The translations under genes and the position numbers were made by a program. This document shows, piece by piece, positions 1 through 64,000 of a stretch of 64,000 nt of DNA (positions within the stretch are counted from its first letter, which is position 1; the number at the start of each line of letters is the position of its first letter). Under the pieces are notes generated by a model that searched no databases, had not been told where the DNA came from, and saw only the letters and a program-made list of their open reading frames with translations. Source of the DNA: Microbacterium sp. PM5 (lineage in GTDB: Bacteria; Actinomycetota; Actinomycetes; Actinomycetales; Microbacteriaceae); NCBI RefSeq assembly GCF_003293595.1, contig NZ_CP022162.1, positions 1,798,483 to 1,862,482 on the forward strand, read 5' to 3'.

Positions 1-619
1 CACTGAGCAGGGCGTAGAGGCCGCTGGGTCCCAGCACGATGTGATCGACCTTCAGCGACGGATCACGCGCGTCGACGGCGACGTCATGCCACACCGTGTA
101 TCCCATGCCCAGGTCGCCGATGACACGCGCGCTGGCCTCTTCGGCGAGGGCGTCCGCGAGCATCCGCTTCAGCTCGCGCGGGGCCGCGCGCACCAGCGCC
201 GGGTCGTAGGGGTCGGGCACCTCGGTGCCGCGTCCCGCCCACTCGCGGATGAGATCGAGGTAGCGCTCTCGACGCCACCCCCCGGGCTGGCCGAACGAGC
301 GCGCGCGTGGGCGGGTGTCGGCCGGTCGCGACGGCGGACGCCAGCTCGTACCGGCGCCGCTGCCGTCGGCGCCTTCCGGACCGTAGGAGGGCGCCGAGGC
401 GCCGAAGCCGTGACCGCGGTCGTAGGCGGTGCGCGCCTCCGGTGTGCCGACGAGCTCCCACGCGCGCTGCACCTGCACGAAGAGCGCGGCATCTCCGCCC
501 GTGTCGGGATGGGTCTGACGCAGCCGCAGGCGGTACGCCTTGCGGAGCTCTTCGCCGTCGGCATCCGCGGTGACTCCGAGCACCTCGTAGGCGGACGCGG
601 AAAGGGGACTGTCGAACAC
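1..619 (-). CDS. J-domain protein, truncated at window edge
   Basis: The protein starts with a DnaJ-like J domain: about 70 residues containing the HPD tripeptide (in QTHPDTGGD) that stimulates Hsp70 ATPase. A low-complexity Pro/Arg/Gly linker follows, then a second region reading VDHIVLGPSGLYALLS at the window edge, which resembles the start of a nuclease-related (NERD-like) domain. The 3' end lies outside the window. The start is GTG at 617-619, with a GAGAGG ribosome site just upstream. It is followed on the other side by a membrane-protein pair on the same strand. J domain is seen directly; the NERD-like reading is inference. Confidence 0.8.
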   Translation of the reverse strand, partial: MFDSPLSASAYEVLGVTADADGEELRKAYRLRLRQTHPDTGGDAALFVQVQRAWELVGTPEARTAYDRGHGFGASAPSYGPEGADGSGAGTSWRPPSRPADTRPRARSFGQPGGWRRERYLDLIREWAGRGTEVPDPYDPALVRAAPRELKRMLADALAEEASARVIGDLGMGYTVWHDVAVDARDPSLKVDHIVLGPSGLYALLS

Positions 620-627
620 GGGACCTC

Positions 628-1155
628 TCAGCGCTTCTCGGTGCGACGGGCGTACGCCGCGGCGCTGCGGCTGGACAGCGCGAGCAGCACGAGGATGTCG
701 AGCGCCAGCGCAGGCAGGGTCGTGAACAGCGTGATCTCCTGATCGCGCGCCCACCAGCTCGCGAAGGCGCTGGCGATGGACAGGGTGGCGACGGTCATCA
801 CGGCGACGCGTGCGAGGTTGCTGCCGAAGAACAGAAGGATCACGCACACGAGCTGGATCACCACGGCGGCGCCGAGGACGACGAGCAGGACGGCGAGTGA
901 GGCGTCAGCCAGATCGGGGGTGGCATCGATGCCGTCGAGGTCGAGCACGACCGCGCTCGCATAGCTCTTCCAGTTCACCGCCACCTCGACCATCGAGCCG
1001 ATCCCGACCAGCGCGCTCAGCAGCACCAGAGCGGCGCCGGTCACCGTCGTGGACGGCCGCGACATGGCCGGGTCGTGGGCGATCGGCTGCAGGAGCCGGG
1101 TCACCGGTTCATACGACGGTCGCCGTTCGGGCCGCACGTTCCGCTCCTCGCTCAT
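628..1155 (-). CDS. Conserved membrane protein, four helices
   Basis: This 175-residue protein has an N-terminal polar stretch of about 35 residues and then four hydrophobic segments (near residues 38-60, 85-108, 112-130 and 145-165). I do not recognise a named family. Its start codon overlaps the stop of the upstream LssY-like gene by four bases (ATGA), so the two are probably translated together. A function in the cell envelope is the most that can be said. Confidence 0.8.
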   Translation of the reverse strand: MSEERNVRPERRPSYEPVTRLLQPIAHDPAMSRPSTTVTGAALVLLSALVGIGSMVEVAVNWKSYASAVVLDLDGIDATPDLADASLAVLLVVLGAAVVIQLVCVILLFFGSNLARVAVMTVATLSIASAFASWWARDQEITLFTTLPALALDILVLLALSSRSAAAYARRTEKR

Positions 1156-1988
1156 ACCACGGCCTCCTCGGAGACGTGCACCCCGCGCACGTCGACCACG
1201 GGCAGGTCACCGTCGGTGCGGATGCTGTCGCCGCCGCCGTTGCGGGCGTGGTACCCGGTGGAGAAGTCGGCGATCACGTCCACGCGCACGGCGGGCTCTC
1301 CGGCGCGGAGGGTCGCGACGATGTGATCGCGCTCGACGTCGGTGTCGGCGTCGATGCGGTGGGTGACCTGCAGGGTGAACAGCGACAGGCCCACCGAGGT
1401 GTCGAACGTGCCCGCAGCCAACCAGTCGACGCGCCGGCCTCCCGGCAGCAGCCAGCCGTCCGGGCACTTCCAGAAGCGCACGTGGTGGCGCTGCGCCGGG
1501 TTGCCGTCGACCTCCTGCTGGTAGGCGAAGTCCTGTTGGCGACCGAAGAGGAACAGGGGGCTCACCGGAGCCTCGTGATAGCTGCGGCGGCGCAGGGTCG
1601 AGGTCACGATGCGCCACGACGACGCGAAGGTGACGGGATCTGCCTTCGTCCACCCCGATGCCCGCATCGCTCGCTCGATCTGCGCGCCCTCTCCCAGAAA
1701 GGCGAGGTTGACCGGATCGCCGAGAAGGCCGTCACTCGTGCGCGCACGTCCGATGAAGTAGTCGGGCACGTAGATCGTCGTGAGGATCCGATGCAGTCGG
1801 GGCAGGACGAGGTAGGCCAGCAGCAACCAGAACAGCAGGAAGCCGAGAATGCCCCACCATCCGACCGTCAAGCTCTCGGTGAAGCCCAGATAGGCGAGCC
1901 AGATGGCCGCCAGGCCCGCGAAGACGAAGAAGAACTGGTCGATCGCGACGCCGATCGACCATCTGCGCGAAGACCGGGTCCGGCTCAT
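1152..1988 (-). CDS. LssY C-terminal domain-like membrane protein
   Basis: The 278-residue protein has two hydrophobic segments in its first 80 residues. A soluble domain follows that matches the LssY C-terminal family: GDPVNLAFLGEGAQIERAM, then GWTKADPVT, then RHHVRFWKCPDGW. Proteins of this family are found near PAP2 phosphatases and in surface-associated contexts, but the activity is not known. The start ATG at 1986-1988 overlaps the stop of the upstream enoyl-CoA-hydratase-family gene by one base (TGATG). The stop overlaps the next gene (ATGA). The three genes probably form one transcript from the promoter before 3052. Confidence 0.78.
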   Translation of the reverse strand: MSRTRSSRRWSIGVAIDQFFFVFAGLAAIWLAYLGFTESLTVGWWGILGFLLFWLLLAYLVLPRLHRILTTIYVPDYFIGRARTSDGLLGDPVNLAFLGEGAQIERAMRASGWTKADPVTFASSWRIVTSTLRRRSYHEAPVSPLFLFGRQQDFAYQQEVDGNPAQRHHVRFWKCPDGWLLPGGRRVDWLAAGTFDTSVGLSLFTLQVTHRIDADTDVERDHIVATLRAGEPAVRVDVIADFSTGYHARNGGGDSIRTDGDLPVVDVRGVHVSEEAVV

Positions 1989-3052
1989 CACGGTTCCCAC
2001 AGCGCCAGCGGCGGCTCCCACGCGAGCGCCCGCTGTTCCAGCCCATCCTCGAGGTCGTCGAACGCGGCCGGATGCCAGTGCGGGTCGCGGTCCTTGTCGA
2101 CCAGCTGCGCGCGAATGCCCTCGGGCAGGTCGGGCTGGGTCTGGGCGAACCACAGCACGAGCCCGTACTCCTGCGCGAGCGCGGCGCGGAGATCCGGCAG
2201 CCGCCGGGCAGCGCGCACGGCGGCGAGCGTCACGGTCAGCGCGGTCGGCGCGAGTGTCGAGAGCGCGTCGGCGGTGGCGACGGCATCCGGCTCGGGCCGC
2301 TCACGCAGCCGCGCGATGATCTCAGCGACGGTGTCGGCGGCGAAGGCATCGTCGATCCACGAACGGGCTGCGACGAGCCGCGACGGCCCCGGCGTCTCGT
2401 CGAACAGCAGCACGATCTCGGCCGGGGTCGCCGGATCGGCACGATCGGCGAGCGCGGCGCGGAGGTCTCCGATCCGCTCGCTCGGCACCAGCGCATCGGC
2501 GAAGCCGGCGGCGAGGGCGTCCGCGGCATCCATCGACTCACCGGTGAGCGCGAGATACTCGCCGAGCCGTCCGGGCGCGTGCGCAAGCAGCCACGAGCCG
2601 CCGACGTCCGGGGTGAAGCCGATGCGCGTCTCGGGCATGGCCAGCCGCGAGCGCTCGGTGACGACGCGGACCGCCGCATGGCCGGCCAGCCCGATGCCGC
2701 CGCCCATCGTCACGCCGTCGGCGACGACGACGACCGGTTTCGCATACGTGGCGATCCGGAGATTCAGGGCGTACTCGGCGCGGAAGAAGTGCGCCGTCTC
2801 CTCGACGCGTCCCGCGAGGATCCACTCGCGAAGGCTCCGCACGTCTCCCCCGGCGCACAGGCCGCGCTCGCCCGCGCCGTCGAGGAGCACCACCTCGATG
2901 TCGGCGTCGTGCTCCCAGCGATCCAGGGCAGCCGAGATGATCTCGATCATGCCCAGGTCGAGTGCGTTGATGGCCCGTGGACGGTTCAGGGTCAGGTGGC
3001 CCACTCCCCGGACGGTGCGGACCAGCACGGTGGGTTCGGCGGCATCGCTCAC
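1988..3052 (-). CDS. Enoyl-CoA hydratase/isomerase family, 3-hydroxyisobutyryl-CoA hydrolase-like
   Basis: The 354-residue length and motifs fit the ECH_2 branch (3-hydroxyisobutyryl-CoA hydrolase) rather than short crotonases of about 260 residues. Visible features are the oxyanion-hole segment GLCAGGDVRSL, the second segment VTMGGGIGLAGHA, and the family-typical MPETRIGFTPDVGGSW. The likely role is thioester hydrolysis in valine catabolism; a hydratase on another substrate is possible. Start GTG at 3050-3052 is preceded by a -10-like TAACGT seven bases upstream, so the message is probably leaderless. It heads a three-gene unit with the LssY-like and membrane proteins. Confidence 0.85.
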   Translation of the reverse strand: MSDAAEPTVLVRTVRGVGHLTLNRPRAINALDLGMIEIISAALDRWEHDADIEVVLLDGAGERGLCAGGDVRSLREWILAGRVEETAHFFRAEYALNLRIATYAKPVVVVADGVTMGGGIGLAGHAAVRVVTERSRLAMPETRIGFTPDVGGSWLLAHAPGRLGEYLALTGESMDAADALAAGFADALVPSERIGDLRAALADRADPATPAEIVLLFDETPGPSRLVAARSWIDDAFAADTVAEIIARLRERPEPDAVATADALSTLAPTALTVTLAAVRAARRLPDLRAALAQEYGLVLWFAQTQPDLPEGIRAQLVDKDRDPHWHPAAFDDLEDGLEQRALAWEPPLALWEP

Positions 3053-3088
3053 TCTCGCAACGTTACCCGCGCCGTCGGTATCGGCGCC

Positions 3089-3117
3089 GCCCGCGCGGGC
3101 GCAAGGCCCGCGCGGGC
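3089..3117. repeat. Duplicated 12-bp palindrome GCCCGCGCGGGC
   Basis: The perfect palindrome GCCCGCGCGGGC occurs at 3089-3100 and again at 3106-3117, 17 bp centre to centre, inside the divergent promoter region between the hydrolase gene and the ABC transporter. It could be an operator for a dimeric regulator or simply a very stable hairpin. Confidence 0.5.
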
Positions 3118-3175
3118 CGATCGGGCAGGATGGAGACGGCGGCCGACGACGGCCGGTGCTGACGAGAGGACGACG

Positions 3176-4254
<1,079 letters not shown>

Positions 4255-4258
<4 letters not shown>

Positions 4259-5079
4259 GTCTCGTCAACGCGTCCCGGTCGGAGCTCACGAAGCAGTTCA
4301 CCACGGCGATGTGGTGGATTCTCGCCGTCGTTCTGCTCGCCTACGTCGGGGTGACCGCGGGCGGCCTGTCCGCCGTCTTCGGTGCGGTCGCCAGCGGGAC
4401 GCTGCCGGGCAGCTCGACCAGCGGTGCCGAGATGTCGCCGACGATGCTGCCTCCGCTCATCTACAGCCTCGCCACCTCCGTCGGCTACGTGTTCCCCCTG
4501 CTCATCGGCACCCTCCTGGTGACCAACGAGTTCCGGCACAAGACGCTGACGCCGACGTTCCTGGCCACGCCGCGGCGAGGGATCGCCCTCGGCGGCAAGC
4601 TGACCGCGGGTGTCGTCATGGGCCTGCTCTACGCCGGCGTCGCGCTCGTCGCGGCGGTCGGGATCGGCGCGGCGGCACTCGCCGCGTTCGGCGTCGACAC
4701 GCGGCTGGGCGAGAGCGACACCTGGGCGATGATCGGGCGCATCGTGGCGAGTTTCGTTCTGTGGACGCTGATCGGCGTCGGCGTCGGCACCCTCGTGCGC
4801 AATCAAGTCGCCGCCGTCGTCGGCGTGCTGGCGTTCACGCAGTTCGTCGAGCCCATCGCGCGAACTGTGTCAACGCTGGTCGAGGGCCTGTCGGGTGTCA
4901 CCGCCTACCTACCGGGTGCGGCCTCGGACGCCCTGGTCGGCACCAGCATCTACGCGACGATGGGCGCCGGCGGGGCCGTCCCTCTCGCGTGGTGGGGCGG
5001 AGGCATGGTCTTGCTCGGCTACGCCGTGGTGTTCGTCGGCCTCGGCTATCTGACGAGCTGGCGGCGCGACGTCGCCTGA
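4255..5079 (+). CDS. ABC-2 type transporter permease
   Basis: The 274-residue product has six predicted membrane segments, typical of ABC-2 permeases, with a large loop between segments one and two (GTLPGSSTSGAEMSPTM). It begins at ATG 4255-4257, overlapping the stop of the preceding ATPase gene, with GGAGATG just upstream as ribosome site. The two proteins should form one exporter. The gene ends eight bases from the end of a convergent gene, with no room for a classical terminator. Confidence 0.88.
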
Positions 5080-5086
5080 CCCGCCG

Positions 5087-5476
5087 TCAGGAGTCGGCGA
5101 GTTCGACGACGTCCGACGCGTCGTCGCCGTCCAGACGCAATGCCTGGACGAGCGCGACCCCGTGACGAGTCGTCAGCACGAGGCGCTCGAACTCGGCATC
5201 GTCGGAGAGATCGACGACCACCGCCGGGCGACGACGGCGCACCAGGACGAAATCGTTGCCGCTCGCGGAGCGCCAGGTTCCCATCGCGACGGTGCCCCGC
5301 ACCTGCGTGCCGGGGCTGGGCACTCCGCGCAGCCAGGTCCAGGCGTCGTCGGTCAGCTGCACCCGGAGGATGTGAGACCTGTCGACGCGCACGCTCTCCG
5401 ATCGCCGCGACAGGGCGCGTTCGACGCCCGACAGCACGACCTCGAGCTGCGTCGAATCGAGCAGCAGGGTCACCAT
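5087..5476 (-). CDS. Conserved hypothetical protein, 129 aa
   Basis: I do not recognise the family. The protein is small, soluble and beta-rich in appearance, with a central segment RGTVAMGTWRSASGNDFV followed by LVRRRRPAVVVDL that reads like a membrane-surface or PH-like fold. There are no catalytic motifs. The start ATG is preceded by CAGACT six bases upstream, matching the leaderless pattern of this genome. It is convergent with the ABC permease gene and divergent from the esterase gene. Confidence 0.7.
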   Translation of the reverse strand: MVTLLLDSTQLEVVLSGVERALSRRSESVRVDRSHILRVQLTDDAWTWLRGVPSPGTQVRGTVAMGTWRSASGNDFVLVRRRRPAVVVDLSDDAEFERLVLTTRHGVALVQALRLDGDDASDVVELADS

Positions 5477-5602
5477 GACTTCAGTCTGCCAGCGTCACCA
5501 TGTGCGGATGCTCACAGCCCCGCAACGATCCGGTCTCGGCGCGGGCGATATCGTGGAACGTCGGCGACGATGCGCCGGCGTCACCCGACACGGAGTCTCC
5601 CG

Positions 5603-6580
5603 ATGCCTCGATTCGATCTCGATCTCCCCGCTCTGGAAGCCTTTCGTCCCGCGGTGCGCGAGCCCGTCGACTTCGACGAGTTCTGGGCGCGGACGATCGC
5701 ACAGTCGCGCGCGGCCGGAGGCGAGATCGTGGTCGAGCCCGTGGAGACCGTGCTGAGCACCATCGATGTCTTCGACGTGACGTTCCCGGGGTTCGCCGGC
5801 GAACCCGTCAAGGCGTGGCTGCACACGCCCCGACGTGCCGACGCTGCCGCTGCGCTGCCCACCGTCATCGAGTTCAACGGTTACGGCGGAGGTCGCGGGC
5901 TTCCGACCGAACGGCTCGGCTGGGCCTCGGCCGGCTACGCGCATCTGTTCATGGACACGCGTGGGCAGGGATCCACCTGGGGAGCTCCGGGATCGACACC
6001 GGATCCGCACGGCACCGGGCCCTCGACCAACGGCTACATGACTCGCGGCATCGAATCGCCCGAGGACTACTACTACCGCCGCGTGTTCACCGACGCCGTG
6101 CGCCTCGTCGACGCCGCTCGCACCCTTCCGGTCGTGGATGCCGCGCGCATCGCCGTGACCGGCGGCAGCCAGGGCGGCGGCATCACGTTGGCCGCGGCGG
6201 CACTGAGCGAGGGACTCGTCGCGGTCATGCCCGACGTGCCCTTCCTCTGCCATTTCGAACGCGCGATCGGGATGACCGACCGCGAGCCGTACCACGAAGT
6301 GGTGCGCTACCTCTCGGTGCACCGCGGTGCCACGCAACGGGTGCTCGACACGCTCTCCTACTTCGACGGCGTGAACTTCGCGCGCCGTCTGAGTGCGCCC
6401 GCCCTGTTCTCGGTCGGCCTGCTCGACCCGGTGTGCCCGCCCTCGACCGTCTACGCGGCCTACAACCACGTCGAGCGGAATGACAAGCAGATCCGCGTCT
6501 ACGACTTCAACGAGCACGAGGGCGGTCAGGCGTTCCAGTGGGAGGAGCAGGCGCGCTTCCTCGCGCAGATCCTCGGCTGA
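5603..6580 (+). CDS. Acetyl xylan esterase / cephalosporin-C deacetylase family hydrolase
   Basis: The 325-residue alpha/beta hydrolase fits the AXE1 family (carbohydrate esterase family 7), which deacetylates xylan oligosaccharides and small acetyl esters. The nucleophile elbow is GGSQGG, the acid is in GLLDPVCPP and the histidine is in NEHEGG. The segment DTRGQGSTWG is family-typical. The protein has no signal peptide, so it should act on imported oligosaccharides. Start ATG at 5603 has GGAG eight bases upstream; a -10-like TATCGT near 5547 would give a short leader. Confidence 0.88.
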   Translation: MPRFDLDLPALEAFRPAVREPVDFDEFWARTIAQSRAAGGEIVVEPVETVLSTIDVFDVTFPGFAGEPVKAWLHTPRRADAAAALPTVIEFNGYGGGRGLPTERLGWASAGYAHLFMDTRGQGSTWGAPGSTPDPHGTGPSTNGYMTRGIESPEDYYYRRVFTDAVRLVDAARTLPVVDAARIAVTGGSQGGGITLAAAALSEGLVAVMPDVPFLCHFERAIGMTDREPYHEVVRYLSVHRGATQRVLDTLSYFDGVNFARRLSAPALFSVGLLDPVCPPSTVYAAYNHVERNDKQIRVYDFNEHEGGQAFQWEEQARFLAQILG

Positions 6581-6601
6581 ACGGAGAGCGCGGATCGCGC
6601 G

Positions 6602-7396
6602 TCAGAGGTGGAACTCGTCCGTGGCGTGCGGCAGCGGAAAGTTCGACACCGCCGTGATGAGCCCCTCCACGGTCTGCTCCCGCGCCACCGCGCTCACGCC
6701 GAGACCCACCTTCCGGGCATCCTTCGCGGTGCGCGGTCCGATGGCGGCGATCACGGTGGTGTCGGGGATCTCGGGGAACTGCAGCCGCACCTGCTCGGCG
6801 ACCGAGCCGCTGGTGACGAGAATCGCGTTGATGCGGCCGCTGGCGACGTCGTGCGCGATCCGCTCCGTCACCGGCACCCCGACCGTGCGGTAGGCGACGA
6901 CGCTGCGCACGTCGTGTCCCGCTTCGGTGAGGCGGCGCGTGAGCACCGGCTTGGCGATCTCGCTGCGCAGCGTCAGGATGCGCCGCGCTGCCGGCTCGAG
7001 CTCGATCAGCTGCGAGGCCATTCCCGCCGCGGAGTTGTCCTCGTCGGGGACGAGGTCGACGCGATAGCCGACGGCGGCCAGTGCGGCGGCGGTGGTCTCA
7101 CCGACGGCCGCCACCCGCGTCGTGGCGGGAATGACGGCGCGATAGGCGTAGAGGACGTCCACCGTGGTGGCACTTGTCAGGGTCACCCAGTCGAACGCGC
7201 CGGCGGCGAGATCGGCGAGAGCCTGCTCCAGCGTGGCCTGATCGGTCGAGGGAGCGAAGTTGATGAGCGGGGCGATGACCGGCACGGCGCCCTGCACCCG
7301 CAGCGTCGCCGCGACGGAGTCCCCCCAGGGACCCCCGCGCGGAACGAGCACACGCCACCCCTTCAGGGGCTTGGCGGCGTGCGGGTCAGGAATCAT
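6602..7396 (-). CDS. hemD: Uroporphyrinogen-III synthase
   Basis: The protein (264 residues) closes hydroxymethylbilane to uroporphyrinogen III in tetrapyrrole synthesis. The two-domain pattern is visible: WVTLTSATTVDVLY in the first half and AILVTSGSVAEQV with AIGPRTAKDA in the second, both typical of HemD. The usual partner genes hemA, hemC and hemB are not adjacent here, so this is a detached member of the pathway; hemY lies 1.4 kb upstream on the same strand. GAAAG upstream of the ATG is a plausible ribosome site. Confidence 0.85.
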   Translation of the reverse strand: MIPDPHAAKPLKGWRVLVPRGGPWGDSVAATLRVQGAVPVIAPLINFAPSTDQATLEQALADLAAGAFDWVTLTSATTVDVLYAYRAVIPATTRVAAVGETTAAALAAVGYRVDLVPDEDNSAAGMASQLIELEPAARRILTLRSEIAKPVLTRRLTEAGHDVRSVVAYRTVGVPVTERIAHDVASGRINAILVTSGSVAEQVRLQFPEIPDTTVIAAIGPRTAKDARKVGLGVSAVAREQTVEGLITAVSNFPLPHATDEFHL

Positions 7397-7628
7397 GCTC
7401 GACTTTCGTGATGCTCAGTCGGGACGCACGGTTTCGCGCATCCGGCAACGACGTTCGTGCACGCGCGAACGCGATGGCTGCGCGGCTCGGGTCGTCGTTG
7501 CCGGCAGCTTGCGCACCATTGCCGCTGCCTGAGACACGAGCATACCCCGGGCGACGCACAGCTCGGACACGGGGTTGACAGTGCCCGCGGCAGGTGTCAG
7601 AACACGCGCGAGCGGGCCCGACCACGGC
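7397..7628. other. Intergenic region upstream of hemD
   Basis: This 232-bp stretch holds no convincing gene. On the minus strand a -10-like TATGCT at 7539-7544 could start the hemD transcript with a leader of about 140 nt. A 40-codon minus-strand frame ending at 7415 follows that promoter, but it has no clear ribosome site or recognisable sequence. Confidence 0.35.
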
Positions 7629-7901
7629 TCAGCGCGTGTAGGCGCGGACCATCCCCCAGACGGCCAGTCCCACCGCCGCCGCCGCACCGAGCACGGCGAG
7701 CGAGGCCTGCGTGGGGTTGCGCCGTGCGTAACGACGCGCGTCGGCGATCCGACGATCGGTGGCCTGCGCGACGCGCTTGGGCACATTCGCCTTGACCTCG
7801 ATCGCCGCCAGAGCGGCCTTCAACTCGGCACGGGCACTCTCCACCGGGTCGGTGATGCCGAGGGCGACGGCGGTGCGCGGAATCGGCTGGTCAGAACTCA
7901 T
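7629..7901 (-). CDS. DUF3618 family membrane protein
   Basis: The 90-residue protein has a charged amphipathic N-terminal two-thirds and one hydrophobic segment near the C-terminus (SLAVLGAAAAVGLAVWGMV), the layout of the DUF3618 family. These small proteins occur across actinobacteria next to a holin-like protein and a YtxH-like protein, as here. The start overlaps the end of the upstream gene by 11 bases. The function of the module is not established; a role in envelope stress or membrane organisation is often suggested. Confidence 0.82.
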   Translation of the reverse strand: MSSDQPIPRTAVALGITDPVESARAELKAALAAIEVKANVPKRVAQATDRRIADARRYARRNPTQASLAVLGAAAAVGLAVWGMVRAYTR

Positions 7902-8301
7902 CGGCCACGTCCTTCACGATGCGCGCGTCGACCTTCACGGCGTCGACGGGGTTGGTCGAACGACTCAAATGCTTGAAACGCAGGAGCCCCAGCCACGCGA
8001 AGACGGCGGCTCCGACGAGCGCGATCACGACCACGATGAGGCTGGCGAGCCAGGCCGGCATCCACGAGGACAGTCCGATGATGGCGAAGGCGGCCAGCGC
8101 GGGCAGAGACCAGAAGAGGAAGAACAGGGCGACGATGAACCAGACGCCGCCCATGCCGGCATCCTTGCCCGCCTTCTTGGCCCAGTTCTTCGCCGAGTCG
8201 ATCTCGGCGACCACCAGGTTGCGGACGAGCTCCGGCACCTCGCCGACCAGTGTCAGCAGGCTGTCGTCGGCGCGGTCGCGGAATCCCCGAGGCGTCGCCA
8301 T
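7891..8301 (-). CDS. Phage holin superfamily III-like (Actinobacterial holin-X) membrane protein
   Basis: The 136-residue protein has an N-terminal amphipathic region and two strong membrane segments separated by a short turn (ALFFLFWSLPALAAFAIIGL and LASLIVVVIALVGAAVFAWL). This matches the actinobacterial 'holin-X' family. The name comes from a profile similarity to phage holins; there is no phage gene here, and it belongs to the conserved chromosomal three-gene membrane module. The start ATG at 8299-8301 lies one base from the stop of the YtxH-like gene, so the three genes are an operon. Confidence 0.82.
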   Translation of the reverse strand: MATPRGFRDRADDSLLTLVGEVPELVRNLVVAEIDSAKNWAKKAGKDAGMGGVWFIVALFFLFWSLPALAAFAIIGLSSWMPAWLASLIVVVIALVGAAVFAWLGLLRFKHLSRSTNPVDAVKVDARIVKDVADEF

Positions 8302-8302
8302 G

Positions 8303-8698
8303 TCAGTCGTCCGCTGCCTTCTTGGCCGCGGTCTTCGCGTCCGCGACGGCCTTGTCAGCGGCCTTCTTGACCTCGGCGGCGGTCTTCTCCGCCCCGCGCG
8401 CGACGTCGTCCGCCGAGGCCCGACCGGCACGGATCGCCGAGTCGAGCTTCTGTCCCGGCGTGCCGCTGCGGCTCGCCGCGCGCGTGACCTTGACCGCTCC
8501 GTCCCACAGGGCGCTCGGCAGAGCCAGGGCGGCGCTCTTGCCGAGCTCCTTCACGGTAGCGACCTGCTTCTGCACCGGTGCGGTGTTCCAGAGCTTGAGG
8601 TAGCCCGCCTTGATCTGCTCGTAGCGCTCGCGGCCGGCGCGCGACCCGAGCACGTAGCCCGCGGCGAGTCCCACGACGATGCCGATCTTGCCCTTCAT
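8303..8698 (-). CDS. YtxH-like protein
   Basis: A glycine-containing hydrophobic N-terminus (GKIGIVVGLAAGYVLGSRAG) is followed by a long Lys/Ala-rich helical region ending in repeated KKAAD units. This is the layout of YtxH/DUF883-like stress proteins, which anchor by the N-terminus and extend a coiled coil. It is first in the three-gene membrane module. On the minus strand GAGGAG lies before the ATG, and a -10-like TACCCT is found about 45 bases upstream, so this transcript has a leader unlike many neighbours. Confidence 0.8.
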   Translation of the reverse strand: MKGKIGIVVGLAAGYVLGSRAGRERYEQIKAGYLKLWNTAPVQKQVATVKELGKSAALALPSALWDGAVKVTRAASRSGTPGQKLDSAIRAGRASADDVARGAEKTAAEVKKAADKAVADAKTAAKKAADD

Positions 8699-8807
8699 GG
8701 CGTCTCCTCACGTCCGTGCCGGGAGTGCTTCGTGACTCCAGGGTAGTCGCAATATTCCGATTCCGGCATCCTCCGGTCACGGGGCTGTCCCTGACGGGAG
8801 GCGTGTG

Positions 8808-10268
8808 CTAGGAGCGCGTCCACAGCACGTCGTGGCGGACGCGCTCGACCTCGGCGAGGGTGTCCGCGACGATGCCGGACACGCCGCCGCCGGCAAGGTC
8901 CTCGCCCACCGCGATGAGGCCACCGTGCCGGCGGCCGATCGCCGCGCGGGTCGCCGCACTGCGCTCGGCGTGCCCGAGCACGGAGGCGGGCGGGGCCAGG
9001 CGCGCCTGTCGATGCGTCGCCGCGCGAACATGCCCGATTCCGGGCCACAACCTCGTCACGTCGGCGGCGGCGCGCGCGACGATCTCCGTCGCATCGTCCG
9101 TCGGCGACGCGTCGAGGGTCACACGAAACACACGCCGGTCGGGCCCGGCCTGGGCGTGCACACCCGACCACGCCGAGCCGACGTCGATCACGGATGCCGC
9201 CGCCATCGCGCCCGGCACGGGATAGATCGTCGAGGGGCCGTCGGAGGCGGCGGTCCCGGCATCCATGACGAGGGTCACGACGTCGCGCACCGGCAGCGGC
9301 GCCACCTCGAGGACGATGCCGTGCTCACGCAGGAGAGCGGCACCGCTCGCCGCTCCGCCGGCGAGCACCACGATGTCCGCGGCCAGCGGCTCCGCGGACT
9401 CTTGCGCGGAGGAAAGCTCGGCCTCGTCCCGCAGGTCCGCGGGGTCCAGATGCACCAGCCAGCCGTCCGGCGTTCGCGTCAGGCCCCGTGCGCGGTGGTT
9501 CACCCGCAGGTCGGCGTCGAGCAGCAGCAGTCGCTCGGTGAGCGCCGTGACCAGCTGTGTCAGCCCACCTCGCAACCGCGCCCGGCGCGGACCTCTCGTC
9601 GCGGCGTCGTCGGGCAGCAGTTGGCCGACCGCGCCGGCGAGCGAGCCCGCGCGGGTCAGCGCGGCGCTGAGGCCCGGAACGGCGAGGTCCACATCGATCT
9701 GGTCGGGATCGACACCCCAGGTGCCGAGAGTGAGGGGGGCGACGAGACGCTCACGCAGGCGCGCGCCCATGCGTGAGCGCACGAGCGCACCCAGGCTGCG
9801 CTCACGACCGATGGTCAACGGAGGCCGCAACCGATCGAGGTAGGCCCGCCACACCCCCCGACCCCCCACGAGGGCGCGCACCGGTTCGGCCCACACGTTG
9901 GCCGGGATGCCGGCCCGATTCGGTGGCAGCGTGACCACGCGTGGGCCACCGGGGGTGGCGAGCGCCACTGCGACCGACCCGTCGCGCGCCGGCTCCACCT
10001 CGCTACGCAGTTCCAGCTCATCGAGCAGCCCCGCGAGCGCGGACGCCGAGAGCGAGAACGCTTCGGGGGCCAGATCGACGGTGATGCCGTCCAGCTCGTC
10101 CGTCTCGATCCGGCCGCCGAGCCGGGGCTGCTGTTCGATGAGCGTGACGGGCATGCCGATGCGAGCGCACTCCCACGCGGCGACCAGACCTGCGATCCCC
10201 CCACCGATCACCACGACGCGGGTGGTGCGGGCACGGTCGGCGAGGTCGGCTGCAGGCTTGTCGGACAC
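8808..10268 (-). CDS. hemY: FAD-dependent protoporphyrinogen/coproporphyrinogen oxidase
   Basis: The 486-residue flavoprotein carries the dinucleotide-binding motif VVVIGGGIAGLVAAWEC at residues 18-34, then LIEQQPRLGGRIET and, near the end, LIAVGEDLAGGGVSGIV, typical of HemY/CgoX. In actinobacteria this enzyme is known to oxidise coproporphyrinogen III to coproporphyrin III in the coproporphyrin-dependent heme route. The usual neighbours hemE, hemQ and hemH are absent, so it stands alone. The GTG start has AAAGGA eight bases upstream. It is divergent from the AfsR-type regulator gene. Confidence 0.88.
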   Translation of the reverse strand: MSDKPAADLADRARTTRVVVIGGGIAGLVAAWECARIGMPVTLIEQQPRLGGRIETDELDGITVDLAPEAFSLSASALAGLLDELELRSEVEPARDGSVAVALATPGGPRVVTLPPNRAGIPANVWAEPVRALVGGRGVWRAYLDRLRPPLTIGRERSLGALVRSRMGARLRERLVAPLTLGTWGVDPDQIDVDLAVPGLSAALTRAGSLAGAVGQLLPDDAATRGPRRARLRGGLTQLVTALTERLLLLDADLRVNHRARGLTRTPDGWLVHLDPADLRDEAELSSAQESAEPLAADIVVLAGGAASGAALLREHGIVLEVAPLPVRDVVTLVMDAGTAASDGPSTIYPVPGAMAAASVIDVGSAWSGVHAQAGPDRRVFRVTLDASPTDDATEIVARAAADVTRLWPGIGHVRAATHRQARLAPPASVLGHAERSAATRAAIGRRHGGLIAVGEDLAGGGVSGIVADTLAEVERVRHDVLWTRS

Positions 10269-10339
10269 GCCCCCATCCTTTCACCGCGTCGTGGAGAGGG
10301 GCCGGAAGGGAGGTGGCGCCTCGCACCTAGAGTGGAGCC

Positions 10340-13168
10340 GTGCGGCTCACCTACTTCGGCGGACCGGCGTGGGATGCCGGGCCTCTTCCGGCGCGCGGTC
10401 GCGGGCAGGAGAGCCTGCTGTTCCGTCTCGCGGTCGATGCGGGCGCCGCGGTGTCCGTGCGGGCACTGGCGGACGACCTCTGGCCGGTCGATGCGCCTGA
10501 CGATCCGCGCGCCGCGGTGCAGTCCCTCGTCTCGCGTCTGCGCCGCGCCCTCGGCTCGGCGACGATCGAGGCGGTGTCCGGCGGCTACCGTCTGACGCTC
10601 GGCCGGGAAGAGATCGACCTGACCCGCTTCCAGGACCTCGTGGCGGCGGCCCGCCGTGAGGACGACCCCGAACGAGCCGCGGCGCTGGCGCGCAACGCGC
10701 TCGATCTCTGGACGGCGGACCCCTGGGTGCCGGGCGACTTCGACTGGGCGCGGCGCGATCTGCTCGAAGACCGCGCGCACGCGCAGCGGATCGCGGGTCC
10801 GCACGGCGCGCCCACGGTGGGGGCTGTGGACGACACGCGCATTCCGGCAGCCTTGACGGCGCTGATCGGGCGAGCCGACGAGATCGCCCTTGCCGAGGCT
10901 CAGCTGACCGATGAGCGGCTGCTCACCCTGATCGGTCCCGGCGGTGCGGGAAAGACAACTCTCGCACTGGAGCTCGCCCGCCGTCACGCGCCCGCGGTGT
11001 TCGTCGAGCTGGCACCGGCCGACGCGGGGGGCGTCTGGGATGCCGTCGCCACCGCTCTCGGACGCGGCGTCCGCCTGTCCGACGGCACTGTCGGGCAGGC
11101 CCAGGGCTCCCGCGAGCGTGCCCTCGCCGCCCTCGCCGGCCGGCCCCTGCTGCTCGTGCTCGACAACGCCGAGCACGTCGTGAGCGACGCCGCCCAGGTG
11201 GCGACCGATGCTTTGCGGGTGGCACCGGCGCTGCGACTGCTGGCCACGAGCCGCGAACCGCTGGGCGTTCCTGGCGAGGCATTCGTCACGGTGGGATCCC
11301 TGCCGGAGGGCGATGCCGTGGCCTTGCTGGCCGCGCGCATCCGCGCCGCCCGCGGGCACGCGCCGGACGCCGGCGAGACGGAGGCCGTCGCCCGCATCGC
11401 ACGGCGCCTGGACGGCCTGCCGCTGGCACTCGAGCTCGCCGGGGCGAAGGCACGGGTGCTGTCGATCGCCGAGATCGAGGACGGCCTCGCGGATCGATTC
11501 GCGCTTCTGGACCGAGGACCGCGCACGGCGGAGCCGCGGCACCAGACACTGCGGGCTGTCATCGACTGGAGCTGGAGCCTGCTCGACGACGCGCAGCGGG
11601 ACGCGCTGCTCGCGTTGGCCGTCTTCCCCGACGGCATCTCCTCCGCGGACCTGGCCGAGGTCACGGCGGCGTTCGGGCTTCCCGAGACGGCGATCGACGA
11701 CCTCGTCGAGCGTTCACTCGTGCAGCGCTCCCGCGGCCGCTACCGCCTGCTGGAGACCGTGCGCGAGTACGGACTGGACGCGCTCCACCGATCGGGCAGG
11801 CTGGAGGACGCTCGCGGACGCCAGGCCGCCGTGATGGCGCAGCTCGCACTCGCGCAGGACCGGGCGCTGCGGACCCCGGCCGCCCGGCCGGCCATCGCCT
11901 GGTTCGACGCCAACGAGGAGAACCTCGCTGCCGCGACCCGCTTCTCCGTCGGTCACGGCGAGCTCGAGGTGCGTCTGGCGCGGGCGCAGCTGTGGATCTG
12001 GCAGCTGCGCGAGCGGTTCGATCTGCTAACGTCCGTTCTGAACGCCACCGCGACCCCCGCCGACGCCCTCGCCAGCGAGGCGGATGTCGTGGTGGCGGCC
12101 ATGGCGATGCTGATGCGCACGATGCTCGATCCGACGACCACGCACCTGTCCGCGCAGAGCGTGGCGCGCATCGCCGCGGCCGCGCAGAGGTACGACTCGG
12201 AGCTCGCGGCCATCCTCCCCGTCGTCCTGCGCGGGGCGCTGCGCGCCCGCCAGGATCGGCGCGGAGACGAACCGTGGTCGACGTACCTGCGGCTGGATGA
12301 GAGCGATCTGACGGACGGCCCCGCCTGGAGCCGGGCGTTCGCTGCGGTCATGAACGCGGCCACCGCGCAGAACAACGGTGACATCGAGGGGCTCGGCGAC
12401 GCCAGCGGCCGCGCGCTGGATGCCTTCCGGCACCTCGGCGATGCGTGGGGCACGGCTCTGGCCAGCCAGATGCGATCGGAGTGGCTCATGCTGCAGGGGC
12501 GCCTGGAGGAGTCGCTGCGCATCGCGGACGAGTCGACGCAGGCGCTCGAGGGTCTGACCTCGGTCAGCGATCTGCTGCAGCAGCAGGCGCTCTCCGTGTC
12601 GATCCTGCTCCGTCTCGGTCGCGAGAGCGAGGCCCGGCAGCGCGTCGACCAGATGCTCGCCCGCGCGCGGGCCGACGGCTCCGAACGAGCCGTCGCCCAG
12701 GCCGCCGCGACGGCAGCCGCGCTCGAGCTGGTGCGCGGCGACGGCGCCGCCGCCCTGCGCGAGCTGGAGCGTGCCGGCAGCCTCGAACAGCAGCAGGCAC
12801 TGGCGGGCTTTCCCGCACAGGTCGCCGCGTGGCAGGAGAGCAAGCGCGCGCTCGCGCTGCTGCTCACCGGAGACGCGGCGGGGGCCGCGGACGCCCTGCG
12901 ACGGGCCGCGCCGGTCGCCGTCCGCACGGGCGATCAACCGATCATGTCGGACGTCGCGGTCGCTTTCGCCCGCTGGTTCCTGGCCGCGGATCGCCTGAGC
13001 GATGCGGCGGCGGCACTCGCCGAGGCCGACCGGCTGCGGGGGCGCGCCGACCTCAGCGACCCGATCGCCCTGTCCGTGCGCGATGCGGTGAGCGCCGCCG
13101 GACGGGATGCCGCGGCATCCGATCCGGCGGAGCTCACCGCACTCGTCGATCGTCTGGACGAGCGCTAG
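10340..13168 (+). CDS. AfsR/SARP-type transcriptional regulator with STAND ATPase
   Basis: The 942-residue protein has an N-terminal OmpR-type winged helix (about 1-95), a shortened BTAD-like helical region (about 95-150), and a STAND/NB-ARC ATPase with Walker A GPGGAGKTTLALEL near residue 200 and LLLVLDNAEHVV as Walker B. TSREPLGVPGEAF is the typical sensor segment. A long TPR-like helical C-terminus follows. Such proteins act as ATP-controlled activators of secondary metabolism or stress genes. A -10-like TAGAGT ends six bases before the GTG, so it is probably leaderless. Its end overlaps the end of the convergent ABC permease by four bases. The BTAD is shorter than in classical AfsR. Confidence 0.85.
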   Translation: MRLTYFGGPAWDAGPLPARGRGQESLLFRLAVDAGAAVSVRALADDLWPVDAPDDPRAAVQSLVSRLRRALGSATIEAVSGGYRLTLGREEIDLTRFQDLVAAARREDDPERAAALARNALDLWTADPWVPGDFDWARRDLLEDRAHAQRIAGPHGAPTVGAVDDTRIPAALTALIGRADEIALAEAQLTDERLLTLIGPGGAGKTTLALELARRHAPAVFVELAPADAGGVWDAVATALGRGVRLSDGTVGQAQGSRERALAALAGRPLLLVLDNAEHVVSDAAQVATDALRVAPALRLLATSREPLGVPGEAFVTVGSLPEGDAVALLAARIRAARGHAPDAGETEAVARIARRLDGLPLALELAGAKARVLSIAEIEDGLADRFALLDRGPRTAEPRHQTLRAVIDWSWSLLDDAQRDALLALAVFPDGISSADLAEVTAAFGLPETAIDDLVERSLVQRSRGRYRLLETVREYGLDALHRSGRLEDARGRQAAVMAQLALAQDRALRTPAARPAIAWFDANEENLAAATRFSVGHGELEVRLARAQLWIWQLRERFDLLTSVLNATATPADALASEADVVVAAMAMLMRTMLDPTTTHLSAQSVARIAAAAQRYDSELAAILPVVLRGALRARQDRRGDEPWSTYLRLDESDLTDGPAWSRAFAAVMNAATAQNNGDIEGLGDASGRALDAFRHLGDAWGTALASQMRSEWLMLQGRLEESLRIADESTQALEGLTSVSDLLQQQALSVSILLRLGRESEARQRVDQMLARARADGSERAVAQAAATAAALELVRGDGAAALRELERAGSLEQQQALAGFPAQVAAWQESKRALALLLTGDAAGAADALRRAAPVAVRTGDQPIMSDVAVAFARWFLAADRLSDAAAALAEADRLRGRADLSDPIALSVRDAVSAAGRDAAASDPAELTALVDRLDER
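13105..13120. repeat. Palindromic double octamer GGATGCCGCGGCATCC
   Basis: Two copies of the abundant genomic octamer meet head to head as a perfect 16-bp palindrome inside the coding sequence. The same 16 bases occur at 53189-53204. Confidence 0.6.
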
Positions 13169-14004
13169 GCCTTCCGCATGTACGCCCGCACCGTGAGCGG
13201 CGCGAAGACGAGGACGATGACGGCGGCGCCCAAGAGCGAGGCCCAGAAGTCCCCCGCGATGACCCCCGTGTTCGCGAGATCGCGCACCGCGGTCACGAGG
13301 TGAGAGATCGGGTTCACACTCGCGAACCAGGCGAGCGGTGCGGGCAGCGAGTCGATCGGCACGTACGCGTTCGACAGGAATGTGAGCGGGAAAAGGATGA
13401 GCATCGAGATGCCCTGCACGCTGGATGCCGTGCGAGCGATGACGCCGAAGAACGCGAAGATCCAGCTGATGGCCCACGAGCAGGCGATGACGAGCAGTCC
13501 GGCCGCGACGACCGCGCCGAAGCCGCCCGCCGGGTGGTAGCCCATGAGGAAGCCGACGACGAACGTGATGGAGGTCGCGATCGCATAACGCAGCGTGTCG
13601 GCCAGCAGCGCGCCCGACAGCGGAGCGATGCGTGCGATCGGCAGCGACCGGAAGCGGTCGAACACACCCTTGTCCATGTCTTCACGCAACTGCGTGCCGG
13701 TCACGACCGAGGTCGTGATGACGGTCTGCACGAGAATGCCCGGAATCAACGCCGGAAGGTAGCTCTCGACGTTTCCGGCGATCGCGCCGCCGAAGATGTA
13801 CGCGAACATCAGCGTGAAGATGATCGGCTGCACCGTCACATCGACGAGCTGCTCGGGCGTGCGACGGATCTTCACCAACCCGCGATACGCCATCGTCAGC
13901 GTGTTCTCGACGGTCTGGCGCAGGCTCGTGCGGTTGGAGAGCCGGCGCTCGGATGCCGGGGTGATGGGCGTCAGATCGATGCGGGTCGGGGCGATGGCGC
14001 TCAT
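13165..14004 (-). CDS. ABC-2 type permease, DrrB-like
   Basis: The 279-residue protein has six membrane segments and the family-typical stretches TVQPIIFTLMFAYIFGG, REDMDKGVFDRFRSLPI and LTFLSNAYVPIDSLP, all characteristic of the daunorubicin-resistance permease family. It is the membrane half of a drug or lipid exporter with the ATPase encoded directly upstream. Its start overlaps the ATPase stop (ATGA). The gene faces the AfsR-type regulator gene, and their ends overlap. Confidence 0.9.
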   Translation of the reverse strand: MSAIAPTRIDLTPITPASERRLSNRTSLRQTVENTLTMAYRGLVKIRRTPEQLVDVTVQPIIFTLMFAYIFGGAIAGNVESYLPALIPGILVQTVITTSVVTGTQLREDMDKGVFDRFRSLPIARIAPLSGALLADTLRYAIATSITFVVGFLMGYHPAGGFGAVVAAGLLVIACSWAISWIFAFFGVIARTASSVQGISMLILFPLTFLSNAYVPIDSLPAPLAWFASVNPISHLVTAVRDLANTGVIAGDFWASLLGAAVIVLVFAPLTVRAYMRKA

Positions 14005-15014
14005 GCGTGGACCTCCTCTGAGGCGGCGTCGGCAGACGCGGAGTCGGGGGCCGCGGCATCCGCCGGTCGGCCGGTGATGGTCAGGAACACCTCATCGAGC
14101 GTCGGCTTCTGCACGCTCATCTCGGTGAGGTGGATGCCGGCCTCGCGCAGGGTGATCAGCAGATCGGTGACACGGTCGGGGTCGGACATCGGCGCGGTGA
14201 TGCGCGCCGCCTCGGGCGAGAGGGTGCCGCGCACCCCCAGCACCTGCGCGATCGCGCGCAGGGCGTCATCCACGTCGGCGGGATCGGACATCCGCAGGAT
14301 CAGCGACGACGTGCCCACCGAGGCCTTGAGGTCGTCGGCCGTGCCCTCGGCGACCACGCGGCCGTGATCGATGACGGCGATGCGGTCGGCGAGCTGATCC
14401 GCCTCATCGAGGTACTGCGTCGTGAGCAGCACGGTGGAGCCGGTCGCGACGAGCTCGCGGATCGTGTCCCACATCTGCCCGCGCGTGCGCGGGTCGAGAC
14501 CCGTGGTGGGTTCGTCGAGGAAGATGAGCGGAGGCTGGGCCAGAAGCGATGCGGCGAGATCCAGTCGACGCCGCATGCCGCCCGAGAACTTCTTCAAGGG
14601 CCGCCGCGCGGCATCCGTCAAGGAGAAGCGCTCGAGGAGGTCCTCGGCCTTGCGCTTCGCCTCGTTGCGCGTCAGGCCCAGGAGCCGACCGAAGATCATC
14701 AGGTTCTCCGTCGCCGACAGCGTCTCATCGACCGACGCGAACTGCCCGGTGACGCCGATCAGCTGACGGACGACGTTCGGCTCCCGCGAGACGTCGTGGC
14801 CGAAGATCTCGGCGCGACCGGCGTCGGGACGCATCAGCGTCGCGAGCATGTTGATGGTGGTGGTCTTGCCGGCCCCGTTCGGACCGAGCACGCCGTAGAC
14901 CGTGCCGGCGTCGACGGCCAGGTCGACGCCGTCGACAGCGCGGTTGTCGCCGAAGACCTTCACGAGGCCCTCCGCGCGCACCGCGAGGGTGGATGGTGAG
15001 GTGGAAGTGGTCAT
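14001..15014 (-). CDS. Daunorubicin-type ABC transporter ATP-binding protein, DrrA-like
   Basis: This 337-residue ATPase has Walker A LGPNGAGKTTT, signature FSGGMRRRLDLA and Walker B LIFLDEPTTGLDP, followed by the DrrA-type C-terminal domain ending in KPTLDEVFLTITGRP. Together with the DrrB-like permease it should form a two-component exporter. I chose ATG at 15012-15014 because a CACAGT -10-like hexamer ends seven bases upstream; a longer frame would run through the operator. The promoter is overlapped by a 15-bp perfect palindrome, so the pair is probably repressible. Confidence 0.9.
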   Translation of the reverse strand: MTTSTSPSTLAVRAEGLVKVFGDNRAVDGVDLAVDAGTVYGVLGPNGAGKTTTINMLATLMRPDAGRAEIFGHDVSREPNVVRQLIGVTGQFASVDETLSATENLMIFGRLLGLTRNEAKRKAEDLLERFSLTDAARRPLKKFSGGMRRRLDLAASLLAQPPLIFLDEPTTGLDPRTRGQMWDTIRELVATGSTVLLTTQYLDEADQLADRIAVIDHGRVVAEGTADDLKASVGTSSLILRMSDPADVDDALRAIAQVLGVRGTLSPEAARITAPMSDPDRVTDLLITLREAGIHLTEMSVQKPTLDEVFLTITGRPADAAAPDSASADAASEEVHA

Positions 15015-15024
15015 GGCATCCACT

Positions 15025-15039
15025 GTGCGCCGGGCGCAC
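15025..15039. promoter_or_regulatory. Palindromic operator candidate at drrA-like promoter
   Basis: GTGCGCCGGGCGCAC is a perfect 15-bp palindrome overlapping the -10-like CACAGT of the minus-strand drrA-like gene. It is well placed to block transcription when bound. No regulator gene of the usual TetR or PadR type is adjacent, so the binding protein is unknown. Confidence 0.5.
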
Positions 15040-15050
15040 TGTCGCACCCC

Positions 15051-15106
15051 TGTCACGCGGGCGACGGCGCTGTCACCGTGCTGTCACGGCGGGTCTGCGG
15101 GTGACA
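15051..15106. promoter_or_regulatory. Cluster of TGTCAC repeats in divergent promoter
   Basis: TGTCAC occurs at 15051, 15071 and 15082 and its complement GTGACA at 15101, within the 100-bp region between the drrA-like gene and the HhH-GPD gene. The copies at 15071 and 15082 are 11 bp apart, one helical turn. This looks like a regulator site but no binding protein can be named. Confidence 0.4.
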
Positions 15107-15116
15107 CACTCGAGGG

Positions 15117-15692
15117 ATGAGCCTGCACATCACCGACGACCCCGCCGCCGACACCCTGCTCACCGAGAACCCGCTGGCGCTGCTGATCGGCATGCTCCTC
15201 GACCAGCAGGTCGCCATGGAGACCGCGTTCAGCGGTCCGCTGAAGATCGAGGAGCGCATCGGCGCGGTGGATGCCGCGACCATCGCCGGCTACGATCCCG
15301 ATGCCCTCGTCGCCGCCTTCCAGCAGTCGCCCGCGGTGCACCGCTACCCCGGGTCGATGGCCGGTCGCGTCCAGACCCTCTGCCGCACGCTCGAGCAGGA
15401 GTGGGGCGGCGATGCCGCGGCCCTGTGGACCGAAGGCGACCCGGACGGGCCGACCGTGTTGAAGCGCCTCAAGGCGCTGCCCGGCTTCGGCGAGCAGAAG
15501 GCCAAGATCTTCCTCGCGCTGCTCGGCAAGCAGTACGGCTTCACCGGCGCCGGCTGGCGTGAGGCCGCGGGCGCCTACGGCGAGGACGGCTCGTTCCACT
15601 CCGTCGCCGACATCGTCTCGCCCGAGTCGCTCGCCAAGGTCCGCGAGTTCAAGAAGGCGGCGAAAGCCGCAGCGACGTCCGCGAAGGGCTGA
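15117..15692 (+). CDS. HhH-GPD-type base excision repair family protein
   Basis: The 191-residue protein matches a short actinobacterial branch of the HhH-GPD DNA glycosylase fold. The helix-hairpin-helix segment LKALPGFGEQKAKIFLALL is clear. The aspartate that normally follows about 20 residues later in active glycosylases is not obvious (the segment reads QYGFTGAGWREAAG), and there is no iron-sulfur cysteine cluster. It may therefore recognise damage without being a standard glycosylase. A CACACT hexamer ends six bases before the ATG, fitting a leaderless start. Confidence 0.82.
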   Translation: MSLHITDDPAADTLLTENPLALLIGMLLDQQVAMETAFSGPLKIEERIGAVDAATIAGYDPDALVAAFQQSPAVHRYPGSMAGRVQTLCRTLEQEWGGDAAALWTEGDPDGPTVLKRLKALPGFGEQKAKIFLALLGKQYGFTGAGWREAAGAYGEDGSFHSVADIVSPESLAKVREFKKAAKAAATSAKG

Positions 15693-15696
15693 GGCC

Positions 15697-15777
15697 TTTC
15701 GACTCGTCGCGCCGCTCCTCGCTCAACGACGGGAGTTGCGCTCTCACCGGTCGTCGAACGAGCGCGGCGAGTCGAAA
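15697..15777. repeat. Imperfect inverted repeat between convergent genes (family C)
   Basis: The left arm begins TTTCGACTCG at 15697 and the right arm ends CGAGTCGAAA at 15777; both arms continue inward with related sequence ending in CTCAACGAC and GTCGTCGAACGAG. A related single arm occurs at 26911-26944. Such elements are common between convergent genes in high-GC actinobacteria and probably act as bidirectional terminators. Confidence 0.65.
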
Positions 15778-15787
15778 CGTGACCGGC

Positions 15788-16513
15788 TCAGCCCTGCACG
15801 AACAGGTAACCGCGCTCGTCGTCGAAGCCACCGATGACGAGGCCGCGCCCGTAGTGGGACAGCATCTCCTCGCGCACGCGCAGACGCCACGCCGCCGCCT
15901 CGGCCGGATGTGCGCGGCGCAGGGCCTCGATGTCCTCGGGGATCTGGACGGTCGCGACGACGTCCGCGGCATCCGGGTCTCGTACGGGAGCCGACGCGAG
16001 GGCCCACGAGACCAGCAGCCGGTCGCTGTCGACGCCCTGACCGTTCTGGTCGAGTTCGGCGCCGTCGTAGACCGAGCCGTACTGGTCGACGAGATACTCC
16101 ACGAAACGCACGCCGATCGTCTTGGCGTTGAAGTGGGCATTGCGGCGCACGAGCGGGTCGAACGTCCAGGTGACGGTGCCGATGTCGCGCGCGATGGCCC
16201 ACTGACGCTGCTGCTGCTTGAGCAGGCGCCCGAACCCGCGGCGCTGGTACTCCGGCAGCACACCCGTCACGTGGGAGTGCATCGCATGCCGCTCCGGCGG
16301 CGAGAAGAAGGCGATGGACGCTCCGACGATGCGCTCACCGTCGTAGAGGCCGACCACGTAGTTGCCCGAGTACTGCAGCGCCCGCATGAGCGGCGCGGGC
16401 ATGGGGTCTCGTCCGCCCCAGATCTCTACGATCACCCGATGGGCGGCGAAGATCTCGTCGAGCGTGTCGAGGTCGCGGATGCTGAGCGTGGACTCGGGTG
16501 CGCCGGATGCCAT
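15788..16513 (-). CDS. GNAT family N-acetyltransferase (paralogue 1)
   Basis: The 241-residue protein shows the acetyl-CoA-binding part of the GNAT fold: HSHVTGVLPEYQRRGFGRLL, with the Q/RxxGxG/A core as RRGFGR. A distinctive following region reads VTWTFDPLVRRNAHFN. A paralogue with the same architecture is encoded at 29708-30457. The substrate is unknown. I chose ATG at 16511-16513 because a TACCGT hexamer ends six bases upstream; the longer frame would pass through the promoter. Confidence 0.85.
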   Translation of the reverse strand: MASGAPESTLSIRDLDTLDEIFAAHRVIVEIWGGRDPMPAPLMRALQYSGNYVVGLYDGERIVGASIAFFSPPERHAMHSHVTGVLPEYQRRGFGRLLKQQQRQWAIARDIGTVTWTFDPLVRRNAHFNAKTIGVRFVEYLVDQYGSVYDGAELDQNGQGVDSDRLLVSWALASAPVRDPDAADVVATVQIPEDIEALRRAHPAEAAAWRLRVREEMLSHYGRGLVIGGFDDERGYLFVQG

Positions 16514-16705
16514 GCCTCCACGGTAGCCGGTCTCTCGCGCTGCGCCGCGTGCCCCTGACCGCGAGACACGCGCGGCGCACCGAAACACCGGTGCACAACG
16601 CGCGTCTCGGTGCGTGGTCGGTGTCTCGCGGACCCGAGACGCGGGGCGACGCGGCGGCGCGGGGCGACGCGGGGCGGCGCGGCGCGACGCGGGGGATGCC
16701 GAGGC
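16514..16705. repeat. Intergenic palindromic and G/C-run region
   Basis: This 192-bp gap holds no gene. From about 16559 to 16643 the segment GAGAC and its complement GTCTC appear four times with neighbouring GCGCG, able to form nested hairpins (for example GAGACACGCGCG with CGCGCGTCTC). From about 16640 to 16695 there is a low-complexity run built from GGGGCGACGCGG-like units. It lies between the start of the GNAT gene and the end of glyS. Confidence 0.5.
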
Positions 16706-18094
16706 TCAGGCGCCCCGCAGCCGCGAGCCGAGATAGCCGACGAGCTCGTCGAGCGCGATACGCTCCTGCGCCATCGTGTCGCGATCGCGCACGGTCACGG
16801 CGCGATCATCGAGCGAGTCGAAGTCGACGGTGACACAGAACGGCGTACCGATCTCGTCCTGGCGGCGGTAGCGGCGGCCGATGGCGCCGGCGTCGTCGAA
16901 GTCGACGTTCCACCCCTGTGCCCGCAGATCGTCGGCGACCTCGCGTGCCAGCGGCGACAGGCGCTCGTTGCGCGACAGCGGCAGCACGGCCACCTTGACC
17001 GGCGCCAGGCGCGGGTCCAGCGCGAGCACGGTGCGGGTGTCGGTGCCGCCCTTGGCGTTGGGCACCTCCTCCTCGCGATACGCGTCGACGAGGAAGGCCA
17101 TCATCGCGCGGGTGAGGCCGAAGGACGGCTCGATGACGAAGGGCGTGTACTTCTCACCCGAGGCCTGGTCGAAGAAGGTGAGCGACTGGCCCGATGCGTC
17201 GGAGTGGCTCTTCAGGTCGTAGTCGGTGCGGTTGGCGACACCCATCAGCTCGCCCCACTCCTTGCCGGGGAAGCCGAAGCGGTACTCCACGTCGATCGTG
17301 CCGGCGGAGTAGTGCGCGCGGTCCTCCTCGGGAACGTCGAACCGCTTCATGTTCGCCGGATCGACACCGAGGTCGACGAACCAGTTCCAGCACGCCTCCA
17401 CCCAGTGCTCGAACCACTCCTGCGCCTCGGCGGGCGGCGTGAAGTACTCGATCTCCATCTGCTCGAACTCGCGGGTGCGGAAGATGAAGTTGCCGGGGGT
17501 GATCTCGTTGCGGAAGGCCTTGCCGACCTGGCCCACACCGAACGGGGGCTTGCGGCGCGAGGCGGTGAGCACGTTCGAGAAGTTCACGAAGATGCCCTGC
17601 GCGGTCTCGGGGCGCAGGAAGTACAGACCCGACTCGTCATCCACGACGCCCAGGTAGGTCTTCACCAGCCCGGAGAACGCCTTCGGCTCGGTGTACTGGC
17701 CCTTGGTGCCGCAATTGGGGCAGGGGATGTCGGCGAGGCCGTTCTCGGCCGGGCGGCCCTTGCGCGCCTCGAAGTCCTCGATGAGGTTGTCGGCGCGGAA
17801 GCGCTTGTGGCAGTGCAGGCACTCGACGAGGGGATCGGTGAAGGTCGCGACGTGACCGGAGGCCTCCCACACGCGCTTGGGCAGGATGATGCTCGAGTCC
17901 AGACCCACCATGTCGGCGCGTCCGCGCACGAACGTCTGCCACCACTGGCGACGGATGTTCTCCTTCAGCTCGGTGCCGAGGGGACCGTAGTCCCAGGCCG
18001 ACCGCGATCCGCCGTAGATCTCCCCGGCCTGGAAGACGAAACCCCGGTGACGGGCGAGGGCGATGACTTTGTCGAGGCGGGACTGCTCGGCCAC
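16706..18094 (-). CDS. glyS: Glycyl-tRNA synthetase, class II dimeric type
   Basis: The 462-residue enzyme charges tRNA-Gly. Length and sequence fit the alpha2 bacterial/eukaryotic-type enzyme. Visible features are [20 protein letters not shown] near the N-terminus, a zinc-binding-like insertion with CLHCHKRF and CPNCGTKGQ, the class II segment [20 protein letters not shown], and [19 protein letters not shown] near the end of the catalytic domain. The C-terminal anticodon-binding domain follows. Start GTG at 18092-18094 begins [10 protein letters not shown] and agrees with homologues; an in-frame extension to 18157 is unlikely. Confidence 0.93.
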
Positions 18095-18219
18095 AGGTGG
18101 CTCCAAATGGTCGTGTCGCGAATGCGAAAAGGGTGTGGATGCCGACAGTTCCGGCATCCGTCGAGTCTAGTCTTCCGCCGCTGCGGCTTCCCGGACGGCC
18201 CGTGACTAACGTGGAACGG

Positions 18220-19788
18220 GTGAGCGCAGACCGCGAGATCCAGCACATCATCGTCCCCGGGCGTCACCACCTGCTGACGAGGTTCCAGGCGGCCTATCTC
18301 GGCGAACTGCTCGCCGGCCGCGGGCGCGACGAGAACGGCGAGCCGATCGCGGTCGCCGACGGCGCCGTCGTCGTCTGGGCGGTCACGAGCGCGAATCACT
18401 CCGCGACACGGCGCAACCCGTTTCCGGGACATCGGCGCGAGGCGGCGATCGAGATCCTCGCGCACGTCGAGCACATGCCGTCGATCGTCGTGCCGGTGGT
18501 CGACGTCGCCCCCACGCCCCGCTTCGCCGAGATCACCCTCAAGGAGATCGGCTACGCGACGGCGCAGGGGGTCATCCCCGCGCCCGAGACCGCGATCATC
18601 GCCACCTCGACGCCGCAGGTCGCCGACATGTACCGCGCTCGGGGCTACCGCATCGCCCCGATGGAACGGGAGCATCCCGACACGCCGCGCACGCCCTGGC
18701 AGCTGCTCGACGAGCTCATGGCCGGCTCGGACGACTGGCGCGCCGACGCCCACCCGGCGAGCCTCGATATCGTCGACCGTTACGGCCTGGCGGCGCAGGC
18801 GCGCGAGATCGCGGCCGACCCCGTCATCGGCGACGAGGGCGGGCTCACCCCGACCCGCGACTACCGCACCTACAGCCGCGCGTTCGAGGAAGCCGCGGAG
18901 CGCAAGTGGGCCCAGGCGCGCCCCTGGATCGTGCCCGGCCGCATCGTCGACCTGGGCTGCGCGACGGGGGCGATGCTCGAGCTGGCATCGCAGGAGCCGG
19001 CCCTGGCCGAGTCTGATCTCATCGGCGTGGAGATCGCCCCCGAACTGTTCGCGGCGTGCGAGCACAAGAAGTCCGAGGGCGCGTTCGCGAACCCGAACAC
19101 GTTCTTCTACCGGCGCAACATCCTGGCCGGGCGCCTGTTCCCGGATCGCAGCATCGCCACGACGCTCAGCTTCGCGCTGACGCACGAGATCTACTCCTAC
19201 GGCGAGGGGATGCCGTCGCTGCGGGCCTTCGCGTCGGCGATCGCCGACCATACCGTGCCCGGTGGCGTGTGGATCAACTCCGATGTCTGCGGGCCGGCCG
19301 ATCCCGATCGCATCGTGCGGCTGCGGATGCGGGGCGGCGACGTCACGACGCCCGCGCGCGAGCTGACGGGATCCAACGACGAGGTCGCGGCATCCCTCGA
19401 CGCGCTGCCGGTGGGCAGCCGGGTCGCCCAGTTCGCGCAAGACTTCCGCGCGCTCAGCGGTGCCGCGTGGGAGTACGAGGTGCGCGACGAGCGGACGATC
19501 GAGCTGCGTCTGGCGGATGCCATGGAGTTCCTCGAGACCGTCTCGTACACCCGCAACTGGCTGTCGGAGATGCACGAGCAGTTCTGCGCGCTGTCGTGGG
19601 CCGACTGGCGCGAGCTGGTCGCATCGGTCGGACTCGAGATCGACGAGCGCTCGGGGCCCTGGCGCAACGACTGGCTCGTGGAGAATCGGTTCGCGCCCGC
19701 GGCATCCCTTCTCGGGCTCGACGACGAGCCGCTGGACTGGCCCGACACGCACATGCTGCTCGTCGCGCGCCGCCCGCTCGACGGCTGA
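18220..19788 (+). CDS. NMNAT-like nucleotidyltransferase domain fused to class I SAM methyltransferase
   Basis: The 522-residue protein has two parts. Residues 1 to about 165 resemble archaeal-type nicotinamide-mononucleotide adenylyltransferase: VPGRHHLLTRFQAAYL sits where GRFQPFHxGH would be, TSANHSATRRNPFPGHRRE mirrors the typical GSAQxSHTxxNPFTAGER, and ATSTPQVADMYRARGY lies where the ISxT motif would be. The HxGH catalytic residues are not conserved. The second part is a methyltransferase with motif I IVDLGCATGAML near residue 245. A TAACGT hexamer ends seven bases before GTG 18220, which decides the start. The gene is convergent with the NrtR-type regulator. The two-domain reading is by motif comparison only. 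Confidence 0.72.
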   Translation: MSADREIQHIIVPGRHHLLTRFQAAYLGELLAGRGRDENGEPIAVADGAVVVWAVTSANHSATRRNPFPGHRREAAIEILAHVEHMPSIVVPVVDVAPTPRFAEITLKEIGYATAQGVIPAPETAIIATSTPQVADMYRARGYRIAPMEREHPDTPRTPWQLLDELMAGSDDWRADAHPASLDIVDRYGLAAQAREIAADPVIGDEGGLTPTRDYRTYSRAFEEAAERKWAQARPWIVPGRIVDLGCATGAMLELASQEPALAESDLIGVEIAPELFAACEHKKSEGAFANPNTFFYRRNILAGRLFPDRSIATTLSFALTHEIYSYGEGMPSLRAFASAIADHTVPGGVWINSDVCGPADPDRIVRLRMRGGDVTTPARELTGSNDEVAASLDALPVGSRVAQFAQDFRALSGAAWEYEVRDERTIELRLADAMEFLETVSYTRNWLSEMHEQFCALSWADWRELVASVGLEIDERSGPWRNDWLVENRFAPAASLLGLDDEPLDWPDTHMLLVARRPLDG

Positions 19789-19834
19789 GGCCGACGCCGG
19801 CGGGCGGCGTCGGCCGCGTCGTCTTCCGCGTCGC

Positions 19835-19914
19835 GGATTCGGATCAGGTCAACAGAATCGGATGCCGCGCGCGGCGGCATCCGCATCCGTTCACACCCTC
19901 CGAATCCGTTGACC
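19835..19914. repeat. Nested palindromic repeat, family A copy 1
   Basis: An outer stem GGATTCGGA (19835-19843) pairs with TCCGAATCC (19899-19907). An inner stem of 18-base arms (19851-19868 with 19874-19891, 15 of 18 matches) encloses a five-base loop. CAACAGAATCGGATGCCG and CTCCGAATCCGTTG are shared exactly with the copy at 51197-51276. The element sits between two convergent genes and may serve as a bidirectional terminator. Confidence 0.7.
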
Positions 19915-19936
19915 GCCCGTGCGGCGTCCCGGCCGC

Positions 19937-20620
19937 TCAGCGCTCGGGGCGGGTGAACGGCGGCTGCAGCTGGCCGACGGGGCCGCGACGGAACAGCTGC
20001 GCGGGACGACCACCGTCGCGGGCCATGCCGCCGGCCGGCTCGACGAACCCGGCGGCGCCGGTGATCTTGCGGTGGAAGTTGCGCGGGTCGACGGGCACTC
20101 CCCAGACCGCTTCGTAGACCGCGCGCAGCTGCGCGATCGTGAACTCGGGCGGACAGAAAGCCATCGCCAGCGCGGAGTACTCGAGCTTCGCGCGCGCCCT
20201 CTCGAGGGCGTCGGCGAAGATCGCGACGTGGTCGAACGCCAGCGGCAGCGCACCGCCCTCGACGTCCGCGACCGGCCACCAGCGAGCAGAGCGGGCATCC
20301 GATCCCGCCGCAGGTTCGCCCAGATCGGGGGCGAGGGCCAACCAGGCGACGGTGACGACGCGTCCGCGCGGATCGCGATCCGGCGCGCTGTAGGTGCGCA
20401 CCTGCTCGAGGTGCACGCCCGCGGTCACCCCCGTCTCCTCGGCGAGCTCGCGGTACGCGGCGCTCTCGGCATCCTCATCGGCGAGGACGAAGCCCCCCGG
20501 CAACGCCCACATCCCCGCCGCCGGCGCGATGCCGCGCTCGACGAGGAGGACATGGAGCGCACGGTCACGGATGGTCAGCACCACGAGGTCGGCCGCGACC
20601 GCGAAGGAGAAGGGGTCCAC
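19937..20620 (-). CDS. NrtR-type Nudix hydrolase / transcriptional regulator
   Basis: The 227-residue protein has an N-terminal Nudix domain with a complete Nudix box (GFVLADE, then seven residues, REL, A, EE, T, GV, around residues 41-62) and a C-terminal part (AFDHVAIFADALERARAKLEYS and EFTIAQLRAVYEAVWGVPVD, then NFHRKI) that matches the winged helix of NrtR, the regulator of NAD metabolism that senses ADP-ribose and related nucleotides. Many NrtR proteins have a degenerate Nudix box; here it is intact, so hydrolysis is also possible. A TAGCCT hexamer ends six bases before GTG 20620. It is divergent from the SPFH/NAD-kinase-like pair across a clear operator. Confidence 0.85.
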   Translation of the reverse strand: MDPFSFAVAADLVVLTIRDRALHVLLVERGIAPAAGMWALPGGFVLADEDAESAAYRELAEETGVTAGVHLEQVRTYSAPDRDPRGRVVTVAWLALAPDLGEPAAGSDARSARWWPVADVEGGALPLAFDHVAIFADALERARAKLEYSALAMAFCPPEFTIAQLRAVYEAVWGVPVDPRNFHRKITGAAGFVEPAGGMARDGGRPAQLFRRGPVGQLQPPFTRPER

Positions 20621-20640
20621 GCGCACAGGCTACCTCAAAT

Positions 20641-20690
20641 CGTCATCTTGACGATAACTACCTAACGGGGTTATCGTCAAAGTGACACTA
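20641..20690. promoter_or_regulatory. Operator between NrtR-type regulator and SPFH operon
   Basis: A perfect inverted repeat, TTGACGATAAC (20648-20658) and GTTATCGTCAA (20670-20680), is separated by 11 bases. At each outer edge sits a small dyad of the form GTCA-N3-TGAC: GTCATCTTGAC at 20642-20652 and GTCAAAGTGAC at 20676-20686. The whole array lies just upstream of the nrtR-like promoter and about 25 bases before the SPFH start, so one regulator could control both directions. Binding by the adjacent NrtR-type protein is inferred from position. Confidence 0.75.
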
Positions 20691-20709
20691 ACGAGAGAAA
20701 GAGGACATC

Positions 20710-21738
20710 ATGGCCACCATCACCCGCCGCCCGTTCGTCCGCCACCTGAGCACGACGCCCACGATGCACGTCACCCACTTCCGTCGCGGCGGCATCCGCC
20801 ACGCCGGCGCAGGACAGGCGTTCTGGTTCCGCCCCCTGGATGCCGCGATCAGCGAGGTGCCGCTCGACGACCGCGAGCTGTCGGTCGTCGTGAGCCTGCG
20901 CACCGCCGACCTGCAGCAGCTGTCGGCTCCGGTCACGGCGACGTATCGCATCGTCGATCCCGACCTCGCCGCGCGCCGCATCGACTTCTCCATCGATCTG
21001 GCGACCGGCACGTGGACCGAGCAGCCGCTCGACGCGATCGCCGCGCCCCTGCACGGCGCGACGACCGCCGCCGTCGTGCACCTGCTGCAGCCGCGCACCC
21101 TCGACAACGCCCTGCGTGCCGACCTCGCCGAGCTGGGCACCGCGGCGACCGCCATGCTCGCCGCCGACACGCGCCTGACCGACCTGGGCATCGCCATCGT
21201 CGGGGTGCGGTTCTCGCTGCTGCGCGCCGAGCCGGACGTCGAGCGGGCCCTGCAGACCCCCGCCCGCGAGACGATCCAGCAGGATGCCGACAAGGCCACC
21301 TTCGCCCGCCGCGCCCTCGCGGTCGAGCGCGAGGCCGCGATCGGTGAGAACGAGCTGTCCAACCAGGTCGAGCTCGCGCGCCGACAGGAGGAGCTCGTCC
21401 AAGCGCGGGGACGCAACTCCCGCATCGAGGCGGAGCAGGCGGCCGCCGCTGCCGCGATCGCCGTGGAAGCGGAGGCCGAGCGCATCCGCACGAACGCACA
21501 GGCCCGGGCCGACGCCGACCGTGCGCTCGGTGAGGCGGCCGGCGCGGCCGAGCAGGCTCGAATGGCGGCACTGCGCGACGTGCCCGTCGAGGTACTGACC
21601 GCCCTGGCGATGCGCGAGCTGGCAGGCAACCTGCCCAGCATCGACCACCTGACCGTCACGCCCGACCTGCTCACCGACCTCGTGGGACGCCTCGGCGGCC
21701 GGGCCGTCGCGCAGACCGCGACACCGACGGGACGCTGA
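20710..21738 (+). CDS. Soluble SPFH/band-7 domain protein
   Basis: The 342-residue protein has an SPFH (stomatin/prohibitin/flotillin) domain in its first 200 residues and a coiled-coil region rich in Ala, Glu and Arg (ERIRTNAQARADADRALGEA) from about 200 to 290. Unlike the flotillin at 25521, it has no N-terminal membrane segment. The start ATG has AAAGAGGA six bases upstream. It is followed after one base by the NAD-kinase-like gene, so the two are co-translated. The divergent NrtR-type regulator and the operator in front suggest control by NAD-derived nucleotides. The molecular role is unknown; SPFH proteins form oligomeric scaffolds. Confidence 0.85.
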   Translation: MATITRRPFVRHLSTTPTMHVTHFRRGGIRHAGAGQAFWFRPLDAAISEVPLDDRELSVVVSLRTADLQQLSAPVTATYRIVDPDLAARRIDFSIDLATGTWTEQPLDAIAAPLHGATTAAVVHLLQPRTLDNALRADLAELGTAATAMLAADTRLTDLGIAIVGVRFSLLRAEPDVERALQTPARETIQQDADKATFARRALAVEREAAIGENELSNQVELARRQEELVQARGRNSRIEAEQAAAAAAIAVEAEAERIRTNAQARADADRALGEAAGAAEQARMAALRDVPVEVLTALAMRELAGNLPSIDHLTVTPDLLTDLVGRLGGRAVAQTATPTGR

Positions 21739-21739
21739 G

Positions 21740-22627
21740 ATGACCGCCCCTCGAGCCGTCATCGTGCATCGGGCGAGCGAGCTCACCGAACTGCTCGCCC
21801 GGCACGGCACGCGCGGCCAGGTCGCCTTCTTCCTCGATCAGCGAGGCCAGAGCCTCGCCGCCGTCGAAGAGCGGCACGAGCGCACCCGCGCCGCCCTGGC
21901 CGACGTGTCCGCGGGGCTCCCGGTCGATTGGCGGCGAGCCACGGTCGAACGCAGCGACCTCGCCCGCTTCGTCTTCGAACCCGACGACGTCGTGCTCGTC
22001 GTCGGACAGGACGGGCTCGTCGCCAACGCCGCGAAGTACCTCGGCATCCAACCCGTCATCGGCATCGACCCGCTGCCCGGCGTCAATGCCGGGGTGCTCG
22101 TCCCGCACACCCCCGCGGCAGGAGTCGCCCTCGCCGCCGCCGCGCAGGCGGGAACCGCACCGATCTGCGAGCGCACGATGGTGCAGGTGCGCACCGACGA
22201 CGGTCAGTCGCTCACGGCGCTGAACGAGGTGATGATCGGCCAGAGCGGCCACCAGTCGGCGCGCTACACGCTCGAGGTCGGCGGTCGCCGGGAGCGACAG
22301 TCCTCGTCGGGCGTGATCGTCGGCACCGGCACGGGAGCGACGGGATGGTGCTCCTCGATCGCACGTTTGCAGGCACCAGGGATGCCGCTGCCCACCGCCA
22401 CCGAGAGCGCACTCGCCTGGTTCGTCCGGGAGCCGTGGCCGTCGCCGAGCACGGGCGCAGACCTGTTCGCGGGTCGACTCGACGGCGGGGAGGTGACCCT
22501 CCGCGTCGAGTCGGACGTGCTCGTCGCGTTCGGCGATGGGATGGAGGACGACCGCCTGTCGCTGTCCTGGGGTCAGCGGGTGAGCGTCGGTGTCGCCGAC
22601 CGGACGCTGCGCACCGTCACGGCGTAG
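21740..22627 (+). CDS. NAD kinase-like protein
   Basis: The 295-residue protein follows the NAD kinase fold motifs in order: VLVVGQDGLVANAAKYL at about residues 84-100 in place of GGDGTxLxAA, then a GVNAGVL-type segment, LNEVMIG near residue 162 matching the NE motif, and SSGVIVGTGTGATGW near 190-204 in place of GVIVSTPTGSTAY. The catalytic-type Asp of GGDG is kept but the second Gly is Gln. It is therefore a divergent family member; it may phosphorylate NAD or only bind a dinucleotide. It is coupled to the SPFH gene and lies next to an NrtR-type regulator. It is not the housekeeping NAD kinase, which should be elsewhere. Confidence 0.75.
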   Translation: MTAPRAVIVHRASELTELLARHGTRGQVAFFLDQRGQSLAAVEERHERTRAALADVSAGLPVDWRRATVERSDLARFVFEPDDVVLVVGQDGLVANAAKYLGIQPVIGIDPLPGVNAGVLVPHTPAAGVALAAAAQAGTAPICERTMVQVRTDDGQSLTALNEVMIGQSGHQSARYTLEVGGRRERQSSSGVIVGTGTGATGWCSSIARLQAPGMPLPTATESALAWFVREPWPSPSTGADLFAGRLDGGEVTLRVESDVLVAFGDGMEDDRLSLSWGQRVSVGVADRTLRTVTA

Positions 22628-22632
22628 CCGCG

Positions 22633-24096
22633 TCAGCGGGCCCGCACGGACCGCTTCGGCTTGGGGACGAACAGCGTCTCGCTCTGCTCGAGCGCCATGC
22701 CCTTCGTCTCGGGGATCTTCCACAGCACGAAGACGAACGACAGCGCCGCGAACACGGCGTACATGCCGTACGTGAACGGAAGCGAGAAGGCCGCAAGCTG
22801 GGGGAAGGTCCACGACACGAGGAAGTTCGCGAGCCACTGGGCACTCGCCGCGACACCGAGGGCCTTGCCGCGGATGCGGCTGGGGAAGATCTCCCCGAGC
22901 AGCACCCAGACGATGGGGCCCCAGGAGGCGCCGAACCCGACGACGAACAGGTTGGCCGCCACCAGCGCGATCGGACCCCACGCCCCCGGGAGGGTCACCT
23001 CGCCGTCGACGGTCTGGGCGAACGCGAAGGCCAGCGCCATCGTGGCCAGCGACAGGGTCATCATCAGCGAGCCGGTCATCAGAATCGGCTTGCGCCCGAC
23101 GCGGTCGACGAGGAAGATCGCGACGAGCGTCACCAGCACGTTCGTCACGGAGGTGAAGACGCTGATCAGCAGCGAGTTGCTCTCATCGAATCCGACCGCA
23201 CGCCACAGCGTCGTCGAGTAGTAGAAGATGACGTTGATGCCGACGAGCTGCTGGAAGGCCGACAGCAGGATGCCGATCCAGACGACGGGCTGCAGACCCA
23301 GCGCCTTTCCACGCAGAGAGGCGCTCCGGTTCTTGCGGTCGTCTTCGATGCTGCTGATCAGCTCGTTCATCGTCTTGTCGAGGTCGGCGGCGGGAACGAG
23401 TCGCTCGAAGATCGCGCGCGCCTCGTCGTTGCGTCCCTTGGCGAGCAGGAATCGCGGAGACTCCGGCATCGTCAGCGCCAGGATGCCGTAGACGGCGGCT
23501 GGCACGACGCCGATGAGGAACATCCACCGCCACGCTTCGAGGCCCCACCACAGCACGTTGTCGGCGCTGCCGGCGGCACCGGCGAGCACCGCATTGCTGA
23601 GCAATGCGGTGAAGATGCCGATCGTGATCGCGAGCTGCTGCAGAGAGGCGAGACTGCCGCGCACCTGACGCGGTGCGACCTCGGCGATGTAGGCGGGAGC
23701 GACGACCGACGCGATGCCGATGCCGATTCCGCCCAGGACGCGCCAGACGATGAGGTCGGGAACGCTGAAGGTCAGCGCCGAGCCGATCGAGCTCGCGAGG
23801 AACATGGCGGAGCCGAGGAGCATGACGCGCAGCCGGCCCCAGCGGTCGGAGAGGGCTCCGGCGATGATCGCCCCGAGCGCGCAGCCGAGCAGAGCGACGG
23901 CGACGACGAACCCCGTGAGCAGCGCGTCCTTCGTGTAGGTGGACTCGATGGAGGAGACCGCGCCGTTGATGACAGACGAGTCGAAGCCGAACAGGAACCC
24001 GCCCACCGCGGCGGCGACCGACAGTGCCGCGGCCCTTCGCCCATACGGGCTCTTCATCGAGAACGTGCCGGCGGGGAGCGAGTCGGTCGAGGTCAC
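22633..24096 (-). CDS. MFS sugar porter (sugar/H+ symporter)
   Basis: The 487-residue protein has 12 membrane segments and all signatures of the sugar-porter family: GFLFGFDSSVINGA in helix 1, SDRWGRLRVM in the first loop, a PESPRFLLAKGR segment after helix 6, QQLVGINVIFYYS in helix 7 (the QQxxGxN sugar-contact motif), VDRVGRKPILM, and KIPETKGMALE at the C-terminus. It should import a hexose or pentose by proton symport. Start GTG at 24094-24096 follows a TATCGT hexamer by seven bases, fitting a leaderless message. It is convergent with the NAD-kinase-like gene, five bases apart. Confidence 0.92.
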   Translation of the reverse strand: MTSTDSLPAGTFSMKSPYGRRAAALSVAAAVGGFLFGFDSSVINGAVSSIESTYTKDALLTGFVVAVALLGCALGAIIAGALSDRWGRLRVMLLGSAMFLASSIGSALTFSVPDLIVWRVLGGIGIGIASVVAPAYIAEVAPRQVRGSLASLQQLAITIGIFTALLSNAVLAGAAGSADNVLWWGLEAWRWMFLIGVVPAAVYGILALTMPESPRFLLAKGRNDEARAIFERLVPAADLDKTMNELISSIEDDRKNRSASLRGKALGLQPVVWIGILLSAFQQLVGINVIFYYSTTLWRAVGFDESNSLLISVFTSVTNVLVTLVAIFLVDRVGRKPILMTGSLMMTLSLATMALAFAFAQTVDGEVTLPGAWGPIALVAANLFVVGFGASWGPIVWVLLGEIFPSRIRGKALGVAASAQWLANFLVSWTFPQLAAFSLPFTYGMYAVFAALSFVFVLWKIPETKGMALEQSETLFVPKPKRSVRAR

Positions 24097-24192
24097 TCGG
24101 AAAACGATAGCCCCGCCGAGAGCGACAGGGGCCGCCCTCGCCGAATGTGCCCTGCGCGTGGTAGGGCGCATCCGCCTCCGGCGCGGGCAGCG

Positions 24193-24987
24193 CTACGGAA
24201 CGCGCTGGAACAGGCCGTCCAACAGCGACTGGTAATAGGCCGGAGTGACCGAGATCGGTCCGGAATAGGGGCGGTCGAAGCCCGCGATGGCGTAGAGCAG
24301 CAGGGCGACGAACACGGCGATGAGCCCCGCCATGATGAGGTGGATGCGGAGGTTTCGCACCTGGATGAGTGACAGCAGGATCGCATTCAGCAGCGCCCCC
24401 ACCCAGAGCACCGTCCACAGGATGCTCGGCAGCCCGAGATCCGTCACCTCGATCCGCTCGCGTCGCTGGCCGACGAAGGTCTCGAAGGACTGCAGTGTCT
24501 GCGCCTGTACGTTGATCTCCCGAGCGTCGGCGGGGACGAACCCGGTGATCGCCCGCTGGATCGCCGTGACGTCGGCGTCGCCGCTCACCGGCTCGATGAG
24601 CTGAGCCTGCTGCGGCCAGTCGACCTCGATGACGTTCCTCGTGTAGGTGACGAGCGCATCGCGGAGCTCGGCTCGTTGCGGATCGGGAAAGTCCTCCGCC
24701 GAGCGGTAGAGCACGGCGATGGAGGAGGACTCACTGAGCGCGACCTGGTCCACGTCGGCGTACGTGGAGTACGAGGCGGCGGCGATGAGGGCGAGCGTGA
24801 CGCCGTAGAAGACCCCGTACGCACCGACGGCGTAGCTGAGCACCCGGTCCCACTCGGACTGATCATGCGCCATGCGCGCGACCCAGCGCCGCAGTGCCAG
24901 CAGGACGAGGCACGACAAGCCGACGAAGCCGACGCAGAAGACCGTCATCCCCAGCCACAGGGGCGCGTCCATCAGCGTGACGATCAC
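24193..24987 (-). CDS. DUF4239 family membrane protein (bestrophin-like)
   Basis: The 264-residue protein has two membrane segments at the N-terminus, an external or cytoplasmic domain of about 130 residues containing SESSSIAVLYRSAEDFPDP, and two further helices at the C-terminus. This is the layout of DUF4239, a family distantly compared to bestrophin channels. Activity is not established. It lies 28 bases after the DUF4870 gene on the same strand and may share its transcript. The start is GTG 24987; an internal ATG at 24974 is an alternative. Confidence 0.8.
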   Translation of the reverse strand: MIVTLMDAPLWLGMTVFCVGFVGLSCLVLLALRRWVARMAHDQSEWDRVLSYAVGAYGVFYGVTLALIAAASYSTYADVDQVALSESSSIAVLYRSAEDFPDPQRAELRDALVTYTRNVIEVDWPQQAQLIEPVSGDADVTAIQRAITGFVPADAREINVQAQTLQSFETFVGQRRERIEVTDLGLPSILWTVLWVGALLNAILLSLIQVRNLRIHLIMAGLIAVFVALLLYAIAGFDRPYSGPISVTPAYYQSLLDGLFQRVP

Positions 24988-25015
24988 GGTTCGGCGGGCA
25001 GTCGGCGGGAGCGAG

Positions 25016-25387
25016 TCAGCTGACGAACGAGATCGAAAGGGGGTAGGTGTACCACTCCCCCCTGTTCGCCTTCACGGCGGCGATGATCGAGAAGACGATG
25101 TTCACCACGTACACGGCGAGCAGGATGAGCAGCCCGATGCCGATGATGGAGAGCACCGTGCCGACGAGGGACGCGATCAGCATCGTGAGCTGGAAGTTCA
25201 GCGCGGCGGCCGTGTGCGCCCGCACGAACGGGCCGCGGTCCTTCAGCACGAGGTAGCCGATCAGCGACGGCAGGAAGTAGAAGATGCCGCCGACGTGGAC
25301 CAGGGTCGCCCACAGCTTCTCATCCGAGGGGCTCATGGGCTGCGGGCCGGAGGGGACGGCGGGCTGCGGGTACGGCGGAGTGGTCAT
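25016..25387 (-). CDS. DUF4870 domain-containing membrane protein
   Basis: A proline-rich cytoplasmic N-terminus (MTTPPYPQPAVPSGPQP) precedes a DUF4870 domain: SDEKLWATLVHVGGIFYFLP, KDRGPFVRAHTAAALNFQL and two or three further hydrophobic stretches. The 123-residue protein is a small helical membrane protein of unknown function, common in Gram-positive bacteria. A TACGCT hexamer ends six bases before the ATG, fitting a leaderless start. It is divergent from the flotillin gene. Confidence 0.88.
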   Translation of the reverse strand: MTTPPYPQPAVPSGPQPMSPSDEKLWATLVHVGGIFYFLPSLIGYLVLKDRGPFVRAHTAAALNFQLTMLIASLVGTVLSIIGIGLLILLAVYVVNIVFSIIAAVKANRGEWYTYPLSISFVS

Positions 25388-25520
25388 GCCACCAGCGTAG
25401 GGGGCGCGCGTCCGGCACACCGAGGGGGTTATCCCGAGATCCGCCGAATCCTCGGCATCCGTCCGTCGCATTCGATACGGTCGAAGGACATCGGCAATAC
25501 ACAGGAAGTGGGTTCGTAAC

Positions 25521-26906
25521 GTGGAGATTCTTGCCGCTGGGGGTGCACTGGTGATCGTCGGCATCGCCGTCGTCACCGCGATCGTCCTCCTGATTTTCCT
25601 GCTGATCATGGTGCGCGCGTGGTACAAGGTCGCCAAGGCCGACCAGGCGCTCGTGGTGGTCGGCAAGAGCCAGAAGAACGCCAGCGGCGAGTCGTCGCGC
25701 ATCTCGGTGATCACCGGCGGAGGCGCCCTCGTCAACCCGCTCACGCAGCGCGCCGAGATGATCTCGCTGCGCGCCCGCCAGATCAAGATGGAGCCGACGG
25801 CACAGGCCTCCAACGGTGTGACGGTCAACGTCTCGGGCGTCGCACTGGTCAAGATCGGCTCCGACCCCGAGTTCGTCCGCCGCGCAGCGGAGCGCTTCCT
25901 CTCCCAGGACGGCGCGATCGAGCAGTTCACGACCGAGCAGCTCGAAGGCGCCCTGCGCGGCGTCGTCGCGACGCTGACCGTCGAGCAGCTGATGAAGGAT
26001 CGGCAGAAGCTGTCCGACCAGATCGCCGAGGGCATCAAGAGCGACCTGCTCGCCCAGGGACTCATCCTCGACTCGTTCCAGATCCAGGGCGTCACCGACA
26101 AGAACGGCTACATCGACGCCCTCGGCGCGACCGAGGTCGAGCGCGTGCGCCGAGAGGCCGAGGTCGCCCGTATCAACGCCGCCCGCGAGGTTCGCGCCCG
26201 ACAGATCGCGACCGACGAGGCGAACCTCGTCGAGCAGACCGCGTTCGACAAGAACTCCGCCGCCGCGGCGGCCGAAGTCGGTCGCGCCCGCGCCGAGGCC
26301 GAGCAGGCCGAAGCGCTCGCGCGTGCCGAGCGTGAGCAGGCCGTGCTGCTGCAGGGAGCCGAGAACAAGCAGGCCCAGCTGGATGCCGACATCAAGAAGG
26401 TCGCCGACGCCTCCCTCTACGAGCGCCAGCGCGCGGCGGATGCCGCCGCGTATGGCGAGGTCAAGGCCGCCGAGGCGCGCGCGCAGATCGCAGCGCAGGA
26501 GGCGGAGGCCACCCGGCTTCGCGCCCAGGCCGAGGCCGACGCGGTGCGGCTCGTGGGCGAGGCGCGGGCGGCGGCCATCGAGGCCGAGGCCGAAGCCCTC
26601 TCCAAGAACCAGGAGGCTCTGCTCGCGCAGCGCGCGCTCGAGGCGCTCGTGCCGATGATGACCGAGTTCGCGCGAGGCTTCGACAAGGTCGGATCGATCA
26701 CGGTGCTCGGCGGCGAGGGGGCGTCCAGCCACATGGCCGCCGAATCGGCCTCGAGCATGCGGGCGAGCTTCGACGCCATCCAGGCGGCCACCGGCATCGA
26801 CCTGCGTCAGGTCATCCAGGGGCAGGCGACCGGCCGCGGGATGGCCCAGGGGCTCCGCGACGAGCAGTCGGTCGCCGCTGAGCCGCCGGTGACCACCGAG
26901 AGCTGA
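25521..26906 (+). CDS. Flotillin-like SPFH protein
   Basis: The 461-residue protein has an N-terminal membrane segment (VIVGIAVVTAIVLLIFLLIM), an SPFH domain to about residue 200, and a long Ala/Glu-rich coiled coil (about 200-375) with EAEQAEALARAEREQA and EAEATRLRAQAEADAV, then a flexible C-terminal tail. This matches bacterial flotillin (FloT/YuaG type), which organises membrane microdomains. Start is GTG at 25521; GGAAG lies 12 bases upstream. It stands alone, divergent from DUF4870 and convergent with menC. It is the second SPFH protein in the window and is clearly different from the soluble one at 20710. Confidence 0.9.
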   Translation: MEILAAGGALVIVGIAVVTAIVLLIFLLIMVRAWYKVAKADQALVVVGKSQKNASGESSRISVITGGGALVNPLTQRAEMISLRARQIKMEPTAQASNGVTVNVSGVALVKIGSDPEFVRRAAERFLSQDGAIEQFTTEQLEGALRGVVATLTVEQLMKDRQKLSDQIAEGIKSDLLAQGLILDSFQIQGVTDKNGYIDALGATEVERVRREAEVARINAAREVRARQIATDEANLVEQTAFDKNSAAAAAEVGRARAEAEQAEALARAEREQAVLLQGAENKQAQLDADIKKVADASLYERQRAADAAAYGEVKAAEARAQIAAQEAEATRLRAQAEADAVRLVGEARAAAIEAEAEALSKNQEALLAQRALEALVPMMTEFARGFDKVGSITVLGGEGASSHMAAESASSMRASFDAIQAATGIDLRQVIQGQATGRGMAQGLRDEQSVAAEPPVTTES

Positions 26907-26910
26907 CGCG

Positions 26911-26966
26911 TTTCGACTCCTCGTTGCGCTCGTCGCTCAACGACCGGGCAAGCCTCCCGCCCGGTC
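26911..26966. terminator. Repeat arm (family C) plus hairpin terminator
   Basis: TTTCGACTCCTCG at 26911 and the following CGCTCAACGACCGG match one arm of the inverted repeat at 15697. It runs directly into a perfect stem GACCGGGC (26942-26949) and GCCCGGTC (26959-26966) with a nine-base loop, which overlaps the menC stop codon. It lies between convergent genes and is a good bidirectional terminator candidate, though without a T-run. Confidence 0.6.
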
Positions 26967-28104
26967 AGCGGCGTAGCTCGACCCGAGCGACGGTCGCGTC
27001 CTCGAGCGCGACGGGATCGATCTCAACGCCGATGCCCGGTCCCGTCGGCACGCGGACGTGCCCGCCGTCCAACACGATCGGGTCGCGCACGATGTCGCGT
27101 GAGTAGAAGCGGTCGGATGCCGAGACGTCGCCGGTCAGCGTAAAGCCCGGCAGCGCGGCCAGCGCCGCGTTGGCCGCGCGGCCGATGCCGGTCTCGAGCA
27201 TGCCGCCGCACCACACGGGGATGCCCGCCTCGCGGCACAGATCGTGGATGCGGACCGCTTCGAGGTAGCCGCCGACGCGGCCCGCCTTGATGTTGATGAT
27301 CGCGGCGGCCCGCAGAGCGAGCGCATCGCGCGCCGCCTTGGCCGACACGATCGACTCGTCGAGGCAGATGGGCGTGCGAAGCCGCGCGGCGAGGTGTGCA
27401 TGGTCGACGATGTCGTCCTTCTGCAACGGCTGCTCGATCAGCAGGAGGTCGAAGCGGTCGAGCTCGGCGAGGGTGTCGGCGTCCGCGAGCGTGTAGGCCG
27501 AGTTCGCATCCACCTGCAACGCAATCGCCCCGAACGCGTCACGCACCGCCGCGGTGTCGGCGATGTCGCGACCGGGCTTGATCTTGATCTTGATGCGCAC
27601 GTAACCCTCGTCGAGGTAGCCGCCGACGGCGTCGACGAGGGCCGACGGATCGCGTTGGATCCCGACCGAGACACCGCTGGGTATCCGATCGACCACCGCG
27701 CCGAGGTACTCCCCCAACGCGCGCGACTCGGCACGCAGGGCCGCATCGAGGACGGCGAGTTCGAGCCCCGCCTTGACCATGCGGTGCCCGACGAACGGCT
27801 CGAGCACGCCCGCCACCTCTTCGGGCGCGAGAGCGTGCGCCGCGGCATCCAGAAGCGCGGGCGCGAGGAAGCGCTGGGCGACGTCCCACGCGCCCTGCGT
27901 GTATTCGCTGGAGTAGAGGGGGGACTGCTGGGTGACGATCTCCCCCCACCCGTCGCCGTCGGCGGTGCGAACGCGCACCACGATGACCTCCCGCACGGTC
28001 TCGGTGCCGAAGGAGGTCGCGAACGGCGAGACGAGCGGCAGATGGAGCACGCGAAGCTCGATCGCGTCGAGGCGCACGGGTGCGGCGGGGCGGGCGATCG
28101 GCAT
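26965..28104 (-). CDS. menC: o-Succinylbenzoate synthase / N-acylamino acid racemase family
   Basis: The 379-residue enzyme belongs to the muconate-lactonising subgroup of the enolase superfamily. The KxK motif is in RIKIKIKPGRD, metal ligands are in VDANSAYTL, LIEQPL and ICLDESI, and the second lysine is in IINIKAGRVGG. Length and the START segment SPFATSFGT fit the o-succinylbenzoate synthase type of menaquinone synthesis, and such proteins often also racemise N-acylamino acids. No other men gene is adjacent, so a racemase role cannot be excluded. A TAGCCT hexamer ends six bases before the ATG. Confidence 0.82.
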   Translation of the reverse strand: MPIARPAAPVRLDAIELRVLHLPLVSPFATSFGTETVREVIVVRVRTADGDGWGEIVTQQSPLYSSEYTQGAWDVAQRFLAPALLDAAAHALAPEEVAGVLEPFVGHRMVKAGLELAVLDAALRAESRALGEYLGAVVDRIPSGVSVGIQRDPSALVDAVGGYLDEGYVRIKIKIKPGRDIADTAAVRDAFGAIALQVDANSAYTLADADTLAELDRFDLLLIEQPLQKDDIVDHAHLAARLRTPICLDESIVSAKAARDALALRAAAIINIKAGRVGGYLEAVRIHDLCREAGIPVWCGGMLETGIGRAANAALAALPGFTLTGDVSASDRFYSRDIVRDPIVLDGGHVRVPTGPGIGVEIDPVALEDATVARVELRR

Positions 28105-28161
28105 GCGCTCAGGCTACGCCGCGCGCCGCGCGCGCCGGGCCGATGTGCGCCGTGGGTCCCC

Positions 28162-28266
28162 TCAGCGGTGCGCCCGCAGCGCCGCGAAGCGCGGGGCGAC
28201 GTAGGTGCTGCGGCGCGGCGCCCGCGGCAGCAGGGCTTCGGTGATGGCGGTGATGAAAGTGCGCAC
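28162..28266 (-). CDS. Possible 34-residue basic peptide
   Basis: A short frame starting at GTG 28266 would encode a 34-residue peptide with an amphipathic N-terminus (MRTFITAITEALLPRAP) and an Arg-rich C-terminus. GAGAGG lies seven bases before the start, a good ribosome site, and the frame fills an otherwise empty gap between menC and ohr. Nothing in it is recognisable, and it may be chance. Confidence 0.3.
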   Translation of the reverse strand: MRTFITAITEALLPRAPRRSTYVAPRFAALRAHR

Positions 28267-28337
28267 GGCATCCGTCCTCTCGAGGTCTTCACTCAAGAGA
28301 TGACGAATGCCGTGCGCTATGACGCGTGTTCGCGAAA

Positions 28338-28760
28338 TCAGTCGTCGACGACGGTGACGCTGACCTCGATGTTGCCGCGGGTGGCGTTCGAATACGGGCA
28401 CACCTGGTGGGCGGCGTCGGCGAGCTGCTGCGCGACGGCGAGGTCGATCTCGGGGATGTTGACCTCGAGCTCGACGGCGAGCTGGAAGCCGCCCTGGCCG
28501 TTCGGGCCGATGCCGACGCGCGAGCCGACGCTCGAGCCCTCGATGCTCACCTTCTGCGCGCGGGCCACGCTCTGCAGCGCGCTGTGGAAGCAGGCGGCGT
28601 ACCCGGCGGCGAACAGCAGCTCGGGGTTCGGCGCCTCACCGGCGCCGCCCATCTCCTTGGGGACGCGCACGTCGAAGTCGAGGATGCCGTCGGTCGTGCG
28701 GACGTGTCCGTTGCGGCCGCCACCGGTCGCGAGGGCTTCAGCGGTGTAGAGGGTTTCCAT
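28338..28760 (-). CDS. ohr: Organic hydroperoxide resistance protein (OsmC/Ohr family)
   Basis: The 140-residue thiol peroxidase reduces organic hydroperoxides with two redox cysteines, seen here at C57 (AACFHSAL) and C121 (QVCPYSNA). The Ohr-type start LYTAEALATGGGRNG and the segment PNPELLFAAGYAACF are diagnostic. It lies 47 bases downstream of ohrR on the same strand with AAAGGA before the ATG, so it has its own ribosome site inside an ohrR-ohr transcript. It should be induced by organic peroxides through OhrR. Confidence 0.95.
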   Translation of the reverse strand: METLYTAEALATGGGRNGHVRTTDGILDFDVRVPKEMGGAGEAPNPELLFAAGYAACFHSALQSVARAQKVSIEGSSVGSRVGIGPNGQGGFQLAVELEVNIPEIDLAVAQQLADAAHQVCPYSNATRGNIEVSVTVVDD

Positions 28761-28807
28761 GGGTGTTCCTTTCGTGGAGGTCAGAGAGTCGCGCCGGCGA
28801 CCATCGG

Positions 28808-29260
28808 TCAGGCAGCGGTGCGCAGATCGGAGGCGACCGCGCGCATGTTGGCCGTGATGGCGGCGAGCTGTTCGAGCAGCTCACCGAGCCCGCGACCGCT
28901 GTCGACGAAGGCCGGCACGAGGCACCCCGCGGCCGCGACGACCTCGGCGTGCGTGTCCCGGCCGGCGGCCGTGAGCTCGACGCGAACGACCCGCTCGTCG
29001 TCGGCGTCACGGCGACGGCTCACGAGACCGCGCTCCTCCAGCCGGCGCAGCAGCGGCGACAGGGTGCCGGAGTCGAGGCCCAGTTCCTCGCCGAGACCGC
29101 TCACGGTGCGCTCGCCCGTCGCCAGGACGACCATCGCCAGGTACTGCGGATACGTCAGCTTCCACGGCTTGAGCACCTCGCGGTAGGCCTGCGTCGTGGC
29201 ATGCGAGGCGGTGTACATCGCGAAGCAGACGAACTCGTCGAGCGTGGCGGGAGCGGGCAT
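28808..29260 (-). CDS. ohrR: MarR-family organic peroxide sensor/repressor
   Basis: The 150-residue MarR-type regulator has the peroxide-sensing cysteine at C12 (EFVCFAMYTASH), the recognition region LGLDSGTLSPLLRRLEERGLV and the wing RDADDERVVRVELT. In the known OhrR mechanism, oxidation of this cysteine releases DNA. The palindrome just upstream is its expected operator. I chose ATG 29258-29260: an AATGCT hexamer ends six bases upstream, inside the operator region, which fits autorepression. The gene is first in an operon with ohr. Confidence 0.93.
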   Translation of the reverse strand: MPAPATLDEFVCFAMYTASHATTQAYREVLKPWKLTYPQYLAMVVLATGERTVSGLGEELGLDSGTLSPLLRRLEERGLVSRRRDADDERVVRVELTAAGRDTHAEVVAAAGCLVPAFVDSGRGLGELLEQLAAITANMRAVASDLRTAA

Positions 29261-29268
29261 GAGAGAAG

Positions 29269-29297
29269 CATTGCACACAATTGAATTGTGCACAATG
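29269..29297. promoter_or_regulatory. OhrR operator
   Basis: A 29-bp near-perfect palindrome reads CATTGCACACAATT, one central base, then AATTGTGCACAATG. It overlaps the ohrR promoter. The ACAATT-N-AATTGT core agrees with known OhrR sites in Gram-positive bacteria. Confidence 0.88.
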
Positions 29298-29315
29298 TTT
29301 CCCGCAAGGGCGGCG

Positions 29316-29711
29316 TCAGCGCGACAGGGTGAACCCGTCCGGGTCGCCCGGCCGGGGCGGTCGCAGCTGCGGGGGCAACGGCCACGGCAGCACGATCGGC
29401 TCGTGCGGCCTGCTCATGTCGCCGTAGTCCTCGACCTTCACGACGATCCGCGCCGGCGTCACCTCGACGAGCCGGACGCGAACCGGCTGCTCCGCGCCGC
29501 GCTCGAGCATCCAGGGCTCGGCGAGGAAGGCGAGGCCGCGCCGTTCGAGCGCGTCCTCGGCATCCAGCCACTCGACGGATGCCGCGACCACCCGCCCCAG
29601 CACGTCGATCGCCGTCCACGCGCCTCCGTCGGGGCGGATCCACCCCAGCCGCTCTCCGTCGTCGCGCCGGTGCGGCGTCCAGTCGTCGGGAACGGCCCCG
29701 CCCCCGCTCAC
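29316..29711 (-). CDS. Conserved hypothetical protein, 131 aa
   Basis: I do not recognise this soluble protein of mixed alpha/beta appearance. It contains GERLGWIRPDGGAWTAIDVL and WPLPPQLRPPRPGDPDG, a Pro-rich end. No catalytic motif is evident. Its GTG start overlaps the stop of the upstream GNAT gene (GTGA), so the two are translationally coupled and probably related in function. Similar small proteins accompany this type of GNAT gene in relatives, as far as I recall, but that is not shown here. Confidence 0.75.
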   Translation of the reverse strand: MSGGGAVPDDWTPHRRDDGERLGWIRPDGGAWTAIDVLGRVVAASVEWLDAEDALERRGLAFLAEPWMLERGAEQPVRVRLVEVTPARIVVKVEDYGDMSRPHEPIVLPWPLPPQLRPPRPGDPDGFTLSR

Positions 29712-30457
29712 GACGTGGCCCCGGAGCGCACGAAGAGATAGCCGCGCTCGTCGAACCCGCCCACCGCGAAGCCGTCCTGAGTCAGCCCGAGGATGGCTTC
29801 ACGCACGCGGTACCGCCAGTCCAGCGCCTCACCGGGCGCCTCGCGTCGCAGCCGTTCGATGTCGGTCGGCACCTCGACGGTGGTGACGATGTCCTGCTCG
29901 CGCGGCGGCGCGGACGGTGCGTCGAGGTCCCAGACGGCGAAGATGCGGTCCGTCTCGTCTCCGCGGTTGACCCCGTCATCCATCGCGCCGTAGTGATCCA
30001 CGTAGTACTCCTCCACCCGCGCGCCGAGTACGCGGAGGTTGAACGACGCGTTGCGGGCGACGAGGGGGTCGAAGGTCCACGTGATCCGGTGGACGCCGCG
30101 CGCCAGCGCCCACTCGCGCTGGTGGTGTTTCAGCAGCCGCCCGAGACCCTGGCCGCGCCGGTCGTCGACGATGCCGGTGATGTGCGAGTGCAGCGAGCGG
30201 TCGTCGGGCGCGGAGAAGAAGCCGACGGAGGCGCCGATCATGCGCTCTGGCTCGGCGCCGCGCGCGGGGTCCTCGGCATACAGCCCAACGGCGTAGTTGC
30301 CGACGTGCGCGAGTGCCCGCAGGAGGTTGGCGGGCATGCCCGTGCGGTCACCGCCCCACACCTCGCTGAGCACGGCGGATGCCGCCGTGACCTGCTCCAT
30401 CGTGCGCAGCGGTCGGATGCGGATCCCGTCGGGGGTCCGGCTGTCGAGATCCACCAT
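29708..30457 (-). CDS. GNAT family N-acetyltransferase (paralogue 2)
   Basis: The 249-residue protein is clearly homologous to the one at 15788: both share SxxVWGG or VEIWGG near the start, NYxVGLY, HSHITGIVDDRRGQGLGRLL with the acetyl-CoA loop, then ITWTFDPLVARNASFN and a C-terminal GGFDERGYLFV. The shared unusual second half (TWTFDPLVxRNAxFN) marks a specific GNAT subfamily whose substrate I cannot name. A TAGGGT hexamer ends six bases before the ATG, so the message starts without a leader. The next gene overlaps its stop. Confidence 0.87.
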   Translation of the reverse strand: MVDLDSRTPDGIRIRPLRTMEQVTAASAVLSEVWGGDRTGMPANLLRALAHVGNYAVGLYAEDPARGAEPERMIGASVGFFSAPDDRSLHSHITGIVDDRRGQGLGRLLKHHQREWALARGVHRITWTFDPLVARNASFNLRVLGARVEEYYVDHYGAMDDGVNRGDETDRIFAVWDLDAPSAPPREQDIVTTVEVPTDIERLRREAPGEALDWRYRVREAILGLTQDGFAVGGFDERGYLFVRSGATS

Positions 30458-30509
30458 GCGGTCACCCTACGCCGGAGCCGCCGCGTCACCCGGGCGATAG
30501 CCTGAAACG

Positions 30510-31949
30510 ATGCCCACTGACGACGATGCCCGACGACGATTGACCCGGATGCCGCCGCAAGGCGCCATCGTCGCCGTGCTGGCGCTGGCGGGGCTCGCCT
30601 CGTCGTTCATGTTCACGCTCGTCGTCCCGATTCAGACGCGTCTGCCGGATCTGCTGCACGCGAACCGCGACGACACGGCGTGGGTGGTCACCGCGACGCT
30701 GCTCGCGGCCGCCGTCATCACTCCCATCGCGGGGCGGCTGGGCGACATGTACGGCAAGCGGCGCATCGTCCTGGTGCTGCTGGCGACGCTCGTGATCGGC
30801 TCGGTGATCGCGGCGGTGTCGACCGGACTGATCGGGCTGATCGTCGGACGTGCGCTGCAGGGCGCGGTGACCGGCGTCATCCCCCTCGGCATCTCCATCC
30901 TGCGGGACGTGCTCCACGAAGACCGCGTCGATCCCGCCATCGCCCTCATCAGTGCGACGCTCGGCGTGGGCGGCGCGCTGGGACTGCCGATCAGCGCGCT
31001 CGTCACCGAGAACGCGGACTGGCACGCGCTGTTCTGGACGGCCGCGGCCCTCGGCGCCGTGGTGTTCGTGCTCGTCCTTCTCGTCGTTCCGGTCAGCGTT
31101 CTTCGTACCGCGGGCCGCTTCGACTATGCGGGCGCGCTCGGGCTGGCGTTGGGGCTTCTCGGCATCCTGCTGGCGATCTCGCGCGGTGACGCCTGGGGAT
31201 GGGGGTCGGCGGCGACGCTCGGCTGCGGTCTCGGCGGGCTGGCGGTGCTGCTGGTGTGGGGCTGGTACGAGCTGCGCATCGCCGAGCCTCTGCTGGATCT
31301 CCGGGTCGCCGCGCGACGCCCCGTGCTGCTCACCAACATCGCGTCGGTCGCGATGGGCTTCTCCCTCTTCTCATCCAACGTCTCCTACCCGCAGCTGCTG
31401 GAGCTTCCGGCGCCGACCGGCTTCGGGCTCACGCTGCTGGCGGCCAGCCTGGTGATCATGCCCTCCGGACTGGTGATGATGGTGCTCTCGCCATTCTCGG
31501 GGCGCCTTGCGAGCACCGTCGGTCCGCGGCGCCTGCTGATCCTCGGTGCGATCGCCCTGATCGCCGCCTACGGCTTCAGCCTCCTGTTCGCCTCCGCCGT
31601 CTGGCACATCCTCATCGCGAACCTCCTCATCGGTGTCGGGATCGGGTTCGGCTACGCGGCCATGCCCATGCTGATCATGCGCTCGGTCCCGCAAAGCGAG
31701 ACCGGCGCCTCCAACGGCCTGAACGCCCTCTTCCGCTCGCTCGGAACGAGTTCGGCCGCGGCGGTGGTCGGCGCCGTGCTCGCGAGCATGTCGAGCGTGC
31801 AGGACGGCCGCGCCCTCCCCACGGCATCGGCCTTCCAGGTGTCGTTCTGGCTGGGGCTGCTCGCTGCGGTGGTCGCCCTCACGGTCGCCGCCTTCATCCC
31901 GCTGCGCCCCGCCGACGAGCACCACCCCGCGCTGCCGCCGGACCACTAA
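30510..31949 (+). CDS. DHA2-type MFS drug exporter
   Basis: The 479-residue protein has about 14 membrane segments, the number typical of the DHA2 (EmrB/QacA) family. Loop 2-3 motif A is GRLGDMYGKRRIVL, and motif C-like glycines occur in helix 5 (ATLGVGGALGLPISAL). These proteins expel amphipathic drugs by proton antiport. No partner or regulator is adjacent. A TAGCCT hexamer ends six bases before the ATG. The peptide transporter follows nine bases after its stop but has its own promoter. Confidence 0.88.
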   Translation: MPTDDDARRRLTRMPPQGAIVAVLALAGLASSFMFTLVVPIQTRLPDLLHANRDDTAWVVTATLLAAAVITPIAGRLGDMYGKRRIVLVLLATLVIGSVIAAVSTGLIGLIVGRALQGAVTGVIPLGISILRDVLHEDRVDPAIALISATLGVGGALGLPISALVTENADWHALFWTAAALGAVVFVLVLLVVPVSVLRTAGRFDYAGALGLALGLLGILLAISRGDAWGWGSAATLGCGLGGLAVLLVWGWYELRIAEPLLDLRVAARRPVLLTNIASVAMGFSLFSSNVSYPQLLELPAPTGFGLTLLAASLVIMPSGLVMMVLSPFSGRLASTVGPRRLLILGAIALIAAYGFSLLFASAVWHILIANLLIGVGIGFGYAAMPMLIMRSVPQSETGASNGLNALFRSLGTSSAAAVVGAVLASMSSVQDGRALPTASAFQVSFWLGLLAAVVALTVAAFIPLRPADEHHPALPPDH

Positions 31950-31958
31950 CCTCGCACC

Positions 31959-33443
31959 ATGACCGTCGTCCCACCCGCCAGCCCCGCACCCGCGGCTCCC
32001 TCCGGAGACCGCGACGCCCGCTTCTTCGGCCAGCCGTGGGCCCTCGCGCACGTGTTCGGGGTGGAGATGTGGGAGCGGTTCAGCTTCTACGGCATGCAGG
32101 GCATCCTGCTGATTTATCTGTACTACTCCGTGAGCGACGGTGGACTCGGCGTCGAGGAGGGGGTGGCCGCCGGCATCGTCGGCGCGTATGGCGGTGCCGT
32201 GTACCTCTCCACGATCCTCGGCGCCTGGATCGCCGACCGGCTCCTCGGCGCGGAGCGCGTGCTGTTCGGCAGCGCGATCGTCATCATGGCGGGGCACATC
32301 GCGCTGGCGGTGCTGCCCGGATTCGTCGGCGTCGGCGTCGGGCTCGTGCTCGTCGCGATCGGCTCGGGAGGGCTCAAGGCCACCGCCACCAGCGTCGTCG
32401 GCACGCTCTACGGCCCCGACGACACGCGGCGCGACGGCGGCTTCTCGCTGTTCTACCTCGGCATCAACCTGGGCGCCTTCGCCGGACCGCTGCTGACCGG
32501 TGTGCTGCAGTCGACGCTGGGCTTCCACTGGGGCTTCGGGCTGGCCGCCGTCGGCATGGCGCTGGGCCTCGTGCAGTACTCGTTCGGCCGCCGGCAACTG
32601 CCGGCCGCGGCGCGCGCGGTGCCCAACCCCCTGCCGCGCGAGCGCTACCCGCTCATGGCGGGGATCGCTGCGGCAGGCATCGTGCTGATCGTCGTGCTGG
32701 TGCTCGTCGGCGTCATCCGCGCCGACAACCTGGCTCTCATCGTCATCGTGGTCGTGATCGCGGCGGCGCTCGCCTACTTCGCGGTCATCCTGTCGAGTCG
32801 TCGGGTGGATGCCGAGGAGCGCAGCCGTGTCTGGGGCTTCGTGCCGCTGTTTCTGACGTCGGTGGCGTTCTGGTCGCTCTACCAGCAGCAGTTCACGGTA
32901 CTGACGGTCTACTCCGACAAGCGGCTGAACCGCGACCTGTTCGGCTGGGAGATGCCGGTGTCGTGGGTCAACTCCATCAACCCGATCTTCATCATCGTGC
33001 TCTCGGGCGTGTTCGCCGCGGTGTGGACGAAGCTCGGCGCGCGCCAGCCCGCGACTCCGGTCAAGTTCGGTGTCGCCGCGATCGTCATGGGGGCGGCGTT
33101 CCTGCTGTTCCTGCCGTTCGCCGGCGGCGGCGAGAACTCCACCCCGCTGTGGGCGATCATCGGCATCCTCTTCGTGTTCACCGTCGCCGAGTTGCTGCTG
33201 TCGCCGGTGGGACTGTCGGTGACCACGAAGCTCGCGCCGGAAGCCTTCCACACCCAGATGGTGGCGCTGTTCTTCCTGTCGGTCGCCCTCGGCACCGCGA
33301 TCGCCGGTCAGCTCGCGACGCTCTACGACCCCGAGAACGAAGTGCCCTACTTCTGCGTGCTGGGCCTCATCGCGATCGGTGTCGGCGTGCTCCTGCTGCT
33401 GTTCGTGCGCCCCGTGCTGACACTCATGCGCGGCGTGCGCTGA
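31959..33443 (+). CDS. POT/PTR family peptide transporter
   Basis: The 494-residue protein is a proton-dependent oligopeptide transporter. The ExxERF motif is in EMWERFSFYGMQGIL, the second signature region is FYLGINLGAFAGPLLTG, and there are about 14 membrane segments. It imports di- and tripeptides. Ahead of the start, TAACCT ends six bases before ATG 31959; the hexamer overlaps the stop codon of the preceding exporter gene, so it can be expressed on its own despite the nine-base gap. Confidence 0.92.
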   Translation: MTVVPPASPAPAAPSGDRDARFFGQPWALAHVFGVEMWERFSFYGMQGILLIYLYYSVSDGGLGVEEGVAAGIVGAYGGAVYLSTILGAWIADRLLGAERVLFGSAIVIMAGHIALAVLPGFVGVGVGLVLVAIGSGGLKATATSVVGTLYGPDDTRRDGGFSLFYLGINLGAFAGPLLTGVLQSTLGFHWGFGLAAVGMALGLVQYSFGRRQLPAAARAVPNPLPRERYPLMAGIAAAGIVLIVVLVLVGVIRADNLALIVIVVVIAAALAYFAVILSSRRVDAEERSRVWGFVPLFLTSVAFWSLYQQQFTVLTVYSDKRLNRDLFGWEMPVSWVNSINPIFIIVLSGVFAAVWTKLGARQPATPVKFGVAAIVMGAAFLLFLPFAGGGENSTPLWAIIGILFVFTVAELLLSPVGLSVTTKLAPEAFHTQMVALFFLSVALGTAIAGQLATLYDPENEVPYFCVLGLIAIGVGVLLLLFVRPVLTLMRGVR

Positions 33444-33634
33444 CGGCGGCATCCCCGCCCACCCGCGCCGCGTCACCCGATGTCACACGCGTGCGCTGCA
33501 GACGGTTGTCGCTCTATCCTGACGACGGCTCGAAAACCGGAAGCCTCCGCCTTGAGCAGCCCGCGACCGTCGCCGCTGCAAGAGCCTTCTGACACTCGCC
33601 CGCATCGTGGGCCATCGTCTTCAGGAGGAGAACC
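33444..33634. promoter_or_regulatory. Leader region before the MetE-like gene
   Basis: A -10-like TATCCT at 33515-33520 would start a leader of about 105 nt. It contains GGCTC near 33536 and GAGCC near 33582 that could pair over a distance, and GGGCC close to the ribosome site. It does not match any SAM, SAH or cobalamin riboswitch pattern I know. Confidence 0.35.
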
Positions 33635-34813
33635 ATGTCCGTCGCCACCACCACCTCCGGCAGCCTCCCGCGCACGGCCGCGCTGATCGAGGCGAACGCC
33701 GCGCGAACCCTCGACGACGACGGCTTCACGCTGCAGTCGACGCCCGCCTTCGGGGCGCTCACCGCGGCGGCCGTCGCCGACGTCGTGGAGCGCCAGCGGG
33801 CCGCGGGGATCACTCTCGTCGGCGACGGCGAGTTCGGGAAGGCGATGTCCAACGCCGTCGACTACGGCGCCTGGTGGTCGTACTCCTTCCAGCGGGTGAG
33901 CGGTCTCTCGCTCACCGAGATCAACGCCTTCAACGAGCCCCCGGTGCGCTCCGCGCCGGGCGAGATCCGCCTCACCAGCTTCCTCGACCGCCGTGACCGT
34001 CAGCGGTTCCCCGCCGTCTATGCGGAGGCGGTCGAAGCGGGTCGCACCGCGACGGCGTTCCCCACGACGACCGGACCGCTCGCGTACCGAGGTCAGGATG
34101 CCGTGGCCGCCGACATCCGCCATCTCACCGCGGCGCTGCGACCGGGTGAGCGGGGCTTCCTCACCGCGATCGCGCCGGGATCCGCGGCGCGCGTGCGCAA
34201 CGACTACTACGCCACCGACGAGGAGCACATCTTCGCGTGGGCCAATGCCCTCCGCGAGGAGTACCGCGCGATCGTCGACGCCGGGCTCATCCTGCAGTTG
34301 GATGACCCCTCCCTCGCCGAGAACTTCGACCAGATCAGTCCCGAGCCCTCGATCGCGGACTATCAGGCCTTCACGAAGATCCGCATCGAGGCGATCAATC
34401 ACGCGATCGCGGGGCTTCCCCGAGAGCAGGTTCGTCTGCACGTGTGCTGGGGGTCGTGGCACGGCCCCCACACCACGGACATCGAACTGCGCCACATCCT
34501 GCCGGTCGTGCTGCAGGCGAACGTCGGGGCGATCTCGTTCGAGGCGGGCAACGTCCGTCACGAGCACGAGTTCGGCGCGTGGGCCGACGCCGACGTCCCC
34601 GACGACCTCGTGCTCGTGCCGGGGGTGGTCAGCCACGCGACGAACGTCGTCGAGCACCCCGAGCTGGTCGCGCAGCGCATCCGCCGCTTCACCGACATCG
34701 TCGGTGCCGACCGCGTCATCGCCTCCACCGACTGCGGACTGGGCGGGCGCATCCACCCCGACCTCGCCTGGGCGAAGCTCGAGACGCTCGGCGAGGGCGC
34801 CCGCCGCGCGTGA
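33635..34813 (+). CDS. MetE C-terminal-domain-like methyltransferase (cobalamin-independent)
   Basis: The 392-residue protein corresponds to the catalytic half of cobalamin-independent methionine synthase. Zinc ligands are visible in order: His in VRLHVCWGS, Glu in ISFEAGN, and Cys in STDCGLGGR. The N-terminal half of full-length MetE (about 750 residues) is missing, as in a widespread family of short MetE-like proteins whose methyl donor is often not folate. Function is therefore thiol methylation or transfer of unknown substrate. AGGAGGAG before ATG 33635 is one of the best ribosome sites in the window. The gene has a leader of about 105 nt. Confidence 0.85.
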   Translation: MSVATTTSGSLPRTAALIEANAARTLDDDGFTLQSTPAFGALTAAAVADVVERQRAAGITLVGDGEFGKAMSNAVDYGAWWSYSFQRVSGLSLTEINAFNEPPVRSAPGEIRLTSFLDRRDRQRFPAVYAEAVEAGRTATAFPTTTGPLAYRGQDAVAADIRHLTAALRPGERGFLTAIAPGSAARVRNDYYATDEEHIFAWANALREEYRAIVDAGLILQLDDPSLAENFDQISPEPSIADYQAFTKIRIEAINHAIAGLPREQVRLHVCWGSWHGPHTTDIELRHILPVVLQANVGAISFEAGNVRHEHEFGAWADADVPDDLVLVPGVVSHATNVVEHPELVAQRIRRFTDIVGADRVIASTDCGLGGRIHPDLAWAKLETLGEGARRA

Positions 34814-35101
34814 CGCTCACCGCGCACCCCCCGCGCGTTTCATGCCGGAATATCGGTTCGGACGCCGACAGCGCAGAGAGAATCGGTTTGGAGGCAGGTC
34901 GGGCCGACGGCACCCGTCGACAGGCCCGGCGGACACGGCGCATCCGGGGGGATGAGCGCCTGCCCGCACACCTGGGGTGCGTTCCGCTTGGGCGGCCGGG
35001 TTCTCGCTCGGCCGCCCAAGACCGCCCTCCACAGGGCATGCGGCGGGCGCACCGCGCCCGATACCGTGTGCCTACAATGCACTCCTTGCGAGGGGGAGCA
35101 C
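34814..35101. promoter_or_regulatory. Intergenic region before gntR with direct repeats, hairpin and promoter
   Basis: No gene is supported in these 288 bp. ATCGGTTCGG (34852-34861) and ATCGGTTTGG (34882-34891) are direct repeats exactly 30 bp apart. A strong hairpin with 12-base perfect arms, CTTGGGCGGCCG (34987-34998) and CGGCCGCCCAAG (35009-35020), follows. A near-consensus -10 TACAAT lies about 25 bases before the GntR start, giving a short leader with GAGGGGGAG as ribosome site. Confidence 0.5.
34987..35020. terminator. Strong hairpin, 12-bp perfect stem
   Basis: The perfect 12-base arms CTTGGGCGGCCG and CGGCCGCCCAAG enclose a ten-base loop. It lies about 175 bases after the MetE-like gene and 80 bases before gntR, and has no T-run, so it is either a terminator of the actinobacterial type or a regulatory structure. 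Confidence 0.5.
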
Positions 35102-35749
35102 ATGGAACATGCACGGGGACGGGGCATCGTCTCGGGGCGCCGGTTGTTGGCGGACCACGTCTTCCGCGGGATCGCCGACGAGATCCTCGCCGGGCGGCTG
35201 CCGGACGGACACATCCTCCGCGATCACGAGGTCGCGCGGCGACTCAACGTGTCCCGCACCCCCGTGCGCGAAGCGCTGATGCGGCTGGAGCGGATCGGCC
35301 TCGTCGAGATCGAGCCCAGCCGCTTCACCCGCGTCACGCCGGTGACCGACGAGGTCATCGATCAGCATCGCGAACTCGCCGGGTACGCCGCCGGAACCGC
35401 CGCGCACATGGCGGTGCGGCGCATGACGGATGACGAGCTCGCCCGCGCAGTCGACCATGCCGAGGCCGCCGCAGATGCCCTGGGCGACCCGGCGACGGCA
35501 TCGACAGCGCGCCATGCGCTCTTCTCGTACCTATCCGCCCACTCGGGAAACCCCGCGCATCACGCCCTCATGGCCGACACCGAGGTCGCGATCACCCGCG
35601 CGCTGAGCCGCGCACCGCTGCGAGACGTCGGCATCGACGATCAGCGCGCAGAGTACGACGCGATCGTGGGAGCGCTGCGCGCCCGCGACGCCGATCGGCT
35701 GGAGCGGATCATTCGGGCGCAGCACGGCATCTCCGAGGGCCGAACGTGA
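35102..35749 (+). CDS. GntR family transcriptional regulator (FadR/FCD type)
   Basis: The 215-residue regulator has a GntR winged helix at about residues 15-75 (LADHVFRGIADEILAGRLPDG, then VARRLNVSRTPVREALMRLE) and an all-helical FCD-like effector domain to the end. The effector is unknown. GAGGGGGAG is the ribosome site. The stop TGA overlaps a possible GTG start of purU, so the two may be coupled and the regulator may act on folate or one-carbon genes; this is inference from position only. Confidence 0.87.
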   Translation: MEHARGRGIVSGRRLLADHVFRGIADEILAGRLPDGHILRDHEVARRLNVSRTPVREALMRLERIGLVEIEPSRFTRVTPVTDEVIDQHRELAGYAAGTAAHMAVRRMTDDELARAVDHAEAAADALGDPATASTARHALFSYLSAHSGNPAHHALMADTEVAITRALSRAPLRDVGIDDQRAEYDAIVGALRARDADRLERIIRAQHGISEGRT

Positions 35750-35778
35750 CGGTCGCGCCGATCCGGCAGAATCGATCC

Positions 35779-36660
35779 ATGGCTCCCGTGCACGATCCCC
35801 ACCTTCCCGCCGACCACGCCTGCCTCATCGTGCACGGCAGCGACAAGCCCGGCATCGTCGCAGCCGTGTCGGCGATGATCACCCGCATCGGCGGCAACAT
35901 CGTCGCCTTCGACCAGTTCTCCGACGATCATCGCGGCGGCGCGTACTTCCAGCGGGTCGTCTTCCATCGCCCCGACTTCGCTCTGGAGCGTCCCGCGATC
36001 GAGGCGGACATCGCTCAGACCCTGGCCGACTTCGATCTGGAATGGTCGCTGACCGATCAGTCGGTGCCCAAGCGCATGGCGATCCTCGCGTCGAAGCAGG
36101 ACCATTGCCTCCTCGACCTGCTGTGGCGCCACCGACGCGGCGACCTGCCGGTCACCATCCCGATGGTCATCTCGAACCACACCACGACGGCCGAAGACGT
36201 CCGCAGCTTCGGCGTGCCGTTCTTCCACGTGCCCTCGGTCGCGGGTCCCGACAAATCGGCGTCGGAGGAAGAGATCCTGAAGCTGCTCGTCGGCAACGTC
36301 GACTTCGTCGTGCTGGCGCGCTACATGCAGATCCTCTCGCCCGAGTTCCTCGAACGCCTCGGTGTGCCCGTGATCAACATCCACCACTCGTTCCTGCCCG
36401 CCTTCATCGGCGCCGAGCCCTACAAGAAGGCCAAGGAGCGCGGCGTGAAGCTCATCGGCGCGACCTCGCACTACGTGACGGGCGACCTCGACGAGGGTCC
36501 CATCATCGAGCAGGACACCGTGCGGGTCACCCATGCCGAGTCATCCGCCGAGTTCGCCCGGCGCGGCGCCGACGTCGAGCGCCAAGTTCTCTCCCGCGCG
36601 GTGCTGTGGCACGCGCAGGATCGCGTCATCCGTCACGGCAACCACACGATCGTCTTCTGA
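35779..36660 (+). CDS. purU: Formyltetrahydrofolate deformylase
   Basis: The 293-residue enzyme hydrolyses 10-formyl-tetrahydrofolate to formate and tetrahydrofolate. An N-terminal ACT domain (LIVHGSDKPGIVAAVSAMIT, residues 11-90) precedes the formyltransferase-type catalytic domain with NIHHSFLPAFIGAEPYKKA and SHYVTGDLDEGPIIEQD, containing the Asn-His-Asp catalytic set. I chose ATG 35779, preceded by CAGAAT ending six bases upstream; a GTG at 35746 that overlaps the gntR stop would add 11 residues and allow coupling instead. Confidence 0.92.
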   Translation: MAPVHDPHLPADHACLIVHGSDKPGIVAAVSAMITRIGGNIVAFDQFSDDHRGGAYFQRVVFHRPDFALERPAIEADIAQTLADFDLEWSLTDQSVPKRMAILASKQDHCLLDLLWRHRRGDLPVTIPMVISNHTTTAEDVRSFGVPFFHVPSVAGPDKSASEEEILKLLVGNVDFVVLARYMQILSPEFLERLGVPVINIHHSFLPAFIGAEPYKKAKERGVKLIGATSHYVTGDLDEGPIIEQDTVRVTHAESSAEFARRGADVERQVLSRAVLWHAQDRVIRHGNHTIVF

Positions 36661-36677
36661 CGTCTGCCGAGCGGGCG

Positions 36678-37622
36678 TCAGTACACGTACTCCATGAGGT
36701 CCAGCCCGAGAGCGCGGAAGGCCTCGTGCGCGCGCAGCCGGTGCGCCACAGACAGGTCGTCGAAGCACACGATGAGGGCGTAGGCGGCACCGGCGCGCGG
36801 GCCCGCGATCACGCCGGCCTCGGCGCGGATGCCGTCGCCGCGACCGGTCTTGTTGACGAAGAGCAGGCCGTGGCGGTCGTCGTCGTGCGCGAAGGGGTCC
36901 AGCGCGGTGCTCGCCGCGACGAGCGCCAGATCCTGGTTGAGGCTGAGCCACTCCGACACCTGCGCGCTCACCGCCGGGGAGACGACCTGAGCGTTGACGA
37001 GCCCCGCGAACAGCGTGACCAGCTCCCCCGTCGACGCGAGACCGACGTGCGGTGCGTCGTCGGGCCCGCGCTCGTCTCGGAAACCGTCGATGAGCGCGGT
37101 CTTCACGAGACCGATCTGCTCGACTCGCGCGCGGACGGCCTCCAGCCCCACGCGCTCCAGCAGCGCGTTGGCGGCGGCGGCGTCGGATGCCGCCGCGGCG
37201 AGCACGGCCAGATCGCGCACCGGAAGCGCGGGAGCCGCCAACCGATGCCAGAGGCCGCCGACGGTGACCGGCGCCACCGAGCTGCGTTCGATGATCTGCA
37301 GGGGATCGAGCGTGCCCGCGTCGATCTGCGCCGCGACCTCGATCAGCAGCGGAACGACGCCGATGCCGGCGACGGGCAGCACGAGGTGGGCGTCACCCGC
37401 GAGCACCGTCTCGCCCGAGTCCAGATCCGTGACGCACACCGACACCTGCGCCCCTGCCGCGGCGACGGCGTCCAGTGCGGCGAGCGCGGTGGCGAACGAA
37501 CGCGCACGGCCGGACGAGCGTCGCGGCGAGCGTCGGGTCGACGCCCGCTCGCCACGCGCCTCGCTGCGCTGCGCGCGCACCTCACCTCGACGTGTCGACG
37601 ATGCCCGACCTGCACTGTCCAC
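36678..37622 (-). CDS. Class A beta-lactamase-fold protein lacking the catalytic Ser-Lys
   Basis: The 314-residue protein follows the beta-lactamase-type order: VSVCVTDLDSGETVLAGD, then the helix-2 region, then AASDAAAANALLERVG, then FVNKTGRGDGIRAEAGVI. The KTG motif is present. However, the segment that should hold SxxK reads PVAGIGVVPLL, aligned with ASxxKxPxL as AGxxVxPxL, so the nucleophile serine and the lysine are replaced by Gly and Val. SDN reads SDA. It is probably a non-hydrolytic member that binds a ligand or partner. It has no clear signal peptide. Start GTG at 37620-37622 has GGAG eight bases upstream. Confidence 0.78.
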   Translation of the reverse strand: MDSAGRASSTRRGEVRAQRSEARGERASTRRSPRRSSGRARSFATALAALDAVAAAGAQVSVCVTDLDSGETVLAGDAHLVLPVAGIGVVPLLIEVAAQIDAGTLDPLQIIERSSVAPVTVGGLWHRLAAPALPVRDLAVLAAAASDAAAANALLERVGLEAVRARVEQIGLVKTALIDGFRDERGPDDAPHVGLASTGELVTLFAGLVNAQVVSPAVSAQVSEWLSLNQDLALVAASTALDPFAHDDDRHGLLFVNKTGRGDGIRAEAGVIAGPRAGAAYALIVCFDDLSVAHRLRAHEAFRALGLDLMEYVY

Positions 37623-37711
37623 GCGAGATGCTCCGTCCTCGATGTTCTCGCCGGCGCCGGCGTCGTGACCCTGGCGCCGGGCCGACGACCGCCGGCCCGG
37701 CGACGCCGTGG

Positions 37712-39709
37712 TCACCAGATGGTGACGCGCTGGTCGGCGTCGAGCCACAGCGCGTCGGTCTCGGTGACGTCGAACGCACGGTAGAACTCGTCGACGTTGC
37801 GAACGATCTGGTTGCAGCGGAACTCGTTGGGCGAGTGCGGATCGATCGTCAGCAGGCGGATCGTCTCGGCCTCGCGACCCTTCTGCTGCCAGATCTGCGC
37901 CCAGCTGAGCAGCAGCCGCTGAATGCCGGTGTAGCCGTCGATCACGGGACCATCGGCATCCTCGTCGGTCGTGTCGGCGCCGAGCGACAGGCGATAGGCC
38001 TTGATCGCGATGCCGAGTCCGCCGAGATCCCCGATGTTCTCGCCGATCGTCAGGGCGCCGTTGACGTGGTGCTCCGCGGCGAGACCCTGCGGCACGAGTT
38101 CGTCGTACTGGGCGATGAGGGCACCCGTGCGCTGCTCGAACGCGGCGCGGTCGTCATCCGTCCACCAGTCGCGAAGGGCACCGGTGCCGTCGAAGGCCGA
38201 CCCCTGGTCGTCGAAGCCGTGGCCGATCTCGTGGCCGATCACGGCGCCGATGCCGCCATAGTTGGCCGCGGCATCCCGGTCCAGCTCGAAGAACGGGTAC
38301 TGCAGGATCGCCGCGGGGAACACGATCTCGTTCATCAGCGGGTTGTAATACGCATTGACCGTCTGGGGCGTCATGTACCACTCGTCGCGGTCGATGGGGG
38401 CGCCGAGCTTCGCGATCTGCCGCTCGTGCTCCCACGCGTTCGTGCGACGCACGTTGCCGATCAGATCGGCGCCGTCGACCTCGAGCGCGGAGTAGTCCTT
38501 CCACGTCACGGGGTAGCCGACCTTCGGCGTGAACGCGTCGAGCTTCTCGAGGGCACGGCCGCGGGTCTCCGGGGTCATCCACTCGAGGGTCTCGATCGAA
38601 CGCCGATAGGCCTCGATGAGGTTCGCGACGAGCTCGTCCATCGCCTCCTTGGCCGCGGGCGGGAAGTGACGCTCGACGTAGACCTTGCCCACGGCCTCGC
38701 CCATCGCCGCCTCGACGAAGCTGACGCCGCGCTTCCAGCGCTCGCGGTTGACAGGAACGCCCGTGAGCTCGGTGCCGTAGAACGCGAAGTTCGCGTCGAC
38801 GAAGTCCGACGACAGGAACGCCGCGGAGGCCCGCACGATGTGCAGCCGCAGCCACGCCTTCCAGTCCTCGAGGCGATCCTCGACGAGCAGCGAACCCAGG
38901 CCCTCGAAGTAGCTGGGCTCGTTCACGTTGATGTCGGCGAAGCCGTCGCGGCGTCCAGGGGCGACCGCATCCAGCCACGGCGCGAGGTCGACGCCGACGA
39001 GCCGCTGCACGTCATCCCACGTCATGAGGTTGTACGTGGCGACGGCGTCGCGCGTGCGCACGTTGTCCCAGTGGTGGGTCGCCAGCTCGGTCTCCAGCGC
39101 CAGCACGCGGTCGGCCTGCCGCCCGGCATCCTCACCCTGCGCACCCACCCCGGCGAGGCCGAGGACCGTCTGCACGTAGTCGCGGAAGGCGACGCGGGTC
39201 TTGTCGAAGTTGTCGAGGCGGTAGTAGCTCTCGTCCGGCAACGACAGTCCGGACTGCACGAAGAACGCGACGTAACGCTCGGGATTTCCCGGGTCGGGCT
39301 CGATGTAGACGCCGATCATGCTGCCGACGCCTTCCCGCTCCATCTCGCCGACGGTGCGCAGCAGCGCCGGGATGGAGTCGATGGCGTCCACGCGGGCCAA
39401 CTGGGCCGCGAGGGGCTCGGCCCCGAGCCGCTCGATGCGCTCGGTGTCCATGAAGCTCGCGAACAGGTCGCCGATCTTGCGCGCCTCCGTGCCCGGCTCC
39501 GCCGTCGTCGACTCCTCGATGATGGCCCGCACGTCCTTCTCGGCCTGCTCGGCGATCAGGTGGAACGAGCCCCAACGCGCCTTGTCGTCGGGGATCTCCG
39601 TACGTTCCAGCCAGGCTCCGTTGACGTGCCGGAACAGGTCGTCCTGAGGACGGATGCCGGGGCTCAACGCGGACAGCTCGATACCCGAGCGAAGGGTGGG
39701 GGCGGTCAT
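37712..39709 (-). CDS. M13 family zinc metallopeptidase (neprilysin/PepO-like)
   Basis: The 665-residue protein matches the M13 family. The zinc motif HExxH is in AVIGHEIGHGFDDQG, the third ligand region is ENIGDLGGLGIA, and the substrate-binding NAYYNP sequence precedes it. It has no signal peptide, so like other actinobacterial members it is probably an intracellular oligopeptidase. RxN-type residues occur near the end (SPNEFRCNQIVRNVDEFYRAF). The ATG at 39707-39709 follows TATCCT by seven bases, fitting a leaderless message. Confidence 0.93.
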   Translation of the reverse strand: MTAPTLRSGIELSALSPGIRPQDDLFRHVNGAWLERTEIPDDKARWGSFHLIAEQAEKDVRAIIEESTTAEPGTEARKIGDLFASFMDTERIERLGAEPLAAQLARVDAIDSIPALLRTVGEMEREGVGSMIGVYIEPDPGNPERYVAFFVQSGLSLPDESYYRLDNFDKTRVAFRDYVQTVLGLAGVGAQGEDAGRQADRVLALETELATHHWDNVRTRDAVATYNLMTWDDVQRLVGVDLAPWLDAVAPGRRDGFADINVNEPSYFEGLGSLLVEDRLEDWKAWLRLHIVRASAAFLSSDFVDANFAFYGTELTGVPVNRERWKRGVSFVEAAMGEAVGKVYVERHFPPAAKEAMDELVANLIEAYRRSIETLEWMTPETRGRALEKLDAFTPKVGYPVTWKDYSALEVDGADLIGNVRRTNAWEHERQIAKLGAPIDRDEWYMTPQTVNAYYNPLMNEIVFPAAILQYPFFELDRDAAANYGGIGAVIGHEIGHGFDDQGSAFDGTGALRDWWTDDDRAAFEQRTGALIAQYDELVPQGLAAEHHVNGALTIGENIGDLGGLGIAIKAYRLSLGADTTDEDADGPVIDGYTGIQRLLLSWAQIWQQKGREAETIRLLTIDPHSPNEFRCNQIVRNVDEFYRAFDVTETDALWLDADQRVTIW

Positions 39710-39870
39710 GCCGTACAGGATACGCGCCGCTTCTGTTCCCACGATCCGAGTTCACCACCCGTTCGCCCGGGGGGTCGTTGCCCGAGCACCGTCGGTCGCC
39801 GAGCGCGCGCCGCGCGTCGACACGTCCCCCTCCCGCGGCCCGCGTCGTCCGCCCCCCGTAGGCTCGACGC

Positions 39871-41190
39871 ATGCCCGCGTCGACCCTCAACCGCGAGATC
39901 CTCCGGCTGGCGGTGCCGGCCCTGGGTGCGCTGGTCGCAGAGCCCTTGTTCCTGATCGTGGATGCCGCACTGGTCGGACACCTCGGCGTCGTGCCACTGG
40001 CGGGCCTCGGCATCGCATCGGCCGTGCTCCAGACGATCGTCGGGCTCATGGTCTTCCTCGCCTACTCGACCACACCCGCGGTGGCTCGTCGCTTCGGCGC
40101 CGGCGATCATGCCGATGCCGTACGCGCCGGTGTCGACGGACTCTGGCTCGCTCTCGGTCTGGGCGTCGTGCTGGCGATCGCGGGATCATTGGCGACTCCG
40201 GCGCTCGTGGCGCTGTTCGGCGCGACGCCCGACGTCTCCCACCAGGCGCTGATCTACCTGCAGCTGTCGATGTGGGGCCTTCCCGCGATGCTCATCGTGT
40301 TCGCGGCGACGGGGCTGCTGCGCGGCATGCAGGACACCGTCACGCCGCTGTGGATCGCGGGCATCGGCTTCGCCCTGAACGCGGCACTGAACGCACTGTT
40401 CATCTACGGGTTCGGCTGGGGCATCGCCGGGTCGGCCGCCGGAACCGTCGCGGCACAGTGGGGCATGGTCGGCGCCTACGCGGTCGTGATCGGCCGACTG
40501 GCGCAGCGGCACTCGGCATCCCTGCGTCCGCAGCGCGACGGTCTGCGCGGATCGGCCGCGTCGGGTGGCTGGCTGTTCCTGCGCACCGTGTCGTTGCGCG
40601 CGGCGTTTCTCGCGACCGTGTTCGCCGCGACCGCGCTGGGCACCGATGAGCTGGCCGGGTGGCAGGTCGCGTTCACGATCTTCTCGACCGCCGCCTTCGC
40701 GCTCGATGCGTTGGCGATCGCCGCGCAAGCGCTCATCGGTCGGGGCCTCGGGGCCGGCGATGAGTCGTTCGTCCGCCGTGTACTCGGCCGCACCGTCGCG
40801 TGGGGGGTGTGGTTCGGCGTGATCGTGGGCGCTGCGATCGCGGCGCTGTCGGGCGGGATCGGACTCGTGTTCACCGGGTCACCCGAGGTCGCCGCGCTCG
40901 TGCAGCCCGCGCTTCTCGTGCTCGCGGCCGCGCAGCCGGTGTGCGGCGTGGTCTTCGTGCTCGACGGCGTGCTGATGGGAGCCGGCGACGTGCGCTACCT
41001 CGCGGCGGCGGGCGGCCTCAACCTCGTCCCGTACCTGCCGGCCCTCGCGGTGCTGTGGCTGGTGCATCCCACCGGGGCCGTCGGCCTGATGTGGCTCGCC
41101 GTCTGCTTCTTCGGCGTGTACATGCTGGCGCGGCTCGCGACGCTCGCCTGGCGCGTGCGGCGGCCGCAGTGGGTCTCCGCCGGGGCGTGA
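39871..41190 (+). CDS. MATE family efflux transporter, DinF-like
   Basis: The 439-residue protein has 12 membrane segments in two MatE halves (AEPLFLIVDAALVGHLG at the start of the first, FLRTVSLRAAFLATVF at the start of the second). It belongs to the DinF branch, which lacks long loops. It should expel a cationic or acidic compound by Na+ or H+ antiport. A TAGGCT hexamer ends six bases before ATG 39871. It is convergent with the RNA methyltransferase gene. Confidence 0.9.
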   Translation: MPASTLNREILRLAVPALGALVAEPLFLIVDAALVGHLGVVPLAGLGIASAVLQTIVGLMVFLAYSTTPAVARRFGAGDHADAVRAGVDGLWLALGLGVVLAIAGSLATPALVALFGATPDVSHQALIYLQLSMWGLPAMLIVFAATGLLRGMQDTVTPLWIAGIGFALNAALNALFIYGFGWGIAGSAAGTVAAQWGMVGAYAVVIGRLAQRHSASLRPQRDGLRGSAASGGWLFLRTVSLRAAFLATVFAATALGTDELAGWQVAFTIFSTAAFALDALAIAAQALIGRGLGAGDESFVRRVLGRTVAWGVWFGVIVGAAIAALSGGIGLVFTGSPEVAALVQPALLVLAAAQPVCGVVFVLDGVLMGAGDVRYLAAAGGLNLVPYLPALAVLWLVHPTGAVGLMWLAVCFFGVYMLARLATLAWRVRRPQWVSAGA

Positions 41191-41205
41191 GCGGCCTGCG
41201 TGCTG

Positions 41206-41859
41206 TCACGCCCAGCGACGGCACCACTCGTACATCACGACGGCGGCCGCCGCGCTCGCATTGATCGAGCGCGTCGACCCGTACTGGGTGATCTCGACGA
41301 CGGCGGATGCCGCCGCGACCGCCTCGGCCGACAATCCCGGCCCCTCTTGACCGAATAGCAGCACACAGCGTTCGGGCAGTTGGGCGCGATCGACCGGCAG
41401 CGAGCCGTCGACGTTGTCGACTGCGATCACGGGGATCGCGGCATCCTCGGCCCACGCGGCGAATGCGGCGACGTCCTCGTGGTGCCGCACGTGCTGATAA
41501 CGGTCGGTGACCATCGCGCCACGACGGTTCCACCGCCGCTTGCCGATGATGTGCACCTCGGCGGCGCCGAACGCATTGGCGCTGCGCACGATCGAGCCGA
41601 TGTTCATGTCGTGCTGCCAATTCTCGATGGCGACGTGGAACGGATGCCGGTGCTCATCGAGATCGGCCACGATCGCCGCCATCGTCCAGTAGCGGTAGCG
41701 ATCCACGACGTTGCGTCGATCGCCGGCCGCGAGCAGCTCCCGGTCGTAGCGCGGATCGTCGGGCCACGCCGGCGGGCCGCCCGGCCACGGCCCGACCCCG
41801 ACGGGGAGCTGCGGCTCGGCCGCCTCATCCTCGAGCTCGGGGGCGGTGCGCTCGGTCAT
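41206..41859 (-). CDS. SpoU/TrmH-type SPOUT RNA methyltransferase
   Basis: The 217-residue protein contains all three SPOUT motifs: NIGSIVRSANAFGA (motif 1), CVLLFGQEGPGLSAEAV (motif 2) and ITQYGSTRSINASAAAAVVMYEW (motif 3), which form the trefoil knot that binds S-adenosylmethionine. It methylates a ribose 2'-OH in tRNA or rRNA; the exact site cannot be read. The N-terminal 60 residues are Pro/Asp-rich. A TAGCCT hexamer ends six bases before the ATG, so it starts leaderless. Confidence 0.88.
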   Translation of the reverse strand: MTERTAPELEDEAAEPQLPVGVGPWPGGPPAWPDDPRYDRELLAAGDRRNVVDRYRYWTMAAIVADLDEHRHPFHVAIENWQHDMNIGSIVRSANAFGAAEVHIIGKRRWNRRGAMVTDRYQHVRHHEDVAAFAAWAEDAAIPVIAVDNVDGSLPVDRAQLPERCVLLFGQEGPGLSAEAVAAASAVVEITQYGSTRSINASAAAAVVMYEWCRRWA

Positions 41860-41904
41860 CGCTCCAGGCTACCGACCCTGATCGTCCGGCCTGCCGGCCG
41901 CCCT

Positions 41905-41975
41905 GCGTAACTCCGCCTGAGGCTGCCGGAAAGCGCGTCGCGCAGGCACTTCCCGCTACTCAGGCGGAGTTACGC
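41905..41975. repeat. Palindromic repeat, family B copy 1
   Basis: Perfect 16-base arms GCGTAACTCCGCCTGA (41905-41920) and TCAGGCGGAGTTACGC (41960-41975) enclose 39 bases. AACTCCGCCTGA recurs in the arm of the element at 55041-55122. This copy lies in a divergent promoter region, upstream of both the methylase and mntH. Confidence 0.75.
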
Positions 41976-41998
41976 GCACACCGCCCCACGCCTGCAAT

Positions 41999-42016
41999 AT
42001 TTCGGCCTCCCGAAAT
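41999..42016. promoter_or_regulatory. Upstream MntR-like operator for mntH
   Basis: ATTTCGG, a four-base spacer, then CCGAAAT forms an 18-bp dyad about 28 bp (centre to centre) before a second dyad with the same half sites and spacing. It sits over the -35 region of the mntH promoter. Binding by the adjacent MntR is inferred. Confidence 0.72.
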
Positions 42017-42024
42017 CTCTGGTA

Positions 42025-42046
42025 ATTTTTCGGCATGCCGAAAAAT
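42025..42046. promoter_or_regulatory. Palindromic operator centred on the mntH start codon
   Basis: A perfect 22-bp palindrome with core TTTTCGG-CATG-CCGAAAA overlaps the -10-like TAATTT, the predicted transcription start and the ATG itself. Together with the dyad at 41999 it gives two sites of the form TTTCGG-N4-CCGAAA. It could block initiation fully when manganese-loaded MntR is bound. Confidence 0.78.
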
Positions 42047-43339
42047 CTCTCGCCCATGCTGGAGACGCCCGGTCGCACGGTTCGAGCCGCGCACAACGAT
42101 GCCGCGCCGTCGCGAGCACGCCGTGCGGCATGGCTGCTGGGACCGGCGCTGGTCGCCGGCGTCGCCTACCTCGATCCCGGCAATGTCGCGAGCAACATGA
42201 CCGCGGGGGCGCGCTTCGGCTACCTGCTCGTCTGGGTCGTCGTGCTCGGCAACGCGATGGCGTGGCTCATCCAGTACCTGTCCGCCAAGCTCGGCATCGT
42301 GACGGGACAGAGCCTCGCCGAGACCCTCGGCGACCGCCTGCGCCATCCCTGGGCGCGCCGCGCCTACTGGCTGCAGGCCGAACTCGTCGCCGTCGCCACC
42401 GACGTCGCCGAGGTGATCGGCGGTGCCGTCGCGCTCTGGCTGCTCTTCGGCGTGCCCCTGCCCGTCGGCGGCCTCATCACCGGGGCCGTCTCGATCGCGC
42501 TGCTGCTCATCCAGCAGCGCCGCGGAGCCCGCAGCTTCGAGTTCGTCGTGATCGGTCTGCTCGTGGTGATCTCGATCGGCTTCACCTACGGAGTCTTCAT
42601 CGCCCCGCCGGATGCCGCGGGCGTCGCCGCCGGCATGATCCCTCGATTCGAGGGATCGGAGTCGGTGCTGCTCGCGGCATCCATCCTGGGCGCGACGATC
42701 ATGCCGCACGCGATCTATGCCCACAGCGCCCTCGCCCGCGACCGTTTCTCCGCGGTCGGCGCGCGCGCCGCCGACCGCGCCGTCGCGACACCACGCCTGC
42801 TGCGCGCGACCCGGTGGGACGTCACAATCGCCCTGGTCGTCGCGGGCACGGTGAACCTCGCGATCCTGCTGCTCGCCGCCGCCAACCTCGCCGGCGTCGA
42901 AGGCACCAACAGCCTCGAGGGCGCGTACACCGCACTGTCGGCGGGCCTCGGTGGCGCCGTCGCGACGATGTTCGCGATCGGCCTGCTCGCGAGCGGTCTG
43001 GCGAGCACCGCCGTCGGCGCCTATGCCGGCGCGGAGATCATGCACGGCCTGCTGCGCGTGCGCGTGCCGCTGATCGCGCGGCGCCTCGTCACGCTGGTGC
43101 CGGCCATCGTGATCCTCGCGCTCGGGGCCGACCCGACCTGGGCGCTGATCCTCAGCCAGGTGGTGCTGAGCTTCGGCATCCCGTTCGCGCTCGTGCCGCT
43201 CGTCGCCCTCACCGCCCGCCGCGACGTGCTGGGGGTGCACCGCAACCGCTGGTGGACGACCCTTGCGGGTGTCGTCGCGTCGGTGTTCCTCATCGCTCTG
43301 AACGCACTGCTGCTGTGGCTCGTGCTGACGGGCCGATAG
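42035..43339 (+). CDS. mntH: Nramp family Mn2+/H+ symporter
   Basis: The 434-residue transporter has 11 membrane segments. The metal-binding motifs of Nramp are visible: AYLDPGNVASNMTAG in helix 1 (DPGN) and ATIMPHAIYAHSAL in helix 6 (MPH). It imports manganese, and to some degree iron. TAATTT ends six bases before ATG 42035, so the transcript begins at the start codon, in the centre of a perfect operator palindrome. mntR follows 22 bases after its stop. The next ATG at 42056 is a less likely start. Confidence 0.93.
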   Translation: MPKNLSPMLETPGRTVRAAHNDAAPSRARRAAWLLGPALVAGVAYLDPGNVASNMTAGARFGYLLVWVVVLGNAMAWLIQYLSAKLGIVTGQSLAETLGDRLRHPWARRAYWLQAELVAVATDVAEVIGGAVALWLLFGVPLPVGGLITGAVSIALLLIQQRRGARSFEFVVIGLLVVISIGFTYGVFIAPPDAAGVAAGMIPRFEGSESVLLAASILGATIMPHAIYAHSALARDRFSAVGARAADRAVATPRLLRATRWDVTIALVVAGTVNLAILLLAAANLAGVEGTNSLEGAYTALSAGLGGAVATMFAIGLLASGLASTAVGAYAGAEIMHGLLRVRVPLIARRLVTLVPAIVILALGADPTWALILSQVVLSFGIPFALVPLVALTARRDVLGVHRNRWWTTLAGVVASVFLIALNALLLWLVLTGR

Positions 43340-43361
43340 TCACGGCCGGTAGCCTGAGAGC

Positions 43362-44006
43362 GTGGCTGCGAACTCCGTCGCGATCGACGACTACCTGAAG
43401 ACGATCTACCACCACACCGAGTGGCAGCCCGCGCTCATCACCTCGTCGCAGCTGGCGGCCGAGCTGAAGCTCGCCCCGTCGACGGTCACGGAGATGGTGC
43501 AGAAGCTCGTCGCACAGGGTCTCGTCGACCACCGTCCGTACGGGCCGGTCGCGCTCACCGAGCAGGGCCGGCTGCGCGCGGCATCCATCATCCGTCGCCA
43601 TCGCCTGATCGAGACGTGGCTGGTGCAGGAGTTCGGCTACGCGTGGGACGAGGTGCATGACGAGGCCGAGGTGCTTGAGCATACGATCAGCGACCGCCTG
43701 CTCGCCGGCATCGCAGAGCGGCTCGGGCATCCTCGCTTCGACCCGCACGGCGACGCGATCCCGGATGCCGAGGGCAACGTCCACCGCCTGCCGTTCGTGC
43801 TGCTGTCGGCCGCCGAGCTCGGGCACGCGGGTGAGGTGCTGCGGGTCAGCGACCGTGACCCCGAGCTCCTGCGCGCGCTGGAGGGAGCGGGCATCGATGT
43901 GGGGCACCGCCTCGTGGTCGCGGGAGCCGACGTGGTCCGCGTCGACGACGGCGCGACCGTGACGCTGCCCGCCGGCGCGGCCGGTGCAGTCTGGCTGACC
44001 GCCTGA
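43362..44006 (+). CDS. mntR: DtxR-family manganese-dependent regulator
   Basis: The 214-residue regulator has an N-terminal winged helix (SVAIDDYLKTIYHHTEW, LAPSTVTEMVQKLVAQGLV), the metal-binding/dimerisation helices (RRHRLIETWLVQEFGYAWDEVHDEAEVLEH, given here only as key His, Glu and Cys-free ligands) and a C-terminal FeoA/SH3-like domain. The position directly after mntH shows that its metal is manganese. TAGCCT ends six bases before GTG 43362, so it has its own leaderless promoter and may be made even when mntH is repressed. Confidence 0.92.
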   Translation: MAANSVAIDDYLKTIYHHTEWQPALITSSQLAAELKLAPSTVTEMVQKLVAQGLVDHRPYGPVALTEQGRLRAASIIRRHRLIETWLVQEFGYAWDEVHDEAEVLEHTISDRLLAGIAERLGHPRFDPHGDAIPDAEGNVHRLPFVLLSAAELGHAGEVLRVSDRDPELLRALEGAGIDVGHRLVVAGADVVRVDDGATVTLPAGAAGAVWLTA

Positions 44007-44198
44007 CCCCGGTTGCGCCCCGCCCTCGCCCGGGCGTGGCTGCCCCCCCCCCCCCCCCCCCCGCGGGGATGTCCCAAAAGCCGTCCCCTCCGGGGCCTCC
44101 ACACCGCACAATCTGGGACACGCCCCGCTATAAGTGGGACACGGTCGGGGGCGATGGGGGGCATCGCGACCGTGGCGCGGAGGGGCTGGCCGGCAGTC
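44007..44198. other. Intergenic region with C20 tract and TGGGACAC repeats
   Basis: No gene is supported in these 192 bp between the convergent mntR and SDR genes. A run of 20 cytosines (44043-44062) is the longest homopolymer in the window. After it come TGTCCCA (44070-44076) and two TGGGACACG repeats (44114 and 44135) exactly 21 bp apart, with a TATAAG hexamer just before the second. Confidence 0.6.
44043..44062 (+). repeat. Poly-C tract, 20 bases
   Basis: Twenty consecutive C residues follow the mntR stop codon by 36 bases. Such a run is prone to slippage in replication and to error in sequencing, so its exact length should be treated as uncertain. Confidence 0.8.
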
Positions 44199-45161
44199 TC
44201 AGCGCCGCCAGAGGCGCCGCGGACGGCTGGCCTTGAGGTAGGGCCAGGTGATGCCGGTGGCGTGCTCGCAGTAGTCCCAGAGTCGGGTGGCGATGTCTTC
44301 GCGCCGGGCCAGCTTGCTGGCTTGACCGAGTGCGGGCGGGCCGGCCACCAGTCGCGACGGCCCCCAGAACTGGCCACCGATCGCCTCCGGATCGACGAGC
44401 GCCCGCACGAGCGGCCACGCTCCGCGCTCCTTGGACTGCGTGATCGGAGCCTGCAGGTTGTCGACGAAGCGCGTCATCCGCGTGGGCTCGTTGATGCCCA
44501 GGATGCCGCGGGTGCGTCCGCTGATCGCGTACCCGGGATGGGCGACGAGGCTGGCGATCGGCACGTTCGCGGCCCGCAGGCGCCGATCGGCCTCGAGGCC
44601 GAGAGCGGTCGTCGCGACCTTCGACTGCACGTAGGCCCGCCACGGCGAGTAGTTCGTCGCCAGCTCGGGGTCGACGGGGTCGTAGTTGCCCATCGCGGTC
44701 GACATCGACCCGACCCACACCATGCGACCTCGACCGGCGGCGAGCGGTAGCAGCAGCTCGCCGGCGAGCGCGTAGTGGCCGAGGGCGTTCGTCGCGAAGA
44801 CCACCTCGTGCCCGTCGGCGGTGGTCTCGCGGTGGCGCGGCGGGTGCACGACGCCGGCGTTCAGCAGAAGCCCGTGCAGCCCCGCACGACCGCGCACCGT
44901 CGCGGCGGCGGCGCGTACGGAGCCCAGGTTGCTCGTGTCGAGCAGGAGGGTCGTGATCTCGGCATCCGGCACCTGACGCCGCACGGCGACGCGTGCGGTG
45001 GCCAGCTTGTTCGGGTTGCGCCCCGTCATGATCACGTGGGCGCCCGCCTCGGCGAGCTGCAACGACGCGAAGAAGCCGAGCCCCGCCGTCGACCCGGTGA
45101 CGAGGTAGCGTCTGCCGGAGAGGTCGGGGAGCGTCGTCGGGTCCCAGTCGTCGCGTGCCAC
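44199..45161 (-). CDS. Short-chain dehydrogenase/reductase
   Basis: The 320-residue protein has the SDR cofactor motif VTGSTAGLGFFASLQL near residue 23, the NAG-type motif LLLNAGVVHPP, a catalytic Ser in VWVGSMS and the YxxxK pair in YVQSKVAT. The TGR-N segment after the second strand suggests NADP(H). It resembles retinol dehydrogenase-like SDRs, with an unknown substrate. A TAGTCT hexamer ends six bases before the GTG start. It is divergent from the HAD phosphatase gene. Confidence 0.88.
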   Translation of the reverse strand: MARDDWDPTTLPDLSGRRYLVTGSTAGLGFFASLQLAEAGAHVIMTGRNPNKLATARVAVRRQVPDAEITTLLLDTSNLGSVRAAAATVRGRAGLHGLLLNAGVVHPPRHRETTADGHEVVFATNALGHYALAGELLLPLAAGRGRMVWVGSMSTAMGNYDPVDPELATNYSPWRAYVQSKVATTALGLEADRRLRAANVPIASLVAHPGYAISGRTRGILGINEPTRMTRFVDNLQAPITQSKERGAWPLVRALVDPEAIGGQFWGPSRLVAGPPALGQASKLARREDIATRLWDYCEHATGITWPYLKASRPRRLWRR

Positions 45162-45202
45162 GCGTCGAGACTACGGCCGGATCGCCCCGCTAGGCTGGCC
45201 CC

Positions 45203-46012
45203 ATGCGGACACGCGCCGATATCGAATGCTGGCTCACCGACATGGACGGCGTCCTCGTCCACGAAAACAAGCCGATCCCGGGGGCCGCCGAGCTTCTCGA
45301 GCAGTGGCGCGACGCGGGCACGCCGTTCCTCGTGCTGACGAACAACCCGTTCTACACACCACGTGATCTGAGCGCGCGGCTGCGCATCTCGGGGCTGGAG
45401 GTCCCCGAGGATCGCATCTGGACCTCCGCTCTCGCGACGGCCGAGTTCCTGCGCTCGCAGCACCCCGGCGGCACGGCATTCGTCATCGGCGAAGCGGGCC
45501 TGACGACCGCGCTCCACGAAGCGGGGTACGTCCAGACCGAGACGCAGCCCGACTACGTCGTGATCGGAGAGACGCGCAACTACTCGTTCGACCGCATCAC
45601 CCAGGCGATCCGCTTCATCAACAACGGCGCGCGCTTCATCGTCACCAACCCCGACGCCACCGGCCCGACCCCCAGCGGCATCGTGCCGGCGACCGGCTCG
45701 TTCGCCGCGCTGATCACCCACGCGACGGGCAAGGCCCCCTATGTGGTCGGCAAGCCGAACCCGATGATGTTCCGCTCCGCGATGAACCGGATCGGCGCCC
45801 ACTCGGAGAACACCGGCATGATCGGCGACCGCATGGACACCGACGTCGTCGCCGGCATCGAAGCGGGCCTGCACACGATTCTCGTCCGCACCGGCATCTC
45901 CGACGACGCCGAGATCGAGCGCTATCCGTTCCGCCCCGACGAGATCGTCGACTCGGTGGCCGATCTGCTGGCCGATGAGCCGGCGGAGTCCGAGATGCCC
46001 GAGGGGCTGTGA
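45203..46012 (+). CDS. HAD-superfamily IIA phosphatase, NagD-like
   Basis: The 269-residue enzyme has the four HAD motifs: DMDGVLVHE (nucleophile and acid Asp), VLTNNPF, GKPNPMMF with the motif 3 lysine, and GDRMDTDVVAG. The IIA cap lies between motifs 2 and 3, as in NagD and p-nitrophenylphosphatase. It removes phosphate from nucleotides or sugar phosphates. TAGGCT ends six bases before ATG 45203. The LacI regulator gene overlaps its stop, so it is probably linked to the sugar/ester operon that follows. Confidence 0.9.
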   Translation: MRTRADIECWLTDMDGVLVHENKPIPGAAELLEQWRDAGTPFLVLTNNPFYTPRDLSARLRISGLEVPEDRIWTSALATAEFLRSQHPGGTAFVIGEAGLTTALHEAGYVQTETQPDYVVIGETRNYSFDRITQAIRFINNGARFIVTNPDATGPTPSGIVPATGSFAALITHATGKAPYVVGKPNPMMFRSAMNRIGAHSENTGMIGDRMDTDVVAGIEAGLHTILVRTGISDDAEIERYPFRPDEIVDSVADLLADEPAESEMPEGL

Positions 46013-47070
46013 CGGAGCGCAGCTCCGGTCGGCGGGTCACCCTCACCGAGGTCGCAGAGAGGGCAGGTGTGTCGCGCTCGGCGGCCTCGTTCGCGCTGAA
46101 CGGCCGCCTCGACCAGCGCCTGTCCGTCGAGACGATGGCCCGCGTCCGTCGAGCAGCCGACGAGCTCGGCTACCGCGCGAACGTCACCGCGAAGACCCTG
46201 CGCACCGGCCGCTCGGGCACGGTCGCCCTGGTATCGGACTTCGTCAGCTCGACCTCCTTCGCCAACTCGATGGTGCGCGGCGCGCTGGAGCGCCTGCGCG
46301 AGGCGGGGCTGCTGCTGTTCACCGTCGACACGCAGGGCGATGCCGAGATGGAGCGCCGCTTCCTCGACGATCTCGTCGCGCGCGACATCGACGGCATCCT
46401 GTACGCGTCGATGTTCACGCGGCGCGTGATGCCTCCGGCGTCGGCGCGGCACACCGCGCTGGTGCTCATGAACTGCGAAGCCGACGATGCGGCGATCAGC
46501 TCGGTCGTCCCCGACGAGCGCGCCGCGGGCGCGACGGCGGCCCGGCTGCTGCAGGAGGCCGGCCACGATCGCGACATCTGGTTCGTCGGCACGCTCGCGC
46601 CCGGCCGCACCGGCGGCAGCGCGTGGCACGAGTGGGGTCCGGTCGCGCTCCCCCGCCGACTGGAGGGCATCCGCGCTCAGCTCGCCGCCGCGGGCACGCA
46701 GCTCGCCGGCGAGGTCGCCGTGGACGACGACTGGACGGTGCACGACGGGCGGGATGCCGCGGAGCGTCTGCTCGCGTCAGGAGCGCGCCCGCGCGCGGTG
46801 ATCTGCGTCAACGACGCGGTCGGGGTGGGCGTGTTCCAGGCCCTTCGACGAGCCGGACTGCGGGTACCGGACGACGTGTCCCTCGTCTCCTTCGACGGCG
46901 GTGTTCTCGCCGAGGCGACCGATCCGCAACTGGTCTCTCTGCGCCTTCCGCAGGCCGAGATCGGCCGGCGCGCCGCCGACCTCCTGCTCTCCCCCGATGA
47001 GGGCATTCGGCACGAGCTCGTCGAGATGCCGGTGAGCGGCGGCGGCACGATCGCCGCGCCGCGGGTCTGA
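46009..47070 (+). CDS. LacI family transcriptional regulator
   Basis: The 353-residue repressor has the LacI helix-turn-helix at residues 8-30 (VTLTEVAERAGVSRSAASFA), the hinge RANVTAKTLRTGRSG and a periplasmic-binding-protein-type effector domain. Its GTG overlaps the HAD gene stop (GTGA). Directly downstream is a CG-centred palindrome typical of LacI-family operators, in front of a transporter/esterase operon, so it probably represses that operon and is relieved by a carbohydrate or ester derivative. Confidence 0.92.
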   Translation: MTERSSGRRVTLTEVAERAGVSRSAASFALNGRLDQRLSVETMARVRRAADELGYRANVTAKTLRTGRSGTVALVSDFVSSTSFANSMVRGALERLREAGLLLFTVDTQGDAEMERRFLDDLVARDIDGILYASMFTRRVMPPASARHTALVLMNCEADDAAISSVVPDERAAGATAARLLQEAGHDRDIWFVGTLAPGRTGGSAWHEWGPVALPRRLEGIRAQLAAAGTQLAGEVAVDDDWTVHDGRDAAERLLASGARPRAVICVNDAVGVGVFQALRRAGLRVPDDVSLVSFDGGVLAEATDPQLVSLRLPQAEIGRRAADLLLSPDEGIRHELVEMPVSGGGTIAAPRV

Positions 47071-47132
47071 CCGGCGGCGTTCGAGATCGGATTTCTCCGG
47101 TCGATGGCGTCGAAGTCATGCTTGCTTCGCTT

Positions 47133-47148
47133 GCTATATCGGTATAGC
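47133..47148. promoter_or_regulatory. LacI-type operator
   Basis: GCTATATCGGTATAGC is a 16-bp dyad with six-base perfect arms and a central CG, as in most LacI-family sites. It lies about 75 bases upstream of the transporter start, where the promoter is expected; TATAGC within it resembles a -10 hexamer. Confidence 0.75.
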
Positions 47149-47228
47149 TTGTGTTGCGACGGCGGCGGACCCGGTTCGCCCCGCACGCCGCCCGCCTTCG
47201 TCACCCGCACGTACAAAGGAGTATGACC

Positions 47229-48542
47229 ATGAGCGCACTCTCGGCTCGCCCCGCCCCGAACCCCTGGTGGGTGGGCTTCGTCTGCGGAATGGCGACCTTC
47301 GTCGACGCCGCCGCGACCACCGGCATCGGTGTCGCGCTCGTCCTCTTCCAGTCGTTCGTCCCCGGAACTCCGGGCCTCACGCCCGACCAGGTCGGCCTGC
47401 TGACGGGCGTGCTGACCGCGGGCGTCGCGATCGGCTCGCTCGTCGGAGGACGCCTGGCCGACCGATTCGGCCGTCGCCGTATCTTCCTGGTGACGATGAG
47501 CCTCATCGTGCTCGGATCGCTCACGCCGTTCTTCGGCGTCTCCTTCGGCCTTCTCCTGCCCGGCATCGCGCTGATCGGACTGGGCGTCGGCGCCGACCTC
47601 CCCGCGGCTCTCGCATCGATCTCCGAAGCGGCCACCGACCGCAACCGCGGCAAGATCCTCGTGTTCTCGAATCTGCTCGGCGGCTTCGGCATCCTGCTCG
47701 CGGTGCTCATCGGCATCAACTTCGGTCAGCTCGGCGAGGTCGGCGGACGCATCATGTTCGCGGCCTTCGGCGGCGTCGGTCTCGTCGTGCTGGCACTGCG
47801 CCTCACGATCCCCGAGTCGGCGGACTGGATCGCCGCCCGCGACGAGCGCCGCAACGGCGTGCAGACCGTCCGCGCCGAGCGCGGCCGTCTCCGCGACTTC
47901 GGGCGCCCGCAGTACCGCCGGCCTTTCGTGACCCTGCTCGTCTACTACACGCTCGCCTCGATCGCGATCAGCGTCGCCGGCAGCTTCGGCACCTTCGTGG
48001 CGGTCAACGTCGCCGGCATCCCGGTGAACGAATACCAGGGATGGACGCTGCTGGCGATGCCCGCCGCCATCCTCGGCGCCGTCTGGTTCATGGCCGTCGC
48101 CGACACGCGGTTCCGGATGAGCTACTACGTCATCGGGGCGATCGCCGTGGTCGTCGCGAACCTGGTGCCGGTGGTGTTCGGCTTCACCCTCCCCGCCCTG
48201 ATCGTCTCGGTCGTCGTGACGACCTTCGCCGGCGCGTTCTGCTTCGAGACGATCATGAAGGTGTGGACGCAGGAGTCCTTCCCCACCATGCTGCGCTCCA
48301 CGGCGCAGGGAACGGTCTACGCCGTCGCCCGCTTCGCGACCGCGGCGTTCAACGTCGTCACCCCCGCCCTGCTGCTTCTCAACCCGAGCGCCGTCTACGT
48401 CGCCGTCTCGGTGGTGGCCGCCGCAGGCTTCCTGATCGGGTGGATCGGGTTCCGGCGCGGTGTGACCAATGCGTTCGACGTCGAGGCGGACGTGGTCTCG
48501 GCATCCGACGCGAACGCGTCTGCCGCGACACTGGCCCGCTGA
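47229..48542 (+). CDS. MFS transporter (sugar/metabolite porter type)
   Basis: The 437-residue protein has 12 membrane segments with the MFS loop motif GGRLADRFGRRRIFL and a PESADWIAARDERR segment in the central loop, resembling sugar and aromatic-acid porters. AAAGGAG is seven bases before ATG 47229; another ATG at 47223 would be too close to it. It is the first gene behind the LacI-type operator, followed by two hydrolase genes. The likely cargo is an acylated or esterified carbohydrate, inferred from neighbours. Confidence 0.88.
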   Translation: MSALSARPAPNPWWVGFVCGMATFVDAAATTGIGVALVLFQSFVPGTPGLTPDQVGLLTGVLTAGVAIGSLVGGRLADRFGRRRIFLVTMSLIVLGSLTPFFGVSFGLLLPGIALIGLGVGADLPAALASISEAATDRNRGKILVFSNLLGGFGILLAVLIGINFGQLGEVGGRIMFAAFGGVGLVVLALRLTIPESADWIAARDERRNGVQTVRAERGRLRDFGRPQYRRPFVTLLVYYTLASIAISVAGSFGTFVAVNVAGIPVNEYQGWTLLAMPAAILGAVWFMAVADTRFRMSYYVIGAIAVVVANLVPVVFGFTLPALIVSVVVTTFAGAFCFETIMKVWTQESFPTMLRSTAQGTVYAVARFATAAFNVVTPALLLLNPSAVYVAVSVVAAAGFLIGWIGFRRGVTNAFDVEADVVSASDANASAATLAR

Positions 48543-48569
48543 ACCGGCTTCCCCGACGAAAGAACACCC

Positions 48570-49379
48570 ATGCGACTCGTCCCCTTCGAGACCACGGTCC
48601 GCTCGCTCACGCTGCGGGGCACGCACTACCTTCCGGATGCCGCGACGGGCGCCGAGCCGGCACCGCGGCCGACCGTCGTGCTGCTGCACGGCTTCGGCGG
48701 ATCGCGAGTGGAGACCACCGGCGTCTTCGTCGCTCTGGCGCGCGCGCTGGTCGCGGCCGGGTTCGGCGTGATCGCGTTCGATCGCGCGGGGCACGGCGAG
48801 AGCGACGGCGAGTTCTTCGACACGACGGCGTCGGGCGATATCGCGGACACGTTCGCCGTGCTCGGCGCCGTGCGAGAGAGTCCCGACGCAGATGCCGAGA
48901 ACCTCCACCTCGTCGGCATGAGCCTCGGCTCCGTCATCGCCGCGGTCGTCGCGGCGGAGGCGGGAGCGGGCGGCATCCGCTCGCTGACGATGTGGTCGAC
49001 GGCCGCCGTGTTCGTCGACGACATCCGCTCGGGACAGATCCAGGGGCGCTCGCTCGCCGCGCTCGACGGGCCGGACGGGTTCTTCGACTTCCTCGGGATG
49101 CGACTGGGCCCGGCGATGCGCGCCGACGCTCTCACGTTCGATCCGTATGCGCGAGCCGCGGCCTACGACGGCCCGGCCCTGCTGCTGCACGGCACGGCCG
49201 ACTTCGTCCCGGTGCGCTACGCCCAGCGTTACGCCGAGGCGGACGTCTTCGGCGAGCGCGCCGTGGTCGTCGTCGTGGACGGCGCCGACCACGGCTGGGC
49301 GCAACTGCCTCAGCGTGACGAACTGATCGCCCGCACCGTCTCCTTCATCCAGTCCCACTCCGAGAGGACCGCTTCGTGA
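48570..49379 (+). CDS. Alpha/beta hydrolase
   Basis: The 269-residue protein has an oxyanion HGFGGS near residue 40, the nucleophile elbow GMSLGS, the acid in HGTADFVP and the histidine in GADHGWAQLP. It is a cytoplasmic esterase-like enzyme. It lies 27 bases after the transporter gene and its stop overlaps the start of the SGNH hydrolase gene (GTGA), so the three form one operon under the LacI-type operator. Confidence 0.87.
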   Translation: MRLVPFETTVRSLTLRGTHYLPDAATGAEPAPRPTVVLLHGFGGSRVETTGVFVALARALVAAGFGVIAFDRAGHGESDGEFFDTTASGDIADTFAVLGAVRESPDADAENLHLVGMSLGSVIAAVVAAEAGAGGIRSLTMWSTAAVFVDDIRSGQIQGRSLAALDGPDGFFDFLGMRLGPAMRADALTFDPYARAAAYDGPALLLHGTADFVPVRYAQRYAEADVFGERAVVVVVDGADHGWAQLPQRDELIARTVSFIQSHSERTAS

Positions 49380-50593
49380 CCACCCCCCTGACCCCGTCCC
49401 GGATCGGCATCGGCGAGGTCGTGCGCCTCGGAGACGCCGAGGTGCTGCTCGAAGGGCACCTCGACGTCGATGACAGTCGCGGCATCCGCCCCCTGCGCCT
49501 GCCCCGCCGCACGTGGGCGCACTTCCCGCCGAACGGCGAGATCCTTCGCGCGATCACGGCCAACGCGAGCGGCGTGCGCGTGCGGTTCACGACGGCAGCG
49601 ACCACGCTGAGCCTGACGATGCGGTGCACCCAGCTGCACTTCGCCGAGCTCGCCGGCCCGGTCAACGACGTGGTCGTGGAGGTCGAGGGCGAGCCGGTGC
49701 ACGTCGTGCGCGCCCCCGTCACCGACATCCGTCGACTCTCGTGGATCGGGGATGCCGCGACCGACGAGCCCGCGAGCGAACCCGCGACGCTGGAGATCGC
49801 GCTCGGCGGCGCGGGCGGCCCAGGTCCGCGCACGGTGACCGTCTGGCTGCCACAGGGGATGATCGTCGACCTCCTCGATCTTCGCGCCGACGCCCCCGTG
49901 GTCGCAGCGGAGCCCTCCCCGGCACCCGTCTGGATCCACCACGGCAGCTCGATCAGCCACTGCGTCGAGACGCCCTCGCCGACCGGGGTGTGGCCGGTGA
50001 TCGCGGCGCGCACGAGCGATCTGTCGCTCATCAACCTCGGCTTCGGCGGGCAGTGCATGCTCGATCCGTTCGTCGCCGACACGATCGCCGCCACGCCCGC
50101 CGACGTCATCACGCTCAAGGTGGGCATCAACATCGTGGGCGCGCGCTCGTTCGATCAGCGCACGTTCACGCCCGCGGTGCACGGCTTCCTCGACCGGGTG
50201 CGCGCCGGTCATCCCGACACCCCGATCGTGCTGGCGTCGTCGATCCTGTGGCCGGGCAGTGAGGACACGCCGGGCCCCTCCGACGTGGAGTTCTTCGACG
50301 ACGGGCATGTCCGTTGCTACGCCGCCGGGGACGCCGACGACGTCGCCCGCGGTGCGCTGACCATGACCGAGTCGCGGCGACAGCTGGCCGAGGTGGTGCG
50401 GGTGCGCGCGGCATCCGGGGAACGGATCGCGTACCTCGACGGGCTGAGCCTGTACGGCGCCGACGACCAGGAGCGCTACACGCTGCCCGACAGCCTGCAT
50501 CCCGACACGGAGCTGTATGCCGAGATCGCCGCGCGCTTCGCCGCCGCCGTGTTCGGTGCCGACGGACTCGTCCCCCGCGCCCGACTAGGCTGA
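49376..50593 (+). CDS. SGNH/GDSL-type esterase with N-terminal beta domain
   Basis: The 405-residue protein has an N-terminal beta-sandwich-like part (residues 1-175) and a C-terminal SGNH hydrolase. The blocks are IHHGSSISHCVE (Ser), LGFGGQC (Gly), GINIVG (Asn) and DSLHPD (Asp-His). It deacylates an ester, perhaps acetylated sugar. GTG 49376 overlaps the stop of the alpha/beta hydrolase gene. Two hydrolases behind one transporter suggest stepwise deacylation of an imported compound, which is inference. Confidence 0.87.
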   Translation: MTTPLTPSRIGIGEVVRLGDAEVLLEGHLDVDDSRGIRPLRLPRRTWAHFPPNGEILRAITANASGVRVRFTTAATTLSLTMRCTQLHFAELAGPVNDVVVEVEGEPVHVVRAPVTDIRRLSWIGDAATDEPASEPATLEIALGGAGGPGPRTVTVWLPQGMIVDLLDLRADAPVVAAEPSPAPVWIHHGSSISHCVETPSPTGVWPVIAARTSDLSLINLGFGGQCMLDPFVADTIAATPADVITLKVGINIVGARSFDQRTFTPAVHGFLDRVRAGHPDTPIVLASSILWPGSEDTPGPSDVEFFDDGHVRCYAAGDADDVARGALTMTESRRQLAEVVRVRAASGERIAYLDGLSLYGADDQERYTLPDSLHPDTELYAEIAARFAAAVFGADGLVPRARLG

Positions 50594-50627
50594 AACTGCC
50601 CGCCCCCGCACGGGCGGAGGAGACATC

Positions 50628-50756
50628 GTGAACGCGACCGAGCAGACGCTGCTGTTCGCCTCGACCGGCCTGGTGCTGGTCGGGACGCTGGTGGTGTTCG
50701 TCGTGCAGTTCATCCGCGGTCGCGGGCGCGACAGCGGCGACGGGAGCGACCAGTGA
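50628..50756 (+). CDS. Small membrane protein, 42 aa
   Basis: A 42-residue frame from GTG 50628 has one membrane segment (LLFASTGLVLVGTLVVFVVQF) and a polar Arg/Asp/Gly tail. GGAGGAG lies six bases upstream, a very good ribosome site, and TAGGCT at 50585 is a plausible -10. The next frame begins inside its stop codon (GTGA). No family is recognised. Confidence 0.65.
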   Translation: MNATEQTLLFASTGLVLVGTLVVFVVQFIRGRGRDSGDGSDQ

Positions 50757-50935
50757 TCGCCATCGTCTTCGTCGTGACCGCGATGGCGCTGCTGATCGTC
50801 GCACTCGTGCTCTTCGTGCGGGGCCGCCGCGATGCGCCGCAGGGAACCCCGCTGCCCAACGGCCGCGGCATCCTCCTGCTCACCCTCGCCGGCCTCGTGC
50901 TCGCGCTGGCGTCGCAGCTGCCCGTCTTCCACTGA
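50753..50935 (+). CDS. Small membrane protein, 60 aa
   Basis: A 60-residue protein with two hydrophobic helices (IAIVFVVTAMALLIVALVLF and GILLLTLAGLVLALASQL) joined by the polar loop RGRRDAPQGTPLPNGR. It is coupled to the 42-residue frame by a GTGA overlap. Function is unknown. Confidence 0.65.
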   Translation: MIAIVFVVTAMALLIVALVLFVRGRRDAPQGTPLPNGRGILLLTLAGLVLALASQLPVFH

Positions 50936-51013
50936 GCGCGCCGTCGCCTTGAGCTCGGCCGCTCCGCGACGTAGCGTGAAACCGCCCGATCTCCATCGAC
51001 CGAAGGGGACACA

Positions 51014-51235
51014 GTGACGACGCCGAACCCGTTCCTGTTCTGGATGAGCTTCGCGATCATGATGGTCATCGTGGTCGGTGGCGGAGTTGCGCTCGGTATC
51101 TCGACGCAGCAGTATGCCCTCGCTTTTGCCCTCCAGCTGATCATCGCCGGCGCGTGGGTCGCCATGTTCTTCCGCTACCGCCCGCGCCGCGCACCGCAAC
51201 AGAATCGGATGCCGACAACGGATACGGAGGCGTGA
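51014..51235 (+). CDS. Small membrane protein, 73 aa
   Basis: The 73-residue protein has two membrane helices (LFWMSFAIMMVIVVGGGVAL and ALAFALQLIIAGAWVAMFF) and a basic tail. GAAGGGG precedes GTG 51014, and TAGCGT about 45 bases upstream is a possible -10. Its last 12 codons overlap the first arm of a family A palindromic repeat, so the end of this protein seems shaped by the repeat. Confidence 0.65.
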   Translation: MTTPNPFLFWMSFAIMMVIVVGGGVALGISTQQYALAFALQLIIAGAWVAMFFRYRPRRAPQQNRMPTTDTEA

Positions 51236-51279
51236 GCTCGCGGCATCCGAATCCGATGCTGATCTCCGAATCCGTTGCG
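51197..51279. repeat. Palindromic repeat, family A copy 2
   Basis: The arm CAACAGAATCGGATGCCG at 51197-51214 can pair with CGGCATCCGAATCCG (51241-51255) or with CTCCGAATCCGTTGCG (51264-51279). Two of these segments are identical to the element at 19835-19914. Again it lies between convergent genes. Confidence 0.68.
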
Positions 51280-51305
51280 CCAGAGGGACCGTTAGAGGCG
51301 CCGCG

Positions 51306-51881
51306 CTACTGGGCCTGCAGTCCCAGGTCGTCGAGGTCGATGATCGAGCGCCACTCATAGCCGGCGGCCTCCACCGCCGCCTGCGCGCCGGTCTTGCGAT
51401 CGACGACCGTGACGACCGCCACGATCTCGGCACCGGCAGCCGCGACGACCTCGGCGGCCTTCAGGGGCGAGCCGCCCGTCGTGGAGGTGTCCTCGACGAT
51501 GACGACACGCTTGCCGGTCACCTCGGCGCCCTCGATCTGGCGACCGCGGCCGTGGTCCTTCGGCTCCTTGCGCACGACGAACGCATCCACGGGCGTGCCG
51601 GCGGCGACCGACGCGTGCATGACGGCGTTCGCGATCGGGTCCGCGCCCAGGGTGAGGCCGCCCACGGCATCCGCGTTCAGGTCACGCACCGCGTCGAGCA
51701 CGAGCCGGCCGATCGCGGGAGCCGCGCGGTGGTCGAGCGTGAGCTTGCGCATGTCGACGTAGTACGTCGCCTTCTTGCCGCTGGAGAGCGTGAAGTCGCC
51801 GTGGAAGACGGCTTCGGCGGCGATGAGGTCGACGAGGGCGCGACGCTCGGACTCGAGCTCGGGCGTGGAGGCGGCGGTCAT
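51306..51881 (-). CDS. pyrE: Orotate phosphoribosyltransferase
   Basis: The 191-residue enzyme joins orotate and PRPP to orotidine monophosphate in pyrimidine synthesis. The PRPP-binding motif is VVIVEDTSTTGGSPLKA, preceded by AFVVRKEPKDHGRGRQIEG with the flexible-loop lysines. The N-terminal SSGKKATYYVDMRKL is typical. No other pyr gene is adjacent. A TAGACT hexamer ends seven bases before the ATG at 51879-51881, which favours this start over the longer frame. Confidence 0.93.
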   Translation of the reverse strand: MTAASTPELESERRALVDLIAAEAVFHGDFTLSSGKKATYYVDMRKLTLDHRAAPAIGRLVLDAVRDLNADAVGGLTLGADPIANAVMHASVAAGTPVDAFVVRKEPKDHGRGRQIEGAEVTGKRVVIVEDTSTTGGSPLKAAEVVAAAGAEIVAVVTVVDRKTGAQAAVEAAGYEWRSIIDLDDLGLQAQ

Positions 51882-51956
51882 GCTGAAGAGTCTACGGAAG
51901 CGAAGAACCGGGATTATTTCCGCAGCATCTCTGCCCGCGGCATCCACCCCGCACCC

Positions 51957-52002
51957 TAGAGTCGGGAACGTCACCCGGCGCGGTGCCCGGGCGATCCCGG
52001 GC
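51957..52002 (+). promoter_or_regulatory. pntA promoter and leader hairpin
   Basis: TAGAGT at 51957-51962 is a good -10 hexamer that would start a leader of about 62 nt. Within it GCCCGGG (51985-51991) and CCCGGGC (51996-52002) form a perfect seven-base stem with a CGAT loop. AAGGAG precedes the pntA start. The hairpin may protect or modulate the message. Confidence 0.5.
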
Positions 52003-52031
52003 GCTGCGGCCGACCGGATCGAAGGAGCACC

Positions 52032-53588
52032 ATGGCCCGTATCGGCATCGTCCGCGAGCGCCCCGGCGAGACCCGCGTCGCCGCCTCCCCCACCACCGTC
52101 GGCAAGATCCGCGCGCTCGGCTACGACGTGAGCGTCGAGGCCGGCGCCGGCGCCGCATCGTCGTTCCCGGATGCCGCGTACACCGCCGCCGGCGCCGCCA
52201 TCGCCACCCGCGACGAGGCCTGGGGCGCCGATGTCGTCCTGTCGGTCGCGGCCCCCACGGATGCCGAGATCGCGCTGCTGCAGCCGGGGGCGACGCTCGT
52301 CGGCATCCTGAGCCCCGCGCTCAGCCCCGACCTGCTCGCCGCCCTCGCCGCCCGCGGTGTCACGGCCCTCGCCATGGACGCCGTGCCCCGCATCTCGCGC
52401 GCGCAGTCGATGGACGTGCTCAGCTCGATGGCCAACATCGCCGGCTACCGCGCGGTCGTCGAGGCCGCGAACGAGTTCGGCCGCTTCTTCACCGGACAGG
52501 TCACCGCCGCCGGCAAGGTGCCGCCCGCGAAGGTGCTGGTCGCCGGGGCCGGCGTCGCCGGTCTGGCCGCGATCGGCGCCGCGTCGAGCCTCGGCGCGAT
52601 CGTCCGCGCCACCGATCCCCGCCCCGAGGTCGCCGACCAGGTCGCGTCGATCGGCGGCACCTACCTCGAGGTCGTCGTGCCCGACGAGCAGAAGGAGGTC
52701 TCGGCCGACGGCTACGCCAAGGCCACCAGTGCCGCCTACGACGCCGCGGCCGCCAAGCTCTACAGCGACCAGGCCGCCGACGTCGACATCGTGATCACGA
52801 CGGCGCTCATCCCGGGTCGTGCCGCCCCGCGCCTGCTCACGGCCGCCGACGTCGCCGCGATGAAGCCCGGCAGCGTCATCGTCGACATGGCCGCGGGCCA
52901 GGGCGGAAACGTCGAGGGCTCGGTGGCGGGCCAGCGCATCGTCACCGACGGTGGCGTCATCATCCTCGGCTACACCGATCTCGCCGGCCGCCTCCCTCAG
53001 CAGGCGTCGCAGCTCTACGGAACCAACCTGGTGAACCTCCTCGCCCTCCTCACCCCGGGCAAAGACGGGCAGCTCGCGATCGACGACACCGACGTCGTGC
53101 AGCGCGCCGTCACCGTCACGCGTGACGGCGCCGTCACCTGGCCGCCGCCTCCCGTGCAGGTCTCTGCCGCGCTAACGAAGCCCGGGACGGATGCCGCGGC
53201 ATCCACTCCCGCGCCGGCCGCCAAGAAGGGGCTCTCGGCGGGAGCGAAGACCGGCCTGATCGTCGCCGGCGTCGCCGCACTGTTCCTCGTGTGCGCCGTC
53301 GCGCCCGCACCCCTGCCGCAGCACATCCTCGTGCTCACGCTGTCGGTCGTGATCGGGTTCTACGTCATCGGCAAGGTCGCCCACGCCCTGCACACTCCAC
53401 TGATGAGCGTGACCAACGCGATCAGCGGCATCATCGTCGTCGGCGCCATGAGCCAGATCGTCGTGCCGAACCCCGTCGTGCAGGTGCTCGCGGCGATCGC
53501 GGTGCTCCTGGCATCCATCAACATCTTCGGAGGCTTCGCGGTGACCCGTCGCATGCTCGCCATGTTCCAGAAGGGTGACCAGAAGTGA
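52032..53588 (+). CDS. pntA: NAD(P) transhydrogenase alpha subunit (PntAA-PntAB fused)
   Basis: The 518-residue protein contains the NAD-binding soluble domain with [18 protein letters not shown] and [15 protein letters not shown], then an Ala/Pro linker, and four membrane helices from about residue 400 ([18 protein letters not shown] onward). It passes hydride between NADH and NADP+ using the proton gradient and so supplies NADPH. Some actinobacteria split this subunit into two; here it is one chain. Its stop overlaps the pntB start by four bases (GTGA). Confidence 0.94.
53189..53204. repeat. Palindromic double octamer GGATGCCGCGGCATCC
   Basis: This perfect 16-bp palindrome is identical to the one at 13105-13120 and lies in the linker-coding part of pntA, where it encodes a DAAAS stretch. 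It is an extreme case of the abundant genomic octamer. Confidence 0.6.
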
Positions 53589-55033
53589 CCATCGTCGCCA
53601 CCTCCGAGACGGCCGGGGCCCTCGCGCTCGCCCAGTCCGTCTCGACGGCCGCCTACATCGTCGCGGCCCTGCTGTTCATCCTCGCCCTCGCCGGCCTCAG
53701 CAAACAGGAGACTGCCCGCCGCGGCGTCGTCTACGGCATCGTCGGCATGACGATCGCCCTCCTCGCCACCCTCGTGCTCGTCGTCGCGAACGGCACCCTC
53801 GCGTCGGAGGGTGCGACCGCCGCGCTCGGCATCGGCCTCCTCGTCGCCGCGGTCCTGGTCGGCGGCGCCATCGGGCTGTGGCGGGCGCGCGTGGTCGAGA
53901 TGACCGGCATGCCCGAGCTCATCGCCCTGCTGCACTCCTTCGTCGGCCTCGCGGCCGTGCTCGTCGGCTGGAACGGCAGCCTCTACGCCGAAGGGTTGCC
54001 GGAGGAACTGGTCGGCATCCACCACGCCGAGGTGTTCATCGGCGTCTTCATCGGCGCCGTGACCTTCACGGGGTCGATCGTCGCCTTCCTCAAGCTCTCG
54101 GGCCGGATGTCGTCGAAGCCGCTCATGCTGCCCGGCAAGAACGCCCTCAACATCGGCGCCCTGGCACTGTTCGTCGTGCTGACCGTCTGGTATGTCGCGA
54201 CCCCGTCGATCTGGCTGCTCGTCGCCGTGACCGTGCTGGCCCTCGCGCTCGGCTGGCACCTGGTCGCCTCGATCGGCGGCGGCGACATGCCGGTCGTCGT
54301 CTCGATGCTCAACAGCTACTCCGGCTGGGCCGCGGCCGCGGCGGGCTTCCTCCTCAACAACGACCTCCTGATCGTCACCGGCGCCCTCGTCGGCTCGTCC
54401 GGTGCGTACCTGTCGTACATCATGTGCAAGGCCATGAACCGGTCGTTCCTCTCGGTGATCGCAGGCGGCTTCGGCATCGAGGCGCCCCGAAGTGCCGACG
54501 CCGAAGAGGGCGAACACCACGAGACGGATGCCGCGGCCGTCGCCGAGCTCCTCCGTGACGCGCGGTCGGTCATCATCACCCCCGGCTACGGCATGGCCGT
54601 CGCCCAAGCGCAATACCCGGTCGCCGACCTCACGAAGCGGCTGCGCGAGCGCGGCGTCGAGGTGCGCTTCGGCATCCATCCCGTCGCCGGGCGCCTGCCG
54701 GGCCACATGAACGTGCTGCTGGCCGAGGCCAAGGTGCCCTACGACATCGTGCTGGAGCTCGACGAGATCAACGACGACTTCGCCGACACCGACGTCGTGC
54801 TCGTCATCGGGGCGAACGACACGGTCAATCCCGCCGCGGCAGAGGACCCCGGCTCGCCCATCGCGGGCATGCCCGTGCTGCACGTGTGGGAGGCCCGCAG
54901 CGTCGTGGTGTTCAAGAGGTCGATGGCCTCCGGTTACGCCGGGGTGCAGAACCCCCTGTTCTTCCGCGACAACACGCAGATGCTGTTCGGTGACGCCAAG
55001 CAGCGGGTGGAGGACATCCTGCGGGCGCTCTGA
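53585..55033 (+). CDS. pntB: NAD(P) transhydrogenase beta subunit
   Basis: The 482-residue protein has about nine membrane helices in its first 280 residues, including the proton-channel regions [16 protein letters not shown] and [16 protein letters not shown], then the NADP-binding domain with [53 protein letters not shown] and [15 protein letters not shown]. It completes the transhydrogenase with pntA, with which it overlaps by four bases. Confidence 0.95.
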
Positions 55034-55040
55034 CCCGCAC

Positions 55041-55122
55041 CCGCGTGCACAACTCCGCCTGAACGGCGCCCATCCCGGCTGCGAAGGCACCGAGGCCACG
55101 CTGAGCAGGAGTTGTGCACGCG
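55041..55122. repeat. Palindromic repeat, family B copy 2
   Basis: Arms at 55041-55062 and 55101-55122 match in 19 of 22 positions, with CCGCGTGCACAACTCC perfect, enclosing 38 bases. AACTCCGCCTGA is shared with the element at 41905. This copy lies between pntB and the exonuclease gene. Confidence 0.72.
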
Positions 55123-55169
55123 GGCGGCCCGTGACGGCCGCGTCGGCGGGGGCCAATACGCTGGATGCC

Positions 55170-56009
55170 ATGCGCATCGCCACCTGGAACGTCAACTCGA
55201 TCCGCGCCCGCGTCGTCCGCACCGTCGACTTCGCCGTCCGCGAGGGCATCGATGTGCTCGCGATGCAGGAGATCAAGTGCAAGCCCGAGCAGTTCCCGTA
55301 CGAAGCGTTCGAAGACGCGGGCTACACCGTCGAGGCGCACGGGCTCAACCAGTGGAACGGGGTCGCGATCGCCAGCCGTGAGCCGATCGAGAACCTGCAG
55401 GTCGGGTTCCCGGGCATGCCCGGCTTCGCGAAGGGTCACGACGGCCCCGGCGCTCCACTCGAGGCCCGCGCGCTCGGCGCCACGATCGGCGGCGTCGAGG
55501 TGTGGAGCCTCTACGTACCCAACGGGCGCGGCCTCGATGACCCGCACTACCGCTACAAGCTCGATTGGCTGGAGGCTCTCCGCGGCTACACCGCCGACAC
55601 GCTCGCCGCCGACCCCGACCGGGCGCTGGCGCTCACCGGCGACTTCAACATCGCCCCGACGGATGCCGACAACGGCGACCCCACCGTCATCGAAGGCGTG
55701 ACCACCCACGTCTCCCCGCCCGAGCGCGCCGCCTTCCAGGCCCTGCTCGACGCGGGCCTGAGCGACACGGTGCGGCCGCTGGTTCCCACCGGCTACACCT
55801 ACTGGGACTACAAGCAGCTGCGCTTCCCCCGCAACGAGGGCCTGCGCATCGACTTCATCCTCGGCTCGCACGCGTTCGCCGACGCGGTGACCGCGGCATC
55901 CATCCACCGTGACGAGCGCAAGGGTGAGATCCCCAGCGACCACGTCCCCGTCGTCGTCGACCTCGACCTCGACGGCTCGGACGACGACGACCGCCCCATG
56001 ATCTGGTGA
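55170..56009 (+). CDS. xth: Exodeoxyribonuclease III / AP endonuclease
   Basis: The 279-residue nuclease of the EEP family cleaves at abasic sites and degrades 3' ends. Motifs are TWNVNSIRAR, MQEIKCKPEQFP (catalytic Glu), YVPNGR, LTGDFNIAPTD and IPSDHVPVVVDL (catalytic His), with DYKQLRFPRNEGLRIDF before the last. It lacks the N-terminal extension of eukaryotic enzymes. TACGCT ends seven bases before ATG 55170, which decides the start. Confidence 0.92.
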   Translation: MRIATWNVNSIRARVVRTVDFAVREGIDVLAMQEIKCKPEQFPYEAFEDAGYTVEAHGLNQWNGVAIASREPIENLQVGFPGMPGFAKGHDGPGAPLEARALGATIGGVEVWSLYVPNGRGLDDPHYRYKLDWLEALRGYTADTLAADPDRALALTGDFNIAPTDADNGDPTVIEGVTTHVSPPERAAFQALLDAGLSDTVRPLVPTGYTYWDYKQLRFPRNEGLRIDFILGSHAFADAVTAASIHRDERKGEIPSDHVPVVVDLDLDGSDDDDRPMIW

Positions 56010-56019
56010 CCGGGCGAAC

Positions 56020-56649
56020 TCAGGTCATGTCGCCCGTGACGACGTCGCCGTCGGGGGCGTAGCGCAGCAGAAGCGTGCCGGTCGGTCCCGACACGGCGGG
56101 TGCGATCAGCCGCAGCCGTGCCGGTGCTGCGCCGTCCGGAAACACCTTCTTGCCCTGACCGAGCACCACCGGGTGCACCCACAGCTTCAGCTCGTCGTAC
56201 AGACGGGTGCGAAGCAGCGTCTGCGAGAAGTCGACGCTGCCGATCACGTGCACCTCGGCGTGGCGATCGCGCAGCGCATCCACGGCCGCCGCGACCTCGG
56301 CGTCCGAGCCGGTCAGCACGCTGGTGCCCGCCCATTCCGGGTCGACACCGGCCCGGGTCGCCACATACTTCGGGATGGCATCGAAGTGCCGACCGATGAA
56401 CCCCTCCGGCCCGTCGGTGTGATGCGGCCAGTACCCGGCGAAGATGTCGTACGTGCGTCGGCCGAGCAGCAGCGCGTCCATCCGGCGGATGCCGCTGCCG
56501 ACGTCCTCGCCGATGACGGCGTCCTCGAACGGCGCCTGCCAGCCGCCGAACGGGAACCCGCCGCTGGTGTCTTCGTCGGGGCCGCCCGGCGCCTGGGCGA
56601 CGCCGTCGAGCGTCGTGAACAGGTCGATGACGATCCGCCCGCGCATCAC
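56020..56649 (-). CDS. Dihydrofolate reductase / RibD C-terminal domain family protein
   Basis: The 209-residue protein has the RibD_C pattern: RIVIDLFTTLDGVAQAPGGP at the start, DALLLGRRTYDIFAGYWP in the middle and VHVIGSVDFSQTLLRTRLYDEL before KLWVHPVVLGQGKKVFPDG. Members reduce pteridine- or flavin-like substrates with NADPH; it is not the housekeeping DHFR. Its GTG start overlaps the stop of the upstream VOC gene, so they are coupled. Confidence 0.87.
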   Translation of the reverse strand: MMRGRIVIDLFTTLDGVAQAPGGPDEDTSGGFPFGGWQAPFEDAVIGEDVGSGIRRMDALLLGRRTYDIFAGYWPHHTDGPEGFIGRHFDAIPKYVATRAGVDPEWAGTSVLTGSDAEVAAAVDALRDRHAEVHVIGSVDFSQTLLRTRLYDELKLWVHPVVLGQGKKVFPDGAAPARLRLIAPAVSGPTGTLLLRYAPDGDVVTGDMT

Positions 56650-57068
56650 GATGCCTCCGCCGGAGGGCCCTGCTCGGCGGCGACGGGGTCCATGTAGAGG
56701 AAGCCGAGGCTGTTGCCATCGGGGTCGTCCAGGTCACGGCTGTACATGAAGCCGTAGTCCTGAGCGGGGTGCGGCTCGGTGCCACCGGCAGCCAGGCCCG
56801 CCTCCACGATCGCGTCGACGTCGGCGCGTGAATCTCGGGAGAACGAGAGCGAGGCCTGCGCCCACTCCCTGGGCTCTCCGACGGGCTTCTCGGTGAACGT
56901 GGCGAAGAACTCCCGCCGCAGCACCATGAAGAAGATGTCGTCCGACCAGACGACGCACGCGGCGTTCTCGTCGGTGAAGTTGGGGTTGATGGCGCAGCCG
57001 AGCGCCCGGTAGAAGGCGACGCTGCGCTCGAGGTCGTTCGTCGGAATGTTCACGAAGATGCTCGTCAT
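56646..57068 (-). CDS. VOC family protein (glyoxalase/bleomycin-resistance fold)
   Basis: The 140-residue protein shows the paired beta-alpha-beta modules of the VOC superfamily: TSIFVNIPTNDLERSVAFYRALG and, at the end, YGFMYSRDLDDPDGNSLGFLYMDP. A metal-binding Glu or His set is incomplete, so it may be a binding protein. I chose the ATG at 57066-57068; another ATG 15 bases upstream would add five residues. It is coupled to the RibD-like gene, and divergent from the histidine kinase gene. Confidence 0.85.
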   Translation of the reverse strand: MTSIFVNIPTNDLERSVAFYRALGCAINPNFTDENAACVVWSDDIFFMVLRREFFATFTEKPVGEPREWAQASLSFSRDSRADVDAIVEAGLAAGGTEPHPAQDYGFMYSRDLDDPDGNSLGFLYMDPVAAEQGPPAEAS

Positions 57069-57109
57069 ACCCAGAGCATGCACCCCCGGCGCGATGAGGT
57101 CGAGACCCT

Positions 57110-57124
57110 CTCCCTCTCAGGGAG
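57110..57124. promoter_or_regulatory. Response-regulator box candidate at kinase promoter
   Basis: CTCCCTCTCAGGGAG is a dyad with five-base arms and a five-base centre, ending 24 bases before the -10-like TAGCGT. A similar dyad and spacing precede the ABC transporter at 60827, so it may be the site of the response regulator encoded here (autoregulation). Confidence 0.55.
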
Positions 57125-57160
57125 GATGCCACGGCATCCGGCTGCCCCTAGCGTGGAAGG

Positions 57161-58447
57161 ATGAGCTCCGCCGCCCTCGTCCGCACGACCACGCCCGCGC
57201 AGCGTCGCAACGATGTGTGGCTCGCGCTCGCACTGTTGATCAGTGCCGTGATCAGCGCGTGGCTGGGCACGGTGGCAGGCTTCTACGGCGAGAACACCCC
57301 CGCCTTCGGCTGGGCGCTCGTGTACGTCGCCGCCCTCACTCTCCCTCTGGCCCTGCGCCGGCGCTTTCCCGAAGCGACGCTCATCGTCGTCGCGCTCGCA
57401 TTCTTCGTCGGCGTCTCGGTACGCATCCCGGAGATCTACGTCGGCAACGTGGCCCTGTTCATCGCCATGTACACCGTCGGGGCGTGGGTGAGCGACCGCC
57501 GGCGCGCAACCGTCGTGCGGCTCGCGGTGATCGCCGGCATGTTCATCTGGCTTCTCGTGGTGACCTTTCAGAGCGCGATCGATCCGGACGGCGATGGGCC
57601 CTCCCGCGCGGGCTTGTTCTCGCCGTTCGCCGCGTACATGATCATCCAGTTCCTCGTGAACGCGGCCTACTTCGGCGGCGCGTACTTCTTCGGAGAGCGC
57701 GCCTGGGCCGACGCCCGTGCGCGCGCGGTGCTCGAAGAGCGCACCGCCGAACTCGAACGCGAACGCGAGATCACCGCCGCCCAGGCGGTCGCCCTGGATC
57801 GCGTCCGTATCGCCCGTGAACTGCACGACGTCGTCGCCCACCATGTCTCCGCCATGGGTGTGCAGGCAGGGGCCGCGCGCACGGTGCTGGACCACGACGC
57901 GGCGGCGGCGCGCGAGGCACTGGTCACCGTCGAGTCGTCCGCACGCGACGCGCTCACCGAGCTGCGCCAGCTGCTCGAGACCCTCCGCACCCCCGACGCC
58001 GACACCCCCGCCGCCTCGACGGTGCGCCTGCAGTCGATCCCCGACCTCGTCGCACACGCGAACGACAACGGCATGCCCACGACGTTCGCGGTGGTCGGTG
58101 ACCCGATCGATCTGCCCGAGCTCGTGCAGGTGAACCTGTACCGCATCGCCCAGGAGGCGCTCACCAACGCGCGGCGTCACGGAGGTCCGGATGCCGCGGC
58201 CGATGTCCGGCTGCGATTCGACGACGACCACGTCGAGCTGGAGGTCGCCAACCGCGGCCGCGCCCAGGTGGCCGGGCGCACGGGACTCGGCATCGTCGGC
58301 ATGCGCGAGCGTGCAGCCGCATCGGGCGGCACCCTCGAGGCGGGTCCGCGCACCCGCGGCGGCTTCGTGGTACGGGCGCGGGTACCCGCCAGACTCGGCA
58401 CGACGAGAATCGCGCCCCCGACACCGGTCAGCGCGGGGCCGCGATGA
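57161..58447 (+). CDS. Sensor histidine kinase, NarX/LiaS-type (HisKA_3)
   Basis: The 428-residue kinase has about six membrane segments in its first 190 residues with almost no external loop, a coiled region (RAVLEERTAELEREREITAA), the HisKA_3 phospho-acceptor ARELHDVVAHHVSAM and an ATPase domain with QEALTNARRHGG (N box) and GTGLGIVGMRERA (G box; here RTGLGIVGMRERA). Kinases of this type sense membrane or cell-wall stress inside the membrane. TAGCGT ends six bases before ATG 57161. The response regulator overlaps its stop. Confidence 0.92.
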   Translation: MSSAALVRTTTPAQRRNDVWLALALLISAVISAWLGTVAGFYGENTPAFGWALVYVAALTLPLALRRRFPEATLIVVALAFFVGVSVRIPEIYVGNVALFIAMYTVGAWVSDRRRATVVRLAVIAGMFIWLLVVTFQSAIDPDGDGPSRAGLFSPFAAYMIIQFLVNAAYFGGAYFFGERAWADARARAVLEERTAELEREREITAAQAVALDRVRIARELHDVVAHHVSAMGVQAGAARTVLDHDAAAAREALVTVESSARDALTELRQLLETLRTPDADTPAASTVRLQSIPDLVAHANDNGMPTTFAVVGDPIDLPELVQVNLYRIAQEALTNARRHGGPDAAADVRLRFDDDHVELEVANRGRAQVAGRTGLGIVGMRERAAASGGTLEAGPRTRGGFVVRARVPARLGTTRIAPPTPVSAGPR

Positions 58448-59154
58448 GCGCGCCGGTGCGGGTGCTGCTCGTCGACGACCACGCCGTGATGCGGGCGGGG
58501 TTCCGCATGATCCTGGAGGCCCAGAGCGACATCGTGGTCGTCGGGGAAGCCGGGACGGGCGCTGAGGCCGTGGCCGCCGCATCCTCGCTGCACCCTGACG
58601 TGATCTGCATGGACGTGCAGATGCCGGACATGGACGGACTCGAGGCGACCCGACGGATCGTGGCCGACCCGTCGATCGACGCGGTCGTGGTCGTGGTGAC
58701 CACTTTCGACCGTGACGACTATCTCTTCCAAGCCCTGCACGCGGGCGCGAGCGGCTTCCTGCTCAAGAACGCCGGTCCGGAAGAACTCGTCACGGCGGTG
58801 CGCGTCGCTGCCGCGGGCGATGCCTTGCTGGCGCCGGCCGTGACGCGCCGCGTCATCGAGCGCTTCGCGGCATCCGCCCGCGACACCGACACCGGGGTCG
58901 CCGCCGCGCCGTCATCGGCGCAGCCGCCGGCGTCATCGGCGCCGGAGCGGACAGCTCCGCCCGTCGAGCTCACCGAGCGCGAGCGCGAGGTGCTGCGTCT
59001 GCTCGCCGAGGCCTACAGCAACGCCGAGATCGCCGCCGCCCTCTTCATCGGCGAGGCGACCGTCAAGACGCACGTGTCGAACGTGCTGCAGAAGCTCGGA
59101 GCGCGAGACCGCGTGGCCGCCGTGGTCTACGCACACCGGCACGGCATGGTCTGA
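58444..59154 (+). CDS. NarL/LiaR-type response regulator
   Basis: The 236-residue regulator has a receiver domain with acidic residues D11 and D12, phosphorylation site D57 (CMDVQMPDMDG), and LLKNAGPEELVTAVR, followed by a longer than usual Ala/Pro linker (about 145-175), and a LuxR-type helix-turn-helix (LTEREREVLRLLAEAYSNAE, VKTHVSNVLQKLGARDRVAA). It overlaps the kinase gene by four bases (ATGA). It likely controls the ABC transporter at 60827, based on shared promoter motifs. Confidence 0.93.
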   Translation: MSAPVRVLLVDDHAVMRAGFRMILEAQSDIVVVGEAGTGAEAVAAASSLHPDVICMDVQMPDMDGLEATRRIVADPSIDAVVVVVTTFDRDDYLFQALHAGASGFLLKNAGPEELVTAVRVAAAGDALLAPAVTRRVIERFAASARDTDTGVAAAPSSAQPPASSAPERTAPPVELTEREREVLRLLAEAYSNAEIAAALFIGEATVKTHVSNVLQKLGARDRVAAVVYAHRHGMV

Positions 59155-59208
59155 GCCGACACGGTCGACGCACACCGCCCGCGAGGCGCGGTCGGTGGTG
59201 AGGCCTCG

Positions 59209-60576
59209 TCAGCGAGCGGCGACCGGGATGGAGCCGGTGGTGGCCGTCGTCGCGGCGCGCGCCAGGCGCTCGCGCAGCGAGACCAGGGTCGCGTCGGGAC
59301 GCCACAGCACCACGAGACTCCAGCCGAACATGCCGACCAGCAGCACGTTGCGGGCGAGCAGCACACCGGCCGCGAACGGATGCGCGTCGATGAGTGGGAG
59401 GTAGAGCACCGGGAACACGAGCGTCGTCAGGAAGCACGTGACCGCGAGCCAGACGGCGATCGACGTCCAGGCCTTGCGGTCGATCAGCAGACCGGCGGCG
59501 ACGACGGGCGCGAGCCACAGCATGTACTGGGGCGAGCCGACCTTGTTGAACACGATGAGCGCCGACGTCAGCGCGAACGCGCCGCGAAGGATGAGGTGCT
59601 GCTCCCCGATACGGGAGAGGGCACCCTCCTGAAGCGCGCGACGACGCGCACGCCACAGCAGCACGAGGATCACCATGAAGGCGATCGGCATGGCGTAGCC
59701 GACCAGCACGCCCGCGGCGGTGGCGCCGGGACCGGCGACCTCACGCGTCGCGAGCACGTAGTTCTGGTGGATCTGAGCACCGGGAAGACCCAGCACCGTC
59801 GCCCACACCCACGGCGTCGCGACGGGAGCCTCGAGCTGCAGCGCACGGTCGCCCTGGATGGTCGCGAAGCTGAAGAGGTTCGACGCACCGCCGAAGGCGA
59901 CCACGACACCGGCGATCGCCGCGCTCAGGGCCAGTCCACCGGCGATGATGCGCATACGCAACGACGAGACCGCAACCGCGGCGGCGGCCAGAGCAGCCGG
60001 GGCGACCTTGATCCAGGTCGCGGCGGCGATCAGCACGCCAGCGATGAACGGCCGACGAACGAGCCAGACGAGACCGGCGATGGCCAGCGGCGCGGCGAAG
60101 CCCTCGAGACGCAGCATCGACACGGGCGCGAGCAAGACCTGGATGGCCAGCCAGTACCAGGCGGCGACGTAGCCCTTGCGGTTGCGCAGATTGTCGGTGA
60201 GCGCGAGGACGGCGAAGAAGTTCGCTCCCACCATCATCAGAAGCCAGACGAGCTGGTAGTTCCAGGGGCCGGCGACGATCGCGGCCATGATCGGCGCCAG
60301 AGCGCCGGCCGGGTAGACCCACGGCATGTCGATCACGGGCCAGTGCCCGTGGGCCGCCTGCTCCGCCCACAGACGGTACAGCGGCAGGTCGCCCTCGGTT
60401 CCGCCGAAGATCATCACCTTCAGCAGGGCGAGGAAGAACAGGGCGTGCACGACGGCGAAGCCGATGAGCAGGCCTCGACGGGTGAACGCGAAGTGCAGGG
60501 CGCGGGGCCACCACTCGCGGGCACGGTCGGATACACGGGCGCCGAGGGCGCGGGTCACCTCAGGAGCGCTCGTCAC
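59209..60576 (-). CDS. Polyprenol-phosphate-dependent mannosyltransferase-like, DUF2029/GT87
   Basis: The 455-residue protein has about ten membrane segments and an early acidic loop (GGTEGDLPLYRLWAEQA) where the catalytic Asp of GT-C enzymes lies, followed by PAGALAPIMAAI and FNKVGSPQYMLWLAPV, typical of the GT87/DUF2029 family. These enzymes add sugars to lipoglycans or lipid carriers at the outer face of the membrane. TAAACT ends seven bases before the GTG start. It sits between the two-component genes and the ABC genes on the opposite strand. Confidence 0.85.
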   Translation of the reverse strand: MTSAPEVTRALGARVSDRAREWWPRALHFAFTRRGLLIGFAVVHALFFLALLKVMIFGGTEGDLPLYRLWAEQAAHGHWPVIDMPWVYPAGALAPIMAAIVAGPWNYQLVWLLMMVGANFFAVLALTDNLRNRKGYVAAWYWLAIQVLLAPVSMLRLEGFAAPLAIAGLVWLVRRPFIAGVLIAAATWIKVAPAALAAAAVAVSSLRMRIIAGGLALSAAIAGVVVAFGGASNLFSFATIQGDRALQLEAPVATPWVWATVLGLPGAQIHQNYVLATREVAGPGATAAGVLVGYAMPIAFMVILVLLWRARRRALQEGALSRIGEQHLILRGAFALTSALIVFNKVGSPQYMLWLAPVVAAGLLIDRKAWTSIAVWLAVTCFLTTLVFPVLYLPLIDAHPFAAGVLLARNVLLVGMFGWSLVVLWRPDATLVSLRERLARAATTATTGSIPVAAR

Positions 60577-60826
60577 TCGACAGAGTTTAGGAGAAGCCGC
60601 CTGAGCAAATGGTGGACGCCGTGTTACCCGTTCCTGGGAGTTCGCCGAGTGCGCCGCGGTTCTGCGCCGCGATTACTCCGCCCGACCGCTCCCCCGCACG
60701 GGGGAGATGGTCATCCGGCGGATGCCGCCGCGCACCGGATCACGCTGCGGATTCCCGCCCCAGGGGGGAGGTCGGCGGCATCCGCCCTTCCTAACGTGGA
60801 GTCATCGGCACGCAGAGGAGGAGAAC
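60577..60826. promoter_or_regulatory. Promoter region of the ABC transporter with G/C dyads
   Basis: No gene is found in these 250 bp. CTCCCCC (60689-60695), a four-base centre and GGGGGAG (60700-60706) form a perfect dyad. A second related segment, GCCCCAGGGGGGAG, lies at 60757-60770, 21 bases before a -10-like TAACGT at 60792. The arrangement matches the kinase promoter at 57110-57154. Confidence 0.55.
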
Positions 60827-61707
<881 letters not shown>

Positions 61708-61711
<4 letters not shown>

Positions 61712-62796
61712 ACGTCAGCGCTCCGTCCTTCGCCCAGAGCACGTGGCTCGTCGCCGAACGCGAGGTGGGATCCAAGCTGCGCAGCAAGGCCTATCTCATC
61801 TCCACCGGCATCCTCTTCGTGCTCGCGCTCGTCGGTGTGCTGTGGGGAGGCTTCTCGGCACAGTCCGACAGCCGCACCCCCGTCGCCGTCACCGCCGACA
61901 CCGCGGCTTCGGTCGCCGAGAACCCGCTCGTGAAGTCGACCGAGGTCGCCGACGCCGATGCGGCGCGCGCTCTGGTGCAGGACGGCACGGTCGACGCCGC
62001 ACTGATCCCGGGCGGCGCCGCGCCGTTCGAGTACACCGTCGTCGCGAAGGACACAGCTCCCTCGTCCCTCCTGCAGGCGCTGAGCCTCACCCCCCAGGTG
62101 GAGCTGCTCGACCCGTCGGGCGTGAACCCGGGACTGCGGTACCTGGTCGCGCTCGGATTCGGGCTCATCTTCTTCATGGCGGCGCTGACCTTCGGCTCGA
62201 CGATCGCGCAGTCGGTCGTGGAGGAGAAGCAGACCCGCGTCGTCGAACTGCTCATCTCGGCCGTACCCGTGCGGGCGCTGCTCGCCGGCAAGGTCATCGG
62301 CAACACGATCCTCGCGATGGGCCAGATCATCGGCCTCGCGGCGATCGCGATCATCGGCTTCACGGTGACCGGCCAAAGCAGTCTGCTCGCCGGGCTCGGC
62401 GCCCCCATCGCCTGGTTCGCCGTCTTCTTCCTCTTCGGATTCATCCTGCTCGCCGCGCTGTTCGCCGCGGCTGCGGCGATGGTGTCGCGGATGGAGGACA
62501 TCGGCTCGACGACGACACCGCTGACCATGCTGGTGATGGCGCCGTACTTCCTCGTCATCTTCTTCAACGACAATCCGCTGGTGATGACGATCATGTCCTA
62601 CGTGCCGTTCTCGGCCCCCGTCGGCATGCCCGTGCGCATCTTCCTCGGGGACGCGCAGTGGTGGGAGCCGCTGCTGTCGCTCGGGGTCATGCTGGTCACC
62701 TGCGCGGCGGCCATCTGGGTGGGCGCGAAGATCTATCAGAACTCGCTGCTGCGCATGGGAGCGCGCGTCAAGCTCTCCGAGGCGCTCGCCGGATGA
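61708..62796 (+). CDS. ABC transporter permease, NatB-like
   Basis: The 362-residue permease has one N-terminal helix, an external domain of about 115 residues (PVAVTADTAASVAENPLV onward) and five to six helices in the C-terminal half, with VEEKQTRVVELLISAVPVR, the hallmark of the NatB/YhaP ABC-2 type. Its GTG overlaps the stop of the ATPase gene (GTGA). Substrate is unknown. Confidence 0.9.
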
Positions 62797-62818
62797 CGAG
62801 GACGCGCCCCGAGACGGG

Positions 62819-64000
62819 TCAGTGATCGGCGGATGCCGGTGCCTTCGCGGGCGGCGCGAGCACCGGCATCCGTCGATTGACGAACTGGGGAACCGCGATG
62901 CCGTGCAGCAGGATGCTGCCGACGACAGTGAACACCATGATCGCGAGGACGTCGTAGGCCTCCGCGTCGGGCAGCTTGTTGAAGGCGAGCAGCCCGAACA
63001 CGATCGTCGCGGTGCCGCGGGGGCCGACGACCCCGATGAGGATGCGCGACCCCCAGGGCACGGGCGATCCCAGCATCGACAGGTACACCGGCACGATGCG
63101 GAACAACGTCAACGCCAGGACGACGAGCACGAGCAGGCGCCAGTCCACGCCGTTGATGACGACGACGGTGGTCATCGCTCCCAGGACGAACCACACGATG
63201 TTGGCGGCGAGCGTGCCGGCTTCTTCGACGAGAAGGATCTCGGGGTGCGGGATCGTGCGCTCGTCGGTGCGCTTGGTCCGTGCGATGCGGTAGACGATGC
63301 CGGCGACGAACGCTGCGACGAAGCCGTTCGCCGCGACGCTGCTGAGTGTCGCGACGCCGAAGGCGATGAGGGGAACGAGAAGCATGACGTAGCGGATGCC
63401 GGGGGCGTCGGCCCAGCCGCGGCGCGAGGCCCATCGCACGCATACGCCGAAGACACCGCCGATGACCGCGCCGACGACAATCGCGATCGCGGTGGCGGGA
63501 ACGGCCCCGAAGAAGGCCTCGAAGAATTCCCCCAGCCGCTCTTCGAGCTGCGATTCGTTCTCGGGTGAAAGGGTGTCGGAGTTGACGGCCGCCAGGATCG
63601 TCGGCCAGGCGATCGCCGCGGCCAGCGCCATGGCGAACACCGGCGAGACCAACCCGTCGTTGTAGCCGCTTTCGACATTCAAGATCTGGCGCACCCGGGC
63701 GGGGATGCGCGGCGAGCGCAGCAGCGTCGCCGCCGGCGCGAAGTCGGTCGGCATGATGACGCACGCGACGACGATGAGGATGAAGACGCTGAGATGGGGC
63801 AGCAGGAACAGTCCGCTCACCACGACCGCCAAGATCGACAGCGGCAGGGCGACGAGCACGAGGCGCGCGATCGTTCGCCCTTCGCCGCCGAAGACGCCCC
63901 CGCTCACCTCGCACGCATCGACGAACAGCAGCACGGCGAGGATCAGCTCCACGACGTGCTCGGCGGCGTCACTGCCCACCGCATCGGAGAAGCCGGTGAC
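62819..64000 (-). CDS. Cation/proton antiporter (CPA1 type), truncated at window edge
   Basis: The frame is open to the edge of the window, so the N-terminus is missing; at least 393 residues are seen. It has about ten helices, with MPTDFAPAATLLRSPRIP and NVESGYNDGLVSPVF, equivalent to the TDP and ND motifs of Na+/H+ antiporters, and the G-rich GPRGTATIVFGLLAF near the C-terminus. It should exchange Na+ or K+ for H+. It is convergent with the ABC permease gene, 22 bases apart. Confidence 0.85.
   Translation of the reverse strand, partial: VTGFSDAVGSDAAEHVVELILAVLLFVDACEVSGGVFGGEGRTIARLVLVALPLSILAVVVSGLFLLPHLSVFILIVVACVIMPTDFAPAATLLRSPRIPARVRQILNVESGYNDGLVSPVFAMALAAAIAWPTILAAVNSDTLSPENESQLEERLGEFFEAFFGAVPATAIAIVVGAVIGGVFGVCVRWASRRGWADAPGIRYVMLLVPLIAFGVATLSSVAANGFVAAFVAGIVYRIARTKRTDERTIPHPEILLVEEAGTLAANIVWFVLGAMTTVVVINGVDWRLLVLVVLALTLFRIVPVYLSMLGSPVPWGSRILIGVVGPRGTATIVFGLLAFNKLPDAEAYDVLAIMVFTVVGSILLHGIAVPQFVNRRMPVLAPPAKAPASADH

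Follow-up and report, generated by a model that had tools for sequence, protein, structure and literature searches.

The window, a stretch of 64,000 nucleotides from contig NZ_CP022162.1 of Microbacterium sp. PM5, contains an NrtR-type regulator gene divergent from coupled SPFH and kinase genes (together, the trio), with a fusion gene convergent on the regulator. The following features were assigned, with positions given within the window:

18220..19788, plus strand: NMNAT-like/SAM-methyltransferase fusion, 522 aa; convergent with the regulator and an optional neighbour of the trio
18241..18813, plus strand: NMNAT-fold domain of the fusion, residues 8-198
18856..19779, plus strand: class I SAM-methyltransferase domain of the fusion, about residues 213-520
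19937..20626, minus strand: NrtR-type regulator (Nudix sensor and NrtR winged helix)
20426..20494, minus strand: intact Nudix box, residues 45-67 of the regulator
20637..20657, no strand: operator 1, overlaying the candidate -35 of SPFH and the candidate -10 of the regulator
20648-20653: candidate -35 of the SPFH promoter (TTGACG), within operator 1
20651-20656, minus strand: candidate -10 of the regulator promoter, within operator 1
20671..20691, no strand: operator 2, overlaying the candidate -10 of SPFH and the candidate -35 of the regulator
20672-20677: candidate -10 of the SPFH promoter (TATCGT), within operator 2
20675-20680, minus strand: candidate -35 of the regulator promoter, within operator 2
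20710..21738, plus strand: SPFH/Band 7 protein of 342 aa lacking a clear transmembrane segment
21740..22627, plus strand: NADK2-like kinase, 295 aa
22004..22018, plus strand: GQDGL motif, counterpart of the NADK GGDGT; D91 invariant in 65/65 aligned sequences
22223..22228, plus strand: NE motif, N162 and E163 (NE in 62/65, ND in 3/65)
22325..22348, plus strand: TGTGATGW motif (canonical TPTGSTAY; human NADK2 TGTGSKAW)

All four open reading frames lie where a sequence-only reading of this DNA had placed them, and the kinase-like frame begins one base past the SPFH stop codon. The regulated module with an NAD theme proposed in that reading was borne out.

The regulator scored above the cut-off with Pfam NUDIX (PF00293, 72.5 bits against 21.1) and NrtR_WHD (PF21906, 54.6 bits against 27), and its Nudix domain followed by an NrtR winged helix is the architecture of the NrtR family. 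Its score of 123.8 bits against NF050029, the NCBIfam equivalog of ADPR-responsive repressors, was below the cut-off of 400; therefore, we place it in the wider NrtR family only. The Nudix box, previously described as intact, indeed keeps its G, E, R, E, E, E and G residues in the window protein and in 26/26 aligned regulators. According to PMC6800001, the NrtR family is known for ADP-ribose sensing.

The intergenic region between the regulator and SPFH genes contains two tandem operators, both missed in the earlier reading. Palindromic operators precede the regulator's own gene and its targets, as is characteristic of NrtR proteins. The arrangement is conserved: a clear tandem pair of the consensus was absent from only 6/79 module upstream regions (four without any site, L025 with a variant palindrome and L079 with one weak site), and nine further upstreams, all from Lentzea, had a single site. 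The L048 regulator scored 303 bits, yet its locus has no operator; L066 combines a weak operator pair (12 and 13) with a regulator of merely 153 bits. A scan of the window's genome allowing up to two mismatches returned only the two module sites and C1:672436; leaving the latter aside, no operator was seen before an NAD synthesis gene.

Elsewhere, the module operator also precedes nadA and nadE, in two genomes only (G957 and G966). The expectation that NrtR regulators control NAD synthesis genes and not SPFH scaffolds fails as a contrast here, because nadA and nadE carry the same operator in those genomes. Five operator matches in all were unassigned (two on G965:C24 and one each on G957:C106, G957:C63 and G966:C6); around the three on G965:C24 and G957:C106, no NAD-related gene was recognised by eye. 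In a quick FastTree phylogeny, shown without support values, the regulators acting in trans in the nadA/nadE genomes (L182 and L184) grouped with module-adjacent ones; the split of sister regulators was not clean, as module-adjacent L015, L059 and L064 joined the other group. The Nudix boxes of L182 and L184 are degenerate, and no operator site scoring at least 14 was found near either regulator gene. Since its switch apparently also controls NAD synthesis genes in some relatives, the SPFH-kinase unit probably adjusts the cell's NADP supply.

The AlphaFold model of the kinase-like protein adopts the NAD kinase fold, on which the sequence-only reading had staked its NAD interpretation. With Pfam NAD_kinase, the window protein scored 16.8 bits, below the cut-off of 25.5, and 17/65 family members matched at E ≤ 0.01 (best 3.6e-05). 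Key acidic residues are kept: the GGDGT loop is altered in all 65 aligned kinases (GQDGL in 58, GPDGL in 7) with its aspartate retained, and N162 is likewise invariant. The active-site variant SSG...TGTG..W is common to the module kinase and human NADK2, a known NAD kinase. A canonical NADK is already encoded by the window's genome as a separate gene. Streptomyces, Amycolatopsis and Kribbella are reported to have paired nadK1 and nadK2 genes (PMC6675116).

Because of the universally changed loop and the Pfam score below cut-off, NAD is perhaps not the substrate. The protein might instead phosphorylate another adenosine-containing nucleotide, such as ADP-ribose or a damaged dinucleotide, with the operon removing or tagging its own inducer; the canonical NADK and the ADP-ribose sensing of the regulator's family (PMC6800001) are consistent with this. 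We nevertheless regard such a substrate as unlikely, given the active-site variant shared with human NADK2 and the invariance of D91 and N162.

The SPFH protein scored 40.5 bits with Pfam Band_7, above the cut-off of 23.6. Its top 19-residue hydropathy was 1.27, and values of at least 1.6 occurred in only 3/78 loci; by this measure, the module proteins lack the membrane anchor usual in flotillins and stomatins. A flotillin-like gene is also present in the window at 25521-26906, and the module SPFH protein is unlike it with respect to a membrane helix. SPFH proteins are in general scaffolds, and the clients of soluble members are often unknown. SPFH and kinase genes were never apart in the loci examined, which, together with the scaffolding nature of SPFH proteins, could also fit an NAD sensor with little or no catalytic activity, gating an SPFH assembly that acts on something else, such as proteolysis or envelope stress. 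This appears quite unlikely, as the catalytic aspartate is invariant, the NE motif is nearly so, and NAD synthesis genes share the operator.

Many relatives of Streptomyces and Microbacterium carry the two-gene unit of an SPFH protein and an NADK2 relative. Co-occurrence with the Nudix/winged-helix gene was conserved over the loci surveyed, and the gene order, conservation of which had been named beforehand as a test, extends far past close relatives and includes Acidimicrobiales. Within the window's genus, the distribution is patchy (kinase in 7/198 genomes). No gene family beyond the trio recurred widely in 80 loci, in a survey with mechanical ORF calls where several recurrent clusters overlap module genes on the opposite strand.

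Patchiness and ADP-ribose-type sensing would also suit a defence module countering NAD-depleting attack, and in a single fetched locus (L189) sister Nudix regulators lie beside an ADP-ribosyl-hydrolase-like gene, resembling systems predicted in PMC9503650. At E ≤ 0.1, however, no PADLOC family matched the SPFH or kinase protein, the fusion and Nudix proteins matched domain-level models only, and viral contigs yielded no relative, with none of 14 pattern stretches there confirmed. The 80 loci contain no conserved effector gene outside the trio, and the operators are shared with nadA and nadE. The defence and capped-nucleotide roles suggested earlier are thus unsupported; we rejected the defence reading and consider it very improbable.

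For the fusion, the NMNAT fold proposed earlier was recovered by AlphaFold (residues 8-198), but the catalytic HxGH is missing from 46/46 aligned sequences: it is replaced by TxFQ in 45 (TRFQ 41, TTFQ 2, TQFQ 1, TAFQ 1), with a gap in one. With the catalytic histidines lost, NMNAT activity was rejected as the default assignment. Every methyltransferase Pfam model fell below its cut-off. The suspicion that this gene may be only a neighbour proved right: it adjoins the trio in 3/80 named loci and stands alone elsewhere, and we rejected it as a constant module part. Some observations do point to a true fourth component. All five fusion-bearing genomes of the genus sample fall within the seven kinase-bearing ones; the interval between glyS and a DUF4870 gene holds exactly the four genes in G933 and spans 55-110 nt in three genomes without the module; and in M. 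wolinskyi the fusion gene lies 23 nt downstream of the kinase gene in the same orientation. The genus pattern may, however, reflect one gain event, no operator lies upstream of the fusion, and in another family 72/200 genomes have the fusion, with none of 22 fetched loci near a trio. No conserved partner was found among its neighbours in 23 loci, and a role as fourth component seems improbable.

The reading we favour, at slightly better than even confidence, is that the operon supplies an inducible NAD(H) kinase on a scaffold, which boosts NADP(H) as NAD turnover rises. What the sequences show is a conserved operon with conserved operators, an operator shared with nadA and nadE in two genomes, and an NADK fold that keeps its key acidic residues; the ligand, the direction of regulation, the kinase substrate and SPFH-kinase contact are inferred. 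Weighing against this reading are the altered loop and low NAD_kinase score, the canonical NADK, the NF050029 score, the lack of an NAD synthesis gene among the operator matches examined in the window's genome, and the loci where the tandem pair is incomplete or operator and regulator score do not go together. Two repressor units on the tandem operators would cover the -35 and -10 elements of both divergent promoters, silencing the SPFH-kinase operon and the regulator's own gene. The repressor would be freed when an NAD-breakdown product accumulates, most probably ADP-ribose, as with studied NrtR proteins; hydrolysis of this inducer at the intact Nudix site may then reset the switch. The product of the coupled SPFH gene, presumably oligomer-forming, would assemble into a scaffold binding or regulating the kinase, which would convert NAD(H) to NADP(H). 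More tentatively, this may be a widespread actinobacterial unit for NAD-to-NADP conversion, with the kinase housed in or gated by a soluble SPFH assembly and expression turned on through a self-resetting Nudix repressor that senses and destroys the NAD-breakdown signal. If so, NADP supply would have its own regulated compartment-like complex, a bacterial counterpart of human NADK2.

With this module, NrtR-type regulation reaches beyond NAD synthesis to a coupled SPFH-kinase operon present across Actinomycetota, and the tandem operators over both promoters supply a concrete target sequence. If the kinase acts on NAD(H), these genera have a second, inducible NADP source; otherwise, they encode an enzyme of the kinase fold whose nucleotide substrate is new. 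The unit would also supply a defined biochemical partner for a soluble SPFH protein and offer a bacterial relative for the study of human NADK2. In the open-licence literature we found no description of the module and no paper treating SPFH and NADK together; earlier mention elsewhere is possible.

Among known systems, the regulator resembles the NrtR family (MsNrtR, SoNrtR/3gz5) in its domains, divergent genes, palindromic operators and, in two genomes, nadA and nadE among operator-bearing candidate targets, and differs in that its chief target is the SPFH-kinase operon. The Nudix box of MsNrtR is reported as less conserved and inactive, whereas that of the module regulator is intact; the MsNrtR operator is GTTTTCGA-N7-TCGAAAAC (PMC6800001), compared with TTATCGTCAnnnTGACGATAA in tandem here. 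Unlike canonical PpnK/NadK, a separate gene, the module kinase falls below the Pfam cut-off, and it differs from human mitochondrial NADK2 (7r4l, 7n29) in its GQDGL/GPDGL loop, ~18-24% identity and coupled SPFH gene. The SPFH protein shares the Band_7 domain and helical C-terminal part of flotillin/SPFH proteins, but 75/78 module members have no clear membrane helix. Finally, the fusion differs from archaeal NMN adenylyltransferase (1hyb, 1ej2) in carrying TxFQ in place of HxGH and a joined methyltransferase.

ORF calls and Pfam searches bore out the coordinates of the four genes that the sequence-only reading had grouped as NAD-themed. The host genome is a single contig of 3.16 Mb. The features considered here, with the TTGACG and TATCGT boxes taken from direct reading of the sequence, are as follows:
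18220–19788 (+), NMNAT-like/SAM-methyltransferase fusion gene
19937–20626 (−), NrtR-type regulator
20637–20657, operator 1, predicted palindromic site containing TTGACG
20671–20691, operator 2, predicted palindromic site containing TATCGT
20710–21738 (+), SPFH gene
21740–22627 (+), NADK2-like kinase
25521–26906 (+), second SPFH gene

According to Pfam, the regulator has a complete Nudix domain and an NrtR winged helix; its closest solved structures were 3gz5 and the AraR regulator 5bs6. The SPFH protein exceeded the Band_7 cut-off, and the kinase-like protein, encoded after a 1 nt gap, scored below the NAD_kinase cut-off (16.8 vs 25.5). The 19-residue hydropathy of the SPFH protein peaked at 1.27, whereas the flotillin-like product of the gene at 25521 reached 3.37; values of at least 1.6 occurred in just 3 of 78 SPFH loci. 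The gene at 25521, of the membrane-anchored flotillin type, is found 3 kb beyond the downstream side of the module. In other Microbacterium genomes, its neighbouring genes stand next to the module again.

Scanning named genomes with a pattern gave 570 confirmed loci, of which the best 80 were analyzed. SPFH lay immediately upstream of the kinase in 78 of them; in L002 and L003 the contig start was too near the kinase to judge adjacency. The regulator was divergent from SPFH in 64 of 78 loci, including L078, where the contig end truncates the locus. A 4 nt overlap between the SPFH stop and the start of the kinase gene occurred in 44 of 78 loci, and the SPFH frame was broken (139 aa) in one. These loci came from Micrococcales, Mycobacteriales-type genera, Streptomyces, Kribbella, Actinoplanes, Lentzea and uncultured Acidimicrobiales. 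The order of SPFH, kinase and Nudix–winged-helix genes, which the earlier reading had treated as one regulated module, is kept well outside close relatives, including in Acidimicrobiales.

In evenly drawn genome samples, kinase orthologues (E < 1e-50) were found in 8/198 phylum, 51/296 class and 7/198 genus genomes, so the module is patchily distributed. The remaining 29 matches of the phylum sample, with weak E values from 5e-4 to 5e-13, resemble ordinary NAD kinases. Phylum and class samples together gave 52 genomes with an orthologue; among the 32 best loci, the window's own included, SPFH adjoined the kinase in all 32, and in 14 the short flanks took in part of the regulator. Kinase-like matches in G259, G303, G353, G405, G423 and G473 fell in two stretches, mostly inside one open frame, a pattern suggestive of an insertion within one family.

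The chance expectation of the operator pattern in the window was 0.01. TTGACG and TATCGT are 18 nt apart, and the opposite direction gives the same box arrangement for the regulator gene. Across 79 upstream regions (the window plus 78 loci), two sites, each matching at least 12 of 18 consensus letters, were present in 64. Nine Lentzea loci kept a single site, L079 combined a good site with a weak one, L025 carried a variant palindrome, and L018, L030, L048 and L051 had no operator site upstream (4/79). Among 4481 random control windows of the same loci, site pairs numbered 0 and a single site of 13 or more occurred in 8. Spacing among the 64 pairs was 34 nt in 42, 33 in 8, 45 in 9, 44 in 2, 27 in 2 and 36 in 1. 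The TTGACN–TATCGN distance was 18 nt in 44/79 upstreams, 17 in 8/79 and 20 in 1/79; no such pair was present in 26/79. Since 45 nt equals 34 nt plus one helical turn, the spacing suggests that the regulator may bind cooperatively, on one face of the DNA.

For the 14 loci missing an adjacent regulator, the genomes were searched for one elsewhere. In eight, a regulator scoring 324 bits or more was present; seven of these loci keep both operators, the eighth being L079. A site of 14 or more lay upstream of 6 of the 8 trans regulator genes (L176–L181). The remaining six genomes had weaker regulators (149–178 bits, but 303 bits for L048); four of these loci had no operator, L025 had a variant palindrome and L066 a weak pair. 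L066 is a counter-example to the match between operator and regulator. In L025 (Nocardia rosealba), the perfect palindrome TTATGGTCACTATGACCATAA replaces the operator upstream of SPFH, and the genome search returned no strong regulator of the module group, possibly reflecting a switch of regulator. Sister Nudix–winged-helix regulators were seen at L185 and L189 (genomes G964 and G963), where the nearby genes are an ADP-ribosyl-hydrolase-like one (L189 5726–6739) or others that are unrelated. The recognition region is different in a second group of regulators (LHAGNFHRKVLS).

A regulon scan of 11 genomes with the strict operator pattern and one mismatch yielded 30 distinct sites in 10 genomes and 0 in the reversed control. 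Sixteen were at SPFH promoters, five at regulator promoters and four before NAD genes; the other five had no assigned gene. In G957 (Streptosporangiaceae; L303, L307) and G966 (Actinomadura; L305, L306), sites precede both nadE and nadA, ending no more than 30 nt from the start codons. NCBIfam identified the nadE products, over cut-off, as NAD+ synthase (674 and 630 bits) and the nadA products, also over cut-off, as quinolinate synthase (TIGR00550, 325 and 321 bits). Of all the results, these predicted operators tie the operon most firmly to NAD metabolism. The regulators of these two genomes have degenerate Nudix boxes (L182 5012–5692, RLMADRAG; L184 5003–5662, RVLAERSG), unlike most module-adjacent regulators, whose box is intact. 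In the window's genome, only one site was found besides the two of the module, an operator-like palindrome with two mismatches outside the window (G000:C1:672436–672456). At L302 (G965:C24, about 5169–5214), two operator-like palindromes lie close together, at a distance of 25 nt, and no gene beside them is recognisable as NAD-related.

The sequence analysis shows the operon, its operators, their sharing with nadA and nadE in two genomes, the predicted folds and the motif conservation, and we regard a conserved and regulated operon as very nearly certain. Passages of the MsNrtR study (PMC6800001) describe release of that regulator from DNA by ADP-ribose and a lack of hydrolase activity. Here, an ADP-ribose-type ligand would induce the operon, and the intact Nudix site might hydrolyse the inducer, making the response self-limiting. 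The kinase would probably act on NAD(H), with the SPFH protein as putative scaffold. Taken as one claim, this whole mechanism is given slightly better than even chances. The conserved regulatory module is well supported and its chemistry is predicted; it combines known kinds, an NrtR regulon, an NADK-fold kinase and an SPFH protein, in a new variant form.
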